Assembly: GCF_003946145.1 (NCBI RefSeq)
Contig: NZ_RHOC01000007.1
Location: 1-64,000, forward strand
From: Levilactobacillus huananensis
Lineage (GTDB): Bacteria > Bacillota > Bacilli > Lactobacillales > Lactobacillaceae
Length of the DNA: 64,000 nt
Direction of reading: 5' to 3'
Of the stretch, positions 1 to 64,000 are shown piece by piece (the first letter of the stretch is position 1; each line of letters opens with the position of its first letter). Under the pieces are notes generated by a model that saw only the letters and a program-made list of their open reading frames with translations, made no database searches and was not told where the DNA came from. Position numbers and translations under genes: made by a program.

Positions 1-60
1 GAAGAAGCCGGTATGCTTAAGCTTGTGAAATGATAAATTCGCGGAATTTAATTTACACCA
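1..60 (+). other. Truncated 3' end of an upstream gene, possibly an insertion sequence end
   Basis: The first 33 bases read through in frame 1 to a TGA stop (ending EEAGMLKLVK). They are followed by AT-rich sequence containing TTTACACCAACATTTTGGAC. Stretches of this kind resemble the terminal repeat regions of IS256-type elements in lactobacilli, as far as I remember them. The transposase itself would lie outside the window, so this is only a guess; it could equally be the end of an ordinary gene. Confidence 0.25.
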
Positions 61-94
61 ACATTTTGGACTTGACCACTTCTTAGACATGCAA

Positions 95-156
95 AACACC
101 CTTTCGAAACTATTTTTTTGGTTGGTAGCCGCTAAATAGTATATCGAAAGGGTGTT
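95..156. repeat. Long inverted repeat (hairpin)
   Basis: AACACCCTTTCGA plus ACTATTT is repeated in inverted form as AAATAGT plus TCGAAAGGGTGTT, with only a small bulge and about 14 loop bases. No long U-run follows on the plus strand, so it is not a convincing terminator. It may belong to the mobile-element end just upstream. Confidence 0.6.
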
Positions 157-180
157 CTGGGCTAAAGCCATTTTCACCCC

Positions 181-197
181 CACAAGTAAAACTTGTG
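181..197. repeat. Short perfect hairpin
   Basis: CACAAGT and ACTTGTG flank a 3-base loop. It sits between the long inverted repeat and the terminator at 221-272. I see no U-run after it and assign no function. Confidence 0.4.
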
Positions 198-220
198 GTT
201 GTATTTAACCTATTAACTCA

Positions 221-272
221 AAAATCAGTTTTTTCAGAAGGATTTTCTTCTGAGAAAACTGATTTTATTTTT
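221..272. terminator. Bidirectional intrinsic terminator
   Basis: A stem of about 20 bp (AAAATCAGTTTTTTCAGAAG against its near-complement) has a short loop and T-rich flanks on both sides. It can end transcription from the left and also serve helD, which ends at 360 on the minus strand. Confidence 0.8.
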
Positions 273-294
273 TGCTATTATAGTGTCGAAACGT

Positions 295-339
295 GCGCCA
301 CAAGGCAGTTTGTTGCGCTTAACGTGAGCTAACCGCCTT
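295..339. repeat. Dispersed intergenic repeat, copy 1
   Basis: Imperfect inverted repeat AAGGCAGTT...AACCGCCTT with a GCGCTTAAC core. It matches copy 2 at 35981-36023 in the ends (AAGGC(A/G)G ... AAC(C/T)GCCTT) and the core CGCTTAAC. Confidence 0.5.
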
Positions 340-359
340 ATGTCCCACTCTCTGGGTCT

Positions 360-2654
360 TTAAATCGTTTCGTATTCATCTTCTGGAATTCCAGCCAACA
401 ATGGCGATGGTTCTACCACTGCAATCAGGCTGAGCCGGTGCATCGCTCGTGAACAGATCGTGTAGAGTAATTGCCGTTCATCCTCGGCCGCATAACGACT
501 TGCCGATGCCTGCCAAACGATAACCGCATCGAATTCGAGTCCCTTAGCCAGGAACGATGGGACCACAATAACGCCCGGTGCCAATCGTTGATTTTCGGAT
601 TGAATCAGCGTCACCGCCACGTCTTGAGCCTTGAGTTCCTCACTTAATCGGCGACAATCTTCGAGATCCTTCCCAATAATGGCCGTGGTCTCATCCTCGG
701 CATTATTGCGTTGGACCTGAGCAATCACCTTGGCAATTCCGTCAGCCTCGTCACTCGCTACGGTTACCGTTGGCAACTCACCTTCACGGTCAAAAGCTGT
801 CACAGCTTCTCCGTTTTTCAGGATATGCTTGGTAAAGTCCGTCACCTGTTGTGTTGACCGATACGACTGTGTTAATTGCACAACCTTGGTCTTATCTGGG
901 TCAAACATGGTGCTCAGTTCCTGTAAGAGCGTCCGACTATTTTCCTTGGTGAAGATCGCCTGGTTCAGGTCTCCCAACATTGTGAAGCGCGCTCGTGGAA
1001 AACTGAACTTCAGGAAAGCTAATTGGAAGGCGTTGTAGTCTTGAATTTCATCCAAGAAAACATAACGCATGTTTCGCTCGCCTTCCTTACCCGTCATCTT
1101 ATCGTAGAGATACAAGTAAGGCGTGGTATCGACCAGCTGCATATGCCGTTCCTTCAACTTCGCAATGGTCTCATCCACACTGGACTGCCAGTCGGCGGCC
1201 GTGATGTTAAATTCATTGAGGTCGATGCGGTTCGGCATATCGCGTAGCATGTGCACATATTGATTATTGATACTCAGGAACCGAGCCCGCACGATAGCCT
1301 TACGAATCGGATCAAAAGCCTTCATGACCACTTTACGTGCTAAGAATTGGAATTCTTTATCGGCAGATTCGAACTCCCGTGGGTCATCCCCATAGAGTGC
1401 GTTCAGCTGTTCACGGTCGAGATCCTCAATCGTTTCTTCCACCCACTTAGTCCGCATCTCACTGGAAATCCGGCGATTCAGAATCCGGATGAGAGCTTCC
1501 TTGGTCGCCTGTAGTCGATTGGCCAGGTGATAGTTACGGTTAAAGCCATAGTAAATCTCTTCAATCTTCTCCTTGTCAATGAACACCTTGTCTTTGAACT
1601 TGATGTTCCGGAAGACCATATCACGGCCCTCCAAGTGATCGGCATAGTTGGTCACGGCGTCAAAGAAGGTCAAGCTTCCCTTCAAGCGACTGATGCGTTT
1701 CTGTGCTAGCGTGTTGACCTCACCAAAGCGCTGTGCCAAGGTCTCAACTTCAATCTTAGGCAACCGCCGACCAGCGTACTGGTAGTAGGTCATTTGGACC
1801 ATGTTATGTTCCCCGAGTTCAGGTAACACCTGGTCAATATAGTCATTAAAAAGTTGGTTGGGTGAAAAGAGCATCACCTGTCCGGCATTCAAGTGTCCCC
1901 GGTACCGGTATAACAGGTAAGCCACCCGTTGAAGGATCGCCGCCGTCTTTCCGGAACCCGCGGCCCCCTGAACAAACAGGAGGTCAGAATGCGTATCCCG
2001 GATAATCCGGTTTTGTTCCTTTTGAATCGTCGTCACGATACTCTTCATCTTGGTATCGGAGTGCTCACTCAAGGCCGACAACAACATCTGGTCGGTCACG
2101 GTTTGGTCCGTATCATAGAGCGTGACGATCGTGCCATCCTCAATCTGAAATTGTCGTTTTAACTGGACGTCCACGGTCTGTTCACCATCAGGTGTCTGAT
2201 AGCTAACGTTTCCCAGTTCCCCATCATAGTAAATACTGGAGATCGGTGCCCGCCAGTCGTATATCAGGAAGTGATCTGGGGTATCTGAGAATGACCCCAG
2301 TCCAATATAAATGGTTTCGGGTTTAGCGGTCGGGCCTTCTTGGAAATCGATTCGGGCGAAGTAAGATTTCTGTTCCAACCGTTTCAGAGTACTAAGTTCC
2401 GTCGTCGCATGTTGCCAACTATTCTGACGTTCCGCTAGTAACTGTTGTTGTTGCCGCACGGACAGCGCCGTTTCCAATAATCCTTCATAACTGTCGGTCT
2501 TGATTCGCAAGTCATTGACGAAGTTTTTCCGGATACCGGCTTCATCACCCTCCGCGGAATCAATCCGTTTCTTGGCGGCAGTCTCTGCGACCTTAATCTT
2601 CGCAATGACTGCGTCTAAATGCTTCTGCTCTTGGGCCTTAATTGAATCTGGCAA
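360..2654 (-). CDS. helD: HelD-type RNA polymerase recycling helicase (UvrD/Rep superfamily 1)
   Basis: The 764-residue protein is an ATP-driven superfamily 1 helicase-like motor. HelD of Bacillus frees stalled RNA polymerase from nucleic acid. The N-terminal 90 residues are charged and predicted coiled coil, as in the HelD arm that enters the polymerase secondary channel. Walker A (GAAGSGKT) is at about 230-237, a DE-containing Walker B motif (FLDEIQD) lies in the middle, and a UvrD-like C-terminal half ends with the VPSFLAKGLEFD motif. Length fits lactobacillar HelD. The start is a TTG codon, preceded by AGGAGGG at good spacing; no ATG in frame does better. It is divergent from the antiporter gene and stands alone. 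UvrD or PcrA is unlikely because the N-terminal arm and the length differ. Confidence 0.92.
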   Translation of the reverse strand: MPDSIKAQEQKHLDAVIAKIKVAETAAKKRIDSAEGDEAGIRKNFVNDLRIKTDSYEGLLETALSVRQQQQLLAERQNSWQHATTELSTLKRLEQKSYFARIDFQEGPTAKPETIYIGLGSFSDTPDHFLIYDWRAPISSIYYDGELGNVSYQTPDGEQTVDVQLKRQFQIEDGTIVTLYDTDQTVTDQMLLSALSEHSDTKMKSIVTTIQKEQNRIIRDTHSDLLFVQGAAGSGKTAAILQRVAYLLYRYRGHLNAGQVMLFSPNQLFNDYIDQVLPELGEHNMVQMTYYQYAGRRLPKIEVETLAQRFGEVNTLAQKRISRLKGSLTFFDAVTNYADHLEGRDMVFRNIKFKDKVFIDKEKIEEIYYGFNRNYHLANRLQATKEALIRILNRRISSEMRTKWVEETIEDLDREQLNALYGDDPREFESADKEFQFLARKVVMKAFDPIRKAIVRARFLSINNQYVHMLRDMPNRIDLNEFNITAADWQSSVDETIAKLKERHMQLVDTTPYLYLYDKMTGKEGERNMRYVFLDEIQDYNAFQLAFLKFSFPRARFTMLGDLNQAIFTKENSRTLLQELSTMFDPDKTKVVQLTQSYRSTQQVTDFTKHILKNGEAVTAFDREGELPTVTVASDEADGIAKVIAQVQRNNAEDETTAIIGKDLEDCRRLSEELKAQDVAVTLIQSENQRLAPGVIVVPSFLAKGLEFDAVIVWQASASRYAAEDERQLLYTICSRAMHRLSLIAVVEPSPLLAGIPEDEYETI

Positions 2655-2787
2655 GCCAATCCCTCCTCGAATTAACCGGACAAACTGTATGTGAAACGCT
2701 TAATAATTCGACTTACCATTCTACACGTCTTCCCCTTATAAAGAAAGGAATGTGATTGCTTTAAGTCAGTTAGTTTCCCCTATCTTT

Positions 2788-2795
2788 GGTATACT
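2788..2795 (+). promoter_or_regulatory. Extended -10 promoter of the antiporter gene
   Basis: TGG followed by TATACT (hexamer 2790-2795) forms an extended -10 element 27 bases before the start codon. No good -35 hexamer is visible, as expected for this promoter type. Confidence 0.55.
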
Positions 2796-2822
2796 TGAGG
2801 GGATATTTTCGGAGGTGAAACA

Positions 2823-4679
2823 ATGGATCAAGTTTCTCTATTAATTATTTTAACTGCTGCGTTAGTTACCCCGTTAGTGATGGCGAAGTTCAAACTCACT
2901 GTCCTGCCAACGGCCGTCGTTGAAATTCTCGTCGGTATCTTACTGGGGCCCAGCATTCTAAATGTCGTCCATGCGAATTCAACCCTAAACTTACTATCGA
3001 ACACCGGGGTCATCTTCCTGATGTTTCTGAGTGGGATGGAGATTGATTTCAGTCTCTTCAACCGACGGAAGCGCCCGCAAACCCCACTGGCAGCCAAGGT
3101 AGCCGGTAGCGCGCCTAAGTACTCACCGGTCTTCATTGCCATCAGTAGCTACGCGGCAATCGCCGTCAGTGCCCTATTGCTTGGCTTCATTTGTCGTTGG
3201 ACCGGGCTGTTCAAGGATCCTTGGCTTGCGGCTATTATCTTCATGACGATTTCTCTCGGTATCGTTATCGCAACACTCAAGGAAAAGGAACTCCTCAGCA
3301 AGCCCTTTGGTCAAACCGTCCTGTTGATTGCGGCCTTAGGGGAAATCATCCCTTTGTTTGCCCTGACCATCTATGCCTCAATCTTTGGCAAGAGTGGAAA
3401 ATCTCTGTGGCTGCTCTTATTGGTCTTCCTGGCTGCTGGCGTTCTTTTCCGGCGATTCAAGCCATTCTTTAGCTTCTTTGAGAGCATTAACAAGTCCACC
3501 ACCCAATTGGATATTCGTCTGGCCTTCTTCCTGATCTTCAGTATGGTTGTCATTGCCGAATCCGTGGGGGCCGAGGGAATTCTCGGGGCCTTCGTGGCTG
3601 GGATTGTGATGAAACTCCTACAGCCACAAGAAGACACTCGGACCCGTTTGGACGGGATCGGCTATGGCTTCTTCATTCCGATCTTCTTCATGATGAGTGG
3701 TGTTGGCCTGAACCTACGGACGTTACTGGCTTCACCAGCTACGCTCCTGTTGATTCCTGCCTTCTTTGCGGCCTACCTCTTGGCCAAAGCAGGCGTCTAC
3801 TTCTGCCTGCGATTGCGCTTCAAGCGGGGCAATGCCTTTGCTGGAATGGCGATCAACAGTGCCACCATCACAATGGTCCTGGCCGTCTTACAGGTGGCAA
3901 AAACCATGAAGGTTGTCACCACCCAACAGTCGGGAGCCTTTCTATTGGCTGCTATCCTGACCTGTGTCTTGGGACCGCTGTTGTTTAACACTGGCTACAC
4001 CGCCGAAGCTGAAGACCTGAAGAAGTCTACGGTTCACTTCATCGGAACCAACCTGCTTACTGTTCCCGTGGCTCAGCAGTTAACTCAAGATCGCTACGAC
4101 ATCACCATGTATACCAACAAGGAAACAAACTTCAAGACCTACAACTCCGAGGTCAACGTTCACCTATTGGATTCGCTTGAGACCCAGTACGTTGAGGATC
4201 AAGGCGTCTTCGATGCCGATATCGTGGTCCTAGGCCACCTCAATGCCACCAAAAATTATGAGCTGGCCAAATCCGCTAAAACCTATGGGGTCAACCGCGT
4301 CATCGTCCGTTTCGAGGATCGCAACGTCCTCGATGAACGAGAAGACGAACTCAAAGACCTGGGTATCGAAGTCTACAACACGCCAAACGTCAACATTGCG
4401 ATGCTACGAAGCCTGATCGAAACCCCAACGACGCTACGTCTGTTGACGTCTTCCACTTCGGCCGTTTACGAAGTGGCCTTACGCAACCGTCGGTACACCA
4501 ACCAGGCTATCCGCAGTTTGCCATTCGTCGGGAACATCACCATCAGTCAGATTTTCAGAAATGGTCATTTTGTTCGGCCAACCGGAGCAACAACCTTGAA
4601 ATTTAACGACCGAATCATCTTCACCAGTAATCCCGAGACGGCTCGTGAAATTCGGCGCGAACTAGGCATTCTCAACTAG
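2823..4679 (+). CDS. CPA2-family cation:proton antiporter with C-terminal RCK-like region
   Basis: The 618-residue membrane protein exchanges monovalent cations (K+ or Na+) for protons. The first roughly 390 residues are hydrophobic, with about 11-12 predicted membrane segments and the typical Kef/NapA opening (LTVLPTAVVEILVGILLGPS). The cytosolic part has a TrkA-N-like fold from about 400 and a TrkA-C-like region from about 530. The expected glycine-rich nucleotide loop of the TrkA-N part is degenerate (FIGTNLLTVPVAQ), so the ligand may not be NAD. GGAGGTGAAACA precedes the ATG. The histidine phosphatase gene follows after 42 bases without a terminator, so the two are probably cotranscribed. 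Ion specificity cannot be told from sequence. Confidence 0.88.
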   Translation: MDQVSLLIILTAALVTPLVMAKFKLTVLPTAVVEILVGILLGPSILNVVHANSTLNLLSNTGVIFLMFLSGMEIDFSLFNRRKRPQTPLAAKVAGSAPKYSPVFIAISSYAAIAVSALLLGFICRWTGLFKDPWLAAIIFMTISLGIVIATLKEKELLSKPFGQTVLLIAALGEIIPLFALTIYASIFGKSGKSLWLLLLVFLAAGVLFRRFKPFFSFFESINKSTTQLDIRLAFFLIFSMVVIAESVGAEGILGAFVAGIVMKLLQPQEDTRTRLDGIGYGFFIPIFFMMSGVGLNLRTLLASPATLLLIPAFFAAYLLAKAGVYFCLRLRFKRGNAFAGMAINSATITMVLAVLQVAKTMKVVTTQQSGAFLLAAILTCVLGPLLFNTGYTAEAEDLKKSTVHFIGTNLLTVPVAQQLTQDRYDITMYTNKETNFKTYNSEVNVHLLDSLETQYVEDQGVFDADIVVLGHLNATKNYELAKSAKTYGVNRVIVRFEDRNVLDEREDELKDLGIEVYNTPNVNIAMLRSLIETPTTLRLLTSSTSAVYEVALRNRRYTNQAIRSLPFVGNITISQIFRNGHFVRPTGATTLKFNDRIIFTSNPETAREIRRELGILN

Positions 4680-4721
4680 AACTGCTAAAATAAAAGATAT
4701 TAAGCTTAAAGGAGAGATGAC

Positions 4722-5381
4722 ATGGCGACAGTTGAAATCTATTTGGTCCGTCACGGCCAAACCTATCTGAACAAGTACAACCGCATCCAAGGATGGTCCG
4801 ACTCCCCACTCACAAAAAAGGGTATCGCGGATGCCCAGACCGCCGGCAAACGACTAGCTAAGGTGCCTTTCACGGCGGCCTACGCTAGTGATACCACCCG
4901 TGCTAGCAACACGGCCAAGGAGATCCTGACGCGTAATGTCAGCGCCCTCGATCAGCCAACCATCATGCCAGCCTTTCGGGAAGAAAACTTTGGTTTCTTC
5001 GAAGGCCTCGACACCAGCTTCACCTGGCACACGTTGGGCAGTCCTTCAGGCCTCGATGACTTTAACAAAATGATTGCCACCCTCACCATCGAAAAGACCA
5101 AAGACCTCTTCAAAGCCAACGATCCATACGGCGATGCCGAAGATAACCAAGAATTCTGGGCCCGGGTGCAACCCGGTCTGGATCACGTCGTAGCCAATGC
5201 GAGTGACGGTGACCGCGTCCTGATCGCCACCCACAGTACGACCATCCGGAGCATTGTTTCCAAGTTCTCCGACGTCGATGTCTCCGTTCCCGTGGAGAAT
5301 GGCAGCATTACCAAGCTGACTGTTACCGATGGCAAATACCGCGTCGATAACTACAACAATACTGAAGGACCCATCGCTTAG
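4722..5381 (+). CDS. Histidine phosphatase family protein (phosphoglycerate mutase-like)
   Basis: The 219-residue cytosolic enzyme uses a phosphohistidine intermediate. The catalytic RHG motif is at residues 10-12 (VRHGQTYLN), and the second histidine lies in ATHSTT near residue 170. AAGGAGAG precedes the ATG. The short length and the neighbourhood speak against glycolytic GpmA; members of this branch hydrolyse assorted phosphate esters, and the substrate is unknown. A paralogue lies at 54595-55266 with the same QGWS(D/N)SPLT segment. A strong terminator follows. Confidence 0.88.
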   Translation: MATVEIYLVRHGQTYLNKYNRIQGWSDSPLTKKGIADAQTAGKRLAKVPFTAAYASDTTRASNTAKEILTRNVSALDQPTIMPAFREENFGFFEGLDTSFTWHTLGSPSGLDDFNKMIATLTIEKTKDLFKANDPYGDAEDNQEFWARVQPGLDHVVANASDGDRVLIATHSTTIRSIVSKFSDVDVSVPVENGSITKLTVTDGKYRVDNYNNTEGPIA

Positions 5382-5454
5382 TTCTAAACTGACTTGATCC
5401 TGACCGCCTACGGCCAGAATCACTGACTTTAATCGTGTTATTCAGAATAACTGA

Positions 5455-5493
5455 AATAGCCTCATTCCAATCAAATGGAATGAGGCTATTTTT
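5455..5493. terminator. Intrinsic terminator between convergent genes
   Basis: AATAGCCTCATTCCA pairs with TGGAATGAGGCTATT around a 6-base loop and is followed by T's on the plus strand. It ends the antiporter-phosphatase unit and may also serve the convergent oxidoreductase gene. Confidence 0.88.
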
Positions 5494-5540
5494 ATGACGT
5501 GGCAAACCACTCTAAATAATTAACATAATATCGTGTATTC

Positions 5541-6635
5541 TTATTTGTTATATCGACGTTCCAAAAAATCCCGCAATGGCAACGTAAACTGCCCGGTCAT
5601 GACCAGACTGCCGAAGTCAGCCGTTATCATCTGCTTGTCTTGGTGTAGGGCGAGCTTAACCGCCCACTTCGGGTCAAACAGGAGCTGTTGTCCCACCGCA
5701 ACTAGATCGGCCTCTTGGAGCACATTAGAGACATCCTGTCGCGTGCGAACCCCGCCGACACCAACCAATGGGATTTGACCATCTAGAGCCTCATACATGT
5801 AGGCCATCATCGATTTGTCCTGATAGTCGGTTCCTCTGGCAACCCGATCATAATTGCCAAGAGAAACGTGAATATAGTCCAATGGAAACTGCTGAAGCTG
5901 TGTCAGAAGATACAGGGTATCATCGAACCGAATCCCTGGCGTTTCGAATTCTTCTGGAGAGAGACGATAACCGACGATGAAAGGCCGTTCCGCCGTCTCT
6001 TTGACTGCCGCAAAGGTACTCTCAATCACGCGGCGAATAAAGGTCGCCCGGTGTGTACGATCGCCACCCCAATCGTCGGTCCGTCGGTTGGAATGCGGTG
6101 AGAAGAACTGCTGGAGCAGGTAGGTATTGGCACCATGAAGCTCAACCCCATCAAAACCAGCCACGATGGCTCGCTTCGTCGCCTCACCAAAGTCACGAAT
6201 AATGCCTTTGATTTCAACATCCGTCAGCTCTCGCGGTGTCTCCGCCCCTGGCCGTTCGGCAGCAACCGCACTGGCCGAGACGGGTTGTTCCCCAGATAAA
6301 GTTGCCCGAGATGTCATTCGACCGGCATGAAAGATCTGTAGGATAGCTTTGGCACCTTGACCCTGGATAGCCTTGGCCAACTCATGGAGCCGCGGAATCA
6401 TGTCATCACTAGCCACGCTCAATTCACCAGGCCAGCCTTTGCCACCTGCTTGAACGTTGGCAGCCCCAGTAATCACCGCCCCCAGTCCTTGTGACCGTTC
6501 CTGGTAATAGGCGATTTCATCACGTGTAATCTGGCCATCAAAAAAACTCTGACGAGTCGTCATCGGCGACATCATCAGTCGATTCTGTAACGTCACGCCC
6601 GATCGCAAACGCAATTTTTCCGAATAGTCTGTCAT
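5541..6635 (-). CDS. NADH:flavin oxidoreductase, old yellow enzyme family
   Basis: The 364-residue FMN-binding TIM-barrel enzyme reduces activated alkenes with NAD(P)H. Family signatures are the N-terminal LRSGVTLQNRLMMSPMTT segment (FMN contact), the substrate-binding HGAN motif in ELHGANTYLLQQFFSP, the SNRRTDDWGG segment and the C-terminal phosphate-binding GVGGVRT. AGGAGGACTTTCC precedes the ATG. It is monocistronic, with terminators on both sides. The physiological substrate is not evident; enoate reduction is the family activity. Confidence 0.9.
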   Translation of the reverse strand: MTDYSEKLRLRSGVTLQNRLMMSPMTTRQSFFDGQITRDEIAYYQERSQGLGAVITGAANVQAGGKGWPGELSVASDDMIPRLHELAKAIQGQGAKAILQIFHAGRMTSRATLSGEQPVSASAVAAERPGAETPRELTDVEIKGIIRDFGEATKRAIVAGFDGVELHGANTYLLQQFFSPHSNRRTDDWGGDRTHRATFIRRVIESTFAAVKETAERPFIVGYRLSPEEFETPGIRFDDTLYLLTQLQQFPLDYIHVSLGNYDRVARGTDYQDKSMMAYMYEALDGQIPLVGVGGVRTRQDVSNVLQEADLVAVGQQLLFDPKWAVKLALHQDKQMITADFGSLVMTGQFTLPLRDFLERRYNK

Positions 6636-6713
6636 GGAAAGTCCTCCTCATTTTTCTACTGCCTTCATTGTACCGGAGTCAGTACGTCAGTAAAAACATT
6701 CGGTTCACACAAA

Positions 6714-6756
6714 AACACCAAGGGACTGCGACAAGCGTCGCAACCCTTGGTGTTCT
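6714..6756 (-). terminator. Intrinsic terminator of the opp operon
   Basis: On the minus strand ACACCAAGGG pairs with CCCTTGGTGT and is followed by TTTTTG. It lies 25 bases after the oppF stop codon. Confidence 0.85.
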
Positions 6757-6780
6757 TGCATTGTTAGGACACGCTATTTT

Positions 6781-7740
6781 TTAATCATGAATCAACGACG
6801 CCTCATGTGCCCGTTGGGTATACATATCAATCTCATCATCGGCCGCACGGACCCAGTGACGTGGTGCGATTTCAACCAAGTGACGTTCTTTGCCATCATT
6901 TTCTTGGTCCCCATCGTAAGCAATCTCTTGGCGGGCCCGCTCGAACTCAGGGTCCGGTACGGGAACCGCTGACAAGAGACTCTTGGTGTAGTCATGCAAT
7001 GGGTGAGCGTAGATTTCGTCGGAATCGGCGATCTCTAACATTCGGCCATAGTGCATCACACCAATTCGATCGGAAATGTACTTCACCATGGATAAGTCAT
7101 GGGCGATAAACAGGTATGTTAAGCCTTGTTCACGTTGGAGTTTCTTCATCAAGTTAACCACTTGCGCCTGAATCGACACATCCAAAGCGGAGATCGGTTC
7201 ATCGGCAATGACGAACTTTGGTTTCACAGCTAAGGCCCGGGCGATCCCGATCCGTTGCCGTTGCCCACCAGAGAATTCATGAGGGTAACGACTAGAATGG
7301 TCCTTGTTCAACCCGACCGTTTCCAACAGGTCCTCGACCTGCTTTGTCCGGTCATCATCGTCCTTGGCAAGATTGTTAATATCAATCCCCTCGGCGACGA
7401 TATCCTTAACTTTCATCCGCGGATTCAGAGACGCATAGGGATCTTGGAAGATCATCTGCATCTCTTGACGGAAGTCACGACGTTCTTGCTTACTGGTAAA
7501 GGAGTCAACGTTCTTACCATCAAATAAAATTTCACCGGAAGTGGGTTCGTACAAGTGGATGATGGCGCGACCGGTCGTGGTCTTACCGGAACCGGATTCC
7601 CCAACAAGTCCAAAGGTTTCCCCTTTGTAGATATCGAAAGAAATGTCATCGACCGCATGAACTTCATCGGACTTACCGACGTTGAAGTACTGCTTGAGGT
7701 GCTTGACCTCGAGGATTTTTTCGGCATTTTCATAGTCCAT
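6781..7740 (-). CDS. oppF: Oligopeptide ABC transporter ATP-binding protein OppF
   Basis: The 319-residue cytosolic ATPase of the oligopeptide importer pairs with OppD. Walker A GESGSGKT is at 47-54, followed by the ABC signature FSGGQRQR and Walker [14 protein letters not shown]. The C-terminal oligopeptide/dipeptide transporter extension ([19 protein letters not shown]) is intact. The start codon shares one base with the oppD stop (TAATG), so translation is coupled. It is the last gene of the oppBCDF unit and is followed by a terminator. Confidence 0.95.
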
Positions 7741-8840
7741 TATTGCTGTTCCTCCTCTTCTTCAACTGGCCCGGTCGTCTGCTGTGCTTGGGCCAAGGCT
7801 TGTTGCATCTTCGCGTACTTCTTTTGCCGTTCCACAATCTGAGCGGGTGGCGTGACTTGAGGTGCATCCGGATGGAGCAACCAGGTTGCAGCATAGTGGG
7901 TGTCAGAAACCTTGAAGAATGGTGGTTCCTGCTCCGTGTCGATCTTTAATGCATACGCATTACGAGCCGCAAAGGCATCCCCAGTTGGTGGATCCAATAA
8001 GTCAGGTGGCGTTCCTGGAATAGAAGGCAGCTCATCACCACTGGAATCCAATGTTGGCATGGAGCTCAGCAAGCCCCACGTATAGGGGTGCTTGGGATTG
8101 TAGAAGATTTCATCCACGGTCCCATACTCCACAATTTTACCCGCGTACATGACAGCCACGCGATCAGCCATCCCCGCCACAACCCCAAGGTCATGGGTGA
8201 TGAAGATGATTGACGTCGAAATTTTGTCTTGCAATTCCTTCATCAAGTTCAGAATCTGAGCCTGAATCGTCACGTCCAAAGCAGTCGTGGGTTCGTCGGC
8301 AATCAGAACCTCCGGGTAATTGATTAAGGCAATGGCAATCACGATCCGTTGCCGCATCCCACCAGAGAATTGATGAGGATAGTCATTGATTCGGCTTTCG
8401 GCATCCGTAATCCCAACCAGCTTCATCATTTCCAGGGCTTGTGCCCAGGCTTTATCCTTTTTCATGCCCTTGTGAACCATGAGGGGTTCGGCGATCTGCC
8501 GACCAATCTTCATGGTTGGGTCAAGTGAGGTCATCGGGTCTTGGAAGATTTCGGCAATATCTTGTCCTCGAATACCTTCCATTTCCTGCTCACTTTTTTT
8601 GAGTAAGTCTTGGCCCTTATACATGATGCTACCACTGACAATGTCGGCGTTGCTGGCATTCAAGCCCATGATCGTCCGCGTTGTAACGGACTTACCGGAA
8701 CCGGATTCCCCCACGATAGCGAGAGTTTCCCCTTTCCGTAAATCAAAGCTCACGTTACGAATAGCCTTAACGTCACCGGCATAGGTCTTAAAGTTCACTT
8801 GTAAGTTACGAACCTCTAAAATGTTGTTTTCGTTATCCAT
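7740..8840 (-). CDS. oppD: Oligopeptide ABC transporter ATP-binding protein OppD
   Basis: The 366-residue ATPase is partner of OppF. Walker A GESGSGKS is at 44-51, signature FSGGMRQR at 158-165, and Walker B ADEPTTALD near 181. The C-terminal region carries the peptide-transporter extension (YTWGLLSSMP, PGTPPDLLDPP). Its last roughly 40 residues form a charged Gln/Ala-rich helix ending in a run of five Glu, an unusual tail that I do not associate with standard OppD. AGTAGGTG precedes the ATG; the gap to oppC is 13 bases. Confidence 0.95.
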   Translation of the reverse strand: MDNENNILEVRNLQVNFKTYAGDVKAIRNVSFDLRKGETLAIVGESGSGKSVTTRTIMGLNASNADIVSGSIMYKGQDLLKKSEQEMEGIRGQDIAEIFQDPMTSLDPTMKIGRQIAEPLMVHKGMKKDKAWAQALEMMKLVGITDAESRINDYPHQFSGGMRQRIVIAIALINYPEVLIADEPTTALDVTIQAQILNLMKELQDKISTSIIFITHDLGVVAGMADRVAVMYAGKIVEYGTVDEIFYNPKHPYTWGLLSSMPTLDSSGDELPSIPGTPPDLLDPPTGDAFAARNAYALKIDTEQEPPFFKVSDTHYAATWLLHPDAPQVTPPAQIVERQKKYAKMQQALAQAQQTTGPVEEEEEQQ

Positions 8841-8853
8841 GACGTTATTTCAC

Positions 8854-9879
8854 CTACTCTTTCGTCCGTGGGTCGAATGCATCTCGTAACCCGTCACCCA
8901 GAAGGTTAAAGGCTAACATGATGATACATAGGACCAAGGCTGGCCACCACATCTGGTAAGGCAAGAACTGGAAGTTCTTCTGCCCATCGTTCAACAGGGT
9001 CCCGAGGGAGGCCTGTGGCGAAGAAATCCCGATCCCAATGTAGGACAAGGTTGCTTCGAAGAAGATGGCACTTGGAATAGTGAACATCGTGTTGATGATA
9101 ATGACACTCGAGAGATTTGGCAACAGATGCTTGAAGGCAATCTTTAAGGAGCTTTCCCCCAAGGTCCGTGCCGCCAAAATATATTCTTGTTCCTTAATCT
9201 CTAACGTTTGCGCTCGAACGAGTCGGGCCATGTTGGTCCACGATGTCAACGCAATCGCGATGATAATCGACAGCATCCCTGGCTTTAAAATCAGGATTAA
9301 CAAGACGATAACCACCAGGTTAGGAATGGACAGGATAATTTCAATGACCCGTTGCATGAAGGTATCCACACGGCCACCTTTCCAACCGGAGAAGATCCCG
9401 TAGGTCACCCCGATGGTCAGGTCAAACAACGTTGCCACTAAGGCAATAATCAGAGAAATCCGTGTCCCATAGAGTACCCGGGAGAGCAAGTCACGACCCA
9501 AGTAGTCGGTCCCCATCAAGTAGTGAGCACCAGTTGCTCCGGCCTGCTTGTATGCGTCGATCCGTTGACCGGCTTGAACCAGCGTTCCATTAAAACCATT
9601 AATGCCGATGCCAGGAATCTTGGATGGCAAGTTGGCATACTCTGGATGAACTTGGTTAGGATCGTGTGGTGAGGCGATGGCTGAGCCAAAAGCCAAAATG
9701 AAGATCAGCGCCAAGAGAATCAAGGATACCCACGCACCCTTGTTCTTCTTGAGTCGACGCCAAGCATCTTGCATAAATGTCAACGAAGGTGCTGCAATCT
9801 TTTCGCTATCTAACGCAGCCCGATCGTCGGCCGACATTGGCTTGAAGCTATCTGCTGGAAGTTTTGCTGTATCTGCCAT
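8854..9879 (-). CDS. oppC: Oligopeptide ABC transporter permease OppC
   Basis: The 341-residue permease subunit forms half of the membrane channel. A cytosolic N-terminus of about 48 residues precedes the first membrane segment (WVSLILLALIFILAFG). About six membrane segments follow, with the inner-membrane EAA loop near residues 225-245 (ILAARTLGESSLKIAFKHLLPN). CTAGGAGGTAAATAA precedes the ATG, 11 bases after the oppB stop. Confidence 0.95.
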   Translation of the reverse strand: MADTAKLPADSFKPMSADDRAALDSEKIAAPSLTFMQDAWRRLKKNKGAWVSLILLALIFILAFGSAIASPHDPNQVHPEYANLPSKIPGIGINGFNGTLVQAGQRIDAYKQAGATGAHYLMGTDYLGRDLLSRVLYGTRISLIIALVATLFDLTIGVTYGIFSGWKGGRVDTFMQRVIEIILSIPNLVVIVLLILILKPGMLSIIIAIALTSWTNMARLVRAQTLEIKEQEYILAARTLGESSLKIAFKHLLPNLSSVIIINTMFTIPSAIFFEATLSYIGIGISSPQASLGTLLNDGQKNFQFLPYQMWWPALVLCIIMLAFNLLGDGLRDAFDPRTKE

Positions 9880-9890
9880 TTATTTACCTC

Positions 9891-10820
9891 CTAGTTAGCT
9901 TTCCCCGTGAGTCGAATCCGTGGATCAACGATGCCATAAAGGATATCGGTGAACAACAGAACGACACACAGCATGAATGAATAGATAATGGTTAAGCCCA
10001 TGATGGTTGGGTAGTCATTGGTCAAGACTGACTTGACGAATTGTTCCCCAATCCCCGGGATAGAGAAGATATTTTCCACAACCATGGACCCGGTCATGAT
10101 GTTAACCGCTAAAGGCCCCACAATGGTAATTAGCGGAATCAGACTGTTTCGTAAGGCATGGTGGTAGATAACCCCCATCCGGCTGAGCCCTTTGGCTTTT
10201 GCCAGCTCAATGTAATCGGAGCTGAGAACGTCAACCATTTCCGTTCGAACGAACCGCGCCGATTCGGCCAACGGTGTCGCGCCTAACGCCAGTGTTGGGA
10301 GCACCGTGTAGATGAAGCCACCCCATTCGGCGATTGGGAAGAGCTGAGCCTTTAACCCCAAGTAGTATTGGAGTAAGACTGCAAGGACGAAGGAAGGAAT
10401 TGAAATTCCCAGAATTGATACAACCGTAGTGGTCGTATCAACCCAAGTGTTTTGCCGCATAGCTCCGATGGCCCCGACCAAGATTCCTAGAACAACCCCA
10501 ACAACCATAGCCTGCAGCCCAATCTGTAAGGATGGTCCGATCCGACTAGAAAGTAGGTAGGATACGGGTTGATCGCTGAATTGGAAGGACGTTCCAAAGT
10601 CTCCTTTGACAGCCCCTGCTAAGTAAAGCAGGTATTGCTGCCATTCTGGCTTATCCAAACCGTATTGCTTGTAGATTAAGGCAATTTGGCTCTGTGAGAG
10701 CTTGGCTTGGTTGGTCAGGGGGGTCCCTGGTAACAACTTCATCAGGAAGAATGTGACGGTAATAACGATGAATAAGGTCAGGATCAGATAAAAGATCCGC
10801 TTTGCTAGGTACTTTGCCAT
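9891..10820 (-). CDS. oppB: Oligopeptide ABC transporter permease OppB
   Basis: The 309-residue permease has six membrane segments. The opening MAKYLAKRIFYLILTLFIV is typical of OppB/DppB, and the EAA loop (ELAKAKGLSRMGVIYHHALRN) is present. I chose the ATG at 10820 because GAGAGGTAAACAA precedes it; the reading frame extends five codons further upstream through the ribosome binding site. The 193-base gap to oppA contains a stem-loop that probably lowers oppBCDF expression relative to oppA. Confidence 0.94.
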   Translation of the reverse strand: MAKYLAKRIFYLILTLFIVITVTFFLMKLLPGTPLTNQAKLSQSQIALIYKQYGLDKPEWQQYLLYLAGAVKGDFGTSFQFSDQPVSYLLSSRIGPSLQIGLQAMVVGVVLGILVGAIGAMRQNTWVDTTTTVVSILGISIPSFVLAVLLQYYLGLKAQLFPIAEWGGFIYTVLPTLALGATPLAESARFVRTEMVDVLSSDYIELAKAKGLSRMGVIYHHALRNSLIPLITIVGPLAVNIMTGSMVVENIFSIPGIGEQFVKSVLTNDYPTIMGLTIIYSFMLCVVLLFTDILYGIVDPRIRLTGKAN

Positions 10821-10923
10821 TTGTTTACCTCTCAATCAGTAGACTTATTCGTTACCGTTAAGTTGTTAAGCTTAACAAGAATTAGTTGAAAACAACAAGA
10901 CGATAAATAATTGCTAAATATCG

Positions 10924-10958
10924 AAAAGTAAGGACTAACAGTCTCGTTAATCCTTACT
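10924..10958 (-). terminator. Stem-loop between oppA and oppB (partial terminator)
   Basis: On the minus strand AGTAAGGATTAAC pairs with GTTAGTCCTTACT (one mismatch) and is followed by TTTTCGATATTT. Its position between the binding-protein gene and the permease genes is typical of a leaky terminator that gives excess OppA. Confidence 0.7.
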
Positions 10959-11013
10959 CCCCGATGAAACTATCACGATTGGTTCTATAACGTAATGACT
11001 AATTTAAATGAAA

Positions 11014-12642
11014 TTATTTGGCAATGTAGGCTTTACTGAAGTCCCAGTTAGCGCCGGTTGGGAAGTAGATAACACCCTTGACGTTAGACTTAACCAGTTG
11101 TGATCTCCCTTGTTGGTACAACGGGATAACCCCTTGGTCCTTCAATAACGTCTTCTGAGCGTCAACCAAATCGGTCCAACGTGCAGCTTCATTGTTGGCA
11201 TCTTTGCCATCAGCAGCGGCAATATCCTTGTCGTATGAAGCGTTGACCCATTTCCCACGATTGTAGGAGTTGGTCTTGGTGAACATTTCCAGGAAGGAAA
11301 TAGCATCAGGATAATCGGCACCCCAGCCAGAAACAACGGCTTGGAACTGACCGTTTTCAGAACGGCTCAACCGTGTCTTGAATGGCAGACTTTGGTTGGT
11401 AACCTTGATGTTGTCCAACTTCGACCACTGGCTTTGAACGAATTCCAAGGTGTTCTTAGCAGCTGGCGTATCGTCAGCCGTTAAGGTTAAGTCATAACTT
11501 GAACGACCGGTTTCCTTCAAAGCCTCTTTCCAAAGCTTTTTGGCTTTAGTCAAGTCTTGGGAAGTGGCTTCTGGAACGGCTGAAGCGGTGTTGAAGTCCT
11601 TACCCTTGTAAGACATCAATCCAGTTGAGACCAACCCTTTAGCTTGTGAAGATCCATCAGCTAAAACCTTGTCCACAAATTGTTTCCGGTTGATAGCCAA
11701 CGATAAGGCTTGACGGGCCTTCTTGTTCTTCATCATGGTGTCTTTCCGTTGGTTCAATTCAATGTAGAACGTTGAAGCCCCCTTCCGTTCAACGTATTGC
11801 TTGTCGTTCTTGTAGTTCTTCGGTTGTTGACCACTCAAGTAAGTGGCATCCAGTTTTCCACTTTGGTATTGACTCAAAGAGGTTTGTGGATCCTTCATCG
11901 TCTTGAAGTTAATCTTCTTTAGTTTAACATTCTTTGCATTCCAGTACTTACTGTTTTTACTTAACGTCCAGTTATCTGACGTTCCAGTCCAGTAGGTTAA
12001 CTTGAACGGCCCATTGTAGACGTTGTTCTGAGCATTCGTGGCGTACTTTTTCCCGTACTTCTGAACGACGGTCTTGTTTTGTGGGAAGAACATTGGACTG
12101 GCAGCTAAGGATGGGAAGTAATCCGTTGCTTGCGTCAAGGTCACAACCACTTTGTAATCACCAACAGCTTTAACGCCTAAGCTAGAAACAGGTTTCTTGC
12201 TGGTCATGATTTCATTAGCGTTTTTAACAGGGGCATACATGTAGGCATATTGCGAAGCTGTCTTCGGGTTCACAGTGCGTTGCCAGGCATAAACGAAATC
12301 TTTTGCGGTAACTTTGTCCCCGTTGCTCCAGTTAGACTTACGTAAATTGAAGGTGTAGGTTTTGCCGTCTTTAGAAACCTTGTAACTCTTGGCAACCCCA
12401 GGATGAACGCTACTGTTCTTGCCGAACCGTAGCAGACCCTCACCAGTGTTGTTAAGTGTCTCGCCCGAAACGACGTCGGTGGCGGTGGCGGAATCCATAG
12501 ATGGTAAAGCAGATGCTTCCATCCAGTTTAACGTTTGTTTACTTGCTTCACTTGAACTGTTCGACGATGACCCACAGGCCGCAAGGATTACTGCGGCGAA
12601 AGTAGCCACCGTCCCCAGTTTGACTGCTGATTTGACTTTCAT
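11014..12642 (-). CDS. oppA: Oligopeptide-binding lipoprotein OppA (copy 1)
   Basis: The 542-residue extracellular lipoprotein captures peptides for OppBCDF. It has a lipoprotein signal peptide with lipobox LAAC (Cys about residue 24), then an SBP_bac_5 domain (LNNTGEGLLRFG; SNWSNGDKVTAKDFVYAWQRT). The ATG at 12642 is preceded by AAAGGGG; the frame stays open further upstream, but that part has no ribosome binding site and would spoil the signal peptide. It lies directly upstream of oppB with a leaky stem-loop between. It is closely similar to the adjacent copy 2 along its whole length, so the pair is a tandem duplication. Confidence 0.94.
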   Translation of the reverse strand: MKVKSAVKLGTVATFAAVILAACGSSSNSSSEASKQTLNWMEASALPSMDSATATDVVSGETLNNTGEGLLRFGKNSSVHPGVAKSYKVSKDGKTYTFNLRKSNWSNGDKVTAKDFVYAWQRTVNPKTASQYAYMYAPVKNANEIMTSKKPVSSLGVKAVGDYKVVVTLTQATDYFPSLAASPMFFPQNKTVVQKYGKKYATNAQNNVYNGPFKLTYWTGTSDNWTLSKNSKYWNAKNVKLKKINFKTMKDPQTSLSQYQSGKLDATYLSGQQPKNYKNDKQYVERKGASTFYIELNQRKDTMMKNKKARQALSLAINRKQFVDKVLADGSSQAKGLVSTGLMSYKGKDFNTASAVPEATSQDLTKAKKLWKEALKETGRSSYDLTLTADDTPAAKNTLEFVQSQWSKLDNIKVTNQSLPFKTRLSRSENGQFQAVVSGWGADYPDAISFLEMFTKTNSYNRGKWVNASYDKDIAAADGKDANNEAARWTDLVDAQKTLLKDQGVIPLYQQGRSQLVKSNVKGVIYFPTGANWDFSKAYIAK

Positions 12643-12704
12643 AAATCCAACCCCTTTATGTGTAGTTGTGAGATAAATTGATAGCCTCAAATTTGATGTT
12701 TCCA

Positions 12705-12733
12705 ATTGTATATTAGAATACGATTAAAATCAA
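12705..12733 (-). promoter_or_regulatory. Promoter of oppA copy 1
   Basis: On the minus strand TTGATT (12728-12733) and TACAAT (12705-12710) are separated by 17 bases. An A/T element, TTAATTTAATTTA on the plus strand (12743-12755), lies just upstream of the -35. The same layout is found at oppA copy 2. Confidence 0.8.
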
Positions 12734-12953
12734 TGCCGAATATTAATTTAATTTAACTAATTACTTGAAAACGCTGGTTTAATGGGGACTTGAAATGGCA
12801 AATTAAAATTAAATTACATATTTCTCTCATATTTGGATAACTTTTCGGTAACGCTTTCATCAGTTTCTTCCTATTGTAGATTAAGTATTTAATCCAATCG
12901 GTCGACCTGGTGTCGGCTGTTTCGCTCCTTCCACTTGATTATCCTGAGAACTA

Positions 12954-12992
12954 AAAAGGTGAGAACCAGCATTGCGGCTGATTCCCACCTTT
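12954..12992 (-). terminator. Intrinsic terminator after oppA copy 2
   Basis: On the minus strand AAAGGTGGGAATCAGC pairs with GCTGGTTCTCACCTTT and is followed by a short T-run. It makes copy 2 a separate transcription unit from copy 1 and oppBCDF. Confidence 0.85.
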
Positions 12993-13005
12993 CCTTGTTT
13001 AATTT

Positions 13006-14634
13006 TTACTTGCTAATGTAGGCTCTACTGAAGTCCCAGTTAGAACTTACTGGGAAGTAGATAACACCCTTGACGTTAGACTTGACCAATTGTGGCTTGC
13101 CACTTTGAGCGACTGGAATGATCCCTTGATCCTTCAAAAGAATCTTCTGGGCATCAACCAAGTTCTGCCAACGAGCGGCAGGCTTGTTCGCATTGGTTGT
13201 GGTAGCGTCGCTGATCAACTTGTCATATTGACTGTTCTTCCAACGACCATCGTTGTAAGTGTTGTTGGATGTGAACAGAGACAGGTCAGTGATTGGGTCT
13301 GGGAAGTCAGCACCCCAAAGCGTGACAACGGCTTGGAAGTCCCCAGAAGCGGAACGTGACAAACGTGTCTTGTAAGGAATGTTGGCATTCGTGACCTTCA
13401 GCCCAGAGAGCTTCGACCATTGACTCTGAACATATTCAGTCGTGCTCTTCCCGACAGGCGTGTCATCCGCTGTTAAGGTCAGGTCATAACTCTTACGACC
13501 AGTTTCCTTCAAAGCTTCCTTCCACAACTTCTGGGCCTTGGCAACGTTGTGTTCCGTAGCGGCTGGAATCGTGCCTTGTTGGGCGAAGTCCTTGCCATTG
13601 CGGATAGCCAAACCACTCGTAACGATACCAGTAGCCACCTTTGACCCATCATCTAGGACCTTGTTGACGAATTGACTACGATTGAGGACAAGTGACAATG
13701 CCTGACGTGCCTTGACGTTTTGCATCATGCTATCCTTGCGTTGATTCAGTTCGATGTAAGAAACTCGCGAACTGTTCCGAGCATGGTATTCCTTATCATG
13801 CTTGTAGTTCTTTGGTTGTTGACCACTCAAGTAGATGGCATCAAGCTTCCCACTCTGGTATTGGCTCAGTGCCGTCTGCGGGTCCTTAACCGCGCTGAAC
13901 TTAATCTTATGTAACTTCACATGCTTAGCGTTCCAGTACTTGCTGTTCTTTGAAAGGGTCCAGTTATCGGAAGTTCCCGTCCAGTAGCTCAGCGTAAATG
14001 GTCCGTTGTAGACGTTATCCGCAGCAGTCGTGGCGTACTTCTTACCGTACTTTTCAACGACGCTTTGGTTTTGCGGGAAGAACGCGGTCTGAGCAACCAA
14101 CGTTGGAAAGTAGCTCACGGGATGCGTTAAGGTAACCTTGACCTTGTAATCCCCTTCAGCCTTAATTCCTAAGGTAGAGACCGCCTTCTTGCCCTTCATA
14201 ATGGCGTTGGCATTCGCGACATCCGCATATAAGTAGGCGTATTGTGACCCCGTCTTAGGGTTTACGGTGCGTTGCCACCCATACACGAAATCTTTGGCGG
14301 TAACCTTGTCCCCGTTACTCCAATTAGACTTCCGGAGATTGAACGTATACGTCTTGCCATCCTTGGACTTGCTATAACTCTTAGCGACACCAGGATGCGT
14401 GCTACTGTTTTTTCCAAACTTCAGTAGACCCTCACCAGTGTTGTTAAGTGTTTCACCGGATACCACATCGGTTGCTAGTGAGTTATCCATGGTGGGTAAA
14501 GTAGAACTTTCCATCCAAGTTAAGGTTTGATCCTTGGCCTGACTGGCACTGCTCGAGGAGTTCCCACAACCTGCTAATGAAACTGCAGCGAGTGTGGCAA
14601 CGGCTCCTAATGTAATTAATGACCTAGCCTTCAT
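13006..14634 (-). CDS. oppA: Oligopeptide-binding lipoprotein OppA (copy 2)
   Basis: The 542-residue peptide-binding lipoprotein has lipobox LAGC (Cys at about 23) and a full SBP_bac_5 domain. It has exactly the same length as copy 1 and shares most of its sequence, including LNNTGEGLL(R/K)FGKNSS and SNWSNGDKVTAKDFVY. Differences in the binding region suggest a different peptide preference, though this is inference. It has its own promoter and terminator, so it is an independently regulated receptor for the same OppBCDF permease. Spacing of GAAGGGCGG to the ATG is acceptable. Confidence 0.93.
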   Translation of the reverse strand: MKARSLITLGAVATLAAVSLAGCGNSSSSASQAKDQTLTWMESSTLPTMDNSLATDVVSGETLNNTGEGLLKFGKNSSTHPGVAKSYSKSKDGKTYTFNLRKSNWSNGDKVTAKDFVYGWQRTVNPKTGSQYAYLYADVANANAIMKGKKAVSTLGIKAEGDYKVKVTLTHPVSYFPTLVAQTAFFPQNQSVVEKYGKKYATTAADNVYNGPFTLSYWTGTSDNWTLSKNSKYWNAKHVKLHKIKFSAVKDPQTALSQYQSGKLDAIYLSGQQPKNYKHDKEYHARNSSRVSYIELNQRKDSMMQNVKARQALSLVLNRSQFVNKVLDDGSKVATGIVTSGLAIRNGKDFAQQGTIPAATEHNVAKAQKLWKEALKETGRKSYDLTLTADDTPVGKSTTEYVQSQWSKLSGLKVTNANIPYKTRLSRSASGDFQAVVTLWGADFPDPITDLSLFTSNNTYNDGRWKNSQYDKLISDATTTNANKPAARWQNLVDAQKILLKDQGIIPVAQSGKPQLVKSNVKGVIYFPVSSNWDFSRAYISK

Positions 14635-14689
14635 CCTAATTCCGCCCTTCTCAATCTATCATTTTCTCTCGACGTAAACGTCAGGATTC

Positions 14690-14718
14690 ATTGTAGATTA
14701 TAAAACGATGAGAATCAA
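14690..14718 (-). promoter_or_regulatory. Promoter of oppA copy 2
   Basis: TTGATT (14713-14718) and TACAAT (14690-14695) lie 17 bases apart on the minus strand. The plus-strand element TTAATTTAATTTA (14732-14744) lies upstream of the -35, as at oppA copy 1. Confidence 0.8.
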
Positions 14719-14776
14719 CATGTTTTTCTAATTAATTTAATTTACTGGCAAAAAATCAACCGGATTTTGTCCTGCA

Positions 14777-14785
14777 TGTTATACT
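14777..14785 (+). promoter_or_regulatory. Extended -10 promoter of hflX
   Basis: TGTTATACT (TG, one base, TATACT) lies 31 bases upstream of the hflX start. It is divergent from the oppA copy 2 promoter. Confidence 0.55.
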
Positions 14786-14816
14786 CAACACAAGGACTTT
14801 AAGAGGAGGTCATCTC

Positions 14817-16103
14817 ATGGAAGAAACCCCACGAACACCCGTTATTACGATTGGACTAAACGCTGGTCAGGCCACGTTTAACTACTCGATGACGGAACTT
14901 AAAAACTTGGCCGAAGCCAACAACATGACGGTGGTTGAGGAGATTCAACAGGCACTCGCCAAACCCAATCCTGGAACCTATTTTGGAACTGGGAAAGTTG
15001 AAGAATTGGCTGAAATTGTGGCGGATGACAACGTTAATATCATCATTGTCAATGACGAACTGACGCCAAGTCAGATTCGTAACCTGGAGAATGGCACCAA
15101 GGCCCGTATCATTGACCGGACCGGCCTTATTCTCGAAATCTTCGCTAACCGGGCACAATCCCGTGAAGCCAAGCTTCAGGTGCAACTGGCCATGCTCCAA
15201 TACCAGTTACCTCGCCTGCACACCAGCGCCTCACAGCGACTGGATCAACAGACCGGTAGCGGTGGTGGCGGTGGCTTCACCAACCGTGGTGCCGGTGAAT
15301 CTCAGACTGAAATGAGCCGACGGACCATTCAACGGTCTATCAACCACGTCAACCACGAACTCAAGGAAATTAACCAGGCTGCTGCCACGCAACGCCAACA
15401 GCGGGAACGGAATCAATTGCCTTCTGTTGCACTGGTGGGTTACACCAACGCTGGTAAATCAACGTTGATGAATGCCCTGGTTCGCAAATTTGGGAAAAAT
15501 GAAGACAAACAGGTCTTCGTGAAGGACATGTTGTTCGCCACGTTGGATACCAGTGTGCGGCAATTGGTCTTCCCCGACCAAAAGAAACTATTGTTGAGTG
15601 ATACCGTTGGATTCGTTAGCCAATTACCAACGCAACTGGTTAAGGCCTTCCGCTCAACGCTGGCCGAAGCTGCTAATGCCGACCTCTTGATTCAGGTTGT
15701 CGACTACGCTGATGCTAACAAGGAATCGATGATGGCGACAACTGAGAAGACCTTAATGGACATCGGTGTGACCGACGTGCCTATGATTACCGTCTTCAAC
15801 AAAGCCGACCTGACTGAAGCCACTTATCCAACTCGGGCCGGTGACCAATTGGTTCTCTCGGCTCTGGATGAGGCTTCTTTGGACCTGCTCGTTCAGGCTA
15901 TCAAGGAGAAGGTCTTCCACAACTACGTGACGGCTAACTTTCTCATCCCATTCTCTGAGGGTGAAGTGGTCTCTTACCTCAACGAACATGCTCATGTCTT
16001 AAACACGGACTATGTCGCCGACGGAACAGCCATCAAGGTTGAGCTCCAACAAGCTGACTTTGAGCGCTTCAAAAAGTTCGTCGTTACCGAAGAACACAGT
16101 TAA
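14817..16103 (+). CDS. hflX: GTPase HflX
   Basis: The 428-residue ribosome-associated GTPase splits stalled or stress-inactivated 70S ribosomes in the species studied. The N-terminal HflX domain contains the family signature DRTGLILEIFANRAQSREAK (101-120) and a glycine-rich linker at about 148-155. The G domain follows, with G1 GYTNAGKS at 208-215, G3 DTVG at 262-265 and G4 NKAD at 328-331. AAGAGGAGGTCATCTC precedes the ATG. It is monocistronic, with its own promoter and a terminator right after the stop. Confidence 0.96.
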   Translation: MEETPRTPVITIGLNAGQATFNYSMTELKNLAEANNMTVVEEIQQALAKPNPGTYFGTGKVEELAEIVADDNVNIIIVNDELTPSQIRNLENGTKARIIDRTGLILEIFANRAQSREAKLQVQLAMLQYQLPRLHTSASQRLDQQTGSGGGGGFTNRGAGESQTEMSRRTIQRSINHVNHELKEINQAAATQRQQRERNQLPSVALVGYTNAGKSTLMNALVRKFGKNEDKQVFVKDMLFATLDTSVRQLVFPDQKKLLLSDTVGFVSQLPTQLVKAFRSTLAEAANADLLIQVVDYADANKESMMATTEKTLMDIGVTDVPMITVFNKADLTEATYPTRAGDQLVLSALDEASLDLLVQAIKEKVFHNYVTANFLIPFSEGEVVSYLNEHAHVLNTDYVADGTAIKVELQQADFERFKKFVVTEEHS

Positions 16104-16113
16104 ACTTGTTTGG

Positions 16114-16152
16114 TGAATCCTCCTGGCACTTGCTAGGTGGGTTCATTTTTTG
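16114..16152 (+). terminator. Intrinsic terminator of hflX
   Basis: TGAATCCTCCTGG can pair, with wobble, with CTAGGTGGGTTCA, followed by TTTTTT. It begins 10 bases after the stop codon. Confidence 0.65.
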
Positions 16153-16297
16153 TTCTCAATTCCATTTAGGGATGGTTCTAGTTCTAGAAGTCGGCATGGT
16201 GTAAACCTTTGAAGACCCGTGCCTTGGTGGAACTTCAAGTCGAGCGAGAAGCCCTTTTTTCAGGCTGATGTGTCCCACGGCAGGCAACCTCGCATAA

Positions 16298-16337
16298 TAA
16301 AAACGCCACACCGAAAACACAATCGGTGTGGCGTTTT
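16298..16337 (-). terminator. Intrinsic terminator of the polar amino acid ABC operon
   Basis: On the minus strand AAAACGCCACACCGA pairs with TCGGTGTGGCGTTTT, followed by further T's. It lies just past the last permease gene. Bases 16153-16297 between the two terminators show nothing recognisable. Confidence 0.9.
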
Positions 16338-16348
16338 AAAGTTAACGC

Positions 16349-17005
16349 TTAAGCCTGACGCTTTTCCAAGTGACGTGCCAGCAATGACAACAGGTAACAA
16401 ACCACGAAGTACATCGCGGCAATCGCCACGAACATTGGAATAATGTAATTGGTGTTCTGACCATAGATAATCTGGGACCGGAACAGCATTTCTGGCAACA
16501 GGATAATCGTAGCCAACGACGTGTCCTTAACCAGCGAAATGAACTGACTCACAATCGCTGGAATCATCTTTACCAAGGCCTGTGGCAACACGATATACCA
16601 GAGTCCTTGCCAGTAGGTTAGCCCGTTGGCTCGGGCCCCTTCCATCTGTCCAGAATCCACAGCTTGAATCCCCGAGCGTACAATTTCGGCCAACATTGTC
16701 GATTCGAAGATCGTCATGGCAAGAATTGCCGCCGGAATAATTTCTGGCTTAACCCCCAGGTTAGGCAACCCGAAGTAAGTGAAGAACAGAATTAAAATCA
16801 GCGGCAAGTTCCGAATCACATCAATGACGACCCCAACAATTGCGGAGACGTATTTAATCTTGACGTAACGAATAATCCCTAGAATAGCTCCGATAATAAA
16901 GCTCCCAATGATTGAAATCACCGAGACTAACAGCGTAATCCCCAGTCCGCCAAAAAGATAGCGGAGGTTGTCAGGGGAGTAGGCATTAATAAAGTTTTGT
17001 AGCAT
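16349..17005 (-). CDS. Polar amino acid ABC transporter permease (second permease of the operon)
   Basis: The 218-residue HisM/GlnP-type membrane subunit has about five membrane segments. The EAA-loop region (ARANGLTYWQGLWYIVLPQALVKMIPAI) is intact. It is homologous to the preceding permease gene, and the two probably form a heterodimeric channel. It sits 15 bases after that gene and is the last of the operon. Confidence 0.92.
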   Translation of the reverse strand: MLQNFINAYSPDNLRYLFGGLGITLLVSVISIIGSFIIGAILGIIRYVKIKYVSAIVGVVIDVIRNLPLILILFFTYFGLPNLGVKPEIIPAAILAMTIFESTMLAEIVRSGIQAVDSGQMEGARANGLTYWQGLWYIVLPQALVKMIPAIVSQFISLVKDTSLATIILLPEMLFRSQIIYGQNTNYIIPMFVAIAAMYFVVCYLLSLLARHLEKRQA

Positions 17006-17020
17006 ATCTATTCTCCTCCC

Positions 17021-17659
17021 CTAAGCTAACCGTTTTTCTAGGTAACGCATGTAGTAACTGATTGGTAACGTGATAATTAAGTAGAGCACCCCAATCGCGG
17101 AGTAGGCCGCAATGGTTTGTAGCGAACTAGACGCAATCACGTTCCCCTGGTACATCAGGTCGAAGCCACCCACGAAGGCTAGCGTTGAGGAGTTCTTAAC
17201 CAGGTTGACAAATTGATTTCCTAATGGCGGAATAACGTATCGGAAAGCTTGTGGTAGCACAATGTAACGCATGCTTTGCCAGAAGCTTAATCCATTGGCC
17301 CTGGCTCCTTCCATTTGGCCGGGGTCCACAGACTTAATCCCCGCTCGAACAGTTTCGGCGATAAAGGAGGACGTATACAATGTCAACCCAATGGTTCCGG
17401 CGGTAAATCCATTCATCTTGACCACGTACAATGGGAAAACCACGAAGAAAAACATCGTGATTACCAGTAAGGGAATGTTCCGAAAGATTTCGATGTAGAC
17501 CCGAGCAATACCTCGAGCAATCTTACTGGGAGACTCTTCAAGCAGGGCGAAGAACGTCCCGATAATAAGGCTGAGGACCAGGGCAATCAGACTACACAAC
17601 AGCGTCTGGCCTAATCCATACAGGAGTGTTCCCCCGTAATTCTGAAAGATACTAATCAT
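17021..17659 (-). CDS. Polar amino acid ABC transporter permease (first permease of the operon)
   Basis: The 212-residue HisM/GlnP-type permease has about five membrane segments and the conserved loop GARANGLSFWQSMRYIVLPQ. Its ATG overlaps the end of the binding-protein gene by four bases (ATGA), indicating translational coupling. Confidence 0.92.
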   Translation of the reverse strand: MISIFQNYGGTLLYGLGQTLLCSLIALVLSLIIGTFFALLEESPSKIARGIARVYIEIFRNIPLLVITMFFFVVFPLYVVKMNGFTAGTIGLTLYTSSFIAETVRAGIKSVDPGQMEGARANGLSFWQSMRYIVLPQAFRYVIPPLGNQFVNLVKNSSTLAFVGGFDLMYQGNVIASSSLQTIAAYSAIGVLYLIITLPISYYMRYLEKRLA

Positions 17660-18492
17660 TCTTTAGCCGCCTCCTCGTAGTCGAAGCCCTTCACATTGTG
17701 GAACCACTTGTGAAGCAACCGGTTATATTCGCCGTTGGCCCGGATCTCTGTTAAAGCCTTGTTGGTAGCCTTAACGAAATCTTGTTGGTTCTTGTCAACC
17801 GCAATACCATAAGGTTCCGAGACGAACGTGCCACCCGTGACCACGTAGCCCGGATTCTGAACGGACATCCCATATAAAATCCCGTTATCGGTGGTTAATG
17901 CCTGTCCTTGACCGGACTTTAAGGCCGTCATGGCTTGCGCGTAATCGGTCAGTTGGAGTACTTTAGCATTCGGCGCAACCTTAGCGACATTCTCAACCGA
18001 ATCGGAACCAACGACCCCGAGAACGGTCCCTTTTTCACGGTTTAAATCCTTCACGCTCTTGATTGAACTGCCCTTCTTCACCAGGAGCGATTGTCCGGCA
18101 AAAAAGTAAGTATTTGAAAAATCAACCTGTTTACGACGTTCGGGTGTATTGGTCATCGTCGCCATAATGGCATCGATATTCCCATTCTTTAGCATCGGCA
18201 TCCGGGTTGAACTCGTCACTTGAATGAACTTGGCTTTAGCATCCTTCCCCAACATCTGTTTGGTCAAGGCTTTGGCCAGATCAACTTCAAACCCTTTGAT
18301 CTTCCCATCCTTGGTGTCGAGAAGACCGAATAACCGAGTATCAGCCTTCACACCCCATGTAATAGTCTTGGACTGCTGATCCGTATGCCACACATTTCGT
18401 GACGACAGTGGCTTACTCCCACAAGCCGTTAAAGTCACGGTGAGGGCAGTCAGGACAACCAGCAGGCCCAGACGACGAATTAATCTTTTCAT
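17656..18492 (-). CDS. Polar amino acid ABC transporter substrate-binding lipoprotein
   Basis: The 278-residue extracellular receptor has a lipobox LTAC (Cys at about 24) after a basic N-terminus, then an SBP_bac_3 domain (GFEVDLAKAL; FSNTYFFAGQSLLVKKGSSI; LTDYAQAMTALKSGQGQALTTDN). The family takes up Gln, Glu, Asp, Arg, His or cystine. The ARG-box-like site in the leader would favour arginine or another amino acid of that regulon, but sequence alone does not settle the ligand. Confidence 0.92.
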   Translation of the reverse strand: MKRLIRRLGLLVVLTALTVTLTACGSKPLSSRNVWHTDQQSKTITWGVKADTRLFGLLDTKDGKIKGFEVDLAKALTKQMLGKDAKAKFIQVTSSTRMPMLKNGNIDAIMATMTNTPERRKQVDFSNTYFFAGQSLLVKKGSSIKSVKDLNREKGTVLGVVGSDSVENVAKVAPNAKVLQLTDYAQAMTALKSGQGQALTTDNGILYGMSVQNPGYVVTGGTFVSEPYGIAVDKNQQDFVKATNKALTEIRANGEYNRLLHKWFHNVKGFDYEEAAKE

Positions 18493-18508
18493 CTCGATAT
18501 CCCCCCAA

Positions 18509-19249
18509 CTAATGAGTCAAAATCTTACTTAAGAATTGACGAGCCCGTTCATTGGTTGGCTGGCCATCGAAGAACTGTTCCTTAGTGTCGTCTTCCAGAA
18601 CGCGGCCATCCGCCATGAAGATAACTCGGTTGGCCACTTCACGAGCGAACCCCATTTCGTGAGTCACGACGAGAGACGTCATGCTGGAGTCACGAGCGAT
18701 GGACTTCATAACATTTAACACATCATCAATCATTTCCGGATCCAAGGCACTGGTTGGTTCATCGAACAGGAGGCACTTGGGCTTCATCGCCAGTGATCGC
18801 GCGATGGCAATTCGTTGTTGTTGTCCCCCAGAAAGTTGAGAAGGCATCTTCGGTGCTTGATCTGCCAAGCCCACACGGTCAAGCATCTCCATCGCAACCT
18901 TCTTGTTCTCGGCTTCCTCGCGGTGTAACACAATTCGTGGTGCCAGCATGATATTTTCAAGAATGGTCTTATTCGCATAAAGATTAAAGTGTTGGAACAC
19001 CATCCCCACATTCTTTCGAATTCGGTTCATATCCGTCTTGGGGTTCGCGAGGTCTTGACCGTTAACGATCAATTGCCCGTGACGAATGGATTCCAATCCA
19101 TTGACGGTTCGGATCAGTGTCGACTTTCCTGAACCGGAAGGACCAATCAGCACGACCGTTTCACCGGCCTCAATCGTCAAATTAATATTGTGCAGCGCGT
19201 GGAAATCACCGTAATACTTTTCCACGTTGTGAAATTCAATCATTGACAT
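18509..19249 (-). CDS. glnQ: Polar amino acid ABC transporter ATP-binding protein (GlnQ-type)
   Basis: The 246-residue ATPase energises the importer. Walker A GPSGSGKS is at 36-43, signature LSGGQQQR follows, and Walker B is CLLFDEPTSALDPEM. I take the ATG at 19249 because AGGAGG lies 8 bases upstream; the frame is open for ten more codons that run through the ribosome binding site. It is the first gene of a four-gene operon: ATPase, receptor, two permeases. Confidence 0.93.
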   Translation of the reverse strand: MSMIEFHNVEKYYGDFHALHNINLTIEAGETVVLIGPSGSGKSTLIRTVNGLESIRHGQLIVNGQDLANPKTDMNRIRKNVGMVFQHFNLYANKTILENIMLAPRIVLHREEAENKKVAMEMLDRVGLADQAPKMPSQLSGGQQQRIAIARSLAMKPKCLLFDEPTSALDPEMIDDVLNVMKSIARDSSMTSLVVTHEMGFAREVANRVIFMADGRVLEDDTKEQFFDGQPTNERARQFLSKILTH

Positions 19250-19302
19250 AAGCTTTTCCTCCTGCTTGATTAATCGCATTTTTAAAAACTTTTCTCGGTT
19301 AG

Positions 19303-19320
19303 CATGAATACTTATGCAAA
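19303..19320 (+). promoter_or_regulatory. ARG-box-like operator in the glnQ leader
   Basis: CATGAATACTTATGCAAA fits the remembered Bacillus ArgR/AhrC consensus CATGAATAAAAATKCAAK at almost every position outside the A/T centre. It lies 54 bases upstream of glnQ. ArgR binding here is inference. Confidence 0.5.
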
Positions 19321-19353
19321 CCGCTTACCCGCCCAGTTAGCCGCCGAATGAAT

Positions 19354-19368
19354 TCAACGGCGTCTCAT
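19354..19368 (-). other. Possible mini-ORF Met-Arg-Arg-Arg in the glnQ leader
   Basis: On the minus strand the leader contains ATG followed by AGA CGC CGT and TGA. A GAGAG sequence lies 3 bases upstream, which is too close for a good ribosome binding site. Its stop is about 100 bases ahead of glnQ. Three consecutive Arg codons next to an ARG-box-like site are suggestive, but a run this short can arise by chance. Confidence 0.2.
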
Positions 19369-19430
19369 CAACTCTCACACAGATCGGGCATCGACACGTC
19401 GCGGTCTGAATTGATTAAGGTCTAATTCAA

Positions 19431-19459
19431 AGTTTAAACCAAAAAAATAACCCGGTCAA
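19431..19459 (-). promoter_or_regulatory. Promoter of the glnQ operon
   Basis: TTGACC (19454-19459) and TAAACT (19431-19436) lie 17 bases apart on the minus strand. This gives a leader of about 175 bases before glnQ. Bases 19460-19610 upstream show nothing that I can name. Confidence 0.65.
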
Positions 19460-19612
19460 AGCAAAGACTTCCACTATGGAAACCCCTGAAAAAAGTTTAG
19501 GTCACTTAATATTAGATGTACCAAGGATTCCCTTCATACCGATGTCCTCTGAAAAAATAAATATCTTGACGCGACGTTAGATCGAAATTCGATTTAATTC
19601 GCCTTTCATCAC

Positions 19613-19654
19613 AAAAAAGGACCTCAAGCCAACACTATCTGGCCCAAGGTCCTT
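19613..19654 (-). terminator. Intrinsic terminator after the 19693-20595 gene
   Basis: On the minus strand AAGGACCTTGGGCCA pairs, with two mismatches, with TGGCTTGAGGTCCTT, followed by TTTT. Confidence 0.85.
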
Positions 19655-19692
19655 GGAAGATTCATTATGAAATTAAACTTTCAATTCTGATT

Positions 19693-20595
19693 TTAGTGAT
19701 GGTACCGCGAGGTCCGTGTCATTGGTTCTGACTCACGAGTCGGCGCAACCGGCGATGTCTCTCGTGAAGGAGCCTGCGTCGCTGACCCTTGATGCTTGTA
19801 CGCCAATTGAACAGCCACTTGGAAATCATTATCTTGTTCGATCAGGCTCGTCCGGCCGAGAACTTTGAAAGGCCCCCCGACCAGTGTGGCGTTAGCCAGA
19901 TATAGTTCAATCTGGTCTTGAACGTCAGCCACCTTTTGGAGACCAACCGTCGCCACTACCCCAACACGTTGCTTCTCCGCCTGATTAATACCAGCGTAAA
20001 CCACGAGTTGATTGCCCTCGGTCTGCATCTCAAAGTATGGAATCAAGACCCCTGGTCCCGAAGCATAAACTGGCTTTCCGAGTTTACGAACTTGGTCGGT
20101 AATCTCGCGGTCACCAAGACCGGAGTAATCCAGCTGCATCAGTTGATTCTGTTGCAACCGCGTGGCCAAATTCTGAATATTTTGCAATTCGATTGTAGAT
20201 GATGACAATTTCCCGGGTAATATCTTTTTCTCATCAAAATACCCGTTGGCTGGAATGTTGCGCCCCCCAATAACTGGCTTTCCTGTTTCCAGGTCGGCGT
20301 CCTTGGGCTTCATGTGTAACCATTTTTCAATCTTCGGTGAGATATCAAAAGGTGCTTTCTTCTTGGTAAAGTAGTACATCGCATTGAGATATACAAAATA
20401 AAGCATCACAACGGCAATGGCCAAAATCAGCAGTCCCCAGAAAGGATGGCCATTTTGAAGATAGCGGAACCCAATGTAAAACAGGTAAAGATTTCCTAGG
20501 GCCCCGAGAACCGTGTAAATTCGGTTCTTCAGCTTAACACTCACGTTGATATAGCCTAAATAATGGTTAATCATATCCAGAAAACTAAGCATCAT
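19693..20595 (-). CDS. Membrane protein of unknown function (DUF6681-like)
   Basis: The 300-residue protein has two membrane segments (about 26-47 and 50-72), followed by a soluble domain. That domain includes the segments SGPGVLIPYFEMQTEGNQ and ATLVGGPFKVLGRTSLIEQ. The C-terminal 35 residues are Ser/Thr/Pro/Arg-rich and probably disordered. From memory it resembles the lactobacillar DUF6681 family; no function is known to me. It follows the Ser/Thr-rich protein gene after 17 bases, so the two form an operon. AAAGGGGG precedes two consecutive ATG codons; either could be the start. Confidence 0.75.
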   Translation of the reverse strand: MMLSFLDMINHYLGYINVSVKLKNRIYTVLGALGNLYLFYIGFRYLQNGHPFWGLLILAIAVVMLYFVYLNAMYYFTKKKAPFDISPKIEKWLHMKPKDADLETGKPVIGGRNIPANGYFDEKKILPGKLSSSTIELQNIQNLATRLQQNQLMQLDYSGLGDREITDQVRKLGKPVYASGPGVLIPYFEMQTEGNQLVVYAGINQAEKQRVGVVATVGLQKVADVQDQIELYLANATLVGGPFKVLGRTSLIEQDNDFQVAVQLAYKHQGSATQAPSRETSPVAPTRESEPMTRTSRYHH

Positions 20596-20612
20596 CGGTC
20601 CCCCTTTCTGTC

Positions 20613-21089
20613 TTATTCACCCGTATCAGTTGTTCCACTATAAGTGTGTGAACTTTGGGTGGTCGTATCATTTGTGTTGTCGCTGGAAGTTCCCGTCGTG
20701 TCATCAGTCGTGTCATTGTTGCTTGACGAAGTCGTTGATGAAGACGTTGTGCCAGTATTACCAGTCGTTGTGCCGTGAGACGTCCCCGTTTCGGACGTAT
20801 TGTCTGCCGAAGAACTTTGCGTCGTCGTTGATGAACTACTGCTACTACTGCTTTCGTCAGACGACTCACTGCTACTTGAGGAGTCTGAACTCTTCTTAGA
20901 ACTGTCGTCACTTTCCTTTTTCTTAGAACTGGTCGACGAGTTCGACACAACTGAAGAGGTCTGCGAAGTCCGCGTCGCGCCTTCATTAGTCTTGGTGACC
21001 GAGTTGGTAACCACGTTTGTCGCACCTAACGCCAAGGCCATTGAGACCAAGGCAAATGGCGTGATAAATGGTGGTGTGCGGTATGCCAT
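20613..21089 (-). CDS. Ser/Thr-rich single-pass membrane or secreted protein
   Basis: The 158-residue protein has a short hydrophobic N-terminal segment (FALVSMALALGATNVV) and then about 120 residues made almost only of Ser, Thr, Asp, Asn, Gly and Lys. This looks like an exported disordered stalk. There is no LPXTG motif and no lipobox. GGAGG lies 7 bases before the ATG. The first gene of a two-gene unit with the DUF6681-like protein; the reading frame on the same strand in another phase here is an artefact of the repetitive codons. I do not recognise a function. Confidence 0.7.
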   Translation of the reverse strand: MAYRTPPFITPFALVSMALALGATNVVTNSVTKTNEGATRTSQTSSVVSNSSTSSKKKESDDSSKKSSDSSSSSESSDESSSSSSSSTTTQSSSADNTSETGTSHGTTTGNTGTTSSSTTSSSNNDTTDDTTGTSSDNTNDTTTQSSHTYSGTTDTGE

Positions 21090-21164
21090 GTCGTCATCCT
21101 CCCTTCACAATTACTCATTGCATCCATTATCCCACGTGGAACTCAAAAATCTCTCAAGTTTCTC

Positions 21165-21623
21165 TTAATTTTTAGCTAAACTCTCGGTGGTCACACCTGC
21201 CGTCTTACAATCAGCACAGAGGCCGTAAAGTTCAAAGCTATGTCCGGTCACTTCACACCCTGGCAGTTGATCCGTAAAGAACGCCATCGGGCACATCTGA
21301 AGCTCTGTCACCTTCCCACAGTTTTGACAAATAAAGTGATGGTGATGTGAATGCTGAGCATCACACTGGTACTTAACACGTGCGCGTTCCTGTTCCGTGT
21401 TCTGCTCAACGATACCGACTTCCTCAAACTCCTTCAGATTGCGGTAGACGGTATTGTGGCTCATCCCCGGGAACTCGGTGCGCATGTACGCATCGACGGT
21501 CACCACATCCGTATAATGGCTCTGGTTAGTCAGCAAAAACTCTAACAGCGCGTGCCGTTGTTTGGTTAACTTCAACTTATTCTTTCTTAAAACAGCCACA
21601 GCGGCGTTTAATGACTCAGCCAT
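21165..21623 (-). CDS. Fur-family metalloregulator (PerR/Zur/Fur type)
   Basis: The 152-residue DNA-binding protein has a winged helix at about 10-80 (MSHNTVYRNLKEFEEVGIV), a His-rich metal-binding hinge HSHHHHFICQNCGK at 91-104, and structural zinc CxxC pairs at C99/C102 and C136/C139. I place the start at 21623, where GAAGGAGG precedes ATG; the frame is open 46 codons further upstream into the neighbouring gene. Whether it senses peroxide, iron or zinc cannot be told from sequence. Confidence 0.9.
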   Translation of the reverse strand: MAESLNAAVAVLRKNKLKLTKQRHALLEFLLTNQSHYTDVVTVDAYMRTEFPGMSHNTVYRNLKEFEEVGIVEQNTEQERARVKYQCDAQHSHHHHFICQNCGKVTELQMCPMAFFTDQLPGCEVTGHSFELYGLCADCKTAGVTTESLAKN

Positions 21624-21703
21624 GATGGGCGGCCTCCTTCTCAAATTTAGTCCGAATTCCTTGCTAGTGTCGCATATCTTAGGGATAAACTCAACCGAAG
21701 CGC

Positions 21704-22264
21704 TTAGTCCTCCTGGAGGGTACGCATCAGGTTGGCCAACTTGACCTTGGTCTGTGACCAATTGTCATTGTTGATCTGAATGGCCCGCCCCTGTAAAGCT
21801 AGTGGCATGGTCAGATCACGTCGATACTCTGCACTGGCGAAGCGCTGCTTGACCATCAGCTGGTCATCCCCGCGGCGTGTCACCCGGTGCATCAGCGATT
21901 CGGGATCGCTCACCGTCAGAAATAGCACAACGGCCTGATCACCCAGCTCTTCTTGATAAGTGACTGCCCCCTTGGAATCGAGCACAATAGCAACGAAAGG
22001 ACTTCGATTAAAGCCAGCAGCGAGACCCTCGCGAGACGATCCATACTGATAGCCAGCGTAACGAACCGATTCCAAATAATGGTTCCGTCCAAAACTTTCG
22101 GCGGTTTCGAAATAGTAATCCTGCCCGTCAATCTCTCCGGGACGAGGGGGCCGCGTCGTATGCGTGATAACTTTGGTGACTGGATAGTGCTCAACGAGGT
22201 AGTCCTGGACCGTTGTCTTCCCGGTCCCTGTTGCGCCTGTAATGACCAAAACCTTATTTGCCAT
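21704..22264 (-). CDS. Guanylate kinase-like P-loop protein
   Basis: The 186-residue protein has Walker A GATGTGKT at 10-17, followed by a guanylate-kinase-like segment (ITHTTRPPRPGEIDGQDYYF) and FVAIVLDSKGAVTYQ. It resembles GMP kinase, but the genuine housekeeping gmk is usually longer and lies elsewhere, so this is a paralogue of uncertain substrate. The ATG at 22264 overlaps the end of the Nudix gene by 11 bases, giving coupled translation. Confidence 0.78.
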   Translation of the reverse strand: MANKVLVITGATGTGKTTVQDYLVEHYPVTKVITHTTRPPRPGEIDGQDYYFETAESFGRNHYLESVRYAGYQYGSSREGLAAGFNRSPFVAIVLDSKGAVTYQEELGDQAVVLFLTVSDPESLMHRVTRRGDDQLMVKQRFASAEYRRDLTMPLALQGRAIQINNDNWSQTKVKLANLMRTLQED

Positions 22265-22679
22265 GGGTCGCCCCCACGAGGTAATCATTAGCCTGATCCA
22301 ATAGTCCCTTGAGATTGTCAAATGTCAGCCGTTCACGAGCGGCATTGTAAGGCAACCAAGCTGTATCACTGATTTCAACTTTTTGTCGGTCAATTGTCAC
22401 ATCCGTTGGCACTTCAGCAGTAAAAAGAACCACATGTTTGTGGTGACCATTGGCCATATCGTAATCGAGGTCAGCATGAAAATCAGTGGCAACCGCCACT
22501 TTTAATGCCGTCTCCTCACGAATCTCCCGTTGGGCCGTGGCCACATCGGTTTCCTGGCCTTCAACGTGACCCTTAGGGAACCCCCAGAAGTCACTGGTGG
22601 CACTCTTTAATAATAAATAATAGGGCACACCAGCACGGCGCTGATAAACCACAGCGCCACTTGCGCGTTCAGTAATCAT
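22254..22679 (-). CDS. Nudix hydrolase, Ap4A pyrophosphatase-like
   Basis: The 141-residue protein has the Nudix box at 37-59 (GHVEGQETDVATAQREIREE), with Ala where the last conserved Gly is usual. The WGFPKGHVE context is typical of bis(5'-nucleosyl)-tetraphosphatases, which hydrolyse Ap4A. GAGGAGG lies upstream of the ATG. It heads a short operon with the guanylate-kinase-like gene. Confidence 0.88.
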   Translation of the reverse strand: MITERASGAVVYQRRAGVPYYLLLKSATSDFWGFPKGHVEGQETDVATAQREIREETALKVAVATDFHADLDYDMANGHHKHVVLFTAEVPTDVTIDRQKVEISDTAWLPYNAARERLTFDNLKGLLDQANDYLVGATHGK

Positions 22680-22783
22680 GACTAGCGTTCCTCCTCGTTA
22701 TTAGTTCTGTTCTATTTTAGCCCGAAAGCCCCCCCAACGGAAAGGTTTTCCACTGCATTTTTGAAAACAACGGCCAACTCTCA

Positions 22784-22813
22784 TTGACTTTTAATTTAAG
22801 TCTAGGGTACACT
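22784..22813 (+). promoter_or_regulatory. Promoter of the permease-pepX unit
   Basis: TTGACT (22784-22789) and TACACT (22808-22813) are separated by 18 bases, 35 bases before the permease start codon. Confidence 0.6.
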
Positions 22814-22848
22814 ATCCGAGATATCACCATTAATTAAGGAGGTTTCTT

Positions 22849-24243
22849 ATGGCTATTTCGCGAATTTTCCGCCGCGAACGCTTAGATAATTACTTAGAAA
22901 GTGACCAACACTTTGCCAAGACCATGTCGGCAAAGGACTTGATGTCACTGGGTATTGGAGCGGTGATTGGAACTGGGATCTTCATCCTCCCGGGAACCAT
23001 CGCGGCCCAATACAGCGGACCGGGAATCGTGTTATCTTTTCTTCTCGCTGCTATCGTCTGTTCCACTGCGGCGATGTGTTACGCCGAATTTGCCTCCGTC
23101 TTACCGGTCGCCGGGTCTGCCTATTCTTACGGTAACCTGGTCTTCGGCGAGATCATCGGCTGGGTCCTCGGGTGGGCCCTCATTCTGGAGTATGTGCTCG
23201 CCGTGGCGGCGGTTGCCAATTCCTTCGGAGCGTATTTCAATTCTCTTCTGAAAGGGTTCCATTTGGCACTGCCCACTGCCGTTACTGGACCATACGACCC
23301 CGCTCACGGTACCTATGGCAATATCATTGCCATTCTCGTGGTCATCCTGATCAGTTGGTTACTCAGCCGGGGCATGCGAGAATCGATGCGCATCAACAAT
23401 GCCATCGTCATCGTGAAAATCGCTATTATTATTCTTTTCGTCCTGGTCGGGATCTTCTATGTCAAACCGGCTAACTGGCATCCCTTCGCGCCATTTGGGA
23501 CTAAGGGAATTCTCCGAGGTGCCTCGACTGTGTTCTTTGCCTATCTCGGTTTCGACGTCGTTTCGGCCTCGGCTGCCGAGGTTAAGAATCCTAAAAAGAA
23601 CATGCCAATCGGGATCATTGGGACGCTCATCGTGGCCTCCGTGCTCTACATGTTGGTCGCCGTGGTTCTCACGGGAATGGTACATTACACGCGGCTCAAT
23701 GTGGCTGATCCCGTCGCCTTTGCCTTGACCCTGGTTCATCAGGACTGGACGTCTGGGATTATCTCACTGGGCGCCCTCGCGGGGATGTTTACCATGATGG
23801 TCACCATGATTTACAGTTCATCGCGTCTGATCTATTCGATCGGTCGTGATGGCCTGTTACCAAAGTTCTTAGGAAAGATTGACGATGAAACGGGAACACC
23901 CCGTAACAGTCTCGCCGTAATCACCGTGGTCATTGCCTTGCTCGGCGGGTTCGTTCCCCTGGCCCAACTGACCAACCTGGTTAACATTGGCACGCTGGTC
24001 GCTTTTCTCTTCGTTTCCTTTGGGATTCTGCGGCTCCGCCGTCTTAAAGGACTGCCTCAAAACTCTGGATTCAAGGTGCCTCTCTACCCTGTCTTACCTA
24101 TTATCTCGGGACTTCTGTGTTTCGGCATGATGCTTCAATTACCCGCCGAAACCTGGATTGCATCATCCATTTGGTTTGCGCTTGGCCTGGTGATTTACTT
24201 CAGCTATGGGTTACATCACAGCCGTTTAAATAATCAGGATTAA
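22849..24243 (+). CDS. APC-family amino acid permease (CAT/YfnA type)
   Basis: The 464-residue integral membrane protein has about 12 segments. The first carries the APC substrate-binding motif GIGAVIGTGIFILPG, and VKNPKKNMPIGI is the conserved loop after segment 6. It imports amino acids by proton symport; the substrate is not evident. AAGGAGGTTTCTT precedes the ATG. pepX starts 39 bases downstream without a terminator, so uptake and peptide cleavage genes are probably cotranscribed. Confidence 0.92.
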   Translation: MAISRIFRRERLDNYLESDQHFAKTMSAKDLMSLGIGAVIGTGIFILPGTIAAQYSGPGIVLSFLLAAIVCSTAAMCYAEFASVLPVAGSAYSYGNLVFGEIIGWVLGWALILEYVLAVAAVANSFGAYFNSLLKGFHLALPTAVTGPYDPAHGTYGNIIAILVVILISWLLSRGMRESMRINNAIVIVKIAIIILFVLVGIFYVKPANWHPFAPFGTKGILRGASTVFFAYLGFDVVSASAAEVKNPKKNMPIGIIGTLIVASVLYMLVAVVLTGMVHYTRLNVADPVAFALTLVHQDWTSGIISLGALAGMFTMMVTMIYSSSRLIYSIGRDGLLPKFLGKIDDETGTPRNSLAVITVVIALLGGFVPLAQLTNLVNIGTLVAFLFVSFGILRLRRLKGLPQNSGFKVPLYPVLPIISGLLCFGMMLQLPAETWIASSIWFALGLVIYFSYGLHHSRLNNQD

Positions 24244-24282
24244 AAATAGTTAGTCAGATTTTAGAAAAGGTAGGCGATCGTT

Positions 24283-26721
24283 TTGCGCAATCAACAGTTT
24301 GCTATTCGACCGACGCAGCCGGCAGACGCCCTGCGCGAGCTCGAGGAGATTCACTTTTTAACGACGGACAATCAGGATTTAACCAGTCCTACCGCCCTGC
24401 TCTTAAACTTCTATGACTTAAGTTGGCCTGAATACCAGGCCCCAGCCAGTGTCACCGCCCAGTTAGCCAATCTGATGGCTACCCCGGACGAAGATGGTTG
24501 GACGTACCTGACCACCCATGACACGTTACCCGTCACGGTCTTCTATAACTTGGCTCTTCAACGCTTAGGATTCAGTCCTGAATTAGATTTTCTGCTGACC
24601 GATCCTTTAGCCGCCATGGCAAAAATTCAGCTGCCCGTCAGCGACCATGCTACCAATGATTTTACCGTGGCCGAATTAAAGCAAGCTTGGTATCTACTAC
24701 TAATCACCCATACCAAGAATGGTCAAAGCTTCCTGGATCAGCTCACAACGCACGGCTATTTTGCCCCCTTCGTGACCGATCCCACCGTCGATAAACCTTT
24801 AATCTTTAACGGGAAGGCGCAGGCCGTCTTCGATACCACGCATCTCATCCGTGAGGTCGTCTACGTCGAAAGTCCCCAAGATACCGACCACGACGGTCAC
24901 CGCGACCTACTGAAGGCTGAGATCATTCGTCCCGTGGAAACGGCGACGGGGCTCAAGGTGCCTGTGCTCTACACGGCCAGTCCTTATAATCAAGGCACCA
25001 ATGATGAATCTGGTGAAGCGTTGACCCACAATGTCAACGTACCACTACAACCCAAGCAACCACAGCAAGTCACTTTGGCCGACTTGGCTACGCCAGCTAC
25101 TGCGTCCATTCCAGATCCTCGTCCAGTAACTACCAGCACCCATGAAGCTGCTGAAACCTTTGCACGGGAACAGTCGTACACCTTAAACGACTACTTCTTA
25201 GCACGAGGATTTGCCGTAGTCTACGCCGCTGGGATTGGGACCAAGGATTCCGATGGGGTCCGCACCACTGGTGACCCAGAGGAAACAACCTCGACCATCG
25301 CTATCATCGAATGGTTAGCCGGTAACCGGACAGCCTTCACGACCCGTGCCGCTACTGAAGCCATCCCTGCTTGGTGGAGCAATCACCAAGTCGCCATGAC
25401 CGGTCGTTCCTACCTGGGAACCTTAGCAACTGCCGCCGCAACTAGCGGGGTAACGGGGCTTAAGACAATCATCAGTGAAGCCGCCATTTCCAACTGGTAT
25501 GACTACTACCGTGATGGTGGATTGGTCATCGCCCCCGGTGGTTTCCCCGGTGAAGACGCCGATGTCCTAGCCGAAGAAACCTTTAGTCGTGAACTCTTAC
25601 CCGGTGACTATCACCGTATTCAAGCTAAATGGCAGGCTGATCTAGCCGGTATCACCCATGATCAAGATCGCACTACCGGGAACTATAACAGCTTCTGGGA
25701 TGCACGCAACTACCTCAAACACGCGCAAAACATCAAGGCTGATCTGCTCCTGGTTCATGGCCTTAACGACTGGAACGTCAAGCCGCGCAACGTTAACAAT
25801 TTGTGGAATGCGGTCCGCGACCTCCCTGTCACCAAGAAACTCATCTTGCATCAAGGACAACACATTTACATCAATGCCTTTCGTTCAATCGACTACACCG
25901 ATATCGTCAATCTCTGGTTGACTCACGAACTTTTGGGCGTCGACAACCAAGCGGACACGCTCCTGCCGAATGTCATCATTCAAGACAACGTCAAACCCGA
26001 AACCTGGCACGCTGCCGCAGATTGGGATAACCCCGCCAACAACGAGCGGGTCTTCAATCTTCAACACGACGAATTGGTCGATGCCGGCACTCAGGACCCA
26101 CAGCCCTACGCCACGAGCTTCAACGATCAGCTTCCAGTCGCGCAATACCAACGCTATACCAAGGATGTCGCTGCCTGGGAAAATGATCTTCTTGGCGACA
26201 AGCATAACGACCTCTTTGGCCACCGCCTCATCTTCAAGTCAGCGGTCCTGACTGATGATTTGATTCTAGATGGAAAACCAACCGTGACCTTACAAGTGGC
26301 GGTTAACCAACCCATGGGTATGCTGAGTTTCCAAGTCGTCGACTATGGCGAGGCGGCCCGCTTAGGTGTCAGCCCAACCATTCTCGCCCGCAAGTCTCTC
26401 GATGAAGGTTACCGTTGGCGTGAAGATGACCTGCGTGAATTCCAGCTCGCCGCACCGACTCCTTGGAAGATGATGACGAAAGGTCATCGCAACTTACAGA
26501 ACCGTACCAATGCTTACCAAGTTGACGAACTCAAACCGAACCAATTCTATGATCTCACGGTTACCCTGCAACCCACTCACTACAAGTTAGTTGCTGGTCA
26601 TCAACTTGGTCTGGTCATCTATGCCACTGACTTTGGGATGACGGTTCGTGGCAATCAGGATTTGCAATACTCCATCCAGTTGGCACAGGCTAATTTGACC
26701 ATTCCAACCGTCACAGACTAA
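24283..26721 (+). CDS. pepX: Xaa-Pro dipeptidyl-peptidase PepX
   Basis: The 812-residue cytosolic serine peptidase (family S15) releases X-Pro dipeptides from proline-containing peptides such as those from casein. The nucleophile lies in GRSYLG (Ser376), Asp496 in [12 protein letters not shown] and His527 in GQHIYIN, with spacing like that of the lactococcal enzyme. Family N-terminal helical domain and C-terminal jelly-roll are both present by length. The start is TTG at 24283, after AAAAGGTAGG. It lies between an amino acid permease and proline iminopeptidase, a coherent peptide-utilisation set. Confidence 0.97.
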
Positions 26722-26804
26722 CTTGAATTTACAGGTCACGGTTTCTTAACTAAGATAACAGTGATAAAATAATAATAACTTTATTAGAAACGGGGGGCTT
26801 TCCC

Positions 26805-27716
26805 ATGAAACAAGGAACCACGATCATCACACTAGACAACGGCTACCACCTCTGGACCAATACCCAAGGTACGGGTGACATTCACCTGCTCGCCTTACAC
26901 GGTGGCCCTGGTGGCAACCACGAGTATTGGGAAGACACCGCGAAACAATTAGCCAACCAAGGGCTCAATGTCCAGGTTCACATGTACGACCAACTCGGGT
27001 CCTGGTATTCAGATCAACCCGACTATAGCGACCCTGCGATCGCTAAAAAGTACCTGACTTACGACTACTTCCTGGATGAAGTCGAAGAAGTTCGCCAAAA
27101 GTTGGGCATCGACAAATTTTATTTGATTGGCCAATCATGGGGTGGTGCATTAGTTCAAATGTACGCTGCTAAGTATGGTCAACACTTAAAGGGTGCCATC
27201 ATTTCATCTATGGTTGACAACATCGACGAATACGTTGAAAGCATTAACCACATCCGTGAAACGGTTCTTTCCGCTGACCAAGTGGCCTACATGAAACAGG
27301 TTGAAGCCAATGGTAACTACGACGACCCTAAGTACCAAAGTTACGTGGACATCTTAAATGACGGCTACGTGGACCGTAAGAAACCCGCTGCTATCTCTCA
27401 CCTGATCAGCACGATGGCAACTGATGTTTACGGTGCCTTCCAAGGGGACAACGAATTTGTCATCAAGGGTAAGCTCAAGGAATGGAACTTCCGCGAACAT
27501 CTGAAGGAAATCCAAGTGCCAACGCTCTTGACCTTCGGTGAACACGAAACCATGCCACTTGCCACTGGTAAAAAGATGGCAGAATTGATCCCTCACTCTC
27601 GCTTTGTGACGACGCCTGAGGGTGGTCACCACCACATGATCGACAATGCCCCGGTCTACTATGACCATTTGGCAACGTTTATCCGCGACGTGGAATCTGA
27701 CAACTTTAACGCTTAA
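26805..27716 (+). CDS. pepI: Proline iminopeptidase PepI
   Basis: The 303-residue alpha/beta-hydrolase (family S33) removes N-terminal proline from peptides. The oxyanion motif HGGPGG is at 32-37 and the nucleophile elbow GQSWGG at 109-114 (Ser111). The catalytic His lies in the C-terminal GGHHHMIDN. GGGGGG precedes the ATG by 6 bases. It sits 83 bases after pepX; TGATAAAAT around 26762-26770 could be its own extended -10 promoter. A strong terminator ends the unit. Confidence 0.96.
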   Translation: MKQGTTIITLDNGYHLWTNTQGTGDIHLLALHGGPGGNHEYWEDTAKQLANQGLNVQVHMYDQLGSWYSDQPDYSDPAIAKKYLTYDYFLDEVEEVRQKLGIDKFYLIGQSWGGALVQMYAAKYGQHLKGAIISSMVDNIDEYVESINHIRETVLSADQVAYMKQVEANGNYDDPKYQSYVDILNDGYVDRKKPAAISHLISTMATDVYGAFQGDNEFVIKGKLKEWNFREHLKEIQVPTLLTFGEHETMPLATGKKMAELIPHSRFVTTPEGGHHHMIDNAPVYYDHLATFIRDVESDNFNA

Positions 27717-27724
27717 TTTACGAC

Positions 27725-27767
27725 AAAAAAGCCTGTGAAATCACTGATGACTTCACAGGCTTTTTTA
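27725..27767. terminator. Bidirectional intrinsic terminator after pepI
   Basis: AAAAAAGCCTGTGAA and TTCACAGGCTTTTTT form a stem with an interior mismatched region and A/T tracts on both sides. It also serves the convergent secreted-protein gene. Confidence 0.92.
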
Positions 27768-27796
27768 CGCCTATTTTTAAGGCTTAGTTTTCGAAA

Positions 27797-28279
27797 CTAG
27801 AAATGCATATCATTCTTGACTTCCCAGTGTTTCGTGACTTTAAAATAGTTATGCGTTTCACCATATACATCCGTAATCTTTAAACGGACCTTCTTGTTTA
27901 CTTTTACCTTCTTAAGCTTCATCTTGCCAGAATCATCGTTACTCAGCAAGTACTTCAAGGTTCTGTAGCCTTTCTTATTCTTCTTGCTAAGTGTAAACGT
28001 TTTGTTCTTTTTTACCTTAGACCCCAGCTTTACTGTCCGACCACCATTACGATCCCATTTTCCAGAATTATACATGCCATAATTCACCCAAAAGGTGTTC
28101 TTTCCAATATGATATTGCATAAACCCAGAATCACCAATAGACCGAATCCAGACCCCCCTAAGCTCTTTGGGTGTCGTCCGGGCCTTCGCAGATGCTGTTG
28201 TGCCTGGCATCACGGCTCCCATACCAATCACCGCAATAAACGCCACTGCTAATCGATTTAACTTCTGATGTTTCGTCAT
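27797..28279 (-). CDS. Small secreted protein of unknown function (paralogue A)
   Basis: The 160-residue protein has a Sec signal peptide ending near TTASAKA. The mature part starts PKELRGVWIRS, followed by GKW.RNGG and a Lys-rich segment VKKNKTFTLSKKNKKGYRTLK. The same motifs recur in the neighbouring 28531-29064 protein, so the two are paralogues. The start is the ATG at 28279 with TTGGAGG upstream; the frame's earlier TTG overlaps that ribosome binding site. The beta-rich basic mature part may act at the cell surface, but I recognise no function. Confidence 0.75.
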   Translation of the reverse strand: MTKHQKLNRLAVAFIAVIGMGAVMPGTTASAKARTTPKELRGVWIRSIGDSGFMQYHIGKNTFWVNYGMYNSGKWDRNGGRTVKLGSKVKKNKTFTLSKKNKKGYRTLKYLLSNDDSGKMKLKKVKVNKKVRLKITDVYGETHNYFKVTKHWEVKNDMHF

Positions 28280-28462
28280 ATGTATTGCCTCCAAATAAAT
28301 TATGTCGTAAACAGATTACCTTCTTATCTTATCATGATGGTTTTCTCCATTCAATCAACGTCTAAAGGCAGTTCTGTCCCCCCAGCCTATGTTGGGCAAG
28401 GATTATCCACGACATGGAAACAACCATTTCAACACATAACCCAAAATACTGAACCTTACTCG

Positions 28463-28502
28463 AAAAAGGGACCTCAGAAATTGAAAATTCTGAAGTCCCC
28501 CC
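28463..28502 (-). terminator. Intrinsic terminator after the 28531 gene
   Basis: On the minus strand GGGGACTTCAGAA pairs with TTCTGAGGTCCC around a loop of about 7 bases, followed by TTTTT. Bases 28280-28462 upstream of the previous gene show nothing else that I can name. Confidence 0.85.
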
Positions 28503-28530
28503 TTTCGTTTACCTTTATCGCCTGAGATAA

Positions 28531-29064
28531 TCAGTCGTTAACCAAACCATTGTTCAGAAGCCAGGTCTTTGATGGTCTGAATGCGTTCGCTGTTTTTTTG
28601 GAGTCAACCTGTCCATTTTCATAAAATTTCATGCGCAGACGACTCTTTTTATTCACCCTAACTCTTTTAACTTTGAGCTGGTTGATCGTGCTGGCCGTAT
28701 CATTAAACTTCACTGTACGATAACCCGCTTTATCGCGTTTGCTGAGCGTAAAGGTCTTATTTTTCTTAACTTTATTGCTCAACTTTAAGGTATGCGCCCC
28801 ACAACGCGTCCATTTACCATTAAGATAGACGCCACCATCGCTAAACCACATGGTCTGCTTCATCAAGTGTAGCTGAGAATATCTAGGCTCCCTGGGAAAC
28901 CAGCCTGAATTAGGGTCCCCGTTCCAATGAATCCAGGTGCCTTGAACCTCTTTGGGCACTACCCGGGCCTTAGCCGATGCCGTCACTGGCATTAAAGCGG
29001 CCAAAGCGACCATGGTTGCAACGCTAATACCTATTTTCTTCAGTCCACATTCATGTGTCATCAT
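28531..29064 (-). CDS. Small secreted protein of unknown function (paralogue B)
   Basis: The 177-residue protein has a signal peptide ending at about VTASAKA, then PKEVQGTWIHW. It shares with its neighbour the blocks PKE(L/V).G.WI, GKW.R.G and KVKKNKTFTLSK..K.GYRT. I place the start at the first of two adjacent ATG codons (29064), directly after CAGGGGGGAAAC; the frame upstream runs through that site. It is monocistronic with its own terminator. Function unknown. Confidence 0.75.
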   Translation of the reverse strand: MMTHECGLKKIGISVATMVALAALMPVTASAKARVVPKEVQGTWIHWNGDPNSGWFPREPRYSQLHLMKQTMWFSDGGVYLNGKWTRCGAHTLKLSNKVKKNKTFTLSKRDKAGYRTVKFNDTASTINQLKVKRVRVNKKSRLRMKFYENGQVDSKKTANAFRPSKTWLLNNGLVND

Positions 29065-29161
29065 GTTTCCCCCCTGAACTGTTTTCTTATTCATTTTAAA
29101 TATAGCCTTATATCATAACTTAATCAATATAAGCGTCACGCGAAAGACTATTTGAGGCTAA

Positions 29162-29196
29162 AGAAAGGGCGCTAAGACAATGTCTTAACGCCCTTC
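29162..29196 (-). terminator. Intrinsic terminator after the L,D-transpeptidase gene
   Basis: On the minus strand AAGGGCGTTAAGACA pairs with TGTCTTAGCGCCCTT, followed by TCTTT. The stem is strong, the U-tract modest. Confidence 0.78.
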
Positions 29197-29265
29197 ATGT
29201 TCACTTCAGCTGCGTGCAAATCAACAGATTCATTCACCAGCACACTCACCGTTTTTGCCCTAAAA

Positions 29266-29850
29266 CTAGTGAATCACAACTTTCATCCCATAAGGCACGT
29301 TGTTGTAAACCCACTTTGCGTCGGCGACAGATAACCGCACACAGCCGTGTGACGCAGCCGTCTTACCGAGTTGCTTTGCTTCACTCTCAATATAATTTCC
29401 GTCTTTATCGGTTGGCACACTGTGGAAGAGGTAAATACCATGGTCCTTCCAGGATACCCAATACTTCGCGCCTTCGCCTGAGTTTTGGTTGTAGAAGAAC
29501 TTCCCCCGCTCGGCTTGAATGTAGTAGGTTCCATGCGGGGTAGCATTGTCCTTGCCTGTCCCCGTTGAACAGTACATCGTATAGAGCACTTTGTTGCCAC
29601 TTCTGATGTAGACGCGCTGTTTGCTAGTATTCACATCTAACCAGGCATGGGGAAACGTCTTCAGATTAGGGTAGTCCTTTTCTTCCGAAGGCGCTCGCCA
29701 ATCAATCCGCTTAGGTGCCGCGACCTTATTGCGGATCGTCCGTGCGACCGGTGTCCGGTTAGCGGAAGTCCGCTGGATCACGCGATTGATGCCAACACCC
29801 GCTACAATGACCAATACGACAATGACGAGTAACTGTCTAAAACGTCTCAT
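29266..29850 (-). CDS. L,D-transpeptidase (YkuD domain)
   Basis: The 194-residue cell-surface enzyme has an N-terminal membrane anchor (about 6-20) and a YkuD domain. The domain has HGTYYI, the catalytic His near 143 (LFHSVP) and the SHGCVR motif at 167-172 (Cys170). The enzymes cross-link peptidoglycan or remodel it. AAAGGACGG precedes the ATG. It is monocistronic. Confidence 0.92.
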   Translation of the reverse strand: MRRFRQLLVIVVLVIVAGVGINRVIQRTSANRTPVARTIRNKVAAPKRIDWRAPSEEKDYPNLKTFPHAWLDVNTSKQRVYIRSGNKVLYTMYCSTGTGKDNATPHGTYYIQAERGKFFYNQNSGEGAKYWVSWKDHGIYLFHSVPTDKDGNYIESEAKQLGKTAASHGCVRLSVADAKWVYNNVPYGMKVVIH

Positions 29851-29949
29851 GTTCTGCCGTCCTTTTCAGTAAAATTCATGTTAGCTTCACTGTAACGGAT
29901 CTTGCGTCAAAAGGGAACGGTCTTAACCGAATTATAACCTTACCGTAAC

Positions 29950-31506
29950 TTACTCTTGCGGCGCATTCCGTAGACTTAGCTTCTCCACGTTCAAGATCTT
30001 GTCGACCAAACCCGTATAAAAGCTCTCCTCATGGCTGACGATGATGGCGTTCCCAGGGAACTTGTCGATAGCCTCTTTCAAGGCATGTTTCGTTTCATCG
30101 TCCAAATGGTTCGTAGGTTCGTCCATAATCAGAAAGTTTGCGGGTTCGAATTCCAGCAAAGCGAGCTTAACCTTCGTCTGCTCCCCCCCGGAAAGTTCCC
30201 CAATGGGCTTCATGGCGTTGGCGGAGTCCAAACCACACTTGGACAGCTTGCCCCGGATGGCCTTTTGTGGCATCTTTTCATACTTAGCTTGAATGATCTG
30301 AAGTGGCGTTTGCCGGTTGTTTTCCCAGACCAAGTCTTGACTAAAATAGCTAATCCGAGCGGAAGGTGAAAAGCTTGCCGATCCACCCTTGGCCTTAATG
30401 ATCCCCAAGATGGACTTGATCAGCGTTGACTTCCCAACCCCATTGAATCCGGTCAAGCCGACCTTTTGGTCAGTCGTCACGGAGAACGTTACGGGCTTCA
30501 GCAATGGCCGGTCGTAACCGACGGATAATTCATCCACCACCAGGGCGTTCTGCGACCCAGTTTCCTGATAAGGGAAATCAAAGTGAGCTTGGATGTTCGT
30601 CGAGGGTGGATCGACCCGTTCCATCCGATTCAGCATCTTTTCTCGTGACTTAGCCATTGTTGACTTCGTCCCAGCCTTATTCTTCCGAATAAAGCGTTCA
30701 GCCTTTTCAATCACGACCTGTTGCTTATCGAATTCACGTTGCTGAACCTTTTCCTTCTCAGCCCGTTGACGCATGGCCTGTTTGAAGTTTCCCCGGTATT
30801 TGGTAATTTGCCCAAAGGCCAAATTAATGATACAGTTCGTCACATTTTGTAAGAAATCATAGTCATGAGAGATGATGAGGGCGGCACCCTCAAAGTTATT
30901 CAAGTAGTCCTCCAACCACGCAATATGCGCAGTATCCAAATAGTTGGTCGGTTCGTCCAACAGGATTACATCTGGATTTTCCAAGAGCAGCTTGGCCAAG
31001 ATAATCTTGGATCGTTGTCCACCGGACATTTTGGCGACCTCATGGTCACGGCCGATGTCATCGAGACCCAGACCTGAAATCACCCGTTCGATTTCAGTTT
31101 CCACGCCGTAAAAGTTCCGAGCGTCGAGTTCTTCTTGGATACGGCCGGCACGCTCTAAGAGCTTGTCGTCCATGCTTTCAGCATATTCCGAATACAAAGC
31201 CGTCATTCGGTCATTCATCTCATATAAGTCCGCGTAGGCCGTGTGGAGAAAATCAATCAACTGCATCCCCGCAGGAATATCCGCGTATTGGTCCAAGTAC
31301 CCGATATGGGTTTTCTTCTGCCACTTGATGCTTCCAGTCAGTGGCAGTTCTTGTCCTGTAATAATTTTAATCAAGGTTGACTTGCCGACACCGTTTTGCC
31401 CAACGACGCCCATGTGTTCTCCCTTGTTGAGTTGAAAACTGGCACCTTCGTACAGTTTCTTATCAGCGAAACTCATGCTCAGGTTGTCAACTTCTAATAG
31501 TGGCAC
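29950..31506 (-). CDS. ABC-F family ATPase (YbiT-like)
   Basis: The 518-residue soluble protein has two ABC domains and no membrane segments. The first has Walker A GQNGVGKS and signature KMSGGQRSK. The second has GFNGVGKS and ELSGGEQTK. The P-site interaction linker between them (about 240-310) is charged and helical. ABC-F proteins act on the ribosome. The length and the LDEPTNYLDTAHI pattern fit the YbiT branch rather than an antibiotic-resistance branch. The start is GTG at 31506 after AGGAAGGA; no nearby ATG fits. A stem-loop lies in its leader. Confidence 0.92.
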   Translation of the reverse strand: MPLLEVDNLSMSFADKKLYEGASFQLNKGEHMGVVGQNGVGKSTLIKIITGQELPLTGSIKWQKKTHIGYLDQYADIPAGMQLIDFLHTAYADLYEMNDRMTALYSEYAESMDDKLLERAGRIQEELDARNFYGVETEIERVISGLGLDDIGRDHEVAKMSGGQRSKIILAKLLLENPDVILLDEPTNYLDTAHIAWLEDYLNNFEGAALIISHDYDFLQNVTNCIINLAFGQITKYRGNFKQAMRQRAEKEKVQQREFDKQQVVIEKAERFIRKNKAGTKSTMAKSREKMLNRMERVDPPSTNIQAHFDFPYQETGSQNALVVDELSVGYDRPLLKPVTFSVTTDQKVGLTGFNGVGKSTLIKSILGIIKAKGGSASFSPSARISYFSQDLVWENNRQTPLQIIQAKYEKMPQKAIRGKLSKCGLDSANAMKPIGELSGGEQTKVKLALLEFEPANFLIMDEPTNHLDDETKHALKEAIDKFPGNAIIVSHEESFYTGLVDKILNVEKLSLRNAPQE

Positions 31507-31532
31507 AAAAATCCTTCCTCTCTCTTAACGCA

Positions 31533-31563
31533 ATAAAAGCCTCGACAGCGTCAAGGCCTTTAT
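31533..31563 (-). promoter_or_regulatory. Stem-loop in the leader of the ABC-F gene
   Basis: On the minus strand AAAGGCCTTGAC pairs (two G-U wobbles) with GTCGAGGCTTTT, and ATTGCG follows. It ends 27 bases upstream of the GTG start. It could be a weak terminator used for attenuation, or a 5' stabiliser; I cannot decide. Confidence 0.45.
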
Positions 31564-31645
31564 CTAAACAATATATAAGTAGTAACTTACCACGAAACGC
31601 CCGCGTTAGTCAACTTCACCGCCTAGGGTCCCGAGGGTTATCTAT

Positions 31646-31653
31646 GCTATAAT
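31646..31653 (+). promoter_or_regulatory. Extended -10 promoter of the VOC-CPBP unit
   Basis: TGC followed by TATAAT (hexamer 31648-31653) lies 32 bases before the start codon. No clear -35 is visible. Confidence 0.55.
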
Positions 31654-31685
31654 GGTTGAAATTTACTAGTTAAGGACTGACTGTC

Positions 31686-32069
31686 ATGAATATTCGAAAC
31701 ATCGATCATCTTACGCTCACCGTTAGCGACTTGGACCGCGCACTTCGCTGGTATCACGAGGTCTTAGACCTCCCTGTCATCACCTTCGACGATGGCCGTA
31801 AGGGCGTTAAACTTGGCAAACAGAAACTGAATTTCCAAGTAACTGATAACCCCCATCTGCCCGTTGCTAAACACCCAACGATTGGCGCCGCGGATTTTGC
31901 CATCATTGCAACCGATCCCCTGGCTAACATTCTGGCTCACCTCACCAACTATGCGGTTGAGATCGTAGATGGCCCTATCCCTAAGCAAGGCGCCCAGGGT
32001 CCAATGACCTCCATTTACGTCCGAGATCCGGATGAAAACCTTATTGAAATTGGTAAATACGACAACTAA
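31686..32069 (+). CDS. VOC-family (glyoxalase-like) protein
   Basis: The 127-residue protein is a single vicinal-oxygen-chelate fold. The N-terminal IDHLTLTVSDLDRALRWYHEVL and the C-terminal YVRDPDENLIEIG carry the expected metal-ligand positions (His8 region, Glu in LIEI). The substrate is unknown; relatives include glyoxalases, dioxygenases and fosfomycin-type resistance enzymes. The CPBP protease gene follows after 16 bases. Confidence 0.85.
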   Translation: MNIRNIDHLTLTVSDLDRALRWYHEVLDLPVITFDDGRKGVKLGKQKLNFQVTDNPHLPVAKHPTIGAADFAIIATDPLANILAHLTNYAVEIVDGPIPKQGAQGPMTSIYVRDPDENLIEIGKYDN

Positions 32070-32085
32070 TGGGAGGTCAGCTTGA

Positions 32086-32778
32086 ATGAATATGTTTGGT
32101 TCTAGTACCCGCTGGCTCCTGGATTGGTTCAAACGCGACCTTCAGTGGGTTGGGTTTCTTGTTCTCTATCTGATTGATAGCATGATCCTCTTGCTGGCTA
32201 CTGATCAGGCGAGCCGTGGTGGCGCCACCAACCAACTGATTGGGACGATGCTGATTTACTCCGGTCTTTTGTTGGCACTCATCACCTGGCGCTATCAAAA
32301 GCAACTCCAGAGAAATAATCCCCGACAGATCGGTCGAACCGCCTTTTCGTGGAAAACAATCATCCAACTAGTGGGCTTCTTTATTCTCATGATGGCCATC
32401 CAATACGCCTGGGGACTACTGATCCACTTCCACATCCTGCCGAGTCCGACTAATCAGCAGATCATCAATCAGCAAGTGGTCAAATTACCTTTCTGGAATA
32501 CGGCTTATCCAATCTTGCTGGCGCCGATTTATGAAGAATTCATCTTCCGTGGGATCTTCCTGAACTACTTCTTTAGAAAGAATACCCGACTCATGAATTT
32601 TCTCGGGGTCTTCATCTCTGGAATTATCTTCGGCAGTATGCACGTCTCCGGCCTATCACCAACCCTACTTATGTATTCTGGACTTGGGTGGGTACTCGGG
32701 GCGGCTTACCTGCACTTCAAAGATATTCGCTATAACATCATCTTACATTTCCTAAATAATTTGATGTCACTAATCTAA
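32086..32778 (+). CDS. CPBP-family intramembrane glutamic protease
   Basis: The 230-residue membrane protein has about six to eight segments. The catalytic motif EExxxR is seen in YEEFIFRG, with the second motif FGSMH and the third HFLNN near the C-terminus. Relatives include type II CAAX prenyl proteases and bacteriocin-immunity Abi proteins; a specific role is not evident. GGGAGGTCAGCTTGA precedes the ATG. Confidence 0.9.
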   Translation: MNMFGSSTRWLLDWFKRDLQWVGFLVLYLIDSMILLLATDQASRGGATNQLIGTMLIYSGLLLALITWRYQKQLQRNNPRQIGRTAFSWKTIIQLVGFFILMMAIQYAWGLLIHFHILPSPTNQQIINQQVVKLPFWNTAYPILLAPIYEEFIFRGIFLNYFFRKNTRLMNFLGVFISGIIFGSMHVSGLSPTLLMYSGLGWVLGAAYLHFKDIRYNIILHFLNNLMSLI

Positions 32779-32787
32779 TGGTAAACA

Positions 32788-32824
32788 AAAAGGTCCGCCG
32801 AGAATTACTCGGCGGACCTTTCTT
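32788..32824. terminator. Bidirectional intrinsic terminator
   Basis: AAAGGTCCGCCGA pairs with TCGGCGGACCTTT around 7 bases. T-tracts follow on both strands, stronger on the minus strand. It ends the CPBP unit and any minus-strand transcript from the 33000 region. Confidence 0.93.
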
Positions 32825-33144
32825 GCACCACAGGACGCTAGCCCGTCGCTGATGGTGGTGACCTTTTAGTGCCGCTATCACTGGGATAGTGACCTTCTCA
32901 TTACGGTTAGTCCGTTTAGGTCTTCAACCAGAAGCTTCCACAACTTTGTTTACGGCTTCCCCCGAATACCTCAGAAAAACCCGTAATCTTAAATACGGCC
33001 TTAGTATACGGCTGATTTATCGGAAGATAAAGCAAATCTCCACACATTCACGATAGTGGCGTACAGTATTAACGACTATTGGCTAGATTTGTCCGAAAGC
33101 GCTGAATCGTGGGCTGATTAGTCCGTGGTGACTTTCCCTCTGTC
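32825..33144. other. Unassigned 320-base intergenic region, possible small RNA
   Basis: No ORF stands out. On the minus strand TATACT (33003-33008) lies 17 bases from TTTATC (33026-33031), a plausible promoter. A transcript from it would run about 210 bases to the bidirectional terminator at 32788. The region holds several short hairpins but matches no RNA family that I can recognise. It could equally be the 3' untranslated part of the minus-strand ABC operon that ends at 33145. Confidence 0.3.
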
Positions 33145-33912
33145 TTAATCGGCAAATAGGCCCAATAAATCTTCCTGTCGAATGCGCTGCTTCTCCTCGC
33201 CACGCACATCCAACTTAATCTGACCATCTTGAACCATAACCAACCGATTGCCGTAAGTTAATGCGTCACTCATCTTATGGGTAATCATCAGTGTGGTTAA
33301 ATGATTCTCGGCCACAATCTTTTGGGTCAGTGCCATCACTTGGCGACTAGTCTGAGGATCCAAGGCCGCCGTATGTTCATCCAATAAAAGTAATTCTGGA
33401 TGGCTCAAGGTTGCCATCAGTAGCGATAATGCCTGGCGTTGACCACCGGACAAGTATTTCACCTGTGTGGTCAGTCGATCTTCTAACCCCATGTTCAGGG
33501 GCTGCAGGAGAGCTCGATAGGCTGTGGTCTGCCCCTTGTGCCGAAATCCGCGGAGACTCATGCTGCCGGTGTGTTGCTCCGCCAACGTGAGATTCTCGGC
33601 GACACTCAGTTCCCCAGCCGTGCCCATCTTAGGATCTTGGAAAACCCGGGACAACCAACGTGACCGGTATGCCACGGGTTTGTGCGTCACATCATGGTCA
33701 GCGAGCCGCAACTCACCGGCGTCGACCGGCAACGTTCCCGCAATCGTATTGAGAAGTGTTGATTTCCCAGCACCATTGTTTCCAATAACGGCCACAAAGT
33801 CCCCAGGGGCAATAGTGAGACTAACATCCTTTAAGACATGACGCTCATTTACCGTTCCGGGAAAGAAGACCTTCTGTAGGTGCTTGACGCTTAAGACTGC
33901 TGGTTGTGGCAT
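33145..33912 (-). CDS. TrpXYZ-type ABC transporter ATP-binding protein (operon 1)
   Basis: The 255-residue ATPase belongs to the importer paired with ABC_sub_bind receptors. Walker A GNNGAGKS, signature YLSGGQRQALS and Walker B LLLLDEHTAALDPQT are all present; the DEHTAALDP form is characteristic of this family. The start is the ATG at 33912 with TTGGAG upstream. It overlaps the permease gene by 68 bases, much more than in the paralogous operon 2 (8 bases). It is the last gene of the minus-strand operon whose leader encodes a Phe-rich peptide. Confidence 0.9.
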   Translation of the reverse strand: MPQPAVLSVKHLQKVFFPGTVNERHVLKDVSLTIAPGDFVAVIGNNGAGKSTLLNTIAGTLPVDAGELRLADHDVTHKPVAYRSRWLSRVFQDPKMGTAGELSVAENLTLAEQHTGSMSLRGFRHKGQTTAYRALLQPLNMGLEDRLTTQVKYLSGGQRQALSLLMATLSHPELLLLDEHTAALDPQTSRQVMALTQKIVAENHLTTLMITHKMSDALTYGNRLVMVQDGQIKLDVRGEEKQRIRQEDLLGLFAD

Positions 33913-34810
33913 GCTGATCGACTCCAATCTGTTTGAGATAACGTTTCAACTGTTGCTTCGTCTGTAACTTATTGCGTAATAATGGCAAGCAAATCACGAT
34001 CACTAGGATCCCTGCTGAGAGAATCTTGAGGTCGTCGACTGGGAAACCCAGACCCATGGCAACGGTCAGGAGGTAACGATAAATCACGGCTCCCAAGACC
34101 ATTGCGGTCAAACGTAACCAAATCTGGCGTCCTCGTAAGAAGATCTCGCCAACCAGAACGGAGGCCAGGCCAATCACGATCGTCCCAATCCCCATGCCAA
34201 TGTCGGCGAACCCATTACTCTGGGCAATCAGAGCCCCAGAAAGGGCGATACAACCGTTAGAAACCATATATCCCAGAATCACCATCCGGTCGGTATAAAT
34301 CCCGTTAGCGGCACTCATAGCGGCATTATTCCCAGTAGCCATTAGCGAAAGTCCGAGTCGGGTCCGGAACAACCAGATGAGACTCGCCATGACCAGGGCT
34401 GTCACGCCTAGACCCACGACAATGGTCTGAAAATCCAGCGACCAGGTTGCCGGTAGATAACTGGTCAAAACCTGTTGATCGAGAAGCGGCACGTTAGACT
34501 TCCCCATCACGTGCATGTTAACGGAGTACAGTCCCGTCATCGTGAGAATCCCCGCCAATAAGGAAGGCATTTTTAGTTTAGTGTCCAACATTCCCGTCAC
34601 CCAACCAGCCAGGCAGCCGGCTAAGAACCCTAATAGGCTAGCCACAATAGCTGATTGTCCGTGAATCATGGCGCTGACGGTCACCGCGGCTCCTAGTGGG
34701 AAGCTCCCTTCGGTGGTCAAGTCAGGAATATCTAAAATACGAAATGTCAGGAAAACCCCAATGACCAGGGGTGCCCACAGAAGGCCTTGACCGATACTCG
34801 TGATTAACAT
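33845..34810 (-). CDS. TrpXYZ-type ABC transporter permease (operon 1)
   Basis: The 321-residue membrane protein has about eight segments and the family opening LITSIGQGLLWAPLVIGVFLTFRILD. The motif ANGIYTDRMVILGYMVSNGCIALSGALIAQ is shared with the operon 2 permease. The C-terminus is about 20 residues longer than the paralogue and is polar. ABC_sub_bind systems import aromatic amino acids in the few cases studied (TrpXYZ of streptococci). Confidence 0.9.
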   Translation of the reverse strand: MLITSIGQGLLWAPLVIGVFLTFRILDIPDLTTEGSFPLGAAVTVSAMIHGQSAIVASLLGFLAGCLAGWVTGMLDTKLKMPSLLAGILTMTGLYSVNMHVMGKSNVPLLDQQVLTSYLPATWSLDFQTIVVGLGVTALVMASLIWLFRTRLGLSLMATGNNAAMSAANGIYTDRMVILGYMVSNGCIALSGALIAQSNGFADIGMGIGTIVIGLASVLVGEIFLRGRQIWLRLTAMVLGAVIYRYLLTVAMGLGFPVDDLKILSAGILVIVICLPLLRNKLQTKQQLKRYLKQIGVDQHATTSSLKRQAPTEGLLSRNGK

Positions 34811-34831
34811 TACTGATCATCCTTTCTAAAC

Positions 34832-35806
34832 TTAGGGTTGCTTAATCTGCTTGGGTTGCATGCCAATGGCCTTGGTGTTGGCCTTGTTGATGTAAAGGTG
34901 TAGATGCTTAGAGGTTTCAACCGCCATATTCTGAGACTTTTTGCCGTTCTCTAGCACGCTGTAAGCCATCTTCCCGGTTTGCTTACCGAGGTCATAGTAG
35001 TCAATCCCGTAAGTTGCGGTTCCACCATCTTGGGCCATTTCGATCGACCCCGTCACAACGGGTAACTTGGCAGCCTTAGCCTTCTGACCAATGGTCTTCA
35101 TGGCACTGGCCATCAGGTTATCAGTTGGCAGGTACAATCCAGAAATTTTACCTTGTAAGCCTGCAAGCACGCTAGCAACATCGTTAGTGCTGGTTGCACT
35201 GACCACCTTGAGTTTCAAGTCATGCTTCTTGGCATATGCCTTGGCTAACTTCACCTGTAAGACCGAGTTCTCTTCGGAGGAGTTGTACATGATGCCTAAG
35301 GGTTTGTTGCCCTTGGTCATGCTAGCTAAAAGCTTTAATTGCAAGCCAACCGGCGTCAAATCGCTGGTCCCACTGACGTTGGTTTGTGGCTTATTGTTGG
35401 TCTTCACCAACCCAGCTGCCTTCAAATCAGTCACTGCGGTTACCAGCGTTGGCGTCGTCTTGGTCTTCTTGGCCAAAGCCTGCGCAGCTGGTGTGGCAAT
35501 TCCCAACAATAAGTCATTCTTTTGTTGACTCAGTTGTTGACTCATCGTGTTTAGATTGGCCTGGTCGCCCTGCGCGTTGAGGTAATGGTAGGTTACCTTA
35601 ACGGACTTGTGATGATCCTTTAATTCCTGTTTCAAGCCAGCCTTGAACCCTTGTCTGGCTTCATCGAGTGATCCGTGTTGGACGACTTGTAGAATGCCAA
35701 CATGCAAGGTGTTCTTGCTACTGGCGTCCGTTTTGTTTGAGCACCCGGCTAACGTCAATCCCAATCCTAATAACGCAATACTTGTTAATAATCCCTTTTT
35801 CATCAT
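34832..35806 (-). CDS. TrpX-type ABC transporter substrate-binding lipoprotein (operon 1)
   Basis: The 324-residue receptor has lipobox LAGC (Cys at about 22) and an ABC_sub_bind domain with the two-lobed pattern VGILQVVQHGSLDEARQGF, LLLGIATPAAQAL and IYNSS-like segments. CTGGAGGGAAATA precedes two consecutive ATG codons. The first gene of operon 1; a leader of about 510 bases with a Phe-rich peptide and a strong terminator lies ahead, so the ligand is probably phenylalanine or a mix of aromatic amino acids. That ligand is inference. Confidence 0.9.
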   Translation of the reverse strand: MMKKGLLTSIALLGLGLTLAGCSNKTDASSKNTLHVGILQVVQHGSLDEARQGFKAGLKQELKDHHKSVKVTYHYLNAQGDQANLNTMSQQLSQQKNDLLLGIATPAAQALAKKTKTTPTLVTAVTDLKAAGLVKTNNKPQTNVSGTSDLTPVGLQLKLLASMTKGNKPLGIMYNSSEENSVLQVKLAKAYAKKHDLKLKVVSATSTNDVASVLAGLQGKISGLYLPTDNLMASAMKTIGQKAKAAKLPVVTGSIEMAQDGGTATYGIDYYDLGKQTGKMAYSVLENGKKSQNMAVETSKHLHLYINKANTKAIGMQPKQIKQP

Positions 35807-36039
35807 TATTTCCCTCCAGAATTTGCTGTGACCAATAGTATCGGCCCGTTTCGTTGTTTTTATTGACTGATAAATCTGGTGCCATTTGGCTCACCGGCCT
35901 TTCAACTGACTTGGCTTTGTTTAAGTAGAAGTGCAGCTAACACGATGCGTCCATGGTGCCAGCCTGGCTACTTCTGAGCGGCGTTCCTCAAGGCGGAGAG
36001 TTTCGCTTAACCCTAACTGCCTTGGCTCACACGCTAAAA
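35807..36039 (-). other. Downstream part of the operon 1 leader
   Basis: About 230 bases lie between the leader terminator and the start of the receptor gene. They contain one copy of a dispersed inverted repeat (35981-36023), complementary stretches around 35930 and 35970, and the sequence TGGCACC twice. I find no second terminator and no good leader ORF. Its role is unclear. Confidence 0.4.
35981..36023. repeat. Dispersed intergenic repeat, copy 2
   Basis: Same orientation as copy 1: GCG, then CTCAAGGCGG, then TTTCGCTTAAC and CTAACTGCCTT. It lies in the leader of ABC operon 1, downstream of its terminator. Confidence 0.5.
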
Positions 36040-36084
36040 ACAAAAAAACACCAGATAGATTCTGAGTAGAATCTACCTGGTGTT
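36040..36084 (-). terminator. Intrinsic terminator of the Phe leader attenuator
   Basis: On the minus strand AACACCAGGTAGATTCT (36084-36068) pairs with AGAATCTATCTGGTGTT (36063-36047), a 17-bp stem with one G-U and a 4-base loop. TTTTTG and TTTTT follow. The 5' arm can instead pair with 36116-36107, which would prevent the terminator. Confidence 0.92.
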
Positions 36085-36106
36085 ATCGGGCCCCGATATA
36101 TTTTCT

Positions 36107-36225
36107 CCAGATAGATTATACCCGTATCTATCTGGCGCTTAAGTCATGTTGAAAAACTTTAGCTAATCGATAGATACAAACGCAATTGAGCGGCGCGTTC
36201 GTATCCAACGTATGAATACAAACGC
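36107..36225 (-). promoter_or_regulatory. Relay of mutually exclusive RNA helices in the Phe leader
   Basis: Minus-strand RNA segments: a 36225-36214, b 36206-36195, c 36183-36169, d 36135-36124, e 36116-36107, then f and g of the terminator. Complementary pairs are a with b, b with c, c with d (9 bp, GTATCTATC with GATAGATAC), d with e (10 bp, CCAGATAGAT with ATCTATCTGG), and e with f (10 bp, one G-U). So a:b + c:d + e:f is one state, with no terminator. The other is b:c + d:e + f:g, with terminator. Segment a covers the stop codon of the leader peptide. Confidence 0.75.
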
Positions 36226-36287
36226 TATCTAAAGAAAAAGCTAAAGGCAAATTGGTTATTTAAATGAGTGAGGTTATTTGGCTTCAT
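36225..36287 (-). CDS. Phe-rich leader peptide
   Basis: The 20-codon ORF encodes MKPNNLTHLNNQFAFSFFFR. Five of the last eight residues are Phe (13, 15, 17, 18, 19). AAAGGA lies 9 bases before the ATG, and the TAG stop is the first part of segment a of the helix relay. The layout matches the pheA leader of enterobacteria, whose peptide is also Phe-rich. The expected role is sensing of charged tRNA-Phe by ribosome stalling. It is too short to be found by ordinary gene callers. Confidence 0.8.
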   Translation of the reverse strand: MKPNNLTHLNNQFAFSFFFR

Positions 36288-36324
36288 GAGTGAAGTTCCT
36301 TTCATTTTTCAATTTACAAATACC

Positions 36325-36353
36325 AGTTAACCATTAAAAAATGAGACTGTCAA
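36325..36353 (-). promoter_or_regulatory. Promoter of ABC operon 1 (Phe leader)
   Basis: TTGACA (36348-36353) and TTAACT (36325-36330) lie 17 bases apart on the minus strand. Transcription would start near 36318, about 30 bases before the leader peptide. Confidence 0.75.
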
Positions 36354-36367
36354 CCCCAAATCCTCAT

Positions 36368-37258
36368 TTATTTCTCATCATTTGGAATCAGGCTGTGATA
36401 GTCTTGCGACCAAGCCAACCCCATGGCCCCATCACCGACGTGGACCCCAAAGCTGGGACCAATCGGCGCGACATCAAAGGTCGCCATGGGGAACCGATCG
36501 CGTGCAATCGCCACCCACTGTTGTGTGGCCTCCGGTTGGTCAGCGTTAAGAATGGTGGCCTTAACCGGTTGTTTCCCTGACAGATCCACCGCCAAACTAT
36601 CCAAGAAGTCGCTGAGCGCGCCCTTAGAACGTAGGACACTCCCGGCATAACGCATCTTCCCCGAGGGTTCAAATGTCAACATCGGCTTCCCAGCATAAAG
36701 GGGGTTGCTACCTGGTGCATGACTAGGATTAACCTCACCCGTTCGCAGTAGCGGCTTCATGGAAGCTACAACAAACGCACTGTGAATTGTCTGGCGTAGG
36801 GCCGTCAACTGTGCAAAGATCTCGGTGATCGTTGCGCCCTGTTGGACCATCGCAGCTGCCAATCGTACTTGATCACCCATGACGGTCAACACTCCACGAG
36901 AATCCCATGGTCGGACGTGCAGGACCGTCACGTTTTCCACATAAGCGGCCAAGGTATTCACGAATCCCGAGATTCCTAATGATGGCCCAATCACAATGAC
37001 ATCGGTGTAGCCCTCACCGGCTAGCTTCTGACAGGTAGCCTGAATCGTCTTCATCGACAATTGTGGGGCCGTTGGAACAACCTTCTTTGTCTTCGCAAGT
37101 CGCATTAAACGGTAATAATCTGCCGTGGATAAGTCCAAGTACTCGTGGTACTGCCGGTTACCGAACATGATGGGTGCTGGTAAGAGTGTTATGTGGCGTT
37201 GTGCTGCTTCGTCGAACGAAATTCCCGACGACGTGTCCGTCATCACTGCAATTTTCAT
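36368..37258 (-). CDS. DegV family fatty-acid-binding protein
   Basis: The 296-residue protein has the DegV opening MKIAVMTDTSSGI with the TDTSSG lipid-binding motif, a central SPG-type region and the C-terminal GPSFGVHVGDGAMGLAW. DegV/FakB proteins bind fatty acids for phosphorylation by FakA. I place the start at 37258, since GAAGGGTGG lies upstream; the frame's earlier ATG has no ribosome binding site. It lies between the two ABC operons and is divergent from operon 2. It ends 15 bases from the operon 1 promoter, with no visible terminator. Confidence 0.9.
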   Translation of the reverse strand: MKIAVMTDTSSGISFDEAAQRHITLLPAPIMFGNRQYHEYLDLSTADYYRLMRLAKTKKVVPTAPQLSMKTIQATCQKLAGEGYTDVIVIGPSLGISGFVNTLAAYVENVTVLHVRPWDSRGVLTVMGDQVRLAAAMVQQGATITEIFAQLTALRQTIHSAFVVASMKPLLRTGEVNPSHAPGSNPLYAGKPMLTFEPSGKMRYAGSVLRSKGALSDFLDSLAVDLSGKQPVKATILNADQPEATQQWVAIARDRFPMATFDVAPIGPSFGVHVGDGAMGLAWSQDYHSLIPNDEK

Positions 37259-37294
37259 GATTAGTACCACCCTTCTCATCGTTGCTATTGGCTT

Positions 37295-37303
37295 CTAGTA
37301 TAA
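37295..37303 (-). promoter_or_regulatory. Promoter of degV
   Basis: On the minus strand TGTTATACT (TG, one base, TATACT; hexamer 37298-37303) lies about 40 bases upstream of the start. Confidence 0.5.
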
Positions 37304-37323
37304 CAAAAAAGGTGAAAAGATGG

Positions 37324-37352
37324 TTGACGGTTTTTCAGCGATGCCGTAAACT
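37324..37352 (+). promoter_or_regulatory. Promoter of ABC operon 2 (Trp leader)
   Basis: TTGACG (37324-37329) and TAAACT (37347-37352) are separated by 17 bases. Transcription would start near 37359, giving a leader of about 275 bases. Confidence 0.75.
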
Positions 37353-37385
37353 AGTCTTAATCAAATTCGGAAAGAAGGAAAGTTT

Positions 37386-37433
37386 ATGCAACTGTCTGGT
37401 ATTCAGTTAAATGGACGTTGGCAAAGCCGGTAA
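37386..37433 (+). CDS. Trp-containing leader peptide
   Basis: The 15-codon ORF encodes MQLSGIQLNGRWQSR, with its single Trp at position 12, four codons before the stop. AAGGAA lies 5 bases upstream of the ATG. The last codons and stop overlap AGCCGG (37425-37430), one arm of an alternative helix. The context is that of a leader peptide whose translation decides between terminator and antiterminator. A single Trp codon is a weaker signal than the Phe run in the other leader. Confidence 0.7.
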   Translation: MQLSGIQLNGRWQSR

Positions 37434-37526
37434 TCAAGTCGTCATCGAGTAGATGCGACTTGAGCTCCCAGAGCGATTTTCGCATCTGCGCCGGCTAACT
37501 TTCTGATGCAATAGCCCGCACGGATG
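37425..37526 (+). promoter_or_regulatory. Alternative RNA helices of the Trp leader
   Basis: Helix 1: TCAAGTCGTCATC (37434-37446) with GATGCGACTTGA (37452-37463), one bulge. Helix 2: AGATGCGA (37451-37458) with TCGCATCT (37480-37487), exclusive with helix 1. AGCCGG (37425-37430) can pair with CCGGCT (37491-37496). Antiterminator candidate: 37483-37497 with 37512-37526, 13 bp with two small bulges; it takes up the 5' arm of the first terminator and is exclusive with helix 2. Confidence 0.65.
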
Positions 37527-37555
37527 TCTTCTTCTCCGGTTTTGCGGGCCTTTTT
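37514..37555 (+). terminator. First terminator of the Trp leader
   Basis: GCCCGCA (37514-37520) pairs with TGCGGGC (37543-37549). An inner CGGA/TCCG helix sits in the loop, and TTTTT follows. Confidence 0.8.
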
Positions 37556-37560
37556 ATTGG

Positions 37561-37588
37561 GCACCCAGCCGGTCTGGGTGCTCTTTTT
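37561..37588 (+). terminator. Second terminator of the Trp leader
   Basis: GCACCCAG pairs with CTGGGTGC around 5 bases, followed by TCTTTTT. It lies 48 bases before the receptor gene. I find no competing helix for it, so it may act as a constant damper. Confidence 0.88.
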
Positions 37589-37635
37589 CTATACGGCTAA
37601 CATCATCAACCATTGAATTAAAGTGAGGTAAAAAT

Positions 37636-38631
37636 ATGAAACGTCTATACGGTTTAATCGCAATTCTAGTGGTCTTCCTGGGATTTGCCTTCGTTCAGGA
37701 GAGTCGACCAGACTCCGCCACTAAGAAACCCGTCCCCACGGTAGGAATTCTTCAACTATTATCCCACCCCGCCCTGGATGCCATTCATAAAGGGATTATT
37801 CACGGCTTGGCTGAGGAAGGCTATCACGTCAACAAGAACGTTAAAATTGACTTCCAGAATGCTCAGAACGATCAGAGTAATCTGAAAACCATGAGTGCCC
37901 GGTTCGTTGACGAGAAGGCTGATGCCATGATCGGCATCGCGACGCCGTCTGCACAGGCGCTGGCCAATGCTAGTTCCAACATCCCCGTTGTTCTTGGGGC
38001 CATCACGGATCCCAAGGGAGCTGACCTGGTTCAGAGCAACAACCATCCTGGAAACAACGTTACAGGGGTTTCCGACCAGGCGCCCCTCAAATCCCAACTG
38101 AAGCTGATTCAAAAGATTATGCCAAAAATGCAGACATTAGGGATCATTTACACGTCCTCCGATGACTCGGCGACCGCTCAGTACCATCAGTTTGCGGCAC
38201 TTTGCAAGCAGGAACACGTTAGGCTCAAAGCCTACACGATTGCCAGCACCAATGACCTCAACCAGGTCGCTCAACAGATGGTCAGTCAGGTCGATGCAAT
38301 CTATGTTCCAACCGACAACACCGTCGCCAGTGCCATGCAGACATTGGTTTCAACGGCCAACGCTAAGAGGGTTCCCGTCTTTCCAGCCGTCGACACCATG
38401 GTCAAGGCTGGTGGACTTGCCACCCTCAGCATCAACCAATACAAGTTGGGCGTTGAGACGGGCAAGATGACTGCCGCCATTCTTAAGGGTAAGGACCCGG
38501 CCAACACGCCTATTCATTTCGAACGGCAGGGTGAAATGACCATTAACTTAACCCAAGCCAAGAAACTCGGCATCACGTTACCTGATTCTGTTATTCAAGA
38601 AGCCCAAAAACACGGGGAGGTTTTCAAATGA
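37636..38631 (+). CDS. TrpX-type ABC transporter substrate-binding protein (operon 2), membrane-anchored
   Basis: The 331-residue receptor is homologous to the operon 1 receptor (VGILQLLSHPALDAIHKGI; MIGIATPSAQALANA; GIIYTSSDDS). Unlike that protein it has no lipobox Cys. A single hydrophobic segment (about 5-20) likely serves as uncleaved anchor. AGTGAGGTAAAAAT precedes the ATG. The Trp-containing leader peptide upstream suggests tryptophan as ligand, which is inference. It overlaps the permease gene by four bases. Confidence 0.9.
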   Translation: MKRLYGLIAILVVFLGFAFVQESRPDSATKKPVPTVGILQLLSHPALDAIHKGIIHGLAEEGYHVNKNVKIDFQNAQNDQSNLKTMSARFVDEKADAMIGIATPSAQALANASSNIPVVLGAITDPKGADLVQSNNHPGNNVTGVSDQAPLKSQLKLIQKIMPKMQTLGIIYTSSDDSATAQYHQFAALCKQEHVRLKAYTIASTNDLNQVAQQMVSQVDAIYVPTDNTVASAMQTLVSTANAKRVPVFPAVDTMVKAGGLATLSINQYKLGVETGKMTAAILKGKDPANTPIHFERQGEMTINLTQAKKLGITLPDSVIQEAQKHGEVFK

Positions 38632-39527
38632 GTTTAATCGTCTCTTCTATTGGACAAGGCCTGCTCTGGGCCGTCCTCGGGGTCGGACTCTTTCTGACCT
38701 TTAGAATCTTAGACTTTGCCGACATGACCGTTGAGGGTACCTTCCCTCTCGGCGCGGCCACTGCGGTCATGGCAATTAGCCATGGCATGGATCCTTTGCT
38801 GGCTACTCTACTGGCCTTTGCCGTGGGCGCCTTAGCCGGACTCATCACTGGGTTGCTCTACACCAAAGGACACATTCCCATCCTGTTAGCTGGGATTCTT
38901 GTAATGACAGCCTGCTACTCCGTTAATTTGCGGATCATGGGCAGAGCCAACGTCTCCTTGCTTGGGAAAAACACCTTGTTTAAAAACCATTTTCTGGCCA
39001 GTCTCCCCCAATACTTCGATAGTGTTGTCCTGGGGACGACAGTCATGGTCATCATCACAACTGTTGTCATCTACTTTCTACAAACGGAATTGGGTCAAGG
39101 CTTCATCGCGACCGGTGACAACCAAACCATGGCCCGATCTCTCGGGATTAATACCGACAACATGAAGATCATGGGTCTCATGGTTTCCAATGGTCTGATC
39201 GCCTTTGGGGGCGCTCTGGTAGCCCAGAACAATGGGTTTGCCGATGTCAACATGGGGATTGGAATCATCGTGATTGCCTTGGCCTCTATCATTATCGGTG
39301 AGGTGGCCTTCGGTGACTTAACGTTAAATCAACGACTGATAGCGGTGACTCTTGGCAGTATTCTCTATCGTTTTGTCTTGCTAATTGTCCTTAAACTAGG
39401 CTTCCAGGCCAACGACCTTAACCTTATCTCAGCGATCATCTTGGCCATTTGCATGATGCTTCCTGTCTTCAAGAATGTCTTGAACTTTAAGCACATAGTG
39501 AAACGGGGGTTAGATACCAATGACTAA
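38628..39527 (+). CDS. TrpXYZ-type ABC transporter permease (operon 2)
   Basis: The 299-residue protein has about eight membrane segments. It opens SIGQGLLWAVLGVGLFLTFRILDFADMTVEG and shares ATGDNQTMARSLGINTDNMKI with the family. It overlaps the receptor gene by an ATGA. The operon 1 permease is its closest relative in the window. Confidence 0.92.
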   Translation: MSLIVSSIGQGLLWAVLGVGLFLTFRILDFADMTVEGTFPLGAATAVMAISHGMDPLLATLLAFAVGALAGLITGLLYTKGHIPILLAGILVMTACYSVNLRIMGRANVSLLGKNTLFKNHFLASLPQYFDSVVLGTTVMVIITTVVIYFLQTELGQGFIATGDNQTMARSLGINTDNMKIMGLMVSNGLIAFGGALVAQNNGFADVNMGIGIIVIALASIIIGEVAFGDLTLNQRLIAVTLGSILYRFVLLIVLKLGFQANDLNLISAIILAICMMLPVFKNVLNFKHIVKRGLDTND

Positions 39528-40290
39528 ACCATTACTCGAACTAAAGGACGTCGTGCTCAAAGTCAATCGCCACACGCCTGAAGAAATTACAATCCTAAAT
39601 CATCTCAACCTAACCGTTAACGATGGTGACTTCATTACCCTACTTGGATCCAACGGTGCCGGAAAGTCGACGTTATTCAATGCCATCGGGGGCGACCTGA
39701 CTATCGACTCCGGTCAGATTCTCTTAAAGGGCAAGGACATCTCCCATGAATCTGTGGAAAAGCGCACCCGTTTTCTCGCTCGGGTCTTTCAAGATCCAAA
39801 GTTGGGAACCGCTCCACGTATGAACGTCGCTGAAAATCTATTGCTAGCCGAACGACGTGGTCAGCGCCGCCGCTTAGCACCTCGGCGGCTCAATAAACAA
39901 CTCGAGCGCTACGAAAAGATCACGGCCACCATGCATAACGGTCTGGACCAACGTCTCACGACGGCAACCGGCAATCTCTCTGGTGGTCAACGTCAGGCCC
40001 TGAGCTTTCTGATGGCCACCCTCAAGCGTCCGGAGATCCTACTGCTCGATGAACACACTGCGGCCCTTGATCCCCAAACCAGCCAGGATCTCATGCACCT
40101 CACCAACCAGCGCGTTCAAGAAGAAAAACTAACCTGCCTGATGATCACGCATCACCTCGAAGATGCCTTAACTTATGGTAATCGTCTGATTGTCCTTCAT
40201 CATGGTCAAGTTACCTTTGACGTCTCCGGCGAGGACAAGGCGGCCTTAACCACCGAAAAACTCTACAGCTTCTTTGCTGATATCGAATAG
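39520..40290 (+). CDS. TrpXYZ-type ABC transporter ATP-binding protein (operon 2)
   Basis: The 256-residue ATPase has Walker A GSNGAGKS, signature NLSGGQRQALS and Walker B LLLDEHTAALDPQT. It overlaps the permease by 8 bases. A GNAT acetyltransferase gene follows after 13 bases in the same unit. Confidence 0.92.
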   Translation: MTKPLLELKDVVLKVNRHTPEEITILNHLNLTVNDGDFITLLGSNGAGKSTLFNAIGGDLTIDSGQILLKGKDISHESVEKRTRFLARVFQDPKLGTAPRMNVAENLLLAERRGQRRRLAPRRLNKQLERYEKITATMHNGLDQRLTTATGNLSGGQRQALSFLMATLKRPEILLLDEHTAALDPQTSQDLMHLTNQRVQEEKLTCLMITHHLEDALTYGNRLIVLHHGQVTFDVSGEDKAALTTEKLYSFFADIE

Positions 40291-40303
40291 GAGATGCTGA
40301 CTT

Positions 40304-40735
40304 ATGGAAATCGTCATCTCAAATGCCCCCTTTAACCGTGCCGCGGCGCTCTCACTACGTCAATCGGTTTTCGTCACCGAACGCGGTATTCCTCGTGAGA
40401 TTGAATTCGATGATCGCGACACACCTGAACGCCTTTACGTCGTGCTCTACCAGGATGCAAGTCATCCAGTTGCCACACTACGTTTGGAACCGCAAACGCC
40501 AAGTGAAATGCGTTTTGGTCGGGTCTGCACCCGTCAAGACTTACGCGGTCATGGCTTGGGTCGCCAACTCATGACGGCTGCCGAAGATTGGTCACGCCAA
40601 CACGGTTACCGCAAGGGCTTGATTCACGGCGAGGTCACGGCACAAAAATTCTATGAACACTGTGGTTACACCGTTAGTGACGGGCCATACGATGAAGATG
40701 GTGCCCCCGTTGTAGTGCTTCACAAGACTTTTTAA
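40304..40735 (+). CDS. GNAT-family N-acetyltransferase (ElaA-like)
   Basis: The 143-residue enzyme uses acetyl-CoA. The acetyl-CoA loop is seen in RVCTRQDLRGHGLGRQLM (R/Q-x-x-G-x-G/A pattern), and the C-terminus has FYEHCGYTVSDGPYDEDGAPVVVL. The VFVTERGIPREIEFDDRD segment is typical of the ElaA/YjcF group. The substrate is unknown. It is cotranscribed with ABC operon 2 and followed by a terminator. Confidence 0.88.
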   Translation: MEIVISNAPFNRAAALSLRQSVFVTERGIPREIEFDDRDTPERLYVVLYQDASHPVATLRLEPQTPSEMRFGRVCTRQDLRGHGLGRQLMTAAEDWSRQHGYRKGLIHGEVTAQKFYEHCGYTVSDGPYDEDGAPVVVLHKTF

Positions 40736-40742
40736 TCGATCT

Positions 40743-40771
40743 AAAAAGGAACCCAGTGGGTTCCTTTTTAT
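40743..40771. terminator. Bidirectional intrinsic terminator
   Basis: AAAAAGGAACCC pairs with GGGTTCCTTTTT around a tiny loop. T-runs follow on both strands. It separates convergent genes. Confidence 0.9.
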
Positions 40772-41187
40772 TTCGTTTGACGATCTTTAACCCACCAATA
40801 GACAGCTGGAAACACACCAGCAAGAATCAGGAATAGCCGTAATACAACATCCGTTCCCCATCGGGTCAGCCAACTCTCATGGCCTGAAGCGTCCCCAATT
40901 CGGCCAACACCCATCTGTCCCGTGTTGGCATAATTTGATCCCATCCGCAAGGCCTTCTGTTCCGAATCTTCTTGTGAACGGGTTAATCGGTTGGCAAAAT
41001 CAGGCGTCTGCTTGAAATTGTGCGATAGACGGCGATAGGTCCAGGGAAAAATGATCAGATAACTCAGAATCAGATAGACCAGCCACCACGATAGCTTGAA
41101 CTCAAACTGCCCGGCCCTCAAATTAAACGTACTAATGGCCAAGACCAAAACAAATGGAATAAATCCTTTTAAATAGACTCTTGTCAT
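40768..41187 (-). CDS. Membrane protein of unknown function
   Basis: The 139-residue protein has segments at about 8-25, 35-52 and 112-132, with a polar loop of about 55 residues between the second and third (LTRSQEDSEQKALRMGSNYANTG). No family comes to mind. I place the start at the ATG at 41187, with AGAGGTGG upstream; a GTG five codons earlier is possible. Monocistronic. Confidence 0.65.
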   Translation of the reverse strand: MTRVYLKGFIPFVLVLAISTFNLRAGQFEFKLSWWLVYLILSYLIIFPWTYRRLSHNFKQTPDFANRLTRSQEDSEQKALRMGSNYANTGQMGVGRIGDASGHESWLTRWGTDVVLRLFLILAGVFPAVYWWVKDRQTK

Positions 41188-41270
41188 CTTAATTATTCCC
41201 ACCTCTACTTAACCGCAAACCAGGGCCAGCATAATATTGGTCCTACTTATTGACTAATCATTTTTAAATT

Positions 41271-42134
41271 CTATTTTTTATAGGTCTTGATTAACCCCTG
41301 CGTGCCATCATTGCCAAGATTATCATCATCGACCATGGCCTCGTACAGCAATTTTGCCTGCTTGGTCGCTGGCAGATCTAAATTCATGCGATCGGCTTCT
41401 TGTAAGGCGATCCGGAGATCCTTCAGAAAATGCTTGGCAAAGAACCCTGGCGTATAATCACCCTTTAGAATTCGTGGTGCATAGTTATCCATGCTCCAGT
41501 TATCAGCACTACCACTTGCTAATGTTTCCAAGACAGCCGGCAGATCCAAGCCGGCAGCCTTCGCGTAAACTAACATTTCCGTCATGCCGGTCATTGTTCC
41601 GGCAATCATAATCTGATTGGCCATCTTAGTATGCTGACCCTTACCAGCCTCACCAAAGTACGCCACACGTTGACCCACCTGATTGAACACTGGTAACACT
41701 TGATCATAGGCAGCCCTGTCACCGCCAACCATCACTGTCAACGTCGCATTCTTGGCACCTACATCGCCACCAGAGACCGGCGCATCCAAGGCCAAGACAT
41801 CATGTTCATGAGCGATCTGGGCCAGCTTGACGGCTAATGCTGGGGTACTGGTTGTCATGTCCACCACTGTACTCCCGGCTTGAATCCCGGCAAAGACCCC
41901 ATGCTGTCCGGTATAAACCTCCTCGACATCGCGAGGATAGCCAACCATCGACATAATCAGTTTGGTCTGTTCCGCCACCACCTGTGGTGAATCTGCCCAG
42001 GTAGCCCCAGCATCCAACACAGTCTGCGCATGGGCCTTCGTTCGGTTGTAAACAACCACCGATTGACCAGCCTTTAACAAGTTCATCACAATTCCGGTGC
42101 CCATTACACCGGTTCCGATAAATCCAATTTGCAT
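41271..42134 (-). CDS. 3-hydroxyisobutyrate dehydrogenase-type NAD(P)-dependent oxidoreductase
   Basis: The 287-residue enzyme has the Rossmann motif GFIGTGVMG at 4-12, the substrate-binding DAPVSGGDVGA, and the catalytic Lys in GKGQHTKMANQI. Family members oxidise beta-hydroxyacids (3-hydroxyisobutyrate, tartronate semialdehyde reductase, 6-phosphogluconate-like). The actual substrate is unknown. The start at 42134 has GGAGG 8 bases upstream. Confidence 0.9.
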   Translation of the reverse strand: MQIGFIGTGVMGTGIVMNLLKAGQSVVVYNRTKAHAQTVLDAGATWADSPQVVAEQTKLIMSMVGYPRDVEEVYTGQHGVFAGIQAGSTVVDMTTSTPALAVKLAQIAHEHDVLALDAPVSGGDVGAKNATLTVMVGGDRAAYDQVLPVFNQVGQRVAYFGEAGKGQHTKMANQIMIAGTMTGMTEMLVYAKAAGLDLPAVLETLASGSADNWSMDNYAPRILKGDYTPGFFAKHFLKDLRIALQEADRMNLDLPATKQAKLLYEAMVDDDNLGNDGTQGLIKTYKK

Positions 42135-42205
42135 AAGCGGTGCCTCCTTCATAACTTAGGTCTATCATACCACGAGCGGCAGGCAGTAAGCGGTGGACGC
42201 CCAGT

Positions 42206-42241
42206 AAAAAAGGGCGCCGTCATTCGTTCACGGATCCCTTG
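42206..42241 (-). terminator. Intrinsic terminator after the TerC gene
   Basis: On the minus strand AAGGG and CCGT pair with ACGG and CCCTT around internal mismatches, followed by TTTTT. Confidence 0.75.
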
Positions 42242-42277
42242 ATTTGTTTTTAATTTTATTGTGTGAAACTAAGCGTG

Positions 42278-43078
42278 TTACTTTTCATTTTCAGTTACGG
42301 ACTTGTCATCTTTAGCATGGCGATGCTTACGCACAACATGAATCAGCAAAGTTAGCACAATGGCTCCGACGACGATCATGCCAAACAAAGCCGCTGGGAT
42401 TTCGATGTCAATTGCAGGAATCGAAATGAAGAGCTTCACCGCAATCAGGCCAATTAGGATGTAAGCCATGGGTTCCAGCTCCGGAATCCGTTGCATAAGC
42501 TTCATGATAACCTCGGCCACCCCTCGCATAGCCAGAATTCCGATCAGCCCCCCGATCAACACAATCACGGGGTTACTGGAGATAGCCAGCGAAGCTAGGA
42601 CAGAATCGATGGAAAAAATAATATCCATCATTTCAATCTGCATCACAACGGACCAGAACAACGGTAAAATTCGCCGTTTCTTCTCACTCACCAGTTTTCG
42701 CGTATGGGTGACTCGCGTCTTGCTGAAAAATTGGAAGACCAGAAAGGCGAGGTACAACGCCCCAACCACCTTAATTTCCCAAAAATTAATCAAATAGGTT
42801 CCTAATCCAATGATGATGAATCGGAAAATGTAAGCTCCCCAGATTCCATAGAATAAGGATTCTTCCCGTTGCTTTTGCGTCGGTAACGACTGCGTCTGGG
42901 CGGCTAGAACCACTGCGTTATCTACTGATAACAAACATTCAATTAAAACTAGTGAAAAAATGATTAACCAGTCATCCCCAGAGGTGATCACGGTTTCCCA
43001 ATTGTGAACAGAAAAGAATGGCCCATATAATTGACCAAGAAAATGTAACAACGCTTGGTTCAGCTCCTTAATTAACAT
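42278..43078 (-). CDS. TerC-family membrane protein
   Basis: The 266-residue protein has about seven to eight membrane segments. The two conserved acidic motifs are ECLLSVDNAVVLA and IIFSIDSVLA. TerC proteins (Alx, YceF, MeeF) are linked to manganese export and metalation of secreted proteins. There is no ribosome binding site ahead of the ATG, and the promoter -10 lies only 15 bases upstream, so the message is probably nearly leaderless. No yybP-ykoY riboswitch is present. Confidence 0.9.
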   Translation of the reverse strand: MLIKELNQALLHFLGQLYGPFFSVHNWETVITSGDDWLIIFSLVLIECLLSVDNAVVLAAQTQSLPTQKQREESLFYGIWGAYIFRFIIIGLGTYLINFWEIKVVGALYLAFLVFQFFSKTRVTHTRKLVSEKKRRILPLFWSVVMQIEMMDIIFSIDSVLASLAISSNPVIVLIGGLIGILAMRGVAEVIMKLMQRIPELEPMAYILIGLIAVKLFISIPAIDIEIPAALFGMIVVGAIVLTLLIHVVRKHRHAKDDKSVTENEK

Positions 43079-43092
43079 ATTTATTTTTGGCT

Positions 43093-43121
43093 AGTGTAAC
43101 ATACACCCCCATGACTTGCAC
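43093..43121 (-). promoter_or_regulatory. Promoter of the TerC gene
   Basis: On the minus strand GTGCAA (43116-43121) and TACACT (43093-43098) are 17 bases apart, with a TGT before the -10. The start point would be about 8 bases from the ATG. Confidence 0.6.
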
Positions 43122-43280
43122 GAGATTCATTGCTTAGGGCCCGCCATTAATAAGCGATTTAATAAGCAAAAATAATTTATTCATAACTTAAAACGTTTAA
43201 AACTTTACCAAATTGCGACGAGCCTGTTACACAATAGCAATGAAAACGCGTTAGTATGGGAGGTAATTTAAGGGAAATGG

Positions 43281-44606
43281 ATGATAAATTTGAAAAAGTA
43301 TTTGTGGATTGTCGCTGGACTGTCTCTACTGGTTGGTGCGGTGGCACCTGTTGAAGTCGCTCATGCCAAAAGCTATTTGACCATTACCAAGACAAAGAAT
43401 ACCGATTATAATGCACGTTTCGTTAATCAAAAGGCACGTAATGATGGGATTTACTACTATGGTCCCTATTACACACAGCATTCCGCCAAAACTCGGGATG
43501 CCAGTGGTAAAAACTGGCAACATCGCTTCGTCCGGGTTAGCCAGACCGTGACTTTGTCAAACGGCGCACAATTTGCCAAGTTCTCTTGGTATGGTAAAAC
43601 AATTGGTTGGGTGGATGTCAAGGCCCTCCAAAAATACAGTCGGTCCCAGAAAATCCAAACTTTCTTGAATCACGCTAACTTTCAAGGGAGTGCCATGGTT
43701 TTCAACAACTTCACAAAAGGGGCTAGCCATGTCAGCGTCGGCTACGCCAATGCCAACAAGAAAATACTCAACTCGACGAATTCACTCTACCCCACGGCGT
43801 CCCTACAAAAGGTCATGACCGGGGCCATCATCGAGCAACTGGCTGCCAGTGGCAAACTCTCCATGAACACCAAGTTGAATGCCTACTATCCGTCAGTTAA
43901 TAACAGTAAAAACATTACAATTCGGCAACTCTTGAATCACCGTTCTGGAATCGATATGGATGAAACGACCCCTAATAAGGTGCTGACGTCACAAAATTCC
44001 GAAATTAACTACACCCTCGACCAAATGAAGGTTGCTGGGAACAATAATTATAACTACACCAATGCCAACTATGTCTTATTGGCTGGTATTGCCTCCAAGG
44101 TTACCGGTAAAGACTACAACACCCTGGTTTCCCAACGCATCGTGAAACCACTGGGTTTGAAACACACTTATGCCTGGAACCAACTCCCAAGTAATGGCCA
44201 AGTTACCATTGGTTACCAGTATAATAATGGAAAGGCCAACCAACCGGGCGCCGTTTCCACGAAGATGATGTCATCCTTGTTGGGTGCTGGGAACTACTAC
44301 ACCACCCCAGAAGACTACTATGCCATCCAAAAGGGAATTCGTAACGGGAAAATTCTAACCAAGAACCAGTATTACGACTTGATGAACGACTACCAGTATT
44401 CCTATGCTGGGGGCCTTTACCACCTGACCGGGAGCATTAAGCGAGTGCGAGGCGTGCTGAGCGGCAGTGGCTACGAAGCGATCCTCTATGCAACAGAAGG
44501 CAACCGTCAAGGCGTCGTCCTCTTTGCCAACCAACGACCAACTCGCTCAATTGACGATTTGGCGCAAAATCTCTACGATGTGGCGCGTTACTACAACGAA
44601 AACTAG
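43281..44606 (+). CDS. Secreted serine hydrolase, beta-lactamase/class C type, with N-terminal SH3-like domain
   Basis: The 441-residue exported protein has a signal peptide (cleavage near AHAK at 27-30), then an SH3/GW-like wall-binding region (about 31-115), then a beta-lactamase family domain. SxxK is TASLQK (Ser174, Lys177), and YTN (259-261) is the YxN motif. Such proteins act as D,D-peptidases, esterases or D-aminopeptidases on the cell wall. AAGGG lies 7 bases before the ATG. It is monocistronic with a strong terminator. Confidence 0.88.
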   Translation: MINLKKYLWIVAGLSLLVGAVAPVEVAHAKSYLTITKTKNTDYNARFVNQKARNDGIYYYGPYYTQHSAKTRDASGKNWQHRFVRVSQTVTLSNGAQFAKFSWYGKTIGWVDVKALQKYSRSQKIQTFLNHANFQGSAMVFNNFTKGASHVSVGYANANKKILNSTNSLYPTASLQKVMTGAIIEQLAASGKLSMNTKLNAYYPSVNNSKNITIRQLLNHRSGIDMDETTPNKVLTSQNSEINYTLDQMKVAGNNNYNYTNANYVLLAGIASKVTGKDYNTLVSQRIVKPLGLKHTYAWNQLPSNGQVTIGYQYNNGKANQPGAVSTKMMSSLLGAGNYYTTPEDYYAIQKGIRNGKILTKNQYYDLMNDYQYSYAGGLYHLTGSIKRVRGVLSGSGYEAILYATEGNRQGVVLFANQRPTRSIDDLAQNLYDVARYYNEN

Positions 44607-44617
44607 TCTGAAATGAC

Positions 44618-44655
44618 AAAAACGGCTGGGACAAAAAGTCCCAGCCGTTTTTTGT
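44618..44655. terminator. Bidirectional intrinsic terminator
   Basis: AAAACGGCTGGGAC pairs with GTCCCAGCCGTTTT around AAAAA, with T-runs following on the plus strand and T's on the minus strand. Confidence 0.93.
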
Positions 44656-44727
44656 CTCCAAACCTATGTTACCAAACCATGAAAAAAAGGCGGTGTTGAC
44701 TAACCGCCTTTATCCACTCGCTTTAAA

Positions 44728-45351
44728 TTACGTATCATAGTCATTTAAATTATAAGTCGCAATCAAATTCGTTAGCTTCTTAGCATACTTGGGATCCGTT
44801 GCATAACCATTTCGCTGGAGTAGCTTTGCCGCCGTCGGATAATCCGTCACCGTTTGCTTGAAGTAGTCGCGCTTGAGTAACGCATCGTGGTCTAAGATGG
44901 CCGCCGTCAAGGTCGGGTAGTCTCGAAAATTCGCGTTGATCGAAATTTTTTTGTTATTCACGTATTCCGTGGTGGGAAAACTCTTGGTCCGCCCTTCGTA
45001 GCTTCCCTTCACCCCGAACGGATTATTCGCCTGCAGAAAGAGGGCCGAGGTGCCCCAACTAGATTCAAGAATCGCCTGAGCAATCACGATACTGGGCAAG
45101 ACTTGTCCGTTTTGACGATAAACGTGCACCGCTGGCTTCGCCATTTCCTTAATAAATTTTTGTTGGCTCGCCGACTCATTGGAACTTGCCCCCGTCTCAG
45201 TTTGGGTCGTCGCTTGATTCTGCATGTCCGTCTTGATCTTGCCGCGAACTAGTAATCCGCCACCTAGAACCAAGAGGACCATGACAAAGATCCAAGTGGC
45301 CGTTGCCGGACTCGCCGTCTTCTTTCGTCGTCTTCTTCGTTGTTTAGGCAC
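44728..45351 (-). CDS. Membrane-anchored GH73 glucosaminidase
   Basis: The 207-residue protein has a very basic cytosolic N-terminus (RRRRRKK), a membrane segment at about 19-36 and a GH73 domain. The catalytic Glu is in AILESSWGTS (Glu96), and NNPFGVKG and YVNNKKI are family segments. It cleaves the N-acetylglucosaminyl bonds of peptidoglycan. The start is GTG at 45351, with GGAGGGACGAGG upstream. Confidence 0.92.
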   Translation of the reverse strand: MPKQRRRRRKKTASPATATWIFVMVLLVLGGGLLVRGKIKTDMQNQATTQTETGASSNESASQQKFIKEMAKPAVHVYRQNGQVLPSIVIAQAILESSWGTSALFLQANNPFGVKGSYEGRTKSFPTTEYVNNKKISINANFRDYPTLTAAILDHDALLKRDYFKQTVTDYPTAAKLLQRNGYATDPKYAKKLTNLIATYNLNDYDT

Positions 45352-45462
45352 CCTCGTCCCTCCAATCTCAGTTATAATGGTCTCAATTATAACGATCTTT
45401 CCTGTTAAAACGTTAAAATTTACGAACTCTCAAAAAAACTTAAGCTTTGAAAGGGGTGGCTT

Positions 45463-46449
45463 ATGTTCGGTTACCTAATCATCTTCATTATTGGGATCGT
45501 TGTCCTATCTACCTGGTGGCAGCCACAGGGACTATTCAGTGCCACTCTCACTGTCATTGGTGGCGGCCTCATCACAGGAATGGCCTATCGTGCTCACACT
45601 TGGGTCTCAAGTCTAATTGCCGGTATCGGCACAGTTGGCATTGGTTTTATTGGCTTATGGGGCCTCCTGACGCTCTTGCTAATCGCGACACGCCCCCAGC
45701 GCATCGTTCGCAAAAGAGAACGCCTCACCTTGGAAATGAGTCTGAGCATCTGGATCTGGTTGCTACTGACGGCTGGCTGGATCTGGGCGTTAAGTACTGG
45801 TCATTTCTCTGGTACCCTCTGGCCCTGGTTAACGTTTATCCCCGCACTGAGTGCCTATCTCGGCCTGCTCTTCGCGGCTAGTGTCGCGGGGTACCTGCGC
45901 GTCGTCATCTGGCAATCCCATCGCTCCGACACACTCGTGGTCCTGGGAGCCGGACTCATCGACGGCCACCATATTGGCCGCGTACTGGCCGCAAGGCTCG
46001 ACACAGCACTGCGCGTCGCCCGTCAACAGGATCATCCCGTCACCATCATTGTTAGTGGTGGTCAAGGCCCCGATGAAGACCTGACAGAAGCCGCGGCAAT
46101 GGCAACTTACTTGCAAAGTCATCACTTTCCGGCAACTGCCATTTACCTGGAAACGGCCGCGACCAATACACAAGCCAACCTCGCCAATAGCCTCGCAATT
46201 TGGCAACATCTGCCCAACCACGGTGGTCGAGTTGTCCTCATCACCAACGGCTATCATTTATTTCGAACGCGGCGACTGGCCAGTCGCTTGTGTCTTAGCA
46301 TCGGTAGTGTGCCCGCACCAACGCCTTTGGATTATATTCCCATCGGCTTTGCCCGCGAGTTCATGGCGATTCTAGTGAGTGACTGGCGCTACCACTGGCT
46401 GGTAGCCCTGGTCTTACTGGTGGCTAACCTGATCTGGTTGCTCATTTAG
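45463..46449 (+). CDS. YdcF-family membrane protein (DUF218)
   Basis: The 328-residue protein has an N-terminal part with four to five membrane segments, then a DUF218 domain (about 150-300). The motifs are VVLGAGLIDGHHIGRVLAARL, SGGQGPDEDLTEAAAM, ETAATNTQANLANS and NGYHLFRTRR. SanA/ElyC/YdcF relatives affect envelope integrity; the reaction is not known. GAAAGGGGTGG precedes the ATG. It overlaps the end of the convergent acylase gene by 36 bases. Confidence 0.88.
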   Translation: MFGYLIIFIIGIVVLSTWWQPQGLFSATLTVIGGGLITGMAYRAHTWVSSLIAGIGTVGIGFIGLWGLLTLLLIATRPQRIVRKRERLTLEMSLSIWIWLLLTAGWIWALSTGHFSGTLWPWLTFIPALSAYLGLLFAASVAGYLRVVIWQSHRSDTLVVLGAGLIDGHHIGRVLAARLDTALRVARQQDHPVTIIVSGGQGPDEDLTEAAAMATYLQSHHFPATAIYLETAATNTQANLANSLAIWQHLPNHGGRVVLITNGYHLFRTRRLASRLCLSIGSVPAPTPLDYIPIGFAREFMAILVSDWRYHWLVALVLLVANLIWLLI

Positions 46450-47418
46450 TGACGTGACCTGTAAGGCATTAGTCACGGGATAAAACCTCACTTTGGTTGC
46501 CATCATCATCGCTGGCGTTAATTGTAATTTCACCACGTCCAAACGATTATAGGGCTGATAATAGTAGATCAGAGACTCACAACTCGTCGCAGCCCGATAC
46601 ACGGAATACGTCGGACGATACTGATGACTCTGGGGCACGGTCACGCTATTTAGCAGATGCCAAGCACTGATAATCCCCGCCGACTCATCTTCCGGGAAAT
46701 CCACACGTTCTTTATAATAAGCGGCACGCACAAATCGCCCACCAGGGGTAAAAGACCCACTGGGAACGGGTTTACCAGAAAATTTACCGGTTGTCACTCG
46801 AGGCGTGTTCAGCGGCACGGTGCCTGCCAAAAAATCATCAGTGTAGGTGACATACTGTCCCAATCGCGACAACTGAACCTCGAAGTCCTTACTATTGGTG
46901 ACGATACCTAAGGGATTCTCCCGAATCTTCATCGGAAAATGTGTGGGCTCAATCACCACGGCCCGCCCCGTTCGGTCGACCACAGCAAAATGGAGTTCCG
47001 CATTTCCGATCGGGTTGACCGCAAATTGACGACTCATCAGTTCAATTTCGGCCAAATGAGCTTCAATTTCGGCCACCGATCCAAAGTTAGCTAACAGATA
47101 ATAGGAAAATTCATAAGGTGCCAAGTGAACTTTACCCGGGGTTGGGTGATCAACAAGATGGGACCCATTGGCGAATGTCAGTTTCTGGACACTCAATCCC
47201 CGTTCGTTGACCCCGTCGGACACATCAATCTCATGATGATATGCGCCACCGCCGCCAATCATGGCGTAACGACTGGTGTGCCAGCGATTGTCAAACACAC
47301 TCTGCCATCGAAAATTTCGGGGCACGAAGACCGGTTGGACTGCCAAACGGTGCCAATCCATGGTTCGCGCCAGAATATGACGGCCATCGCGTGTTAACTG
47401 TAAAATACTAGTACACAT
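46414..47418 (-). CDS. Choloylglycine hydrolase / penicillin V acylase family enzyme
   Basis: The 334-residue Ntn-hydrolase has its nucleophile at Cys2 (MCTSILQL) after removal of Met, with RTMDWH at 18-23 (Arg18, Asp21) as expected. The family hydrolyses amide bonds of bile salts, penicillin V or acyl homoserine lactones. Bile salt versus penicillin V activity cannot be told safely. The start at 47418 is required for Cys2 and has GGAGAGGG upstream; the frame opens three codons earlier with GTG. Confidence 0.9.
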   Translation of the reverse strand: MCTSILQLTRDGRHILARTMDWHRLAVQPVFVPRNFRWQSVFDNRWHTSRYAMIGGGGAYHHEIDVSDGVNERGLSVQKLTFANGSHLVDHPTPGKVHLAPYEFSYYLLANFGSVAEIEAHLAEIELMSRQFAVNPIGNAELHFAVVDRTGRAVVIEPTHFPMKIRENPLGIVTNSKDFEVQLSRLGQYVTYTDDFLAGTVPLNTPRVTTGKFSGKPVPSGSFTPGGRFVRAAYYKERVDFPEDESAGIISAWHLLNSVTVPQSHQYRPTYSVYRAATSCESLIYYYQPYNRLDVVKLQLTPAMMMATKVRFYPVTNALQVTSLNEQPDQVSHQ

Positions 47419-47498
47419 ACCGAACACCCTCTCCGAATAATTAATTTAGATCGTTAATTCAGTTTACGTGAAAATTTGAACTGATTCAATCAATTGTC

Positions 47499-47732
47499 TT
47501 ATTGCGGTTGTTCGGCGGCCAAAAAGGCTTGAAACCGGCGATCAATCTCTCGTTGCCGAGGTCCTTCGGCTAAACCAAGGGCCTGAGTCGCGGCCGTAAT
47601 CTGTAGGTAGGCGAAGAGAATCTCACTCTGGTCCTTGTCATAACGCGTTGCCAATTGTGTCGCAAACGCATAGCGATCGGCGGTTAGGAGTGGTGCAAAG
47701 GGACTTTGATAGGGACGACGATGTTTAGCCAT
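47499..47732 (-). CDS. Small protein of unknown function
   Basis: The 77-residue protein is soluble, with a basic N-terminus (MAKHRRPYQSPFAPLL) and predicted helices (EILFAYLQITAATQALGL). AAGGAA lies about 11 bases before the ATG. I do not recognise it. No clear promoter or terminator can be assigned. Confidence 0.5.
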   Translation of the reverse strand: MAKHRRPYQSPFAPLLTADRYAFATQLATRYDKDQSEILFAYLQITAATQALGLAEGPRQREIDRRFQAFLAAEQPQ

Positions 47733-47948
47733 TAACGGTCACTTTCCTTCTTAAGTATTAGAATCAGATCTTTTACTTTACCCGCTTTATGGCTAGAGTC
47801 AATGAAAGACATCCTTATATCTTTTTTAAACTTTCTTAAATAACCAGGAAATCGGCCCGATCGTCTGCCGATATGGTAAAATTAACATTGAACTGCACCC
47901 TGCTTGCACGGCGGGAAATTGATTACATAGAGAGGACTCAGATTACAT

Positions 47949-50702
47949 ATGCAAGAACGGATAAGAAAGCTTCACCACAACCGGATTTTTGCACTCGTAT
48001 TCTGGCTAATCGTGGTCTTTGCGGCAATTGTTACCCTGCCAAATATCAAGACCATCATTCAGTATGACGGCCAACCACAATTAGCAAATACGAGTCAGCC
48101 CGTAAAGGCATCCCAGATTAAAAATAATTGGGGACGCAACTTAGATGGGACCTACACCGTTAACGCGGTCTTCAACAATCCCGATGGTGTTCTGACAAAC
48201 AAACAACTGGCCTCGGTCAACAAGACCGTTTCTAGTCTACAACAAAAGTCGAGCTACTACGGAATCAAGAAGATTACCACGATGACCAACACCCCAACCA
48301 GTAAGCCACAACTTTTTTCCAAGGATAAATCCACGGAGATTGTGCAACTGATTGTGAGTCGGAATCAGGGTACGGTTCGCCAGATGGCGGGTCAGCTGAA
48401 GTCAGCGATTTCCACTGTTGGCCTTACGACCTACGTGACAAGTCCTGAAATCGTCAGCGATGCGGCTAATGAACATATCTCTTCATTTACCCTCATCGTT
48501 ATTCTGATGACATTGCTGATCGCCTTAGTTGCGATGGGCATTCTCTTTGCCTCAGTGATCGCGCCGATTATTACGTTCCTTGCCATTTTAATCAGTTATG
48601 TTACGACGCTCTCACTTGCCACCAACTTGGCCTATCACTGGAACTTCGCGTACTCCGAATACACACCAATCTTCTTGTTAATGGGGATTAGTCTCTTCAC
48701 CCTGCTGACCAGTTTTTGGTTCTACAGAGAGTTACGCCAGTTAGTCGATGATGGGATGGAGAGTCAAGAAGCCACCTCAACCGTCATCTATAACTTAGGC
48801 TACCGTGTCTTAATTAGTACCCTGAGTCTGACGATTGCCTTTGGCAGCCTCATGTTCTTTGACTTCTCATCCGTTCGGGCCCTTGGGATTCTTGGGATTG
48901 GCTTTGCCATCACCGGAATCGCGAGTCTGAGCCTGACGCCTATCTTCACAGGGATGCTCGGCGGAAGTCTCTTCTGGCCTAAGAAGACGCGGCCACAACT
49001 CAAGGATCACCGTCTCTGGGGACACTTGGCTAAGTTCGGTCTCTGGCAACCTTGGATTGCCGTTGCTGCCGTGCTCTACTTGATCGTGCCGTTGACGGTT
49101 GGTCACCAACAACTCAACTACAACAATACTCAGGATATTCCCAATAACCAAGCCGTGCAGGGTGCTCGGGTCTTAAGCGCGCATTTCGGTCAAGGACAAG
49201 CCACTCCGGTGACGCTCTACATCCAATCGAACCAGCGCTTAGACAATCAGAACCAATTATTCCAATTGGACAATTTAACCAAGAAACTCAAGGCACAACC
49301 GGGTGTTGCTTCTGTTACCTCAGTAACTCAACCTGGTGGTCAACCTATCACCCAATATTACGTCTCTAACCAACTGACTTCCTTGAGTGAAAACCTCACG
49401 GGGATCGTTGGGCAATTGGGCACAGTTCGCAATGACTTGCAATCTGACCAGTCCAACTTGAAGCAAAAGACGTTGAATGCCGAAGTTAAACGCTTAAACT
49501 CGTTATCCGGTCAAACATCAACGTTGATGAGTGATAGTAGCTCTCTGCAAACCTCCCTACAAGCCGCATTGAATCGTTCAAACGCCTCTGGGAGCAGCAA
49601 GACTTCTGCTCGAATCACCCAATACATTAACCAGTTAAACCAGGTTAATTCCGAATTAAACAGTGCACTGAGTTCCTTAAATAGCTTGTCTTCAGCAGTC
49701 AGCACCACTAACACTGACGTCACGACAGCTCACAGTAACCTCAGTAACTATGCTGCTTCCCTCAAGGCTGTTAACAAGAGCTTGAAGACGTCGAAGAAGC
49801 AAGTCGCTTCAATGCAAAAGTCATTGAATCAGATTTACCTCTACCTCGGCGGCTTACAAACATCCGAAGCAGCGAAGGCCCTCTACCTATCACCAGCTCA
49901 GATTTCCAGTGGCGATTTCCAACAGTCCCTGGTCAACTACACCGATGCTAAGGTTAAGAGTACGTATCTGACCATCACCTTGAAGCAAGAACCAAATGCG
50001 AAGACGACAACGAAGACGCTCAAACAATTGAAACAAGTCGCTCAGAGTCAACTTCGTGGCACGTCACTCTCTAAAGCCACGTTAACCTTTAGTGGTCAAC
50101 CGGTCGTCGCTAGCACCATTCAAGCCCAATATCAACACGACCTACCACGTGTTCTCCTGCTGATCGCGGGAATCACCCTGTTACTCTTAATTCTCTTCAG
50201 CCGTTCCGTTCTGCAATCCAGCTACTGGTTCCTGACGTTTATCGCCTCGACCGCGGCTGGCTACCAACTGACGCAACTCCTGATGAAGTGGTTAACCGGA
50301 AACAATGAATTCAACTGGCAAGTTCCACTGTTGAGTTTCGTTCCGCTGACAGTATTGGCCGTCGTTGAGCTTACGCAACTCGCACTGAGTTACCGGCTCA
50401 ATGATGCGCCTCTGTTAGATTGGTTGCTCCCAGGTATCCATGAAGTGGGTCAAACCATGCGTCACTCGCTGTTCATCGTCATTGCTGGTGTCCTGGGGCT
50501 CTTAGCCGCAGAATCACAGACGTTAACCGCCGTGGCCCTGATTACCATCTTCACGGCCATCATCTTCAACCTGGCCTTACCATTGATGGCCTCCTCCTTC
50601 GGGAAGCTGTCCGTCATTATCCCTGGGCAGAAACCAATTCAGTTCCGCCACAAAAAGCGGGCTGACCGACCAGTTCCAGAAGACCACGAAGATAATAAGT
50701 AA
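47949..50702 (+). CDS. MMPL-family RND-type transporter
   Basis: The 917-residue protein has about 12 membrane segments in two blocks, near 15-35 and 180-375 and again 720-890. Between them is an extracellular region of about 300 residues that is Ser/Asn/Gln-rich and predicted coiled coil (about 480-640). An N-terminal extracellular domain precedes. Relatives (YdgH, MmpL) export lipids or other compounds by proton antiport. Start after GAGAGGACTC at wide spacing. Monocistronic, followed by a terminator. Confidence 0.9.
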   Translation: MQERIRKLHHNRIFALVFWLIVVFAAIVTLPNIKTIIQYDGQPQLANTSQPVKASQIKNNWGRNLDGTYTVNAVFNNPDGVLTNKQLASVNKTVSSLQQKSSYYGIKKITTMTNTPTSKPQLFSKDKSTEIVQLIVSRNQGTVRQMAGQLKSAISTVGLTTYVTSPEIVSDAANEHISSFTLIVILMTLLIALVAMGILFASVIAPIITFLAILISYVTTLSLATNLAYHWNFAYSEYTPIFLLMGISLFTLLTSFWFYRELRQLVDDGMESQEATSTVIYNLGYRVLISTLSLTIAFGSLMFFDFSSVRALGILGIGFAITGIASLSLTPIFTGMLGGSLFWPKKTRPQLKDHRLWGHLAKFGLWQPWIAVAAVLYLIVPLTVGHQQLNYNNTQDIPNNQAVQGARVLSAHFGQGQATPVTLYIQSNQRLDNQNQLFQLDNLTKKLKAQPGVASVTSVTQPGGQPITQYYVSNQLTSLSENLTGIVGQLGTVRNDLQSDQSNLKQKTLNAEVKRLNSLSGQTSTLMSDSSSLQTSLQAALNRSNASGSSKTSARITQYINQLNQVNSELNSALSSLNSLSSAVSTTNTDVTTAHSNLSNYAASLKAVNKSLKTSKKQVASMQKSLNQIYLYLGGLQTSEAAKALYLSPAQISSGDFQQSLVNYTDAKVKSTYLTITLKQEPNAKTTTKTLKQLKQVAQSQLRGTSLSKATLTFSGQPVVASTIQAQYQHDLPRVLLLIAGITLLLLILFSRSVLQSSYWFLTFIASTAAGYQLTQLLMKWLTGNNEFNWQVPLLSFVPLTVLAVVELTQLALSYRLNDAPLLDWLLPGIHEVGQTMRHSLFIVIAGVLGLLAAESQTLTAVALITIFTAIIFNLALPLMASSFGKLSVIIPGQKPIQFRHKKRADRPVPEDHEDNK

Positions 50703-50717
50703 ACGTATGACGACTTA

Positions 50718-50763
50718 AAAAATCCCCATAACCAGATAGCCTGGTTATGGGGATTTCTTTTAC
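50718..50763. terminator. Bidirectional intrinsic terminator
   Basis: AAATCCCCATAACCA pairs with TGGTTATGGGGATTT. T-rich and A-rich flanks serve both the MMPL gene and the convergent MFS gene. Confidence 0.92.
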
Positions 50764-50774
50764 ATTCATTTAAG

Positions 50775-52229
50775 TTAAGCGGCAGGCTTAACCCGCCCTT
50801 GACGATGGAACAGGCGCCAACCGGTAATTACGGTAGCGACCAGACAGATAGCCAGTGAAACCATAAATGCGACGTGCATCCCATCAATGAAGACTTGTGG
50901 TTGCTTAGGCAGATAAGCTGTAACACGATGCCCGGCATAATGTCCCATAGCGGAGAAAAGAACGGTCGTGGCGACGGAAATTCCGATAATCATTCCCAGC
51001 TCTCTGGCCAACGCGTTGATGCCCCCGGCAACTCCCAGGTCCTTGACCGGCACTGAACTCATCACAATTGTATTGTTAGGTGCCATGAAGATGCCGTTAC
51101 CGAAACCAACTAGGCCAATGAAGCCCATGAAGATCCACAACGGTGTCGCTAGTCCAGCAAACATGTAGCCAACTTGGCTAATCGAGATGAGGACGAGTCC
51201 GACAAAGGTCAGCAGTTCCGGTCCAATACGGTCGGAAACGGCCCCGGCAATCGGTGCTACCACGACCTGCACAATTGGGAAAGTCATCAGGGCATAGCCG
51301 GCGTAGTTGGCCGCCATCCCCCGAGCGTTCTCCAGGTAGAATGGTGCGATCACGTTGAAGAAGAAATTGGCCACAAAGATTAGGAACGCACAGAGAATAC
51401 TGATGGTAAAACGTTTGTTCTTAAAGAGTTTTAATGCCAAGATCGGATCGTCAGTCTTGAGTTCCCAACGGACAAACACCACAATAGCCACCAAACCGAT
51501 GGCGAAGAGCCCCAAGATGGCCGGCTGATTGAAGCCAATCTCTTGACCAATAAAGACCCCCGCAAAGATGCTCACCATAATCAGTGCGAATAATCCTGCT
51601 CCTCGACCGTCAATAGCCGCTTTGCTGACGGTAATATCTCGTGGCAAGATTCGTTGTCCGATTAACAACGCCACAATCCCAATAGGGACGTTAATCCAGA
51701 AGATATAACCCCAACTGAGGTGTGCCAGAATAATACCGCCAACCCCGGGACCGGCGATACTGCCCAGCGCCACAAAAGACCCGATCATTCCCAAGGCACG
51801 TCCCCGTTCATTAAACGGAAAGACTTCGGTGATAATGCCACTGTTTGTTGCCATCGTCATCGCAGCTCCAATGGCCTGAATGGCGCGGGCAATCAGCAGA
51901 AAGGGCAACCCAACACTGAACCCGCAGAGTAATGATCCAATGGTAAATAACACAGATCCAATTTTAAAAATCCGAATCTTGCCACGGGTATCTCCCAATT
52001 TTCCAAATAATAGCAATAACGCACAGATTGCGATCAAGTAAACGGACACGACCCACTCCGCTTGATTCATCGGAATCTTCAAATCTTGGCTCATGACTGG
52101 GAGCGCAATATTCACGATACTCCCGTCTAATGTCGACATAAATGTAAAGAGGCAAACCGCGATGAGAATCCACCACCGGTGCTTTTGAATTTTCGGGTCT
52201 GCCGCAAAGTTTTTCATTGCCATACTCAT
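50775..52229 (-). CDS. MFS drug:H+ antiporter, DHA2 family (14 segments)
   Basis: The 484-residue exporter has the DHA2 motifs: D1-type FMSTLDGSIVNIALP, motif A GKLGDTRGKIRIF and motif C GSIAGPGVGGIIL in segment 5. It is probably a multidrug efflux pump of the EmrB/QacA type. Its first ATG overlaps the PadR stop (ATGA); a second ATG two codons later is better spaced from GGGAG. It is the second gene of a padR-efflux operon, so drug-dependent induction is likely. Confidence 0.93.
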   Translation of the reverse strand: MSMAMKNFAADPKIQKHRWWILIAVCLFTFMSTLDGSIVNIALPVMSQDLKIPMNQAEWVVSVYLIAICALLLLFGKLGDTRGKIRIFKIGSVLFTIGSLLCGFSVGLPFLLIARAIQAIGAAMTMATNSGIITEVFPFNERGRALGMIGSFVALGSIAGPGVGGIILAHLSWGYIFWINVPIGIVALLIGQRILPRDITVSKAAIDGRGAGLFALIMVSIFAGVFIGQEIGFNQPAILGLFAIGLVAIVVFVRWELKTDDPILALKLFKNKRFTISILCAFLIFVANFFFNVIAPFYLENARGMAANYAGYALMTFPIVQVVVAPIAGAVSDRIGPELLTFVGLVLISISQVGYMFAGLATPLWIFMGFIGLVGFGNGIFMAPNNTIVMSSVPVKDLGVAGGINALARELGMIIGISVATTVLFSAMGHYAGHRVTAYLPKQPQVFIDGMHVAFMVSLAICLVATVITGWRLFHRQGRVKPAA

Positions 52230-52762
52230 TCTCCCTTATCTAGACTGGCCAACTGTCGCTGAATCCAATCCACTTGGACTTGTGTCCGCTGCTGTTGAAG
52301 CCAATTCATTTGTAAACCATCACTCACATCCCCGGGAACCATGTTCGGCCGGCCTGTGAAATAGTCGTGGACATGCTGCCAGTGCGCCAGTTGATCCTGG
52401 GTGAAGCCTAAGAAGTCCGTCAACACTAAGCGTTGCTCATCTGAATGTAACAGGTGTCGACTGACCATCTTAATTTGAAACCAGAGTTGCGTCTGCTTAT
52501 TACGAGCAACCGGCATTACCACTAACTGGTGGAATCGCGCTCGTCCCTGCGTGGTGATCGTAGCCAACCGCTTGGATCGTTGACCAACAGTAACCGCCGT
52601 CAGGGTCAGATCACCCGCGGCGGCTAACCGTTCGAGTAGCGGATAAAGCACCCCATAACTCATGGTTTGCTCGGGACCAACCACAGCAGCCAACGCCTTA
52701 CGAAGTTGATACCCCGTCATCGCGTGATCCATGAGTTGTCCCAAGACAAAAAGCTGATACAT
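52226..52762 (-). CDS. PadR-family transcriptional regulator
   Basis: The 178-residue repressor has an N-terminal winged helix (LGQLMDHAMTGYQLRKAL; SYGVLYPLLERLAAAGDL) and a C-terminal helical dimerisation region. PadR proteins repress efflux pumps and release DNA upon binding phenolics or drugs. GAGGTGG precedes the ATG. It heads the operon with the MFS pump, and a perfect palindrome in its own promoter points to autorepression. Confidence 0.92.
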   Translation of the reverse strand: MYQLFVLGQLMDHAMTGYQLRKALAAVVGPEQTMSYGVLYPLLERLAAAGDLTLTAVTVGQRSKRLATITTQGRARFHQLVVMPVARNKQTQLWFQIKMVSRHLLHSDEQRLVLTDFLGFTQDQLAHWQHVHDYFTGRPNMVPGDVSDGLQMNWLQQQRTQVQVDWIQRQLASLDKGE

Positions 52763-52791
52763 GCTGACGCCACCTCGACTTTCGATTTTTC

Positions 52792-52820
52792 ATTATAATG
52801 TATCGCCCCGATACATTCAA
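52792..52820 (-). promoter_or_regulatory. padR promoter with a perfect operator in the spacer
   Basis: TTGAAT (52815-52820) and TATAAT (52792-52797) lie 17 bases apart on the minus strand. The spacer holds the perfect palindrome ATGTATCG-3-CGATACAT (52798-52816), with the ATGT...ACAT ends typical of PadR sites. Repressor binding would block polymerase directly. Confidence 0.85.
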
Positions 52821-52833
52821 GATAAAACTACCA

Positions 52834-52858
52834 TAAAAAAAGACGACTTCACGTCGCC
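52834..52858 (-). terminator. Intrinsic terminator after the MerR gene
   Basis: On the minus strand GGCGAC pairs with GTCGTC (one G-U) around 5 bases, followed by TTTTTTT. Confidence 0.85.
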
Positions 52859-52869
52859 CACGTTCACTT

Positions 52870-53340
52870 CTACTCTACGGTCTCATCCGTTAATCGTTGT
52901 GCCTCGGCATTCGGTAATAACCGGTAGGTCACGGGGCCATCGTCCGGAACCATTGCCATCAGCGTCTGTTGCTCGTCAAATGCTCCCAGATTCAGTGCCA
53001 TCTGACCATCGATATCGGTCAATCCCTGCAACCCCGTTGAAATAAACCGGTGAATGTATTTAACCCGTTGTTCACGCGCCGTGGCCTGTTTCTCCGCAGC
53101 AGTCAGCGTAAAGCCCAGGTCCAAGAAATGTTTCATCATTGACACCTTGATCAGGGTTTTGAACGTGTAGACCCGGGCCTGTTGCCCGTCAGTCCGTTCC
53201 TGCGAAGTAATGAATCCCTTCTTCTCCCAGTATCGGAGTTGTCGTGCTGAAACCCCGGTCATCGTTCCTAATTCCCCAATTCGGAAGACCAACCGAGAAA
53301 AATCGAACGTCTCTCGGACTTGTTTCGTAAATTCTGCCAT
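52870..53340 (-). CDS. MerR-family transcriptional regulator
   Basis: The 156-residue protein has an N-terminal extension of about 17 residues, then the MerR helix-turn-helix (RIGELGTMTGVSARQLRYWEKKGFI). A short effector region follows, without the Cys pattern of metal sensors. The segment between helix-turn-helix and C-terminus resembles the NmlR/GlnR-type subgroup. The ligand is unknown; no target gene is evident nearby. Confidence 0.88.
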   Translation of the reverse strand: MAEFTKQVRETFDFSRLVFRIGELGTMTGVSARQLRYWEKKGFITSQERTDGQQARVYTFKTLIKVSMMKHFLDLGFTLTAAEKQATAREQRVKYIHRFISTGLQGLTDIDGQMALNLGAFDEQQTLMAMVPDDGPVTYRLLPNAEAQRLTDETVE

Positions 53341-53540
53341 CTAGATCTCGACCTCTCCTGTCAACTTAGTTACCATTCATGTTAGATTTTACCAATATTA
53401 CGCGTTATTTTACAAGATTTCAGCAAAAGTAATGAATTGTTTAAGACATTTAACGGGCTTGCAACTTTCTTGTTACACGTTTGTCACATTACATTGGTAG
53501 TCTTGTAGTTGTAATAATTCATGAGGAGTTGTTTATAGGA

Positions 53541-54008
53541 ATGAAGAAAGTTGTCAAAACGATTGCCGCATTAGCCTTACTGGTTGTTGGTTTCTTCGCA
53601 CTGACCGTGTCCACCTCCACTACCGCTTCTGCTGCTTCAAACAAGTCATACAACCAAGTTTACAAAGTTGCCAAGTCTCACTTAGGTGCCCGTTATGTTT
53701 ACGGTGCTACTGGTCCTTCCGCATTTGATTGCTCTGGGTTTACCAGCTACATCTACAAGAAGGGTGCTCAGACCACGCTTCCACGGACTGCCCAAGCCCA
53801 ATATAACCACTACAAGCACGTGAGCTACAAAAACATTAAGAAGGGTGACTTAGTCTTCTTCGGTTGGAGTAAGGGATCTATCTCTCACGTCGGCATGTAC
53901 ATTGGTAAGGGTAAGATGATTGATGCACAAAACCGTGGTGTTGTTCGCGAAGCTGTTCACGCTCCATGGTGGCACGCTGTTGGTTATGCTCGTGTGACGA
54001 CTGACTAG
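53541..54008 (+). CDS. Secreted NlpC/P60 endopeptidase
   Basis: The 155-residue protein has a signal peptide (TTASAASN around 27-34) and a compact NlpC/P60 domain with Cys64 (FDCSGFTSY), His116 (SHVGMYIG) and an atypical third position: MIDAQ instead of the usual MIHA. It probably cleaves peptidoglycan stem peptides. The true start is the ATG at 53541; the frame opens earlier, but the signal peptide starts here. GAGGAG lies 12 bases upstream. Confidence 0.9.
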   Translation: MKKVVKTIAALALLVVGFFALTVSTSTTASAASNKSYNQVYKVAKSHLGARYVYGATGPSAFDCSGFTSYIYKKGAQTTLPRTAQAQYNHYKHVSYKNIKKGDLVFFGWSKGSISHVGMYIGKGKMIDAQNRGVVREAVHAPWWHAVGYARVTTD

Positions 54009-54043
54009 GTTCAACTTTCCTCATGAATAACTGAACGTTAAAA

Positions 54044-54088
54044 ATGAAGCGACACCGGTAAGCATTTGGCTTACGGTGCCGCTTTTCT
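54044..54088. terminator. Intrinsic terminator after the NlpC/P60 gene
   Basis: GAAGCG and CACCGGTAAGC pair with GCTTACGGTG and CGCTTTTC around ATTTG, with a short T-run. Confidence 0.82.
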
Positions 54089-54152
54089 GATCCACTAAAA
54101 AAGCGCCCCACTTCCGATTACCGGTTTGTGAGACGTCCGATTGAAATTACCC

Positions 54153-54584
54153 TTATGCGCCGTAGCGCATGGTCTGATGCGTAATACCAGCCTCCTGAAA
54201 AGTTGTGCCGACTGGTTCAAAGCCAAGTTCTTTGTAAAAAGCAATCGCTGTTTCCTGGGCATCGAGCTCCACGCCCCGAACTTCAGAGCGCTGGGCATCA
54301 GCGATGATCTGCTTAATTAAGGTTCCTGCGTAACCGTGATGCCGTGCGGTCTTAACTGTTGCGACCCGCTGAATCTTCACGCGGTTACCCGCCAGCATAT
54401 CAATTCTGGCCGTCGTTACAGGCTGGCCTTCAACGTAACCGACATAGTGCATCTTATCTTCGTCAGCACCATCTAACTCGAGTTCGGGGTCAATTCCCTG
54501 TTCATCGATAAAGACTGCTTCTCGGATTCCTAGCGCATCATCGTAGCAGGGTGTTGTCACTCCCCAAGCATGTTTACATTCCAT
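54153..54584 (-). CDS. GNAT-family N-acetyltransferase
   Basis: The 143-residue enzyme has the acetyl-CoA motif RVATVKTARHHGYAGTLIKQ and the C-terminal FYKELGFEPVG. It belongs to the ElaA-like group seen also at 40304-40735. The start at 54584 has GAGGGTGG upstream and lies 10 bases after the phosphatase stop, so the two form an operon. Substrate unknown. Confidence 0.88.
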   Translation of the reverse strand: MECKHAWGVTTPCYDDALGIREAVFIDEQGIDPELELDGADEDKMHYVGYVEGQPVTTARIDMLAGNRVKIQRVATVKTARHHGYAGTLIKQIIADAQRSEVRGVELDAQETAIAFYKELGFEPVGTTFQEAGITHQTMRYGA

Positions 54585-54594
54585 TAAGCCACCC

Positions 54595-55266
54595 TCATTT
54601 CTCATCTTTTTCGTTGTAACTGAGTACCGTGATGCCATCCGCGGTCAGACGTAACTTGGTCAGACTCCCGTTAGCCGGCCGAACACTCAGGTCGTAGCGA
54701 CCTTCGCCGTAACGTTCCATCAGGCTCAACAATGTATTTCCGTGGCTAATCAGAAGCACCTTGTCACCATCATGGACGGCCGGGTTAGCTAAGATCGTCT
54801 CAAATCCTCGGTCTACTCTAGTCCAGTATTCCTGATTGTCTTCCGCCTGATGAAAGGGATCGGCGGCCTTCAGAAAGTCCTTGGCCTTGCCAATCGAATA
54901 CTTTTCTTCAATTGCCTTAAAGGTTGGCGTACCATGTGGCGCACCAGCAACGTACCAGGCCTGTGCCATGTCCGTCCCCTCGTAATACCCGTAAAACTCT
55001 TCACGAAATTCAGGTAGCGCGGTCAGGTGAGCCACCGGTTGTGACTGGTTAGCTGCTAAGATCATGCCAGCCGTCTGTTCTGCTCGCGTGGTGTCACTGC
55101 AGTAGGCGGCCACAAAGGGCACGTCGGCTAACCGCTCCCCTGCGGCCTTGGCATCCGCAATCCCATTGTCCGTCAAAGGTGAATTACTCCACCCTTGCAG
55201 TTTATTATAAATGTTAAAATAGGTCTGGCCGTGGCGAACCACGTAGAGCGTGACTTCCTTATTCAT
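54595..55266 (-). CDS. Histidine phosphatase family protein (paralogue)
   Basis: The 223-residue enzyme has RHG at 11-13 and the second His in ISHGNT. The paralogue at 4722-5381 shares QGWSNSPLT and the ...NQEYW/FW...R segment. It precedes a GNAT gene in the same unit. GAAAGGTG precedes the ATG. Substrate unknown. Confidence 0.88.
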   Translation of the reverse strand: MNKEVTLYVVRHGQTYFNIYNKLQGWSNSPLTDNGIADAKAAGERLADVPFVAAYCSDTTRAEQTAGMILAANQSQPVAHLTALPEFREEFYGYYEGTDMAQAWYVAGAPHGTPTFKAIEEKYSIGKAKDFLKAADPFHQAEDNQEYWTRVDRGFETILANPAVHDGDKVLLISHGNTLLSLMERYGEGRYDLSVRPANGSLTKLRLTADGITVLSYNEKDEK

Positions 55267-55457
55267 AACGCCTTCACACCTTTCATCACATCAGTTACTT
55301 CCGTTCTTAGCTCTATTCTACCAAAGATGTGGTCGCCCGCGATAAGCATTTTAAGCGGCCTTAAACTTTTCCTAAAGTTGCTGGTTCCCACCCACTTTTA
55401 TCGAATTCTTTGCTAGGATGAACACCGGACCCTAGTAATCGCACCGCGACTCATCTA

Positions 55458-55466
55458 TGGTAAACT
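55458..55466 (+). promoter_or_regulatory. Extended -10 promoter of ltaS
   Basis: TGG followed by TAAACT (hexamer 55461-55466) lies 37 bases before the start; no clear -35 is seen. Confidence 0.5.
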
Positions 55467-55503
55467 GGAACTACTTTATTTAGACACGAAGGAGCGAAAT
55501 ATT

Positions 55504-57636
55504 TTGGAACGTCTCAAACAACTATGGACCAAAACGGGGACCCGTATGGGCTTTGTCAGCCTGATGGTCATCCTTTTTTGGTTAAAAACGCTGATCGCCT
55601 ACTTCGTTGACTTTAAGTTAAACTTGAGCGACCCGTTTCAATTTTTAATTGTGCTCCTCAATCCTATCGCGACGACTATTCTGTTGTTTGGTCTCGCCCT
55701 TTATTTTAAACGGGCCCGTTTCTTCTACCCGTTTCTCTTTTTGATCGATATTCTCAACACCCTGTTACTCTACATCAATGTCATCTACTTTCGTGAATTC
55801 ACGGACTTCATGACTGTCAGTACCATGCTGGGTTACTCCAAGGTTGACCAAGGCCTCTCCGGCAGTTCGCTAGCTCTGACCTCTCCGCACGACGTTCTGT
55901 ACTGGTTAGATCTGGTCGTTGTCCTGATTCTTCTTGCCGTCCGTCGCATTCGCATCGACCCCCGACCGGTCAACAAGCGTGTCGGTCTAGCCGTCACTTC
56001 AGTGGCCTTTCTGGCCTTCACGGTGAACCTATCACTGGGTGAAATGGATCGACCACAACTTCTGACGCGAACCTTCGATCGGACGTACGTCGTCAAATAC
56101 CTCGGGCTGGACGCCTTCACTGTTTATGATGGTATCAAGTCCGGACATACCAGTGAGATGCGGGCAAACGCCAAGAAATCCGAACTTGATGGCATTCTCA
56201 AATACATCCATAAAAATTATGCGGCACCCAATAAGCAACTCTACGGGGTAGCCAAGAAGAAAAACGTCATTATCATTCACTTGGAAAGTTTCCAACAATT
56301 CCTAATTAACAAGAAGGTTAACGGCCAAGAAGTCACGCCATTTTTAAACAAGCTCTACAAGAGCAAGTCCACCTATGCCTTTGACAACTTCTTCCACGAA
56401 GTCGGTCAAGGGAAAACCTCTGACGCCGAAACAATGCTAGAAACTGGAACCTACGGCCTGCCACAAGGGTCACTGTTCACCCAATTGGGGAACGACAATA
56501 CATTCCAGGCAGCTCCAGCCATCTTCGATCAGGCTGGTTACGCAACAGCCGTCTTCCATGGTAATGTGGGGAGCTTCTGGAACCGGAATAACACGTATAA
56601 AAACTTAGGTTATCAATACTTCTTCGACGCTAGCTACTATGACACTTCCGGCGATAAGTCCCTGGGCTATGGCTTGAAGGATAAGCTTCTCTTCAACGAC
56701 TCGGTCAAATACCTCGAACACCTGCAACAACCATTCTACGTGAAGTACCTGACCGTCAGCAATCACTTCCCCTTCACCTTGGATAGTGAAGATTCATCCT
56801 TCAAGACGCCGGACACTGGGGATAAGACGGTGGATAACTACTTCAAGACCGCCAACTATCTCGACCAATCCATCAAGGAATTCTACGCCTACTTGAACAA
56901 GTCGGGCTTAGCCAAGAACTCTCTGGTAATGATTTACGGAGACCATTACGGAATTTCTAACTCGTCGAATAAAAGTTTGGCCAAGGTCCTAGACGTTAAT
57001 CCAGACGACTGGGACGACTACGACAATGCCCAGCTCCAACGCGTGCCACTCATGTTTAACATGCCGGGCTATAAGCACGGAAAGGTGGAACACACCTATG
57101 GCGGTGAAGTCGATGTCTTGCCCACCCTGCTTCACTTGATGGGAATGAATTCAAAGAAATACCTGCAGTTTGGGACCGACCTTTTCTCGAAGCAACACAA
57201 CCAGGTCGTCGCCTTCCGTAATCGTGACTGGGTCAGCCCAGATTACACATCGATTGACGGTACAATCTACAGCAACAAGACCCAACAGGAGATTCATCCA
57301 ACCGGAAAACTCCAGAAAAAATTGGAAAAAATACAGGATCGGGTTAACCAAGGTCTGTCTGATTCCGACTCTTTGAATCAAAAGAATCTCTTACGGTTCT
57401 ACGATCCCAAGGGCTTCAAAGCTGTGGACCCGTCCGATTACAACTACGCTAACGGCCTCACCAAGGCCGAGAAGCTCGAAAAATCACTGGGCCTCAAGTC
57501 AACCAGTATCTTCTCTAGAGACGGTGACAAGTCGACTCAAGGCCTCTACCGCACAGATGCGCCGGAACTGAATCATAAGGAAACTGATTCTAACCGGATC
57601 AAGATCACCAATCAGGATGATACTAGCGGTAAATGA
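55504..57636 (+). CDS. ltaS: Lipoteichoic acid synthase LtaS-type
   Basis: The 710-residue enzyme polymerises glycerol phosphate from phosphatidylglycerol on the outer membrane face. Five membrane segments occupy about 15-175, then the extracellular sulfatase-like domain has Glu261 (HLESFQQF), the nucleophile Thr305 (GQGKTSDAET) and YGDHYG, matching S. aureus Glu255/Thr300. The C-terminal 80 residues are charged. The start is TTG at 55504 with GAAGGAG upstream. Monocistronic. Whether it is the main LtaS or a second paralogue cannot be told here. Confidence 0.93.
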   Translation: MERLKQLWTKTGTRMGFVSLMVILFWLKTLIAYFVDFKLNLSDPFQFLIVLLNPIATTILLFGLALYFKRARFFYPFLFLIDILNTLLLYINVIYFREFTDFMTVSTMLGYSKVDQGLSGSSLALTSPHDVLYWLDLVVVLILLAVRRIRIDPRPVNKRVGLAVTSVAFLAFTVNLSLGEMDRPQLLTRTFDRTYVVKYLGLDAFTVYDGIKSGHTSEMRANAKKSELDGILKYIHKNYAAPNKQLYGVAKKKNVIIIHLESFQQFLINKKVNGQEVTPFLNKLYKSKSTYAFDNFFHEVGQGKTSDAETMLETGTYGLPQGSLFTQLGNDNTFQAAPAIFDQAGYATAVFHGNVGSFWNRNNTYKNLGYQYFFDASYYDTSGDKSLGYGLKDKLLFNDSVKYLEHLQQPFYVKYLTVSNHFPFTLDSEDSSFKTPDTGDKTVDNYFKTANYLDQSIKEFYAYLNKSGLAKNSLVMIYGDHYGISNSSNKSLAKVLDVNPDDWDDYDNAQLQRVPLMFNMPGYKHGKVEHTYGGEVDVLPTLLHLMGMNSKKYLQFGTDLFSKQHNQVVAFRNRDWVSPDYTSIDGTIYSNKTQQEIHPTGKLQKKLEKIQDRVNQGLSDSDSLNQKNLLRFYDPKGFKAVDPSDYNYANGLTKAEKLEKSLGLKSTSIFSRDGDKSTQGLYRTDAPELNHKETDSNRIKITNQDDTSGK

Positions 57637-57704
57637 TCGCGTGAGAAAAAACAGTTAGCTGGTTCCACGTGTCGACAAGCTAATTTTCCCGCATCCCAAA
57701 ATTA

Positions 57705-57755
57705 AAAGGAAGCTGGCCAATCCCCACAAGGATGAATTGGTCAGCTTCCTTTAGT
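57705..57755. terminator. Bidirectional intrinsic terminator
   Basis: AAAGGAAGCTGGCCAAT pairs with ATTGGTCAGCTTCCTTT (one mismatch) around a 14-base loop. It separates convergent ltaS and the flavoprotein gene. Confidence 0.9.
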
Positions 57756-57768
57756 TTTTAAGCCTTTA

Positions 57769-58767
57769 TCAGGACTGTTTCGGCGTCAGAGAGGTACTAT
57801 GAATGGGACCTCGACGATCCGGAAATTCACGGTCCATGATTGCTTGGACAGCTAGCGGTGCCTCACCATAACCCACGGCAATCAAGGGTTGCTTGCCGGG
57901 ATACGTGGCACCATCCCCAATAGCATAAATGCCGGGAACACTAGTCATCATTTGCCGGTCAACGGTAATCACGTGGCGCTCCTGTTCAAAGTCCACGTCC
58001 CAGGCATCTAACGCTCGGTGGTCAGCAATGAAGCCATAGCTGACCACAACGTCATCAACGACCTGCTCTAGCGGTTCACCGTCGCCCCCCACGGGCTTCA
58101 AGGTCACAGCAACCTCACCAGTTAGTGTACTAGTCAGTGCCTTGATCAAATACGGTGTCACCACCTGAACACTGGAGGCTTGTAACCGGTCTACCATGTG
58201 TGGAAGCCCTCTGAACTGGGTCCGACGGTGAATCAGTGTGACCGATTCAGCTACTGTTGCCAACATCAGGGCCTCGTCGATCGCGGCATCCCCACCACCG
58301 GCAATCAGGACGCGCCGAGAACGGAACCGTTCCAGGTCACGAACACTGTAGAAGAGATGCTGACCCGTAAGTTCGGCGGCCCCCGGCACCTTGAGTGGCC
58401 GTGGGGTGAACGCCCCGTTACCGACGGCGACAATCACCGCTTTGGTCTGACTAATTCCCTTGGGCGTCGTCACCAGAAATCCCGTTTCATTCGAGGTAAC
58501 GTTGCTAACGGCCTCACCGGTCTTCAAGGTCAACGGAAATTGCGTCAACTGCTCTCGCTGGGCGTGAATCAGTGCTTTACCGGTAATGCTTGGAACCCCG
58601 GCAACATCTAAAATCGTTTTCTCAGGGTACAAAGCATTCACCTGACCACCCAACTCGCTCAGGCTTTCAATAACCTGGGTGTGGGCATTGTGCATGCCAG
58701 CATAGAAGGCCGCAAACATCCCAACGGGTCCTCCACCAATAATCGTGATATCATAATTTTCGATCAA
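57769..58767 (-). CDS. Thioredoxin reductase-like ferredoxin-NADP+ reductase
   Basis: The FAD/NAD(P)H enzyme has the FAD-binding GGGPVGMFAAFYAG, the second dinucleotide motif GGGDAAIDEALM and the C-terminal IYAIGDGATYPGKQPLI. It lacks the redox-active CxxC pair of thioredoxin reductases, as in YumC-type ferredoxin-NADP+ reductases. Translation most likely starts at TTG 58767, with GGAG 8 bases upstream (332 residues). A GTG three codons earlier (58776) is possible but its ribosome binding site is poor. Confidence 0.9.
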   Translation of the reverse strand: MIENYDITIIGGGPVGMFAAFYAGMHNAHTQVIESLSELGGQVNALYPEKTILDVAGVPSITGKALIHAQREQLTQFPLTLKTGEAVSNVTSNETGFLVTTPKGISQTKAVIVAVGNGAFTPRPLKVPGAAELTGQHLFYSVRDLERFRSRRVLIAGGGDAAIDEALMLATVAESVTLIHRRTQFRGLPHMVDRLQASSVQVVTPYLIKALTSTLTGEVAVTLKPVGGDGEPLEQVVDDVVVSYGFIADHRALDAWDVDFEQERHVITVDRQMMTSVPGIYAIGDGATYPGKQPLIAVGYGEAPLAVQAIMDREFPDRRGPIHSTSLTPKQS

Positions 58768-58809
58768 TTTTTTCACTCCATTTCGATGCCTTTAAAGGAG
58801 GTCTTAGTC

Positions 58810-59565
58810 TTGAAACATCGTCGTGGCCTCATCATCTTTCTCACAACTTGTCTGACGCTAGGCGTCTTAGGCTGGGCCTGGCAGTCGCGCCAACGATCAT
58901 TAGCTAACCTAAGCGTCCCGCAAACCCACACCGCAACCTTATTCTTACCAGGAAACAGTGGCGGCTGGTTATCCCTGCGCGGCATGGTCACCAGTCTCGA
59001 TCGACCTCATCTTGGACACTACAGTCTGACCGCTCGCGTCACGGTGGACGGTCACGTCAGCTGGCAGCAACATGCGCCAATCACGACGAACGCCCTGATT
59101 CCTGTGCTTTTTAAAGACAACACTCACCCCCAAAAGGAGGCGCAACAACTCGTGACCGTCCTCCGGCAACTCCATGACCGCTACAGCATCACTCGCGTTA
59201 ATCTGGTCGGTCATTCCTCCGGAGGCACGATTGCCTACGATTATCTGAATCGGACGCAACGCGCGCCAGTTACTGTTTCACGACTTGTTTGTATCGGCGC
59301 AGACTTTCCAGAACGACAACCACTCAAGCAAGCCGAACCGCAACTCCACATTTTAAATCTGGCTGGTGCCATTGGGTACCTCGATAATGACAGTGAGGTG
59401 CCCATAGACACCGTTACACCTCTGAAGCGACTCGTAGCCGGTCATGTCGCCAGCTATCGCTTCCAAGAGCTTATAGGGCCTGTCTGGCAGATGCAGCACT
59501 CCCTACTTCACGAAAATCCGGCAATTGACCGAATCATGATTCGTTTCCTCTATCCACCGAGTTGA
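58810..59565 (+). CDS. Alpha/beta hydrolase, DUF915 type, membrane-anchored
   Basis: The 251-residue protein has an N-terminal membrane segment (about 7-24) and an alpha/beta-hydrolase domain with nucleophile elbow GHSSGG at 134-139 (Ser136). The start is TTG at 58810, since AAAGGAGG lies 8 bases upstream. A further in-frame region upstream overlaps the flavoprotein gene and is not coding. Substrate unknown. It has a partial relative at 63496. Confidence 0.85.
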   Translation: MKHRRGLIIFLTTCLTLGVLGWAWQSRQRSLANLSVPQTHTATLFLPGNSGGWLSLRGMVTSLDRPHLGHYSLTARVTVDGHVSWQQHAPITTNALIPVLFKDNTHPQKEAQQLVTVLRQLHDRYSITRVNLVGHSSGGTIAYDYLNRTQRAPVTVSRLVCIGADFPERQPLKQAEPQLHILNLAGAIGYLDNDSEVPIDTVTPLKRLVAGHVASYRFQELIGPVWQMQHSLLHENPAIDRIMIRFLYPPS

Positions 59566-60593
59566 CTGTTCTTTAGAATGCGTTGCCCCTGTAAAGTCCG
59601 AGCCTCACGTAATCCCGCATTGATAAGAACGAAGATCGCCAGCCAACCAATGGCAATCAAGACCCACTGTTGCAGGTAGAGAATGTCCAAAACATCAAAT
59701 GGCGCATTCCAATCCCAACCAGAGTGTAACGCAATCGCCAGTAGGTAGAATCTGAGAAACTTGGGGGCAACCATATTACTCCCCGTAACGGGTTGGTGCC
59801 GTTCCTTAGCTAGAATGATAGCAGCTCCCATAATAGCTGACCAGATCGTATGTGTCCCAATGGCTTGCCAGCTTCGCATGAGTAATGTCACCAAGCCATA
59901 CTGACCGGTATACCCTGCGGTTTCGAAGACGGCGAATCCAGCACCGATCGCCGCCCCAATGAGCAGACCATTGAAGATATAGTTTAATTTAAATCGATTG
60001 ACAAAATAAGCAATAATCAACATCTTTGCTGTTTCTTCAATAAAGCCTACGATAACGGCCGATTCCCATGAGGTTCCATTTCCAGAAGGAATCAGGGAAT
60101 ATAGAATCATCGTAGCCACCAGGGACAGGATGCCGCCGACTAAGAAGACCGTCATCAATTGGTAGACGGAAATATTGCGAAAAACATTAATTTCAAAAAA
60201 CATGATCAGCAGTGAGAACGGCACCGTCAATGACCCAATGAAAATCATCCCCGGTACGGCGTTATTACTCCGAAACCCTAGAAATAACAGCGCTAAGAGC
60301 ACAAAACTAACCCCGAGGACGCCAAAGACCCGTGAAAATAGCCACGGCTTAACGGGTGCCGCCGAAACAGCCTCCAACGACGGCGTGGTCGTTCGGGTTC
60401 CAACGATAAACAACGACTCCGCGTCGTCCAGGTCATGATGCTTAAACACGGCGGAAAACATTGAAAACAAATGAATTTCCACAACTTTATTTTCTCCGGT
60501 CCACTCGTTCATTTCCTTCGTTGCATCATCCAGTAAATGATTGTGGTACTCGAAATGCCGTTTAACCGGCTTTACTGACTCTTTATCAGCCAT
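59550..60593 (-). CDS. PrsW-family intramembrane metalloprotease
   Basis: The 347-residue protein has a soluble N-terminal region of about 80 residues and about eight membrane segments. The PrsW motifs are IEETAK (metal-binding Glu pair), AVFETAGY, THTIWS and HSGWDWN. In Bacillus PrsW cleaves an anti-sigma factor; no such partner is adjacent here. AGGGGGG lies before the ATG. It overlaps the convergent hydrolase by 16 bases. Confidence 0.9.
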   Translation of the reverse strand: MADKESVKPVKRHFEYHNHLLDDATKEMNEWTGENKVVEIHLFSMFSAVFKHHDLDDAESLFIVGTRTTTPSLEAVSAAPVKPWLFSRVFGVLGVSFVLLALLFLGFRSNNAVPGMIFIGSLTVPFSLLIMFFEINVFRNISVYQLMTVFLVGGILSLVATMILYSLIPSGNGTSWESAVIVGFIEETAKMLIIAYFVNRFKLNYIFNGLLIGAAIGAGFAVFETAGYTGQYGLVTLLMRSWQAIGTHTIWSAIMGAAIILAKERHQPVTGSNMVAPKFLRFYLLAIALHSGWDWNAPFDVLDILYLQQWVLIAIGWLAIFVLINAGLREARTLQGQRILKNSQLGG

Positions 60594-60699
60594 ACACAGT
60601 CCCCCCTAAACGGTTTAGGCATATTGCAAGTCGTTTCTTAAACCTGAGTCCTATCTTACCCTGAACGACGAGTCGCTTCAACATCTGATGGTTCGGAGG

Positions 60700-60728
60700 T
60701 TGCTAAATGTAAACCGTTACATTATAGT
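60700..60728 (+). promoter_or_regulatory. Nucleoside hydrolase promoter with palindromic operator
   Basis: TTGCTA (60700-60705) and TATAGT (60723-60728) lie 17 bases apart. The spacer is filled by the palindrome ATGTAA-ACCG-TTACAT (60707-60722). It resembles LacI-family or cre-like sites (but with CCG instead of CGC at the centre) and also fits ATGT-8-ACAT. Confidence 0.7.
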
Positions 60729-60777
60729 TGTAGTAGGCGACCCGCCAACTATAGCTGAAAGAGGAGATAAATATATC

Positions 60778-61734
60778 ATGGCAAAACGCAAAATGATTTT
60801 AGACCTAGATACTGGGATTGACGACTCACTCGCAATCGCCTATGCATTAGGTGCTCCAGATGTAGACTTAATTGGGATTATTGGTTCCTATGGGAACGTT
60901 GTTGTTGAAGCCGGTGGTCAAAACTCTTTGAAGATTTTGGAATTACTCGGCCACACTGACATTCCTGTCTACCTGGGTGAAAGCCATTCTTCAACTAGTG
61001 ATCACTTTGACCGGATGCAAGTTAGTGCCGACATTCACGGTGAAAATGGGATTGGTCAAGTCGAATTGCCTGAACCAAAGCGTTCTATCGAAAAAGAATC
61101 TGGTGTTGACTTCTTAATCGAAGCTGCCCACAAATACGGTAAGGACTTAACCTTAGTACCTACTGGTCCAATGACCAACTTAGCTGCCGCCCTTAAGAAA
61201 GCTCCTGAAATCGCCAATGAAATCGGGAACATGACCTTCATGGGTGGTGCCTTGACTGTTCCTGGTAACGTAACGGCCTATGCCGAAGCCAACATCAACC
61301 AAGATGCTGAAGCTGCTAACGCCGTATTGACTAGCCCAATGCACTCAACTATGGTTGGTTTGGACGTTACCTTACGGACCCTCTTAACTAAGAAAGAAAC
61401 TCAACAATGGCGTGACTTAGGTACCGAAGCCGGTGAAAAGTTCGCCGACATCGTGGACTACTACATTCAAGCTTACGTTGACGTTAACGACAACCTCGGT
61501 GGCTGTGCTTTGCATGACCCACTGGCAGTTGGTGTTGCACTCGACCCTAGCTTCGTCACGACCATTGACTTAAACATGGTGGTTAACTACAACAAGGAAA
61601 CTTATGGCCGGACTATCGGTGATGATAACCGTCTGAACGAACCTACCAACGTCAAAGTTTCTGTTGCCGTTGACAAGGACCGTTACCTGAAGACCTTCAT
61701 GGAATACTTAACCGCATTATTCAAAAAGAACTAA
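60778..61734 (+). CDS. Ribonucleoside hydrolase (IunH/Rih family)
   Basis: The 318-residue enzyme hydrolyses the N-glycosidic bond of nucleosides to base and ribose. The calcium-binding DxDxxxDD motif is at 9-16 (DLDTGIDD). VPTGPMTNLAAALKKAP and ALHDPLAVG are family segments. Start at the ATG at 60778 after AGAGGAGA; the open frame upstream overlaps the promoter. Codon use here is more A/T-rich and strongly biased toward common codons, suggesting high expression. Purine versus pyrimidine preference unknown. Confidence 0.93.
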   Translation: MAKRKMILDLDTGIDDSLAIAYALGAPDVDLIGIIGSYGNVVVEAGGQNSLKILELLGHTDIPVYLGESHSSTSDHFDRMQVSADIHGENGIGQVELPEPKRSIEKESGVDFLIEAAHKYGKDLTLVPTGPMTNLAAALKKAPEIANEIGNMTFMGGALTVPGNVTAYAEANINQDAEAANAVLTSPMHSTMVGLDVTLRTLLTKKETQQWRDLGTEAGEKFADIVDYYIQAYVDVNDNLGGCALHDPLAVGVALDPSFVTTIDLNMVVNYNKETYGRTIGDDNRLNEPTNVKVSVAVDKDRYLKTFMEYLTALFKKN

Positions 61735-61746
61735 ATTTTAACGCTT

Positions 61747-61784
61747 TAAAAGAAGCCATGCCGCGGAGCATGGCTTCTTTTTTA
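61747..61784 (+). terminator. Intrinsic terminator of the nucleoside hydrolase gene
   Basis: AAAAGAAGCCATGC pairs with GCATGGCTTCTTTT around a small loop, with T's following. Confidence 0.93.
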
Positions 61785-61840
61785 TGCCAGTATAGTACCT
61801 GACGGCCTCTAAAATTGGGCCAGATAGTCGGTACGAGAAT

Positions 61841-61872
61841 AAAAAAAGGCAACCGTAAACTAGCGGCTGCCT
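61841..61872 (-). terminator. Intrinsic terminator after the secreted protein gene
   Basis: On the minus strand GGCAGCCG pairs with CGGTTGCC (one G-U) around 8 bases, followed by TTTTTTT. Confidence 0.88.
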
Positions 61873-61886
61873 CTGTTAAGTCAATA

Positions 61887-62537
61887 TTACTTAATCTTGT
61901 AGTTAAAATTATTGGTCATTGTCTTGACACCCATGTCCGCGTACTGATTAGCAAACTTCTTCTGTTGGTCCTTAGCAAGTGACGCGAAGGCCTTCTTGTA
62001 TTGTTGGTACAGGACTGGCCGGACATACTTCTTAGCGTACTTAGCTCCGGGACTCGTCTTGGTCTTGGTATACGTATATTTCTTACCAGAAGTTGCTAAC
62101 CGACGACTGGCATTGCTTCCCGCGATCTTCGTAGTGAATTGCGTGCTAGACATCTTGGTTAACTTAAACGTGTAAGTTTTTTTGCTCAAAGCCGTCGTGG
62201 TCTTGTTGTCTGCCGTCTTAAATTGAATCAAACGGTATTTGGTCGTCAAGGTCCGACGGTTCTTGCTGAGCTTGATTGACGAAGGAACCCCATATTTCAC
62301 ATTAGCTGATGATCCAAAATCCCCCAAAATAAGTAAGGTTCCCGTCTTCTTGCCACTCTTATAAGTCTTAAAATAAAAGGCGGTCTTGGATTTCGAACTC
62401 TTATAGTACCGTTTTAGATCAGTATTCGTGATCGTTGGCTTGGCTTTAGCGCTAGCCGTGACACTGGGACTAACTAATCCACCCAGAGTGCCCAGAGCCA
62501 TCGCGGTTAACCCCAATTTCACCATCAAACGTTTCAT
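61887..62537 (-). CDS. Secreted protein of unknown function
   Basis: The 216-residue protein has a signal peptide ending near VTASAKA and a basic, Lys/Thr-rich mature part of beta character (KKTYTFKLTKMSSTQFTTK). The C-terminal 60 residues are helical (YQQYKKAFASLAKDQQKKF). It resembles the two secreted proteins at 27797-29064 in style but shares no clear motif. AAGGAGG precedes the ATG. Function unknown. Confidence 0.7.
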   Translation of the reverse strand: MKRLMVKLGLTAMALGTLGGLVSPSVTASAKAKPTITNTDLKRYYKSSKSKTAFYFKTYKSGKKTGTLLILGDFGSSANVKYGVPSSIKLSKNRRTLTTKYRLIQFKTADNKTTTALSKKTYTFKLTKMSSTQFTTKIAGSNASRRLATSGKKYTYTKTKTSPGAKYAKKYVRPVLYQQYKKAFASLAKDQQKKFANQYADMGVKTMTNNFNYKIK

Positions 62538-62618
62538 GACTATAATCCTCCTTAAAATTCATCCAGTACACCTTTTATACTGACATTGTTTTTCTCAAAA
62601 TGCAAGCGTTCACACCGA

Positions 62619-63434
62619 TTAGGCTAAAACTTCAGGAAAGACTTTTTCCAAGTACGCTGCAACCCCGGCCTCATTGTTTGTTGTTGGGGTTTCATGATTG
62701 GCAGCTGACTTAATTTCGGGTTGCCCATTTAGCATGGCAACGCCATCTCCGGCAGCCTTAATCATCCCCAAATCATTTTCAGCATCACCGAATGCCATGA
62801 GTTGATCGAACCCCCAGCCAAAGTGTGTCAATAGTTGTCCTAATCCCACAGCCTTGTCCATATCAGCCGCCAAAAATTCAAGGATCTTCGGCTGAGAACG
62901 CACCACATGATATTGTTCGTGTAATTCAGGCGTCAAATTCGCCACAACTTGGTCCAACGTGGCTGGATCAGTCGCCATAACGGCCTTACTAAACAGATGC
63001 TCTGGTAAGTCAGCGAAGGCCGTTGGCACAAATGCCATGGGGGCCTTCAACATTTTTTGATATTCAGATGGCTTGAGATCAGCCACCGGGTAGACCTGAT
63101 CAAAGTCCAGAACATCCAGTGGATACCCATTTTCAGCCGCAAAGTCATGTAGAGGCTGAAAGTCTTGCTTGCTTAAGCCACTCTGAGCCAAAACATCCTT
63201 CGTCGTATTTTGAATCACGAGAGCCCCATTAAAGGTAATCGTGTAATCTTCACTAGTCGTCAACCCTAATTGTTCCAAGTATTTCCAAATGGCATTAATT
63301 GGGCGGCCCGTGCAGAGTACCACCTTAATTCCTGCCGCATGTAATTGACGCAAGGTTGCCGCATTCTTTTCACTAATTGTCTTATCTGTGTTCAGTAGCG
63401 TCTCGTCTAGGTCGAGCGCAATCATCTTTATCAT
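62619..63434 (-). CDS. Cof-type HAD-superfamily phosphatase
   Basis: The 271-residue enzyme has HAD motif I DLDET (Asp8/Asp10), motif II in LCTGRP and motif IV GDAENDLGMI. The size and cap type IIB fit Cof/YidA phosphatases, which hydrolyse sugar phosphates. GGAGG lies about 10 bases upstream of the ATG. Substrate unknown. Confidence 0.93.
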   Translation of the reverse strand: MIKMIALDLDETLLNTDKTISEKNAATLRQLHAAGIKVVLCTGRPINAIWKYLEQLGLTTSEDYTITFNGALVIQNTTKDVLAQSGLSKQDFQPLHDFAAENGYPLDVLDFDQVYPVADLKPSEYQKMLKAPMAFVPTAFADLPEHLFSKAVMATDPATLDQVVANLTPELHEQYHVVRSQPKILEFLAADMDKAVGLGQLLTHFGWGFDQLMAFGDAENDLGMIKAAGDGVAMLNGQPEIKSAANHETPTTNNEAGVAAYLEKVFPEVLA

Positions 63435-63495
63435 TCGTCGTTGGCCTCCATTTCTTCTCTAGTTTACACGTAACGCGCACCGAAATAAACCGTGC

Positions 63496-64000
63496 TTACG
63501 TCAGGAGGTCTGAACGAATCAATGCCACGATTTGTTGATTCTCTGGCAAGTCAGCGTGATTGGCGTTGGCACCCGTAATCGTCATTTGCGTAAAATGCCG
63601 GACATTGCCTTGAAAAATCAACTTTCCCCGGTTAACACTGTCGAAGGGCACAATCCCATCGCCAGCATAACCCTCACTGCCGGCAATTGAATAGACCGTC
63701 AGTGAACGAGGTAATCGTTTACGATCGGCTGAAAGTTCTTTAAAAAGTGGCGTATCCACATCCGGATTGCTCTCCTCCAAGTTGAATGGCGTTCCGATTG
63801 TCATCAGCCGTTCAGCATAGGTTTCCTTGGGCAAACTGTGCTCCAGAAAAAGTGTCAGCACGAGTCCACCATTAGAGTGACCCATCGCAGAAAAATGGTT
63901 AAAATGATAAGTCTTCTGTAGTTGACGAAAGGCCAGGTTAAACCAAACGGCCTGTTTCTTAATGGTTTCATAGCCATCATGATGGTTCTGAAACCCCACT
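63496..64000 (-). CDS. Alpha/beta hydrolase, DUF915 type (3' part; gene runs off the window)
   Basis: About 168 C-terminal residues are visible. The nucleophile elbow GHSNGG, the acid region and the C-terminal NANHADLPEN (catalytic His) are present. The upstream third lies outside the window; the first in-window GTG is not a start. It is related to the 58810-59565 protein, in style and by the GHS(S/N)GG motif. Confidence 0.85.
   Translation of the reverse strand, partial: VGFQNHHDGYETIKKQAVWFNLAFRQLQKTYHFNHFSAMGHSNGGLVLTLFLEHSLPKETYAERLMTIGTPFNLEESNPDVDTPLFKELSADRKRLPRSLTVYSIAGSEGYAGDGIVPFDSVNRGKLIFQGNVRHFTQMTITGANANHADLPENQQIVALIRSDLLT

What the first reader, a model, noticed from the sequence alone, without database searches (positions are those of the whole stretch)
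36040..36353. Phe-rich leader peptide with a seven-segment attenuator ahead of an ABC transporter operon
Seen: a promoter (TTGACA-17-TTAACT), a 20-codon ORF with ribosome binding site (MKPNNLTHLNNQFAFSFFFR), and seven RNA segments that can pair in two exclusive chains. Chain 1 (a:b, c:d, e:f) blocks the terminator; chain 2 (b:c, d:e, f:g) forms a 17-bp terminator with U-run. Segment a covers the leader stop codon. Inference: with ample charged tRNA-Phe the ribosome reaches the stop codon and masks a, so b:c, d:e and the terminator form. With scarce Phe it stalls in the Phe codons, a stays free, and the relay ends in antitermination. Ribosome-mediated Phe attenuation is known from enterobacterial pheA and pheST; I do not know of it on a lactobacillar transporter, where T-boxes are the usual amino acid sensors.
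Basis: partly seen in the sequence, partly recalled or inferred. Interest (0 to 1): 0.92.

Follow-up and report, generated by a model that had tools for sequence, protein, structure and literature searches.

The report
Phe leader-peptide attenuator on aromatic transporter
Upstream of an amino-acid importer in a lactic acid bacterium lies an RNA switch in which a ribosome translating a tiny phenylalanine-rich peptide seems to decide whether the importer genes are read; sister switches using Phe/Tyr or Trp codons occur widely in the order, where databases list them as a small RNA and a possible riboswitch.

Summary
On the minus strand, 36353-36040 holds a promoter, an SD-led 20-codon ORF (MKPNNLTHLNNQFAFSFFFR) and seven segments forming two exclusive chains that end in antitermination or a terminator. 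The element is in 32 of 35 genus genomes; ORF, Phe codons and promoter hold in 54 of 54 distinct Lactobacillaceae copies, helices in 27 aligned copies. Modelled ribosome footprints favour antitermination with the A site in the Phe codons and termination at the stop codon. I add a basal lock: with no ribosome, the ORF's 3' end can capture segment e.

It is not alone. Rfam's 'Enterococcus sRNA 2410' (RF02863) is the Phe/Tyr relative, with ..QLNN[YF][YF]FSYFR*-like leaders ahead of importers, aroE, DAHP synthase or aroC. Rfam's 'trpB' riboswitch candidate (RF04312) is, in Lactobacillales, the 3' part of Trp-codon leaders (78 of 89 hits; 7 more have Phe/Tyr leaders); a Trp leader sits on the divergent operon in this window. 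In a 62-protein tree, importers behind Phe/Tyr and Trp leaders split at one branch. The mechanism type is known; the relay, lock, lineage and reassignment of two Rfam entries appear new. No expression was measured.

The parts
36325..36353 (-). promoter TTGACA-17-TTAACT
   Evidence: read; TTGACA with 17-18 nt spacing in 54 of 54 copies
36225..36287 (-). leader ORF MKPNNLTHLNNQFAFSFFFR* with SD-like AAAGGA just upstream
   Evidence: ATG start, frame and QFAFSFFFR* in 54 of 54 copies
36240..36246 (-). CTTTAGC inside the ORF, complementary to GCTAAAG at 36157-36163
   Evidence: 98.4% of cells paired in 27 copies; one clear compensated variant in the order-wide set, L189
36226..36238 (-). ORF 3' end that can capture segment e (partner 36101-36113): proposed basal lock
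   Evidence: MFE helix; 93.0% of cells paired in 27 copies
36213..36225 (-). segment a (pairs with b); starts on the last base of the stop codon
36195..36207 (-). segment b (pairs with a or c)
36169..36183 (-). segment c (pairs with b or d)
36157..36163 (-). GCTAAAG next to c, partner of CTTTAGC in the ORF
36124..36135 (-). segment d (pairs with c or e)
36107..36117 (-). segment e (pairs with d, f, or the ORF 3' end)
36084..36098 (-). small hairpin UAUCGG-GGC-CCGAUA between e and f
   Evidence: MFE helix 36098-36093:36089-36084; GGGCCC kept in most copies
36068..36083 (-). segment f, 5' arm of terminator; pairs with e as antiterminator
36048..36063 (-). segment g, 3' arm of terminator
   Evidence: 6 of 16 f:g pairs change on both sides
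36040..36047 (-). U-run of the terminator
34832..35806 (-). substrate-binding protein, PF04392; NF041285 TrpX 305 bits, below its cut-off 390
33845..34810 (-). ABC permease PF02653
33145..33927 (-). ABC ATPase PF00005
37386..37433 (+). sister Trp leader MQLSGIQLNGRWQSR* on the divergent importer operon
37434..37600 (+). structured leader and terminator-like hairpins ahead of the TrpX-type gene 37636-38631
   Evidence: fold z -4.9 for 37370-37600; RF04312 match 37446-37561, 19.7 bits, E 2, not significant

Best explanation
A ribosome-mediated transcription attenuator that lets scarcity of charged tRNA-Phe switch on an aromatic amino-acid ABC importer. Shown from sequence: promoter, leader ORF that looks translated, seven pairing segments, terminator, conservation. 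Inferred: (1) with enough Phe the ribosome reaches the UAG and covers a, so b pairs with c, d with e, f with g, and transcription stops. (2) With too little Phe the ribosome halts at the Phe codons; a stays free while the ORF 3' end is covered, so a:b, c:d and e:f form and RNA polymerase reads on. (3) With no ribosome on the ORF 3' end, that end (and CTTTAGC:GCTAAAG) competes for e and part of c, so the basal state leans to termination, and full antitermination needs a ribosome halted at the right codons. The window element is the all-Phe member of a Lactobacillales superfamily of aromatic leaders (Phe/Tyr: RF02863-like; Trp: RF04312-like).
For: Conservation: 32 of 35 genus genomes; QFAFSFFFR* and promoter 54 of 54. 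Of the 30 loci fetched, 21 bear the element and 21 of 21 lie upstream of orthologous importer genes (the other 9 are other hits of the loose pattern). Helices on 27 copies: chain 1 98.5% and chain 2 98.3% of cells paired; chain 2 has 34 cells changed on both sides against 11.1 expected, 0 of 500 shuffles. Relay helices stronger than 95% of shuffles: Lactobacillaceae e:f 51, d:e 46, c:d 35, b:c 52, a:b 26 of 54; order-wide e:f 43, d:e 50, c:d 65, b:c 67, a:b 34 of 76. Ribosome model: e:f 0.72-0.75 at codons -6 to -4, 0.22 at stop, 0.37 without ribosome; peak at -6 or -4 and minimum at the stop for each of four footprint sizes in 27 of the 54 copies. Specificity: leaders ahead of aroE, DAHP synthase and aroC carry Tyr/Phe codons; Trp leaders precede TrpX-type importers or trpB; importer proteins split by leader type with one change on the tree (shuffled mean 20.7).
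Against: No measurement of read-through or Phe response. Chain 1 shows almost no both-sided change (1 pair), no better than shuffles (212 of 500): its segments are too conserved, so chain 1 rests on pairing kept through one-sided changes. The lock helices likewise have only 1 both-sided change (30 of 500 shuffles). The model is equilibrium, not kinetic; 11 of 54 copies still have e:f above 0.5 at the stop. It is weaker order-wide (59 FR* copies: best 0.32, stop 0.16; difference above 0.2 in 18, reversed by 0.2 in 2), weak in 17 copies with a 3-codon extension (0.27 and 0.19; above 0.2 in 3) and flat in 31 Trp elements.
Confidence: 0.86

Rival explanations
1. A nascent-peptide arrest sensor (TnaC-like, recalled): the leader peptide stalls the ribosome when a free aromatic amino acid binds in the exit tunnel, and the RNA relay reads that stall.
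For: Residues before the control codons are kept although codons vary: Leu -12 is TTA 39, TTG 14, CTA 1 and Gln -9 CAA 49, CAG 5; LN followed within 0-3 residues by an aromatic in 58 of 78 order-wide Phe/Tyr leaders, and LN..W in 28 of 78 Trp leaders.
Against: Four to six aromatic codons in the last eight in 78 of 78 order-wide Phe/Tyr leaders fit tRNA sensing; Phe and Tyr both occur often at -7 and -6; a stall caused by plentiful amino acid would turn on uptake and synthesis genes when they are not needed.
Confidence: 0.07
2. A riboswitch binding an aromatic compound, as suggested for the trpB motif (RF04312) by its discoverers.
For: PMC11109978 (passages) lists it as a strong riboswitch candidate; the 3' half of the element is highly conserved.
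Against: 85 of 89 RF04312 hits in the Lactobacillales sample have an aromatic leader ORF; the strict Trp test at control places gave 18 of 719 and 9 of 839. The same authors did not rule out an attenuator.
Confidence: 0.03
3. A free-standing trans-acting small RNA, as Rfam's RF02863 is filed.
For: In E. faecium sRNA_2410 is listed as 195 nt, with two transcripts on Northern blots (PMC5593968, passages).
Against: The RNA sits upstream of importer or shikimate genes in 78 of 80 loci fetched, starts at a leader ORF and ends at a terminator: an RNA of about that size is what a terminated leader would give. A later trans role of the terminated RNA is not excluded.
Confidence: 0.03

Closest known systems
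Enterobacterial Phe leaders (pheL/pheA, pheM/pheST; recalled)
   Same: Phe-rich leader peptide, exclusive terminator and antiterminator, ribosome position as the signal
   Different: no Rfam leader family matched here; seven segments instead of about four (recalled); ORF 3' end may double as a lock; importer operon in Lactobacillales
RF02863 'Enterococcus sRNA 2410'
   Same: end-to-end alignment, shared CUUUAGAUAG, GUAUCUAU and GCUAAAG blocks; leaders ending ..FSYFR* ahead of importer or shikimate genes
   Different: window scores 27.2 bits against the gathering score 61; Rfam files it as an sRNA; its leaders mix Phe and Tyr, the window's is Phe only
RF04312 'trpB motif' (SRC-39-1)
   Same: its match covers d:e and the terminator; antiterminator in the right shoulder of P1 as described in PMC11109978; 6 of 59 hits compared coincide with RF02863 hits
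   Different: window scores 29.5 bits against 59; typical members have Trp leaders and, by eye in L217, lack segments c and d; filed as riboswitch candidate
His leader attenuators in other Firmicutes (PMC2965389, PMC9413887; passages)
   Same: regular leader-peptide attenuation in Firmicutes where others use T-boxes
   Different: His, other lineages, other genes
uORFC-13-1 ahead of aroF in Acholeplasma (PMC8632094; passages)
   Same: Phe codon(s) in a uORF before a terminator on a shikimate gene
   Different: different lineage and motif; no relation tested
T-box (RF00230)
   Same: usual amino-acid sensor in this lineage; 21 matches in this genome, 4 above the cut-off
   Different: no T-box match in the window; senses tRNA without a ribosome

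Membership tests
ribosome-mediated transcription attenuator (leader-peptide type) | short ORF with SD between promoter and first gene, kept as an ORF | tested here: met
   54 of 54 copies keep ATG, frame and stop; lengths 20-23 codons; SD-like match 3-5 of 6 bases
ribosome-mediated transcription attenuator (leader-peptide type) | cluster of control codons for an amino acid related to the operon | tested here: met
   5 Phe codons in 54 of 54; importer of the PF04392 family whose nearest solved relatives I recall as aromatic-binding
ribosome-mediated transcription attenuator (leader-peptide type) | terminator and mutually exclusive antiterminator | tested here: met
ribosome-mediated transcription attenuator (leader-peptide type) | ribosome at control codons versus stop selects the fold | tested here: met
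   in silico only:
ribosome-mediated transcription attenuator (leader-peptide type) | read-through rises on starvation for that amino acid | not testable with these tools
   needs cells or in vitro transcription-translation
RF02863 sRNA_2410 | score at or above Rfam's gathering score (61) | tested here: not met
   27.2 bits, model 1-196
RF04312 trpB motif | score at or above Rfam's gathering score (59) | tested here: not met
   29.5 bits, model 1-107
enterobacterial Phe leader (Rfam leader families) | covariance-model match | tested here: not met
   no such family (gathering, whole window) or (E up to 10, 35790-36370)
T-box RF00230 | covariance-model match upstream of the operon | tested here: not met
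   none

The most novel reading that the evidence does not exclude
One Lactobacillales superfamily of aromatic-codon leader RNAs (all-Phe, Phe/Tyr, Trp) controls importers and shikimate/trp genes; two orphan Rfam classes, an 'sRNA' and a 'riboswitch candidate', are parts of it. It works as a relay of about five to seven segments with a built-in lock that demands a ribosome halted at the aromatic codons, and the recurrent LN-x-x-aromatic peptide motif makes the nascent chain sensitise that halt: a hybrid of attenuator and arrest peptide.
Probability: 0.25. Interest if true: 0.92.

Novelty: new variant of a known kind. Interest (0 to 1): 0.84.

Why it matters
It gives a testable function to two Rfam entries (RF02863, and RF04312 in Lactobacillales) and could take a listed riboswitch candidate off the search for an orphan ligand. 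It suggests leader-peptide attenuation as a widespread aromatic amino-acid sensor in an order known for T-boxes, and it assigns importers of lactic acid bacteria to Phe/Tyr or Trp from their leaders, which the protein tree supports. The lock offers a way to study how such switches avoid opening when translation simply fails.

Tried and rejected
T-box remnant in the 230 nt between terminator and first gene: no T-box in Rfam matches up to E 10. Leader peptide against NCBIfam: 0 families. Idea that the invariant DNA of the ORF end reflects only peptide selection: rejected, since third positions are fixed too (GCC, AGC, TTC 54 of 54) while Leu and Gln codons further up vary. Crude measure 'f arm paired with anything upstream': similar shape but noisy (best-minus-stop above 0.2 in 29 of 54, 19 of 58 and 2 of 18; below -0.2 in 0, 1 and 0), replaced by e:f. 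Shuffled mean energies for b:c and c:d are spoiled by a no-duplex value; only the fractions are used. Equilibrium model for 31 Trp elements: e:f 0.17-0.23 wherever the ribosome stands, so it does not support the switch there; the automatic choice also took the ORF end as 'd' in several and, in the window's Trp element, a second hairpin as terminator. RF04312 in 199 genomes sampled over the phylum: 2 weak hits, no credible leader, so nothing is claimed beyond Lactobacillales.

Rows dropped or not examined: 3 of 54 (pattern miss; all 54 used). Of 91 RF02863 hits listed, 80 were read and 11 not. Of those 80, L156 (no leader) and L165 (wrong pick) were dropped from leader counts; L147 and L183 (no terminator found). 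Overlap of the two Rfam families compared 59 RF04312 hits with 74 RF02863 hits only. The tree (quick method, several long branches flagged) used random 28 of 55 Phe/Tyr-type and 28 of 70 Trp-type importers, 4 named Lactobacillaceae and the two window proteins; labels follow which Rfam model found the locus, and three importers behind RF04312 hits without a Trp leader (L255, L271, L282) were left out. L106's downstream gene was not assigned.

Literature: 10 of 10 searches used. No title or abstract start in the listings, and none of the passages read, described this element as an attenuator; the library lacks most subscription journals, for example Panina 2003 on aromatic regulation (seen only as a reference). 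PMC3166299, PMC7724050 and PMC11472039 were looked into by passages and did not bear on it.

Full report
What is there. The window comes from a Levilactobacillus; the closest named binding proteins (96%) are from L. humaensis and L. paucivorans. The RNA folds at z -8.5 against shuffles. Downstream lie a PF04392 binding protein, a permease and an ATPase. The binding protein scores 305 bits against NCBIfam TrpX (cut-off 390), its divergent paralogue at 37636-38631 scores 488. The only solved relatives found by sequence are 6hni, 3lft and 3lkv; I recall, without a call, that these bind Tyr, Trp and Phe.

Conservation in Lactobacillaceae. The element is found in 32 of 35 genomes of the genus. A loose FAF-x-FFF pattern hits 90 of 397 family genomes, many with the identical 21 bases and others unrelated. 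From the loci then held I took 54 distinct copies, from Levilactobacillus, Lactiplantibacillus and one further, unnamed genus. All 54 encode QFAFSFFFR* behind an ATG with an SD-like site; N-termini differ in sequence, and lengths run from 20 to 23 codons. TTGACA with a 17-nt (51) or 18-nt (3) spacer to a TT[AT]ACT-like box is present in 54 of 54. Third positions in the last eight codons are almost fixed, which points to RNA pairing; Leu -12 and Gln -9 keep the amino acid but vary the codon, which points to the peptide. In the unnamed genus the terminator lies just before the SD of the binding-protein gene.

Helices. On 27 diverse copies chain 1 (a:b, c:d, e:f) has 98.5% and chain 2 (b:c, d:e, f:g) 98.3% of cells paired, against 23-46% for partners slid by 1-3 columns. 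Chain 2 has 7 pairs and 34 cells with changes on both sides (0 of 500 shuffles as many); chain 1 has 1, no more than shuffles (212 of 500), as expected if segments with two partners can hardly vary. The lock helices have 94.9% of cells paired and 1 both-sided change. Order-wide the d, e, f and g sequences differ while remaining complementary in the copies printed; a greedy relay search beat shuffles most often for b:c and c:d, less for d:e and e:f, least for a:b.

Switch model. I folded transcripts ending at the end of f with a ribosome footprint (A site -18 to +13) forced single-stranded. In the 54 copies e:f pairing averages 0.37 without ribosome, 0.48 at codon -8, 0.64 to 0.75 at -7 to -4, 0.67 at -3, 0.55 at -2, 0.34 at -1 and 0.22 at the stop; d:e rises to 0.62 at the stop. 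The best state at -7 to -4 exceeds the stop state by more than 0.2 in 44 of 54 and falls below it by that much in none. Four footprint sizes all peak at -6 or -4 and are lowest at the stop in 27 of the 54 copies. Order-wide the shape is the same but weaker (59 copies: above 0.2 in 18, below -0.2 in 2), and weak in 17 copies whose ORF runs three codons further (xCL*; above 0.2 in 3). An earlier version with hand-set segments in 51 of 54 copies gave the same order.

The Phe/Tyr relatives. RF02863, filed as Enterococcus sRNA 2410, aligns end to end with the window element at 27.2 bits, below its gathering score 61. It occurs in 68 of 118 sampled Lactobacillales genomes (32 above cut-off; 26 of 43 genera) and in 0 of 14 control genomes. 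I read 80 of its 91 listed hits: a leader was picked in 79, one of them (L165) wrongly, and the other 78 have 4-6 aromatic codons among the last eight, typically QLNN[YF][YF]FSYFR*. First gene downstream: the importer's binding protein (55, L165 included), aroE (20), DAHP synthase (2), aroC (1), one unassigned (Pfam on four representatives). Tyr-rich YYFSYFR is the commonest form before aroE (14 of 20) and FYFSYFR before importers (24 of 55). In E. faecium, PMC5593968 (passages) lists sRNA_2410 as 195 nt with two transcripts on Northern blots, which fits a terminated leader.

The Trp relatives. The trpB motif RF04312 matches the window's Phe element at 29.5 bits (cut-off 59), and 6 of 59 of its hits compared coincide with RF02863 hits. 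PMC11109978 (passages) calls it a strong riboswitch candidate, most commonly upstream of an amino-acid-type ABC transporter, and does not exclude an attenuator. It hits 74 of 128 sampled Lactobacillales genomes (28 above cut-off); of 14 control genomes only Lactococcus lactis, itself of this order, rings. Of the 89 hits, 78 have an SD-led ATG ORF with Trp near its end, stopping 5-35 nt before the motif (30 of 30; 48 of 53), 7 are Phe/Tyr leaders (the 6 overlaps and L282), and 4 have none (L252, L255, L271, L281). The same strict test at shifted places gave 18 of 719, on the other strand 9 of 839, at T-box loci 0 of 40. The Trp leaders hold two Trp codons in 47 and one in 31 of 78. An ending WQSWRR* can be read AGC-N6-AGA-TAG like FSYFR*; other endings differ at AGC. 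First gene downstream: importer 73, trpB 4, unassigned 6 of 83. The window's own Trp leader MQLSGIQLNGRWQSR* (37386-37433) has relatives ending LNGRWQSR* in many of the genus loci read; a pattern for that ending hits 8 of 151 family genomes, six of this genus and two of another. Its RF04312 score is not significant.

Specificity. In a tree of 62 binding proteins, those behind Phe/Tyr and those behind Trp leaders are on opposite sides of one starred branch (99; 1 change, shuffled mean 20.7, 0 of 500 as low). The window's two proteins fall on the side their own leader predicts. Protein and leader are separate sequences, so this supports both the leaders and a Phe/Tyr assignment of the importer at 33145-35806.

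Judgement. Mechanism type: ribosome-mediated attenuation, known. New here, as far as the searches named under Tried and rejected show: this lineage and gene set, the seven-segment relay with an ORF-end lock, and the reading of two Rfam entries as aromatic leaders. Shown: anatomy, conservation, order-wide family, gene context, protein split. Inferred: ribosome stall, direction of control, lock, and any role of the LN motif.

Noticed in passing
window 37386-37600 (+): A second leader, MQLSGIQLNGRWQSR*, with a strong fold and two terminator-like hairpins in tandem ahead of the divergent TrpX-type operon; sister of the main finding.
   Followed up: yes
window 35807-36039 (-): In the window about 230 nt lie between the terminator and the binding-protein gene, while in another genus the terminator lies just before its SD; the extra stretch is unexplained.
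   Followed up: no
L145, L147, L149, L157 and similar RF02863 loci: The leader stop codon is replaced and the ORF ends three codons later (..FSYFRxCL*); the folding model is weak for these.
   Followed up: partly
54 Lactobacillaceae, 78 order-wide Phe/Tyr and 78 Trp leaders: An LN dipeptide a few residues before the first aromatic codon recurs in all three leader types (54 of 54, 58 of 78, 28 of 78) with varying Leu codons and mostly AAT for Asn.
   Followed up: partly
L090 1202-1259 (-), L094 460-514 (-): Lacto-rpoB RNA matches (40.7 and 43.3 bits) lie near the Phe/Tyr leaders in two genomes.
   Followed up: no
G000, 21 places: The genome has 21 T-box matches (4 above the cut-off), so leader-peptide control of Phe and Trp importers would coexist with many T-boxes.
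   Followed up: no
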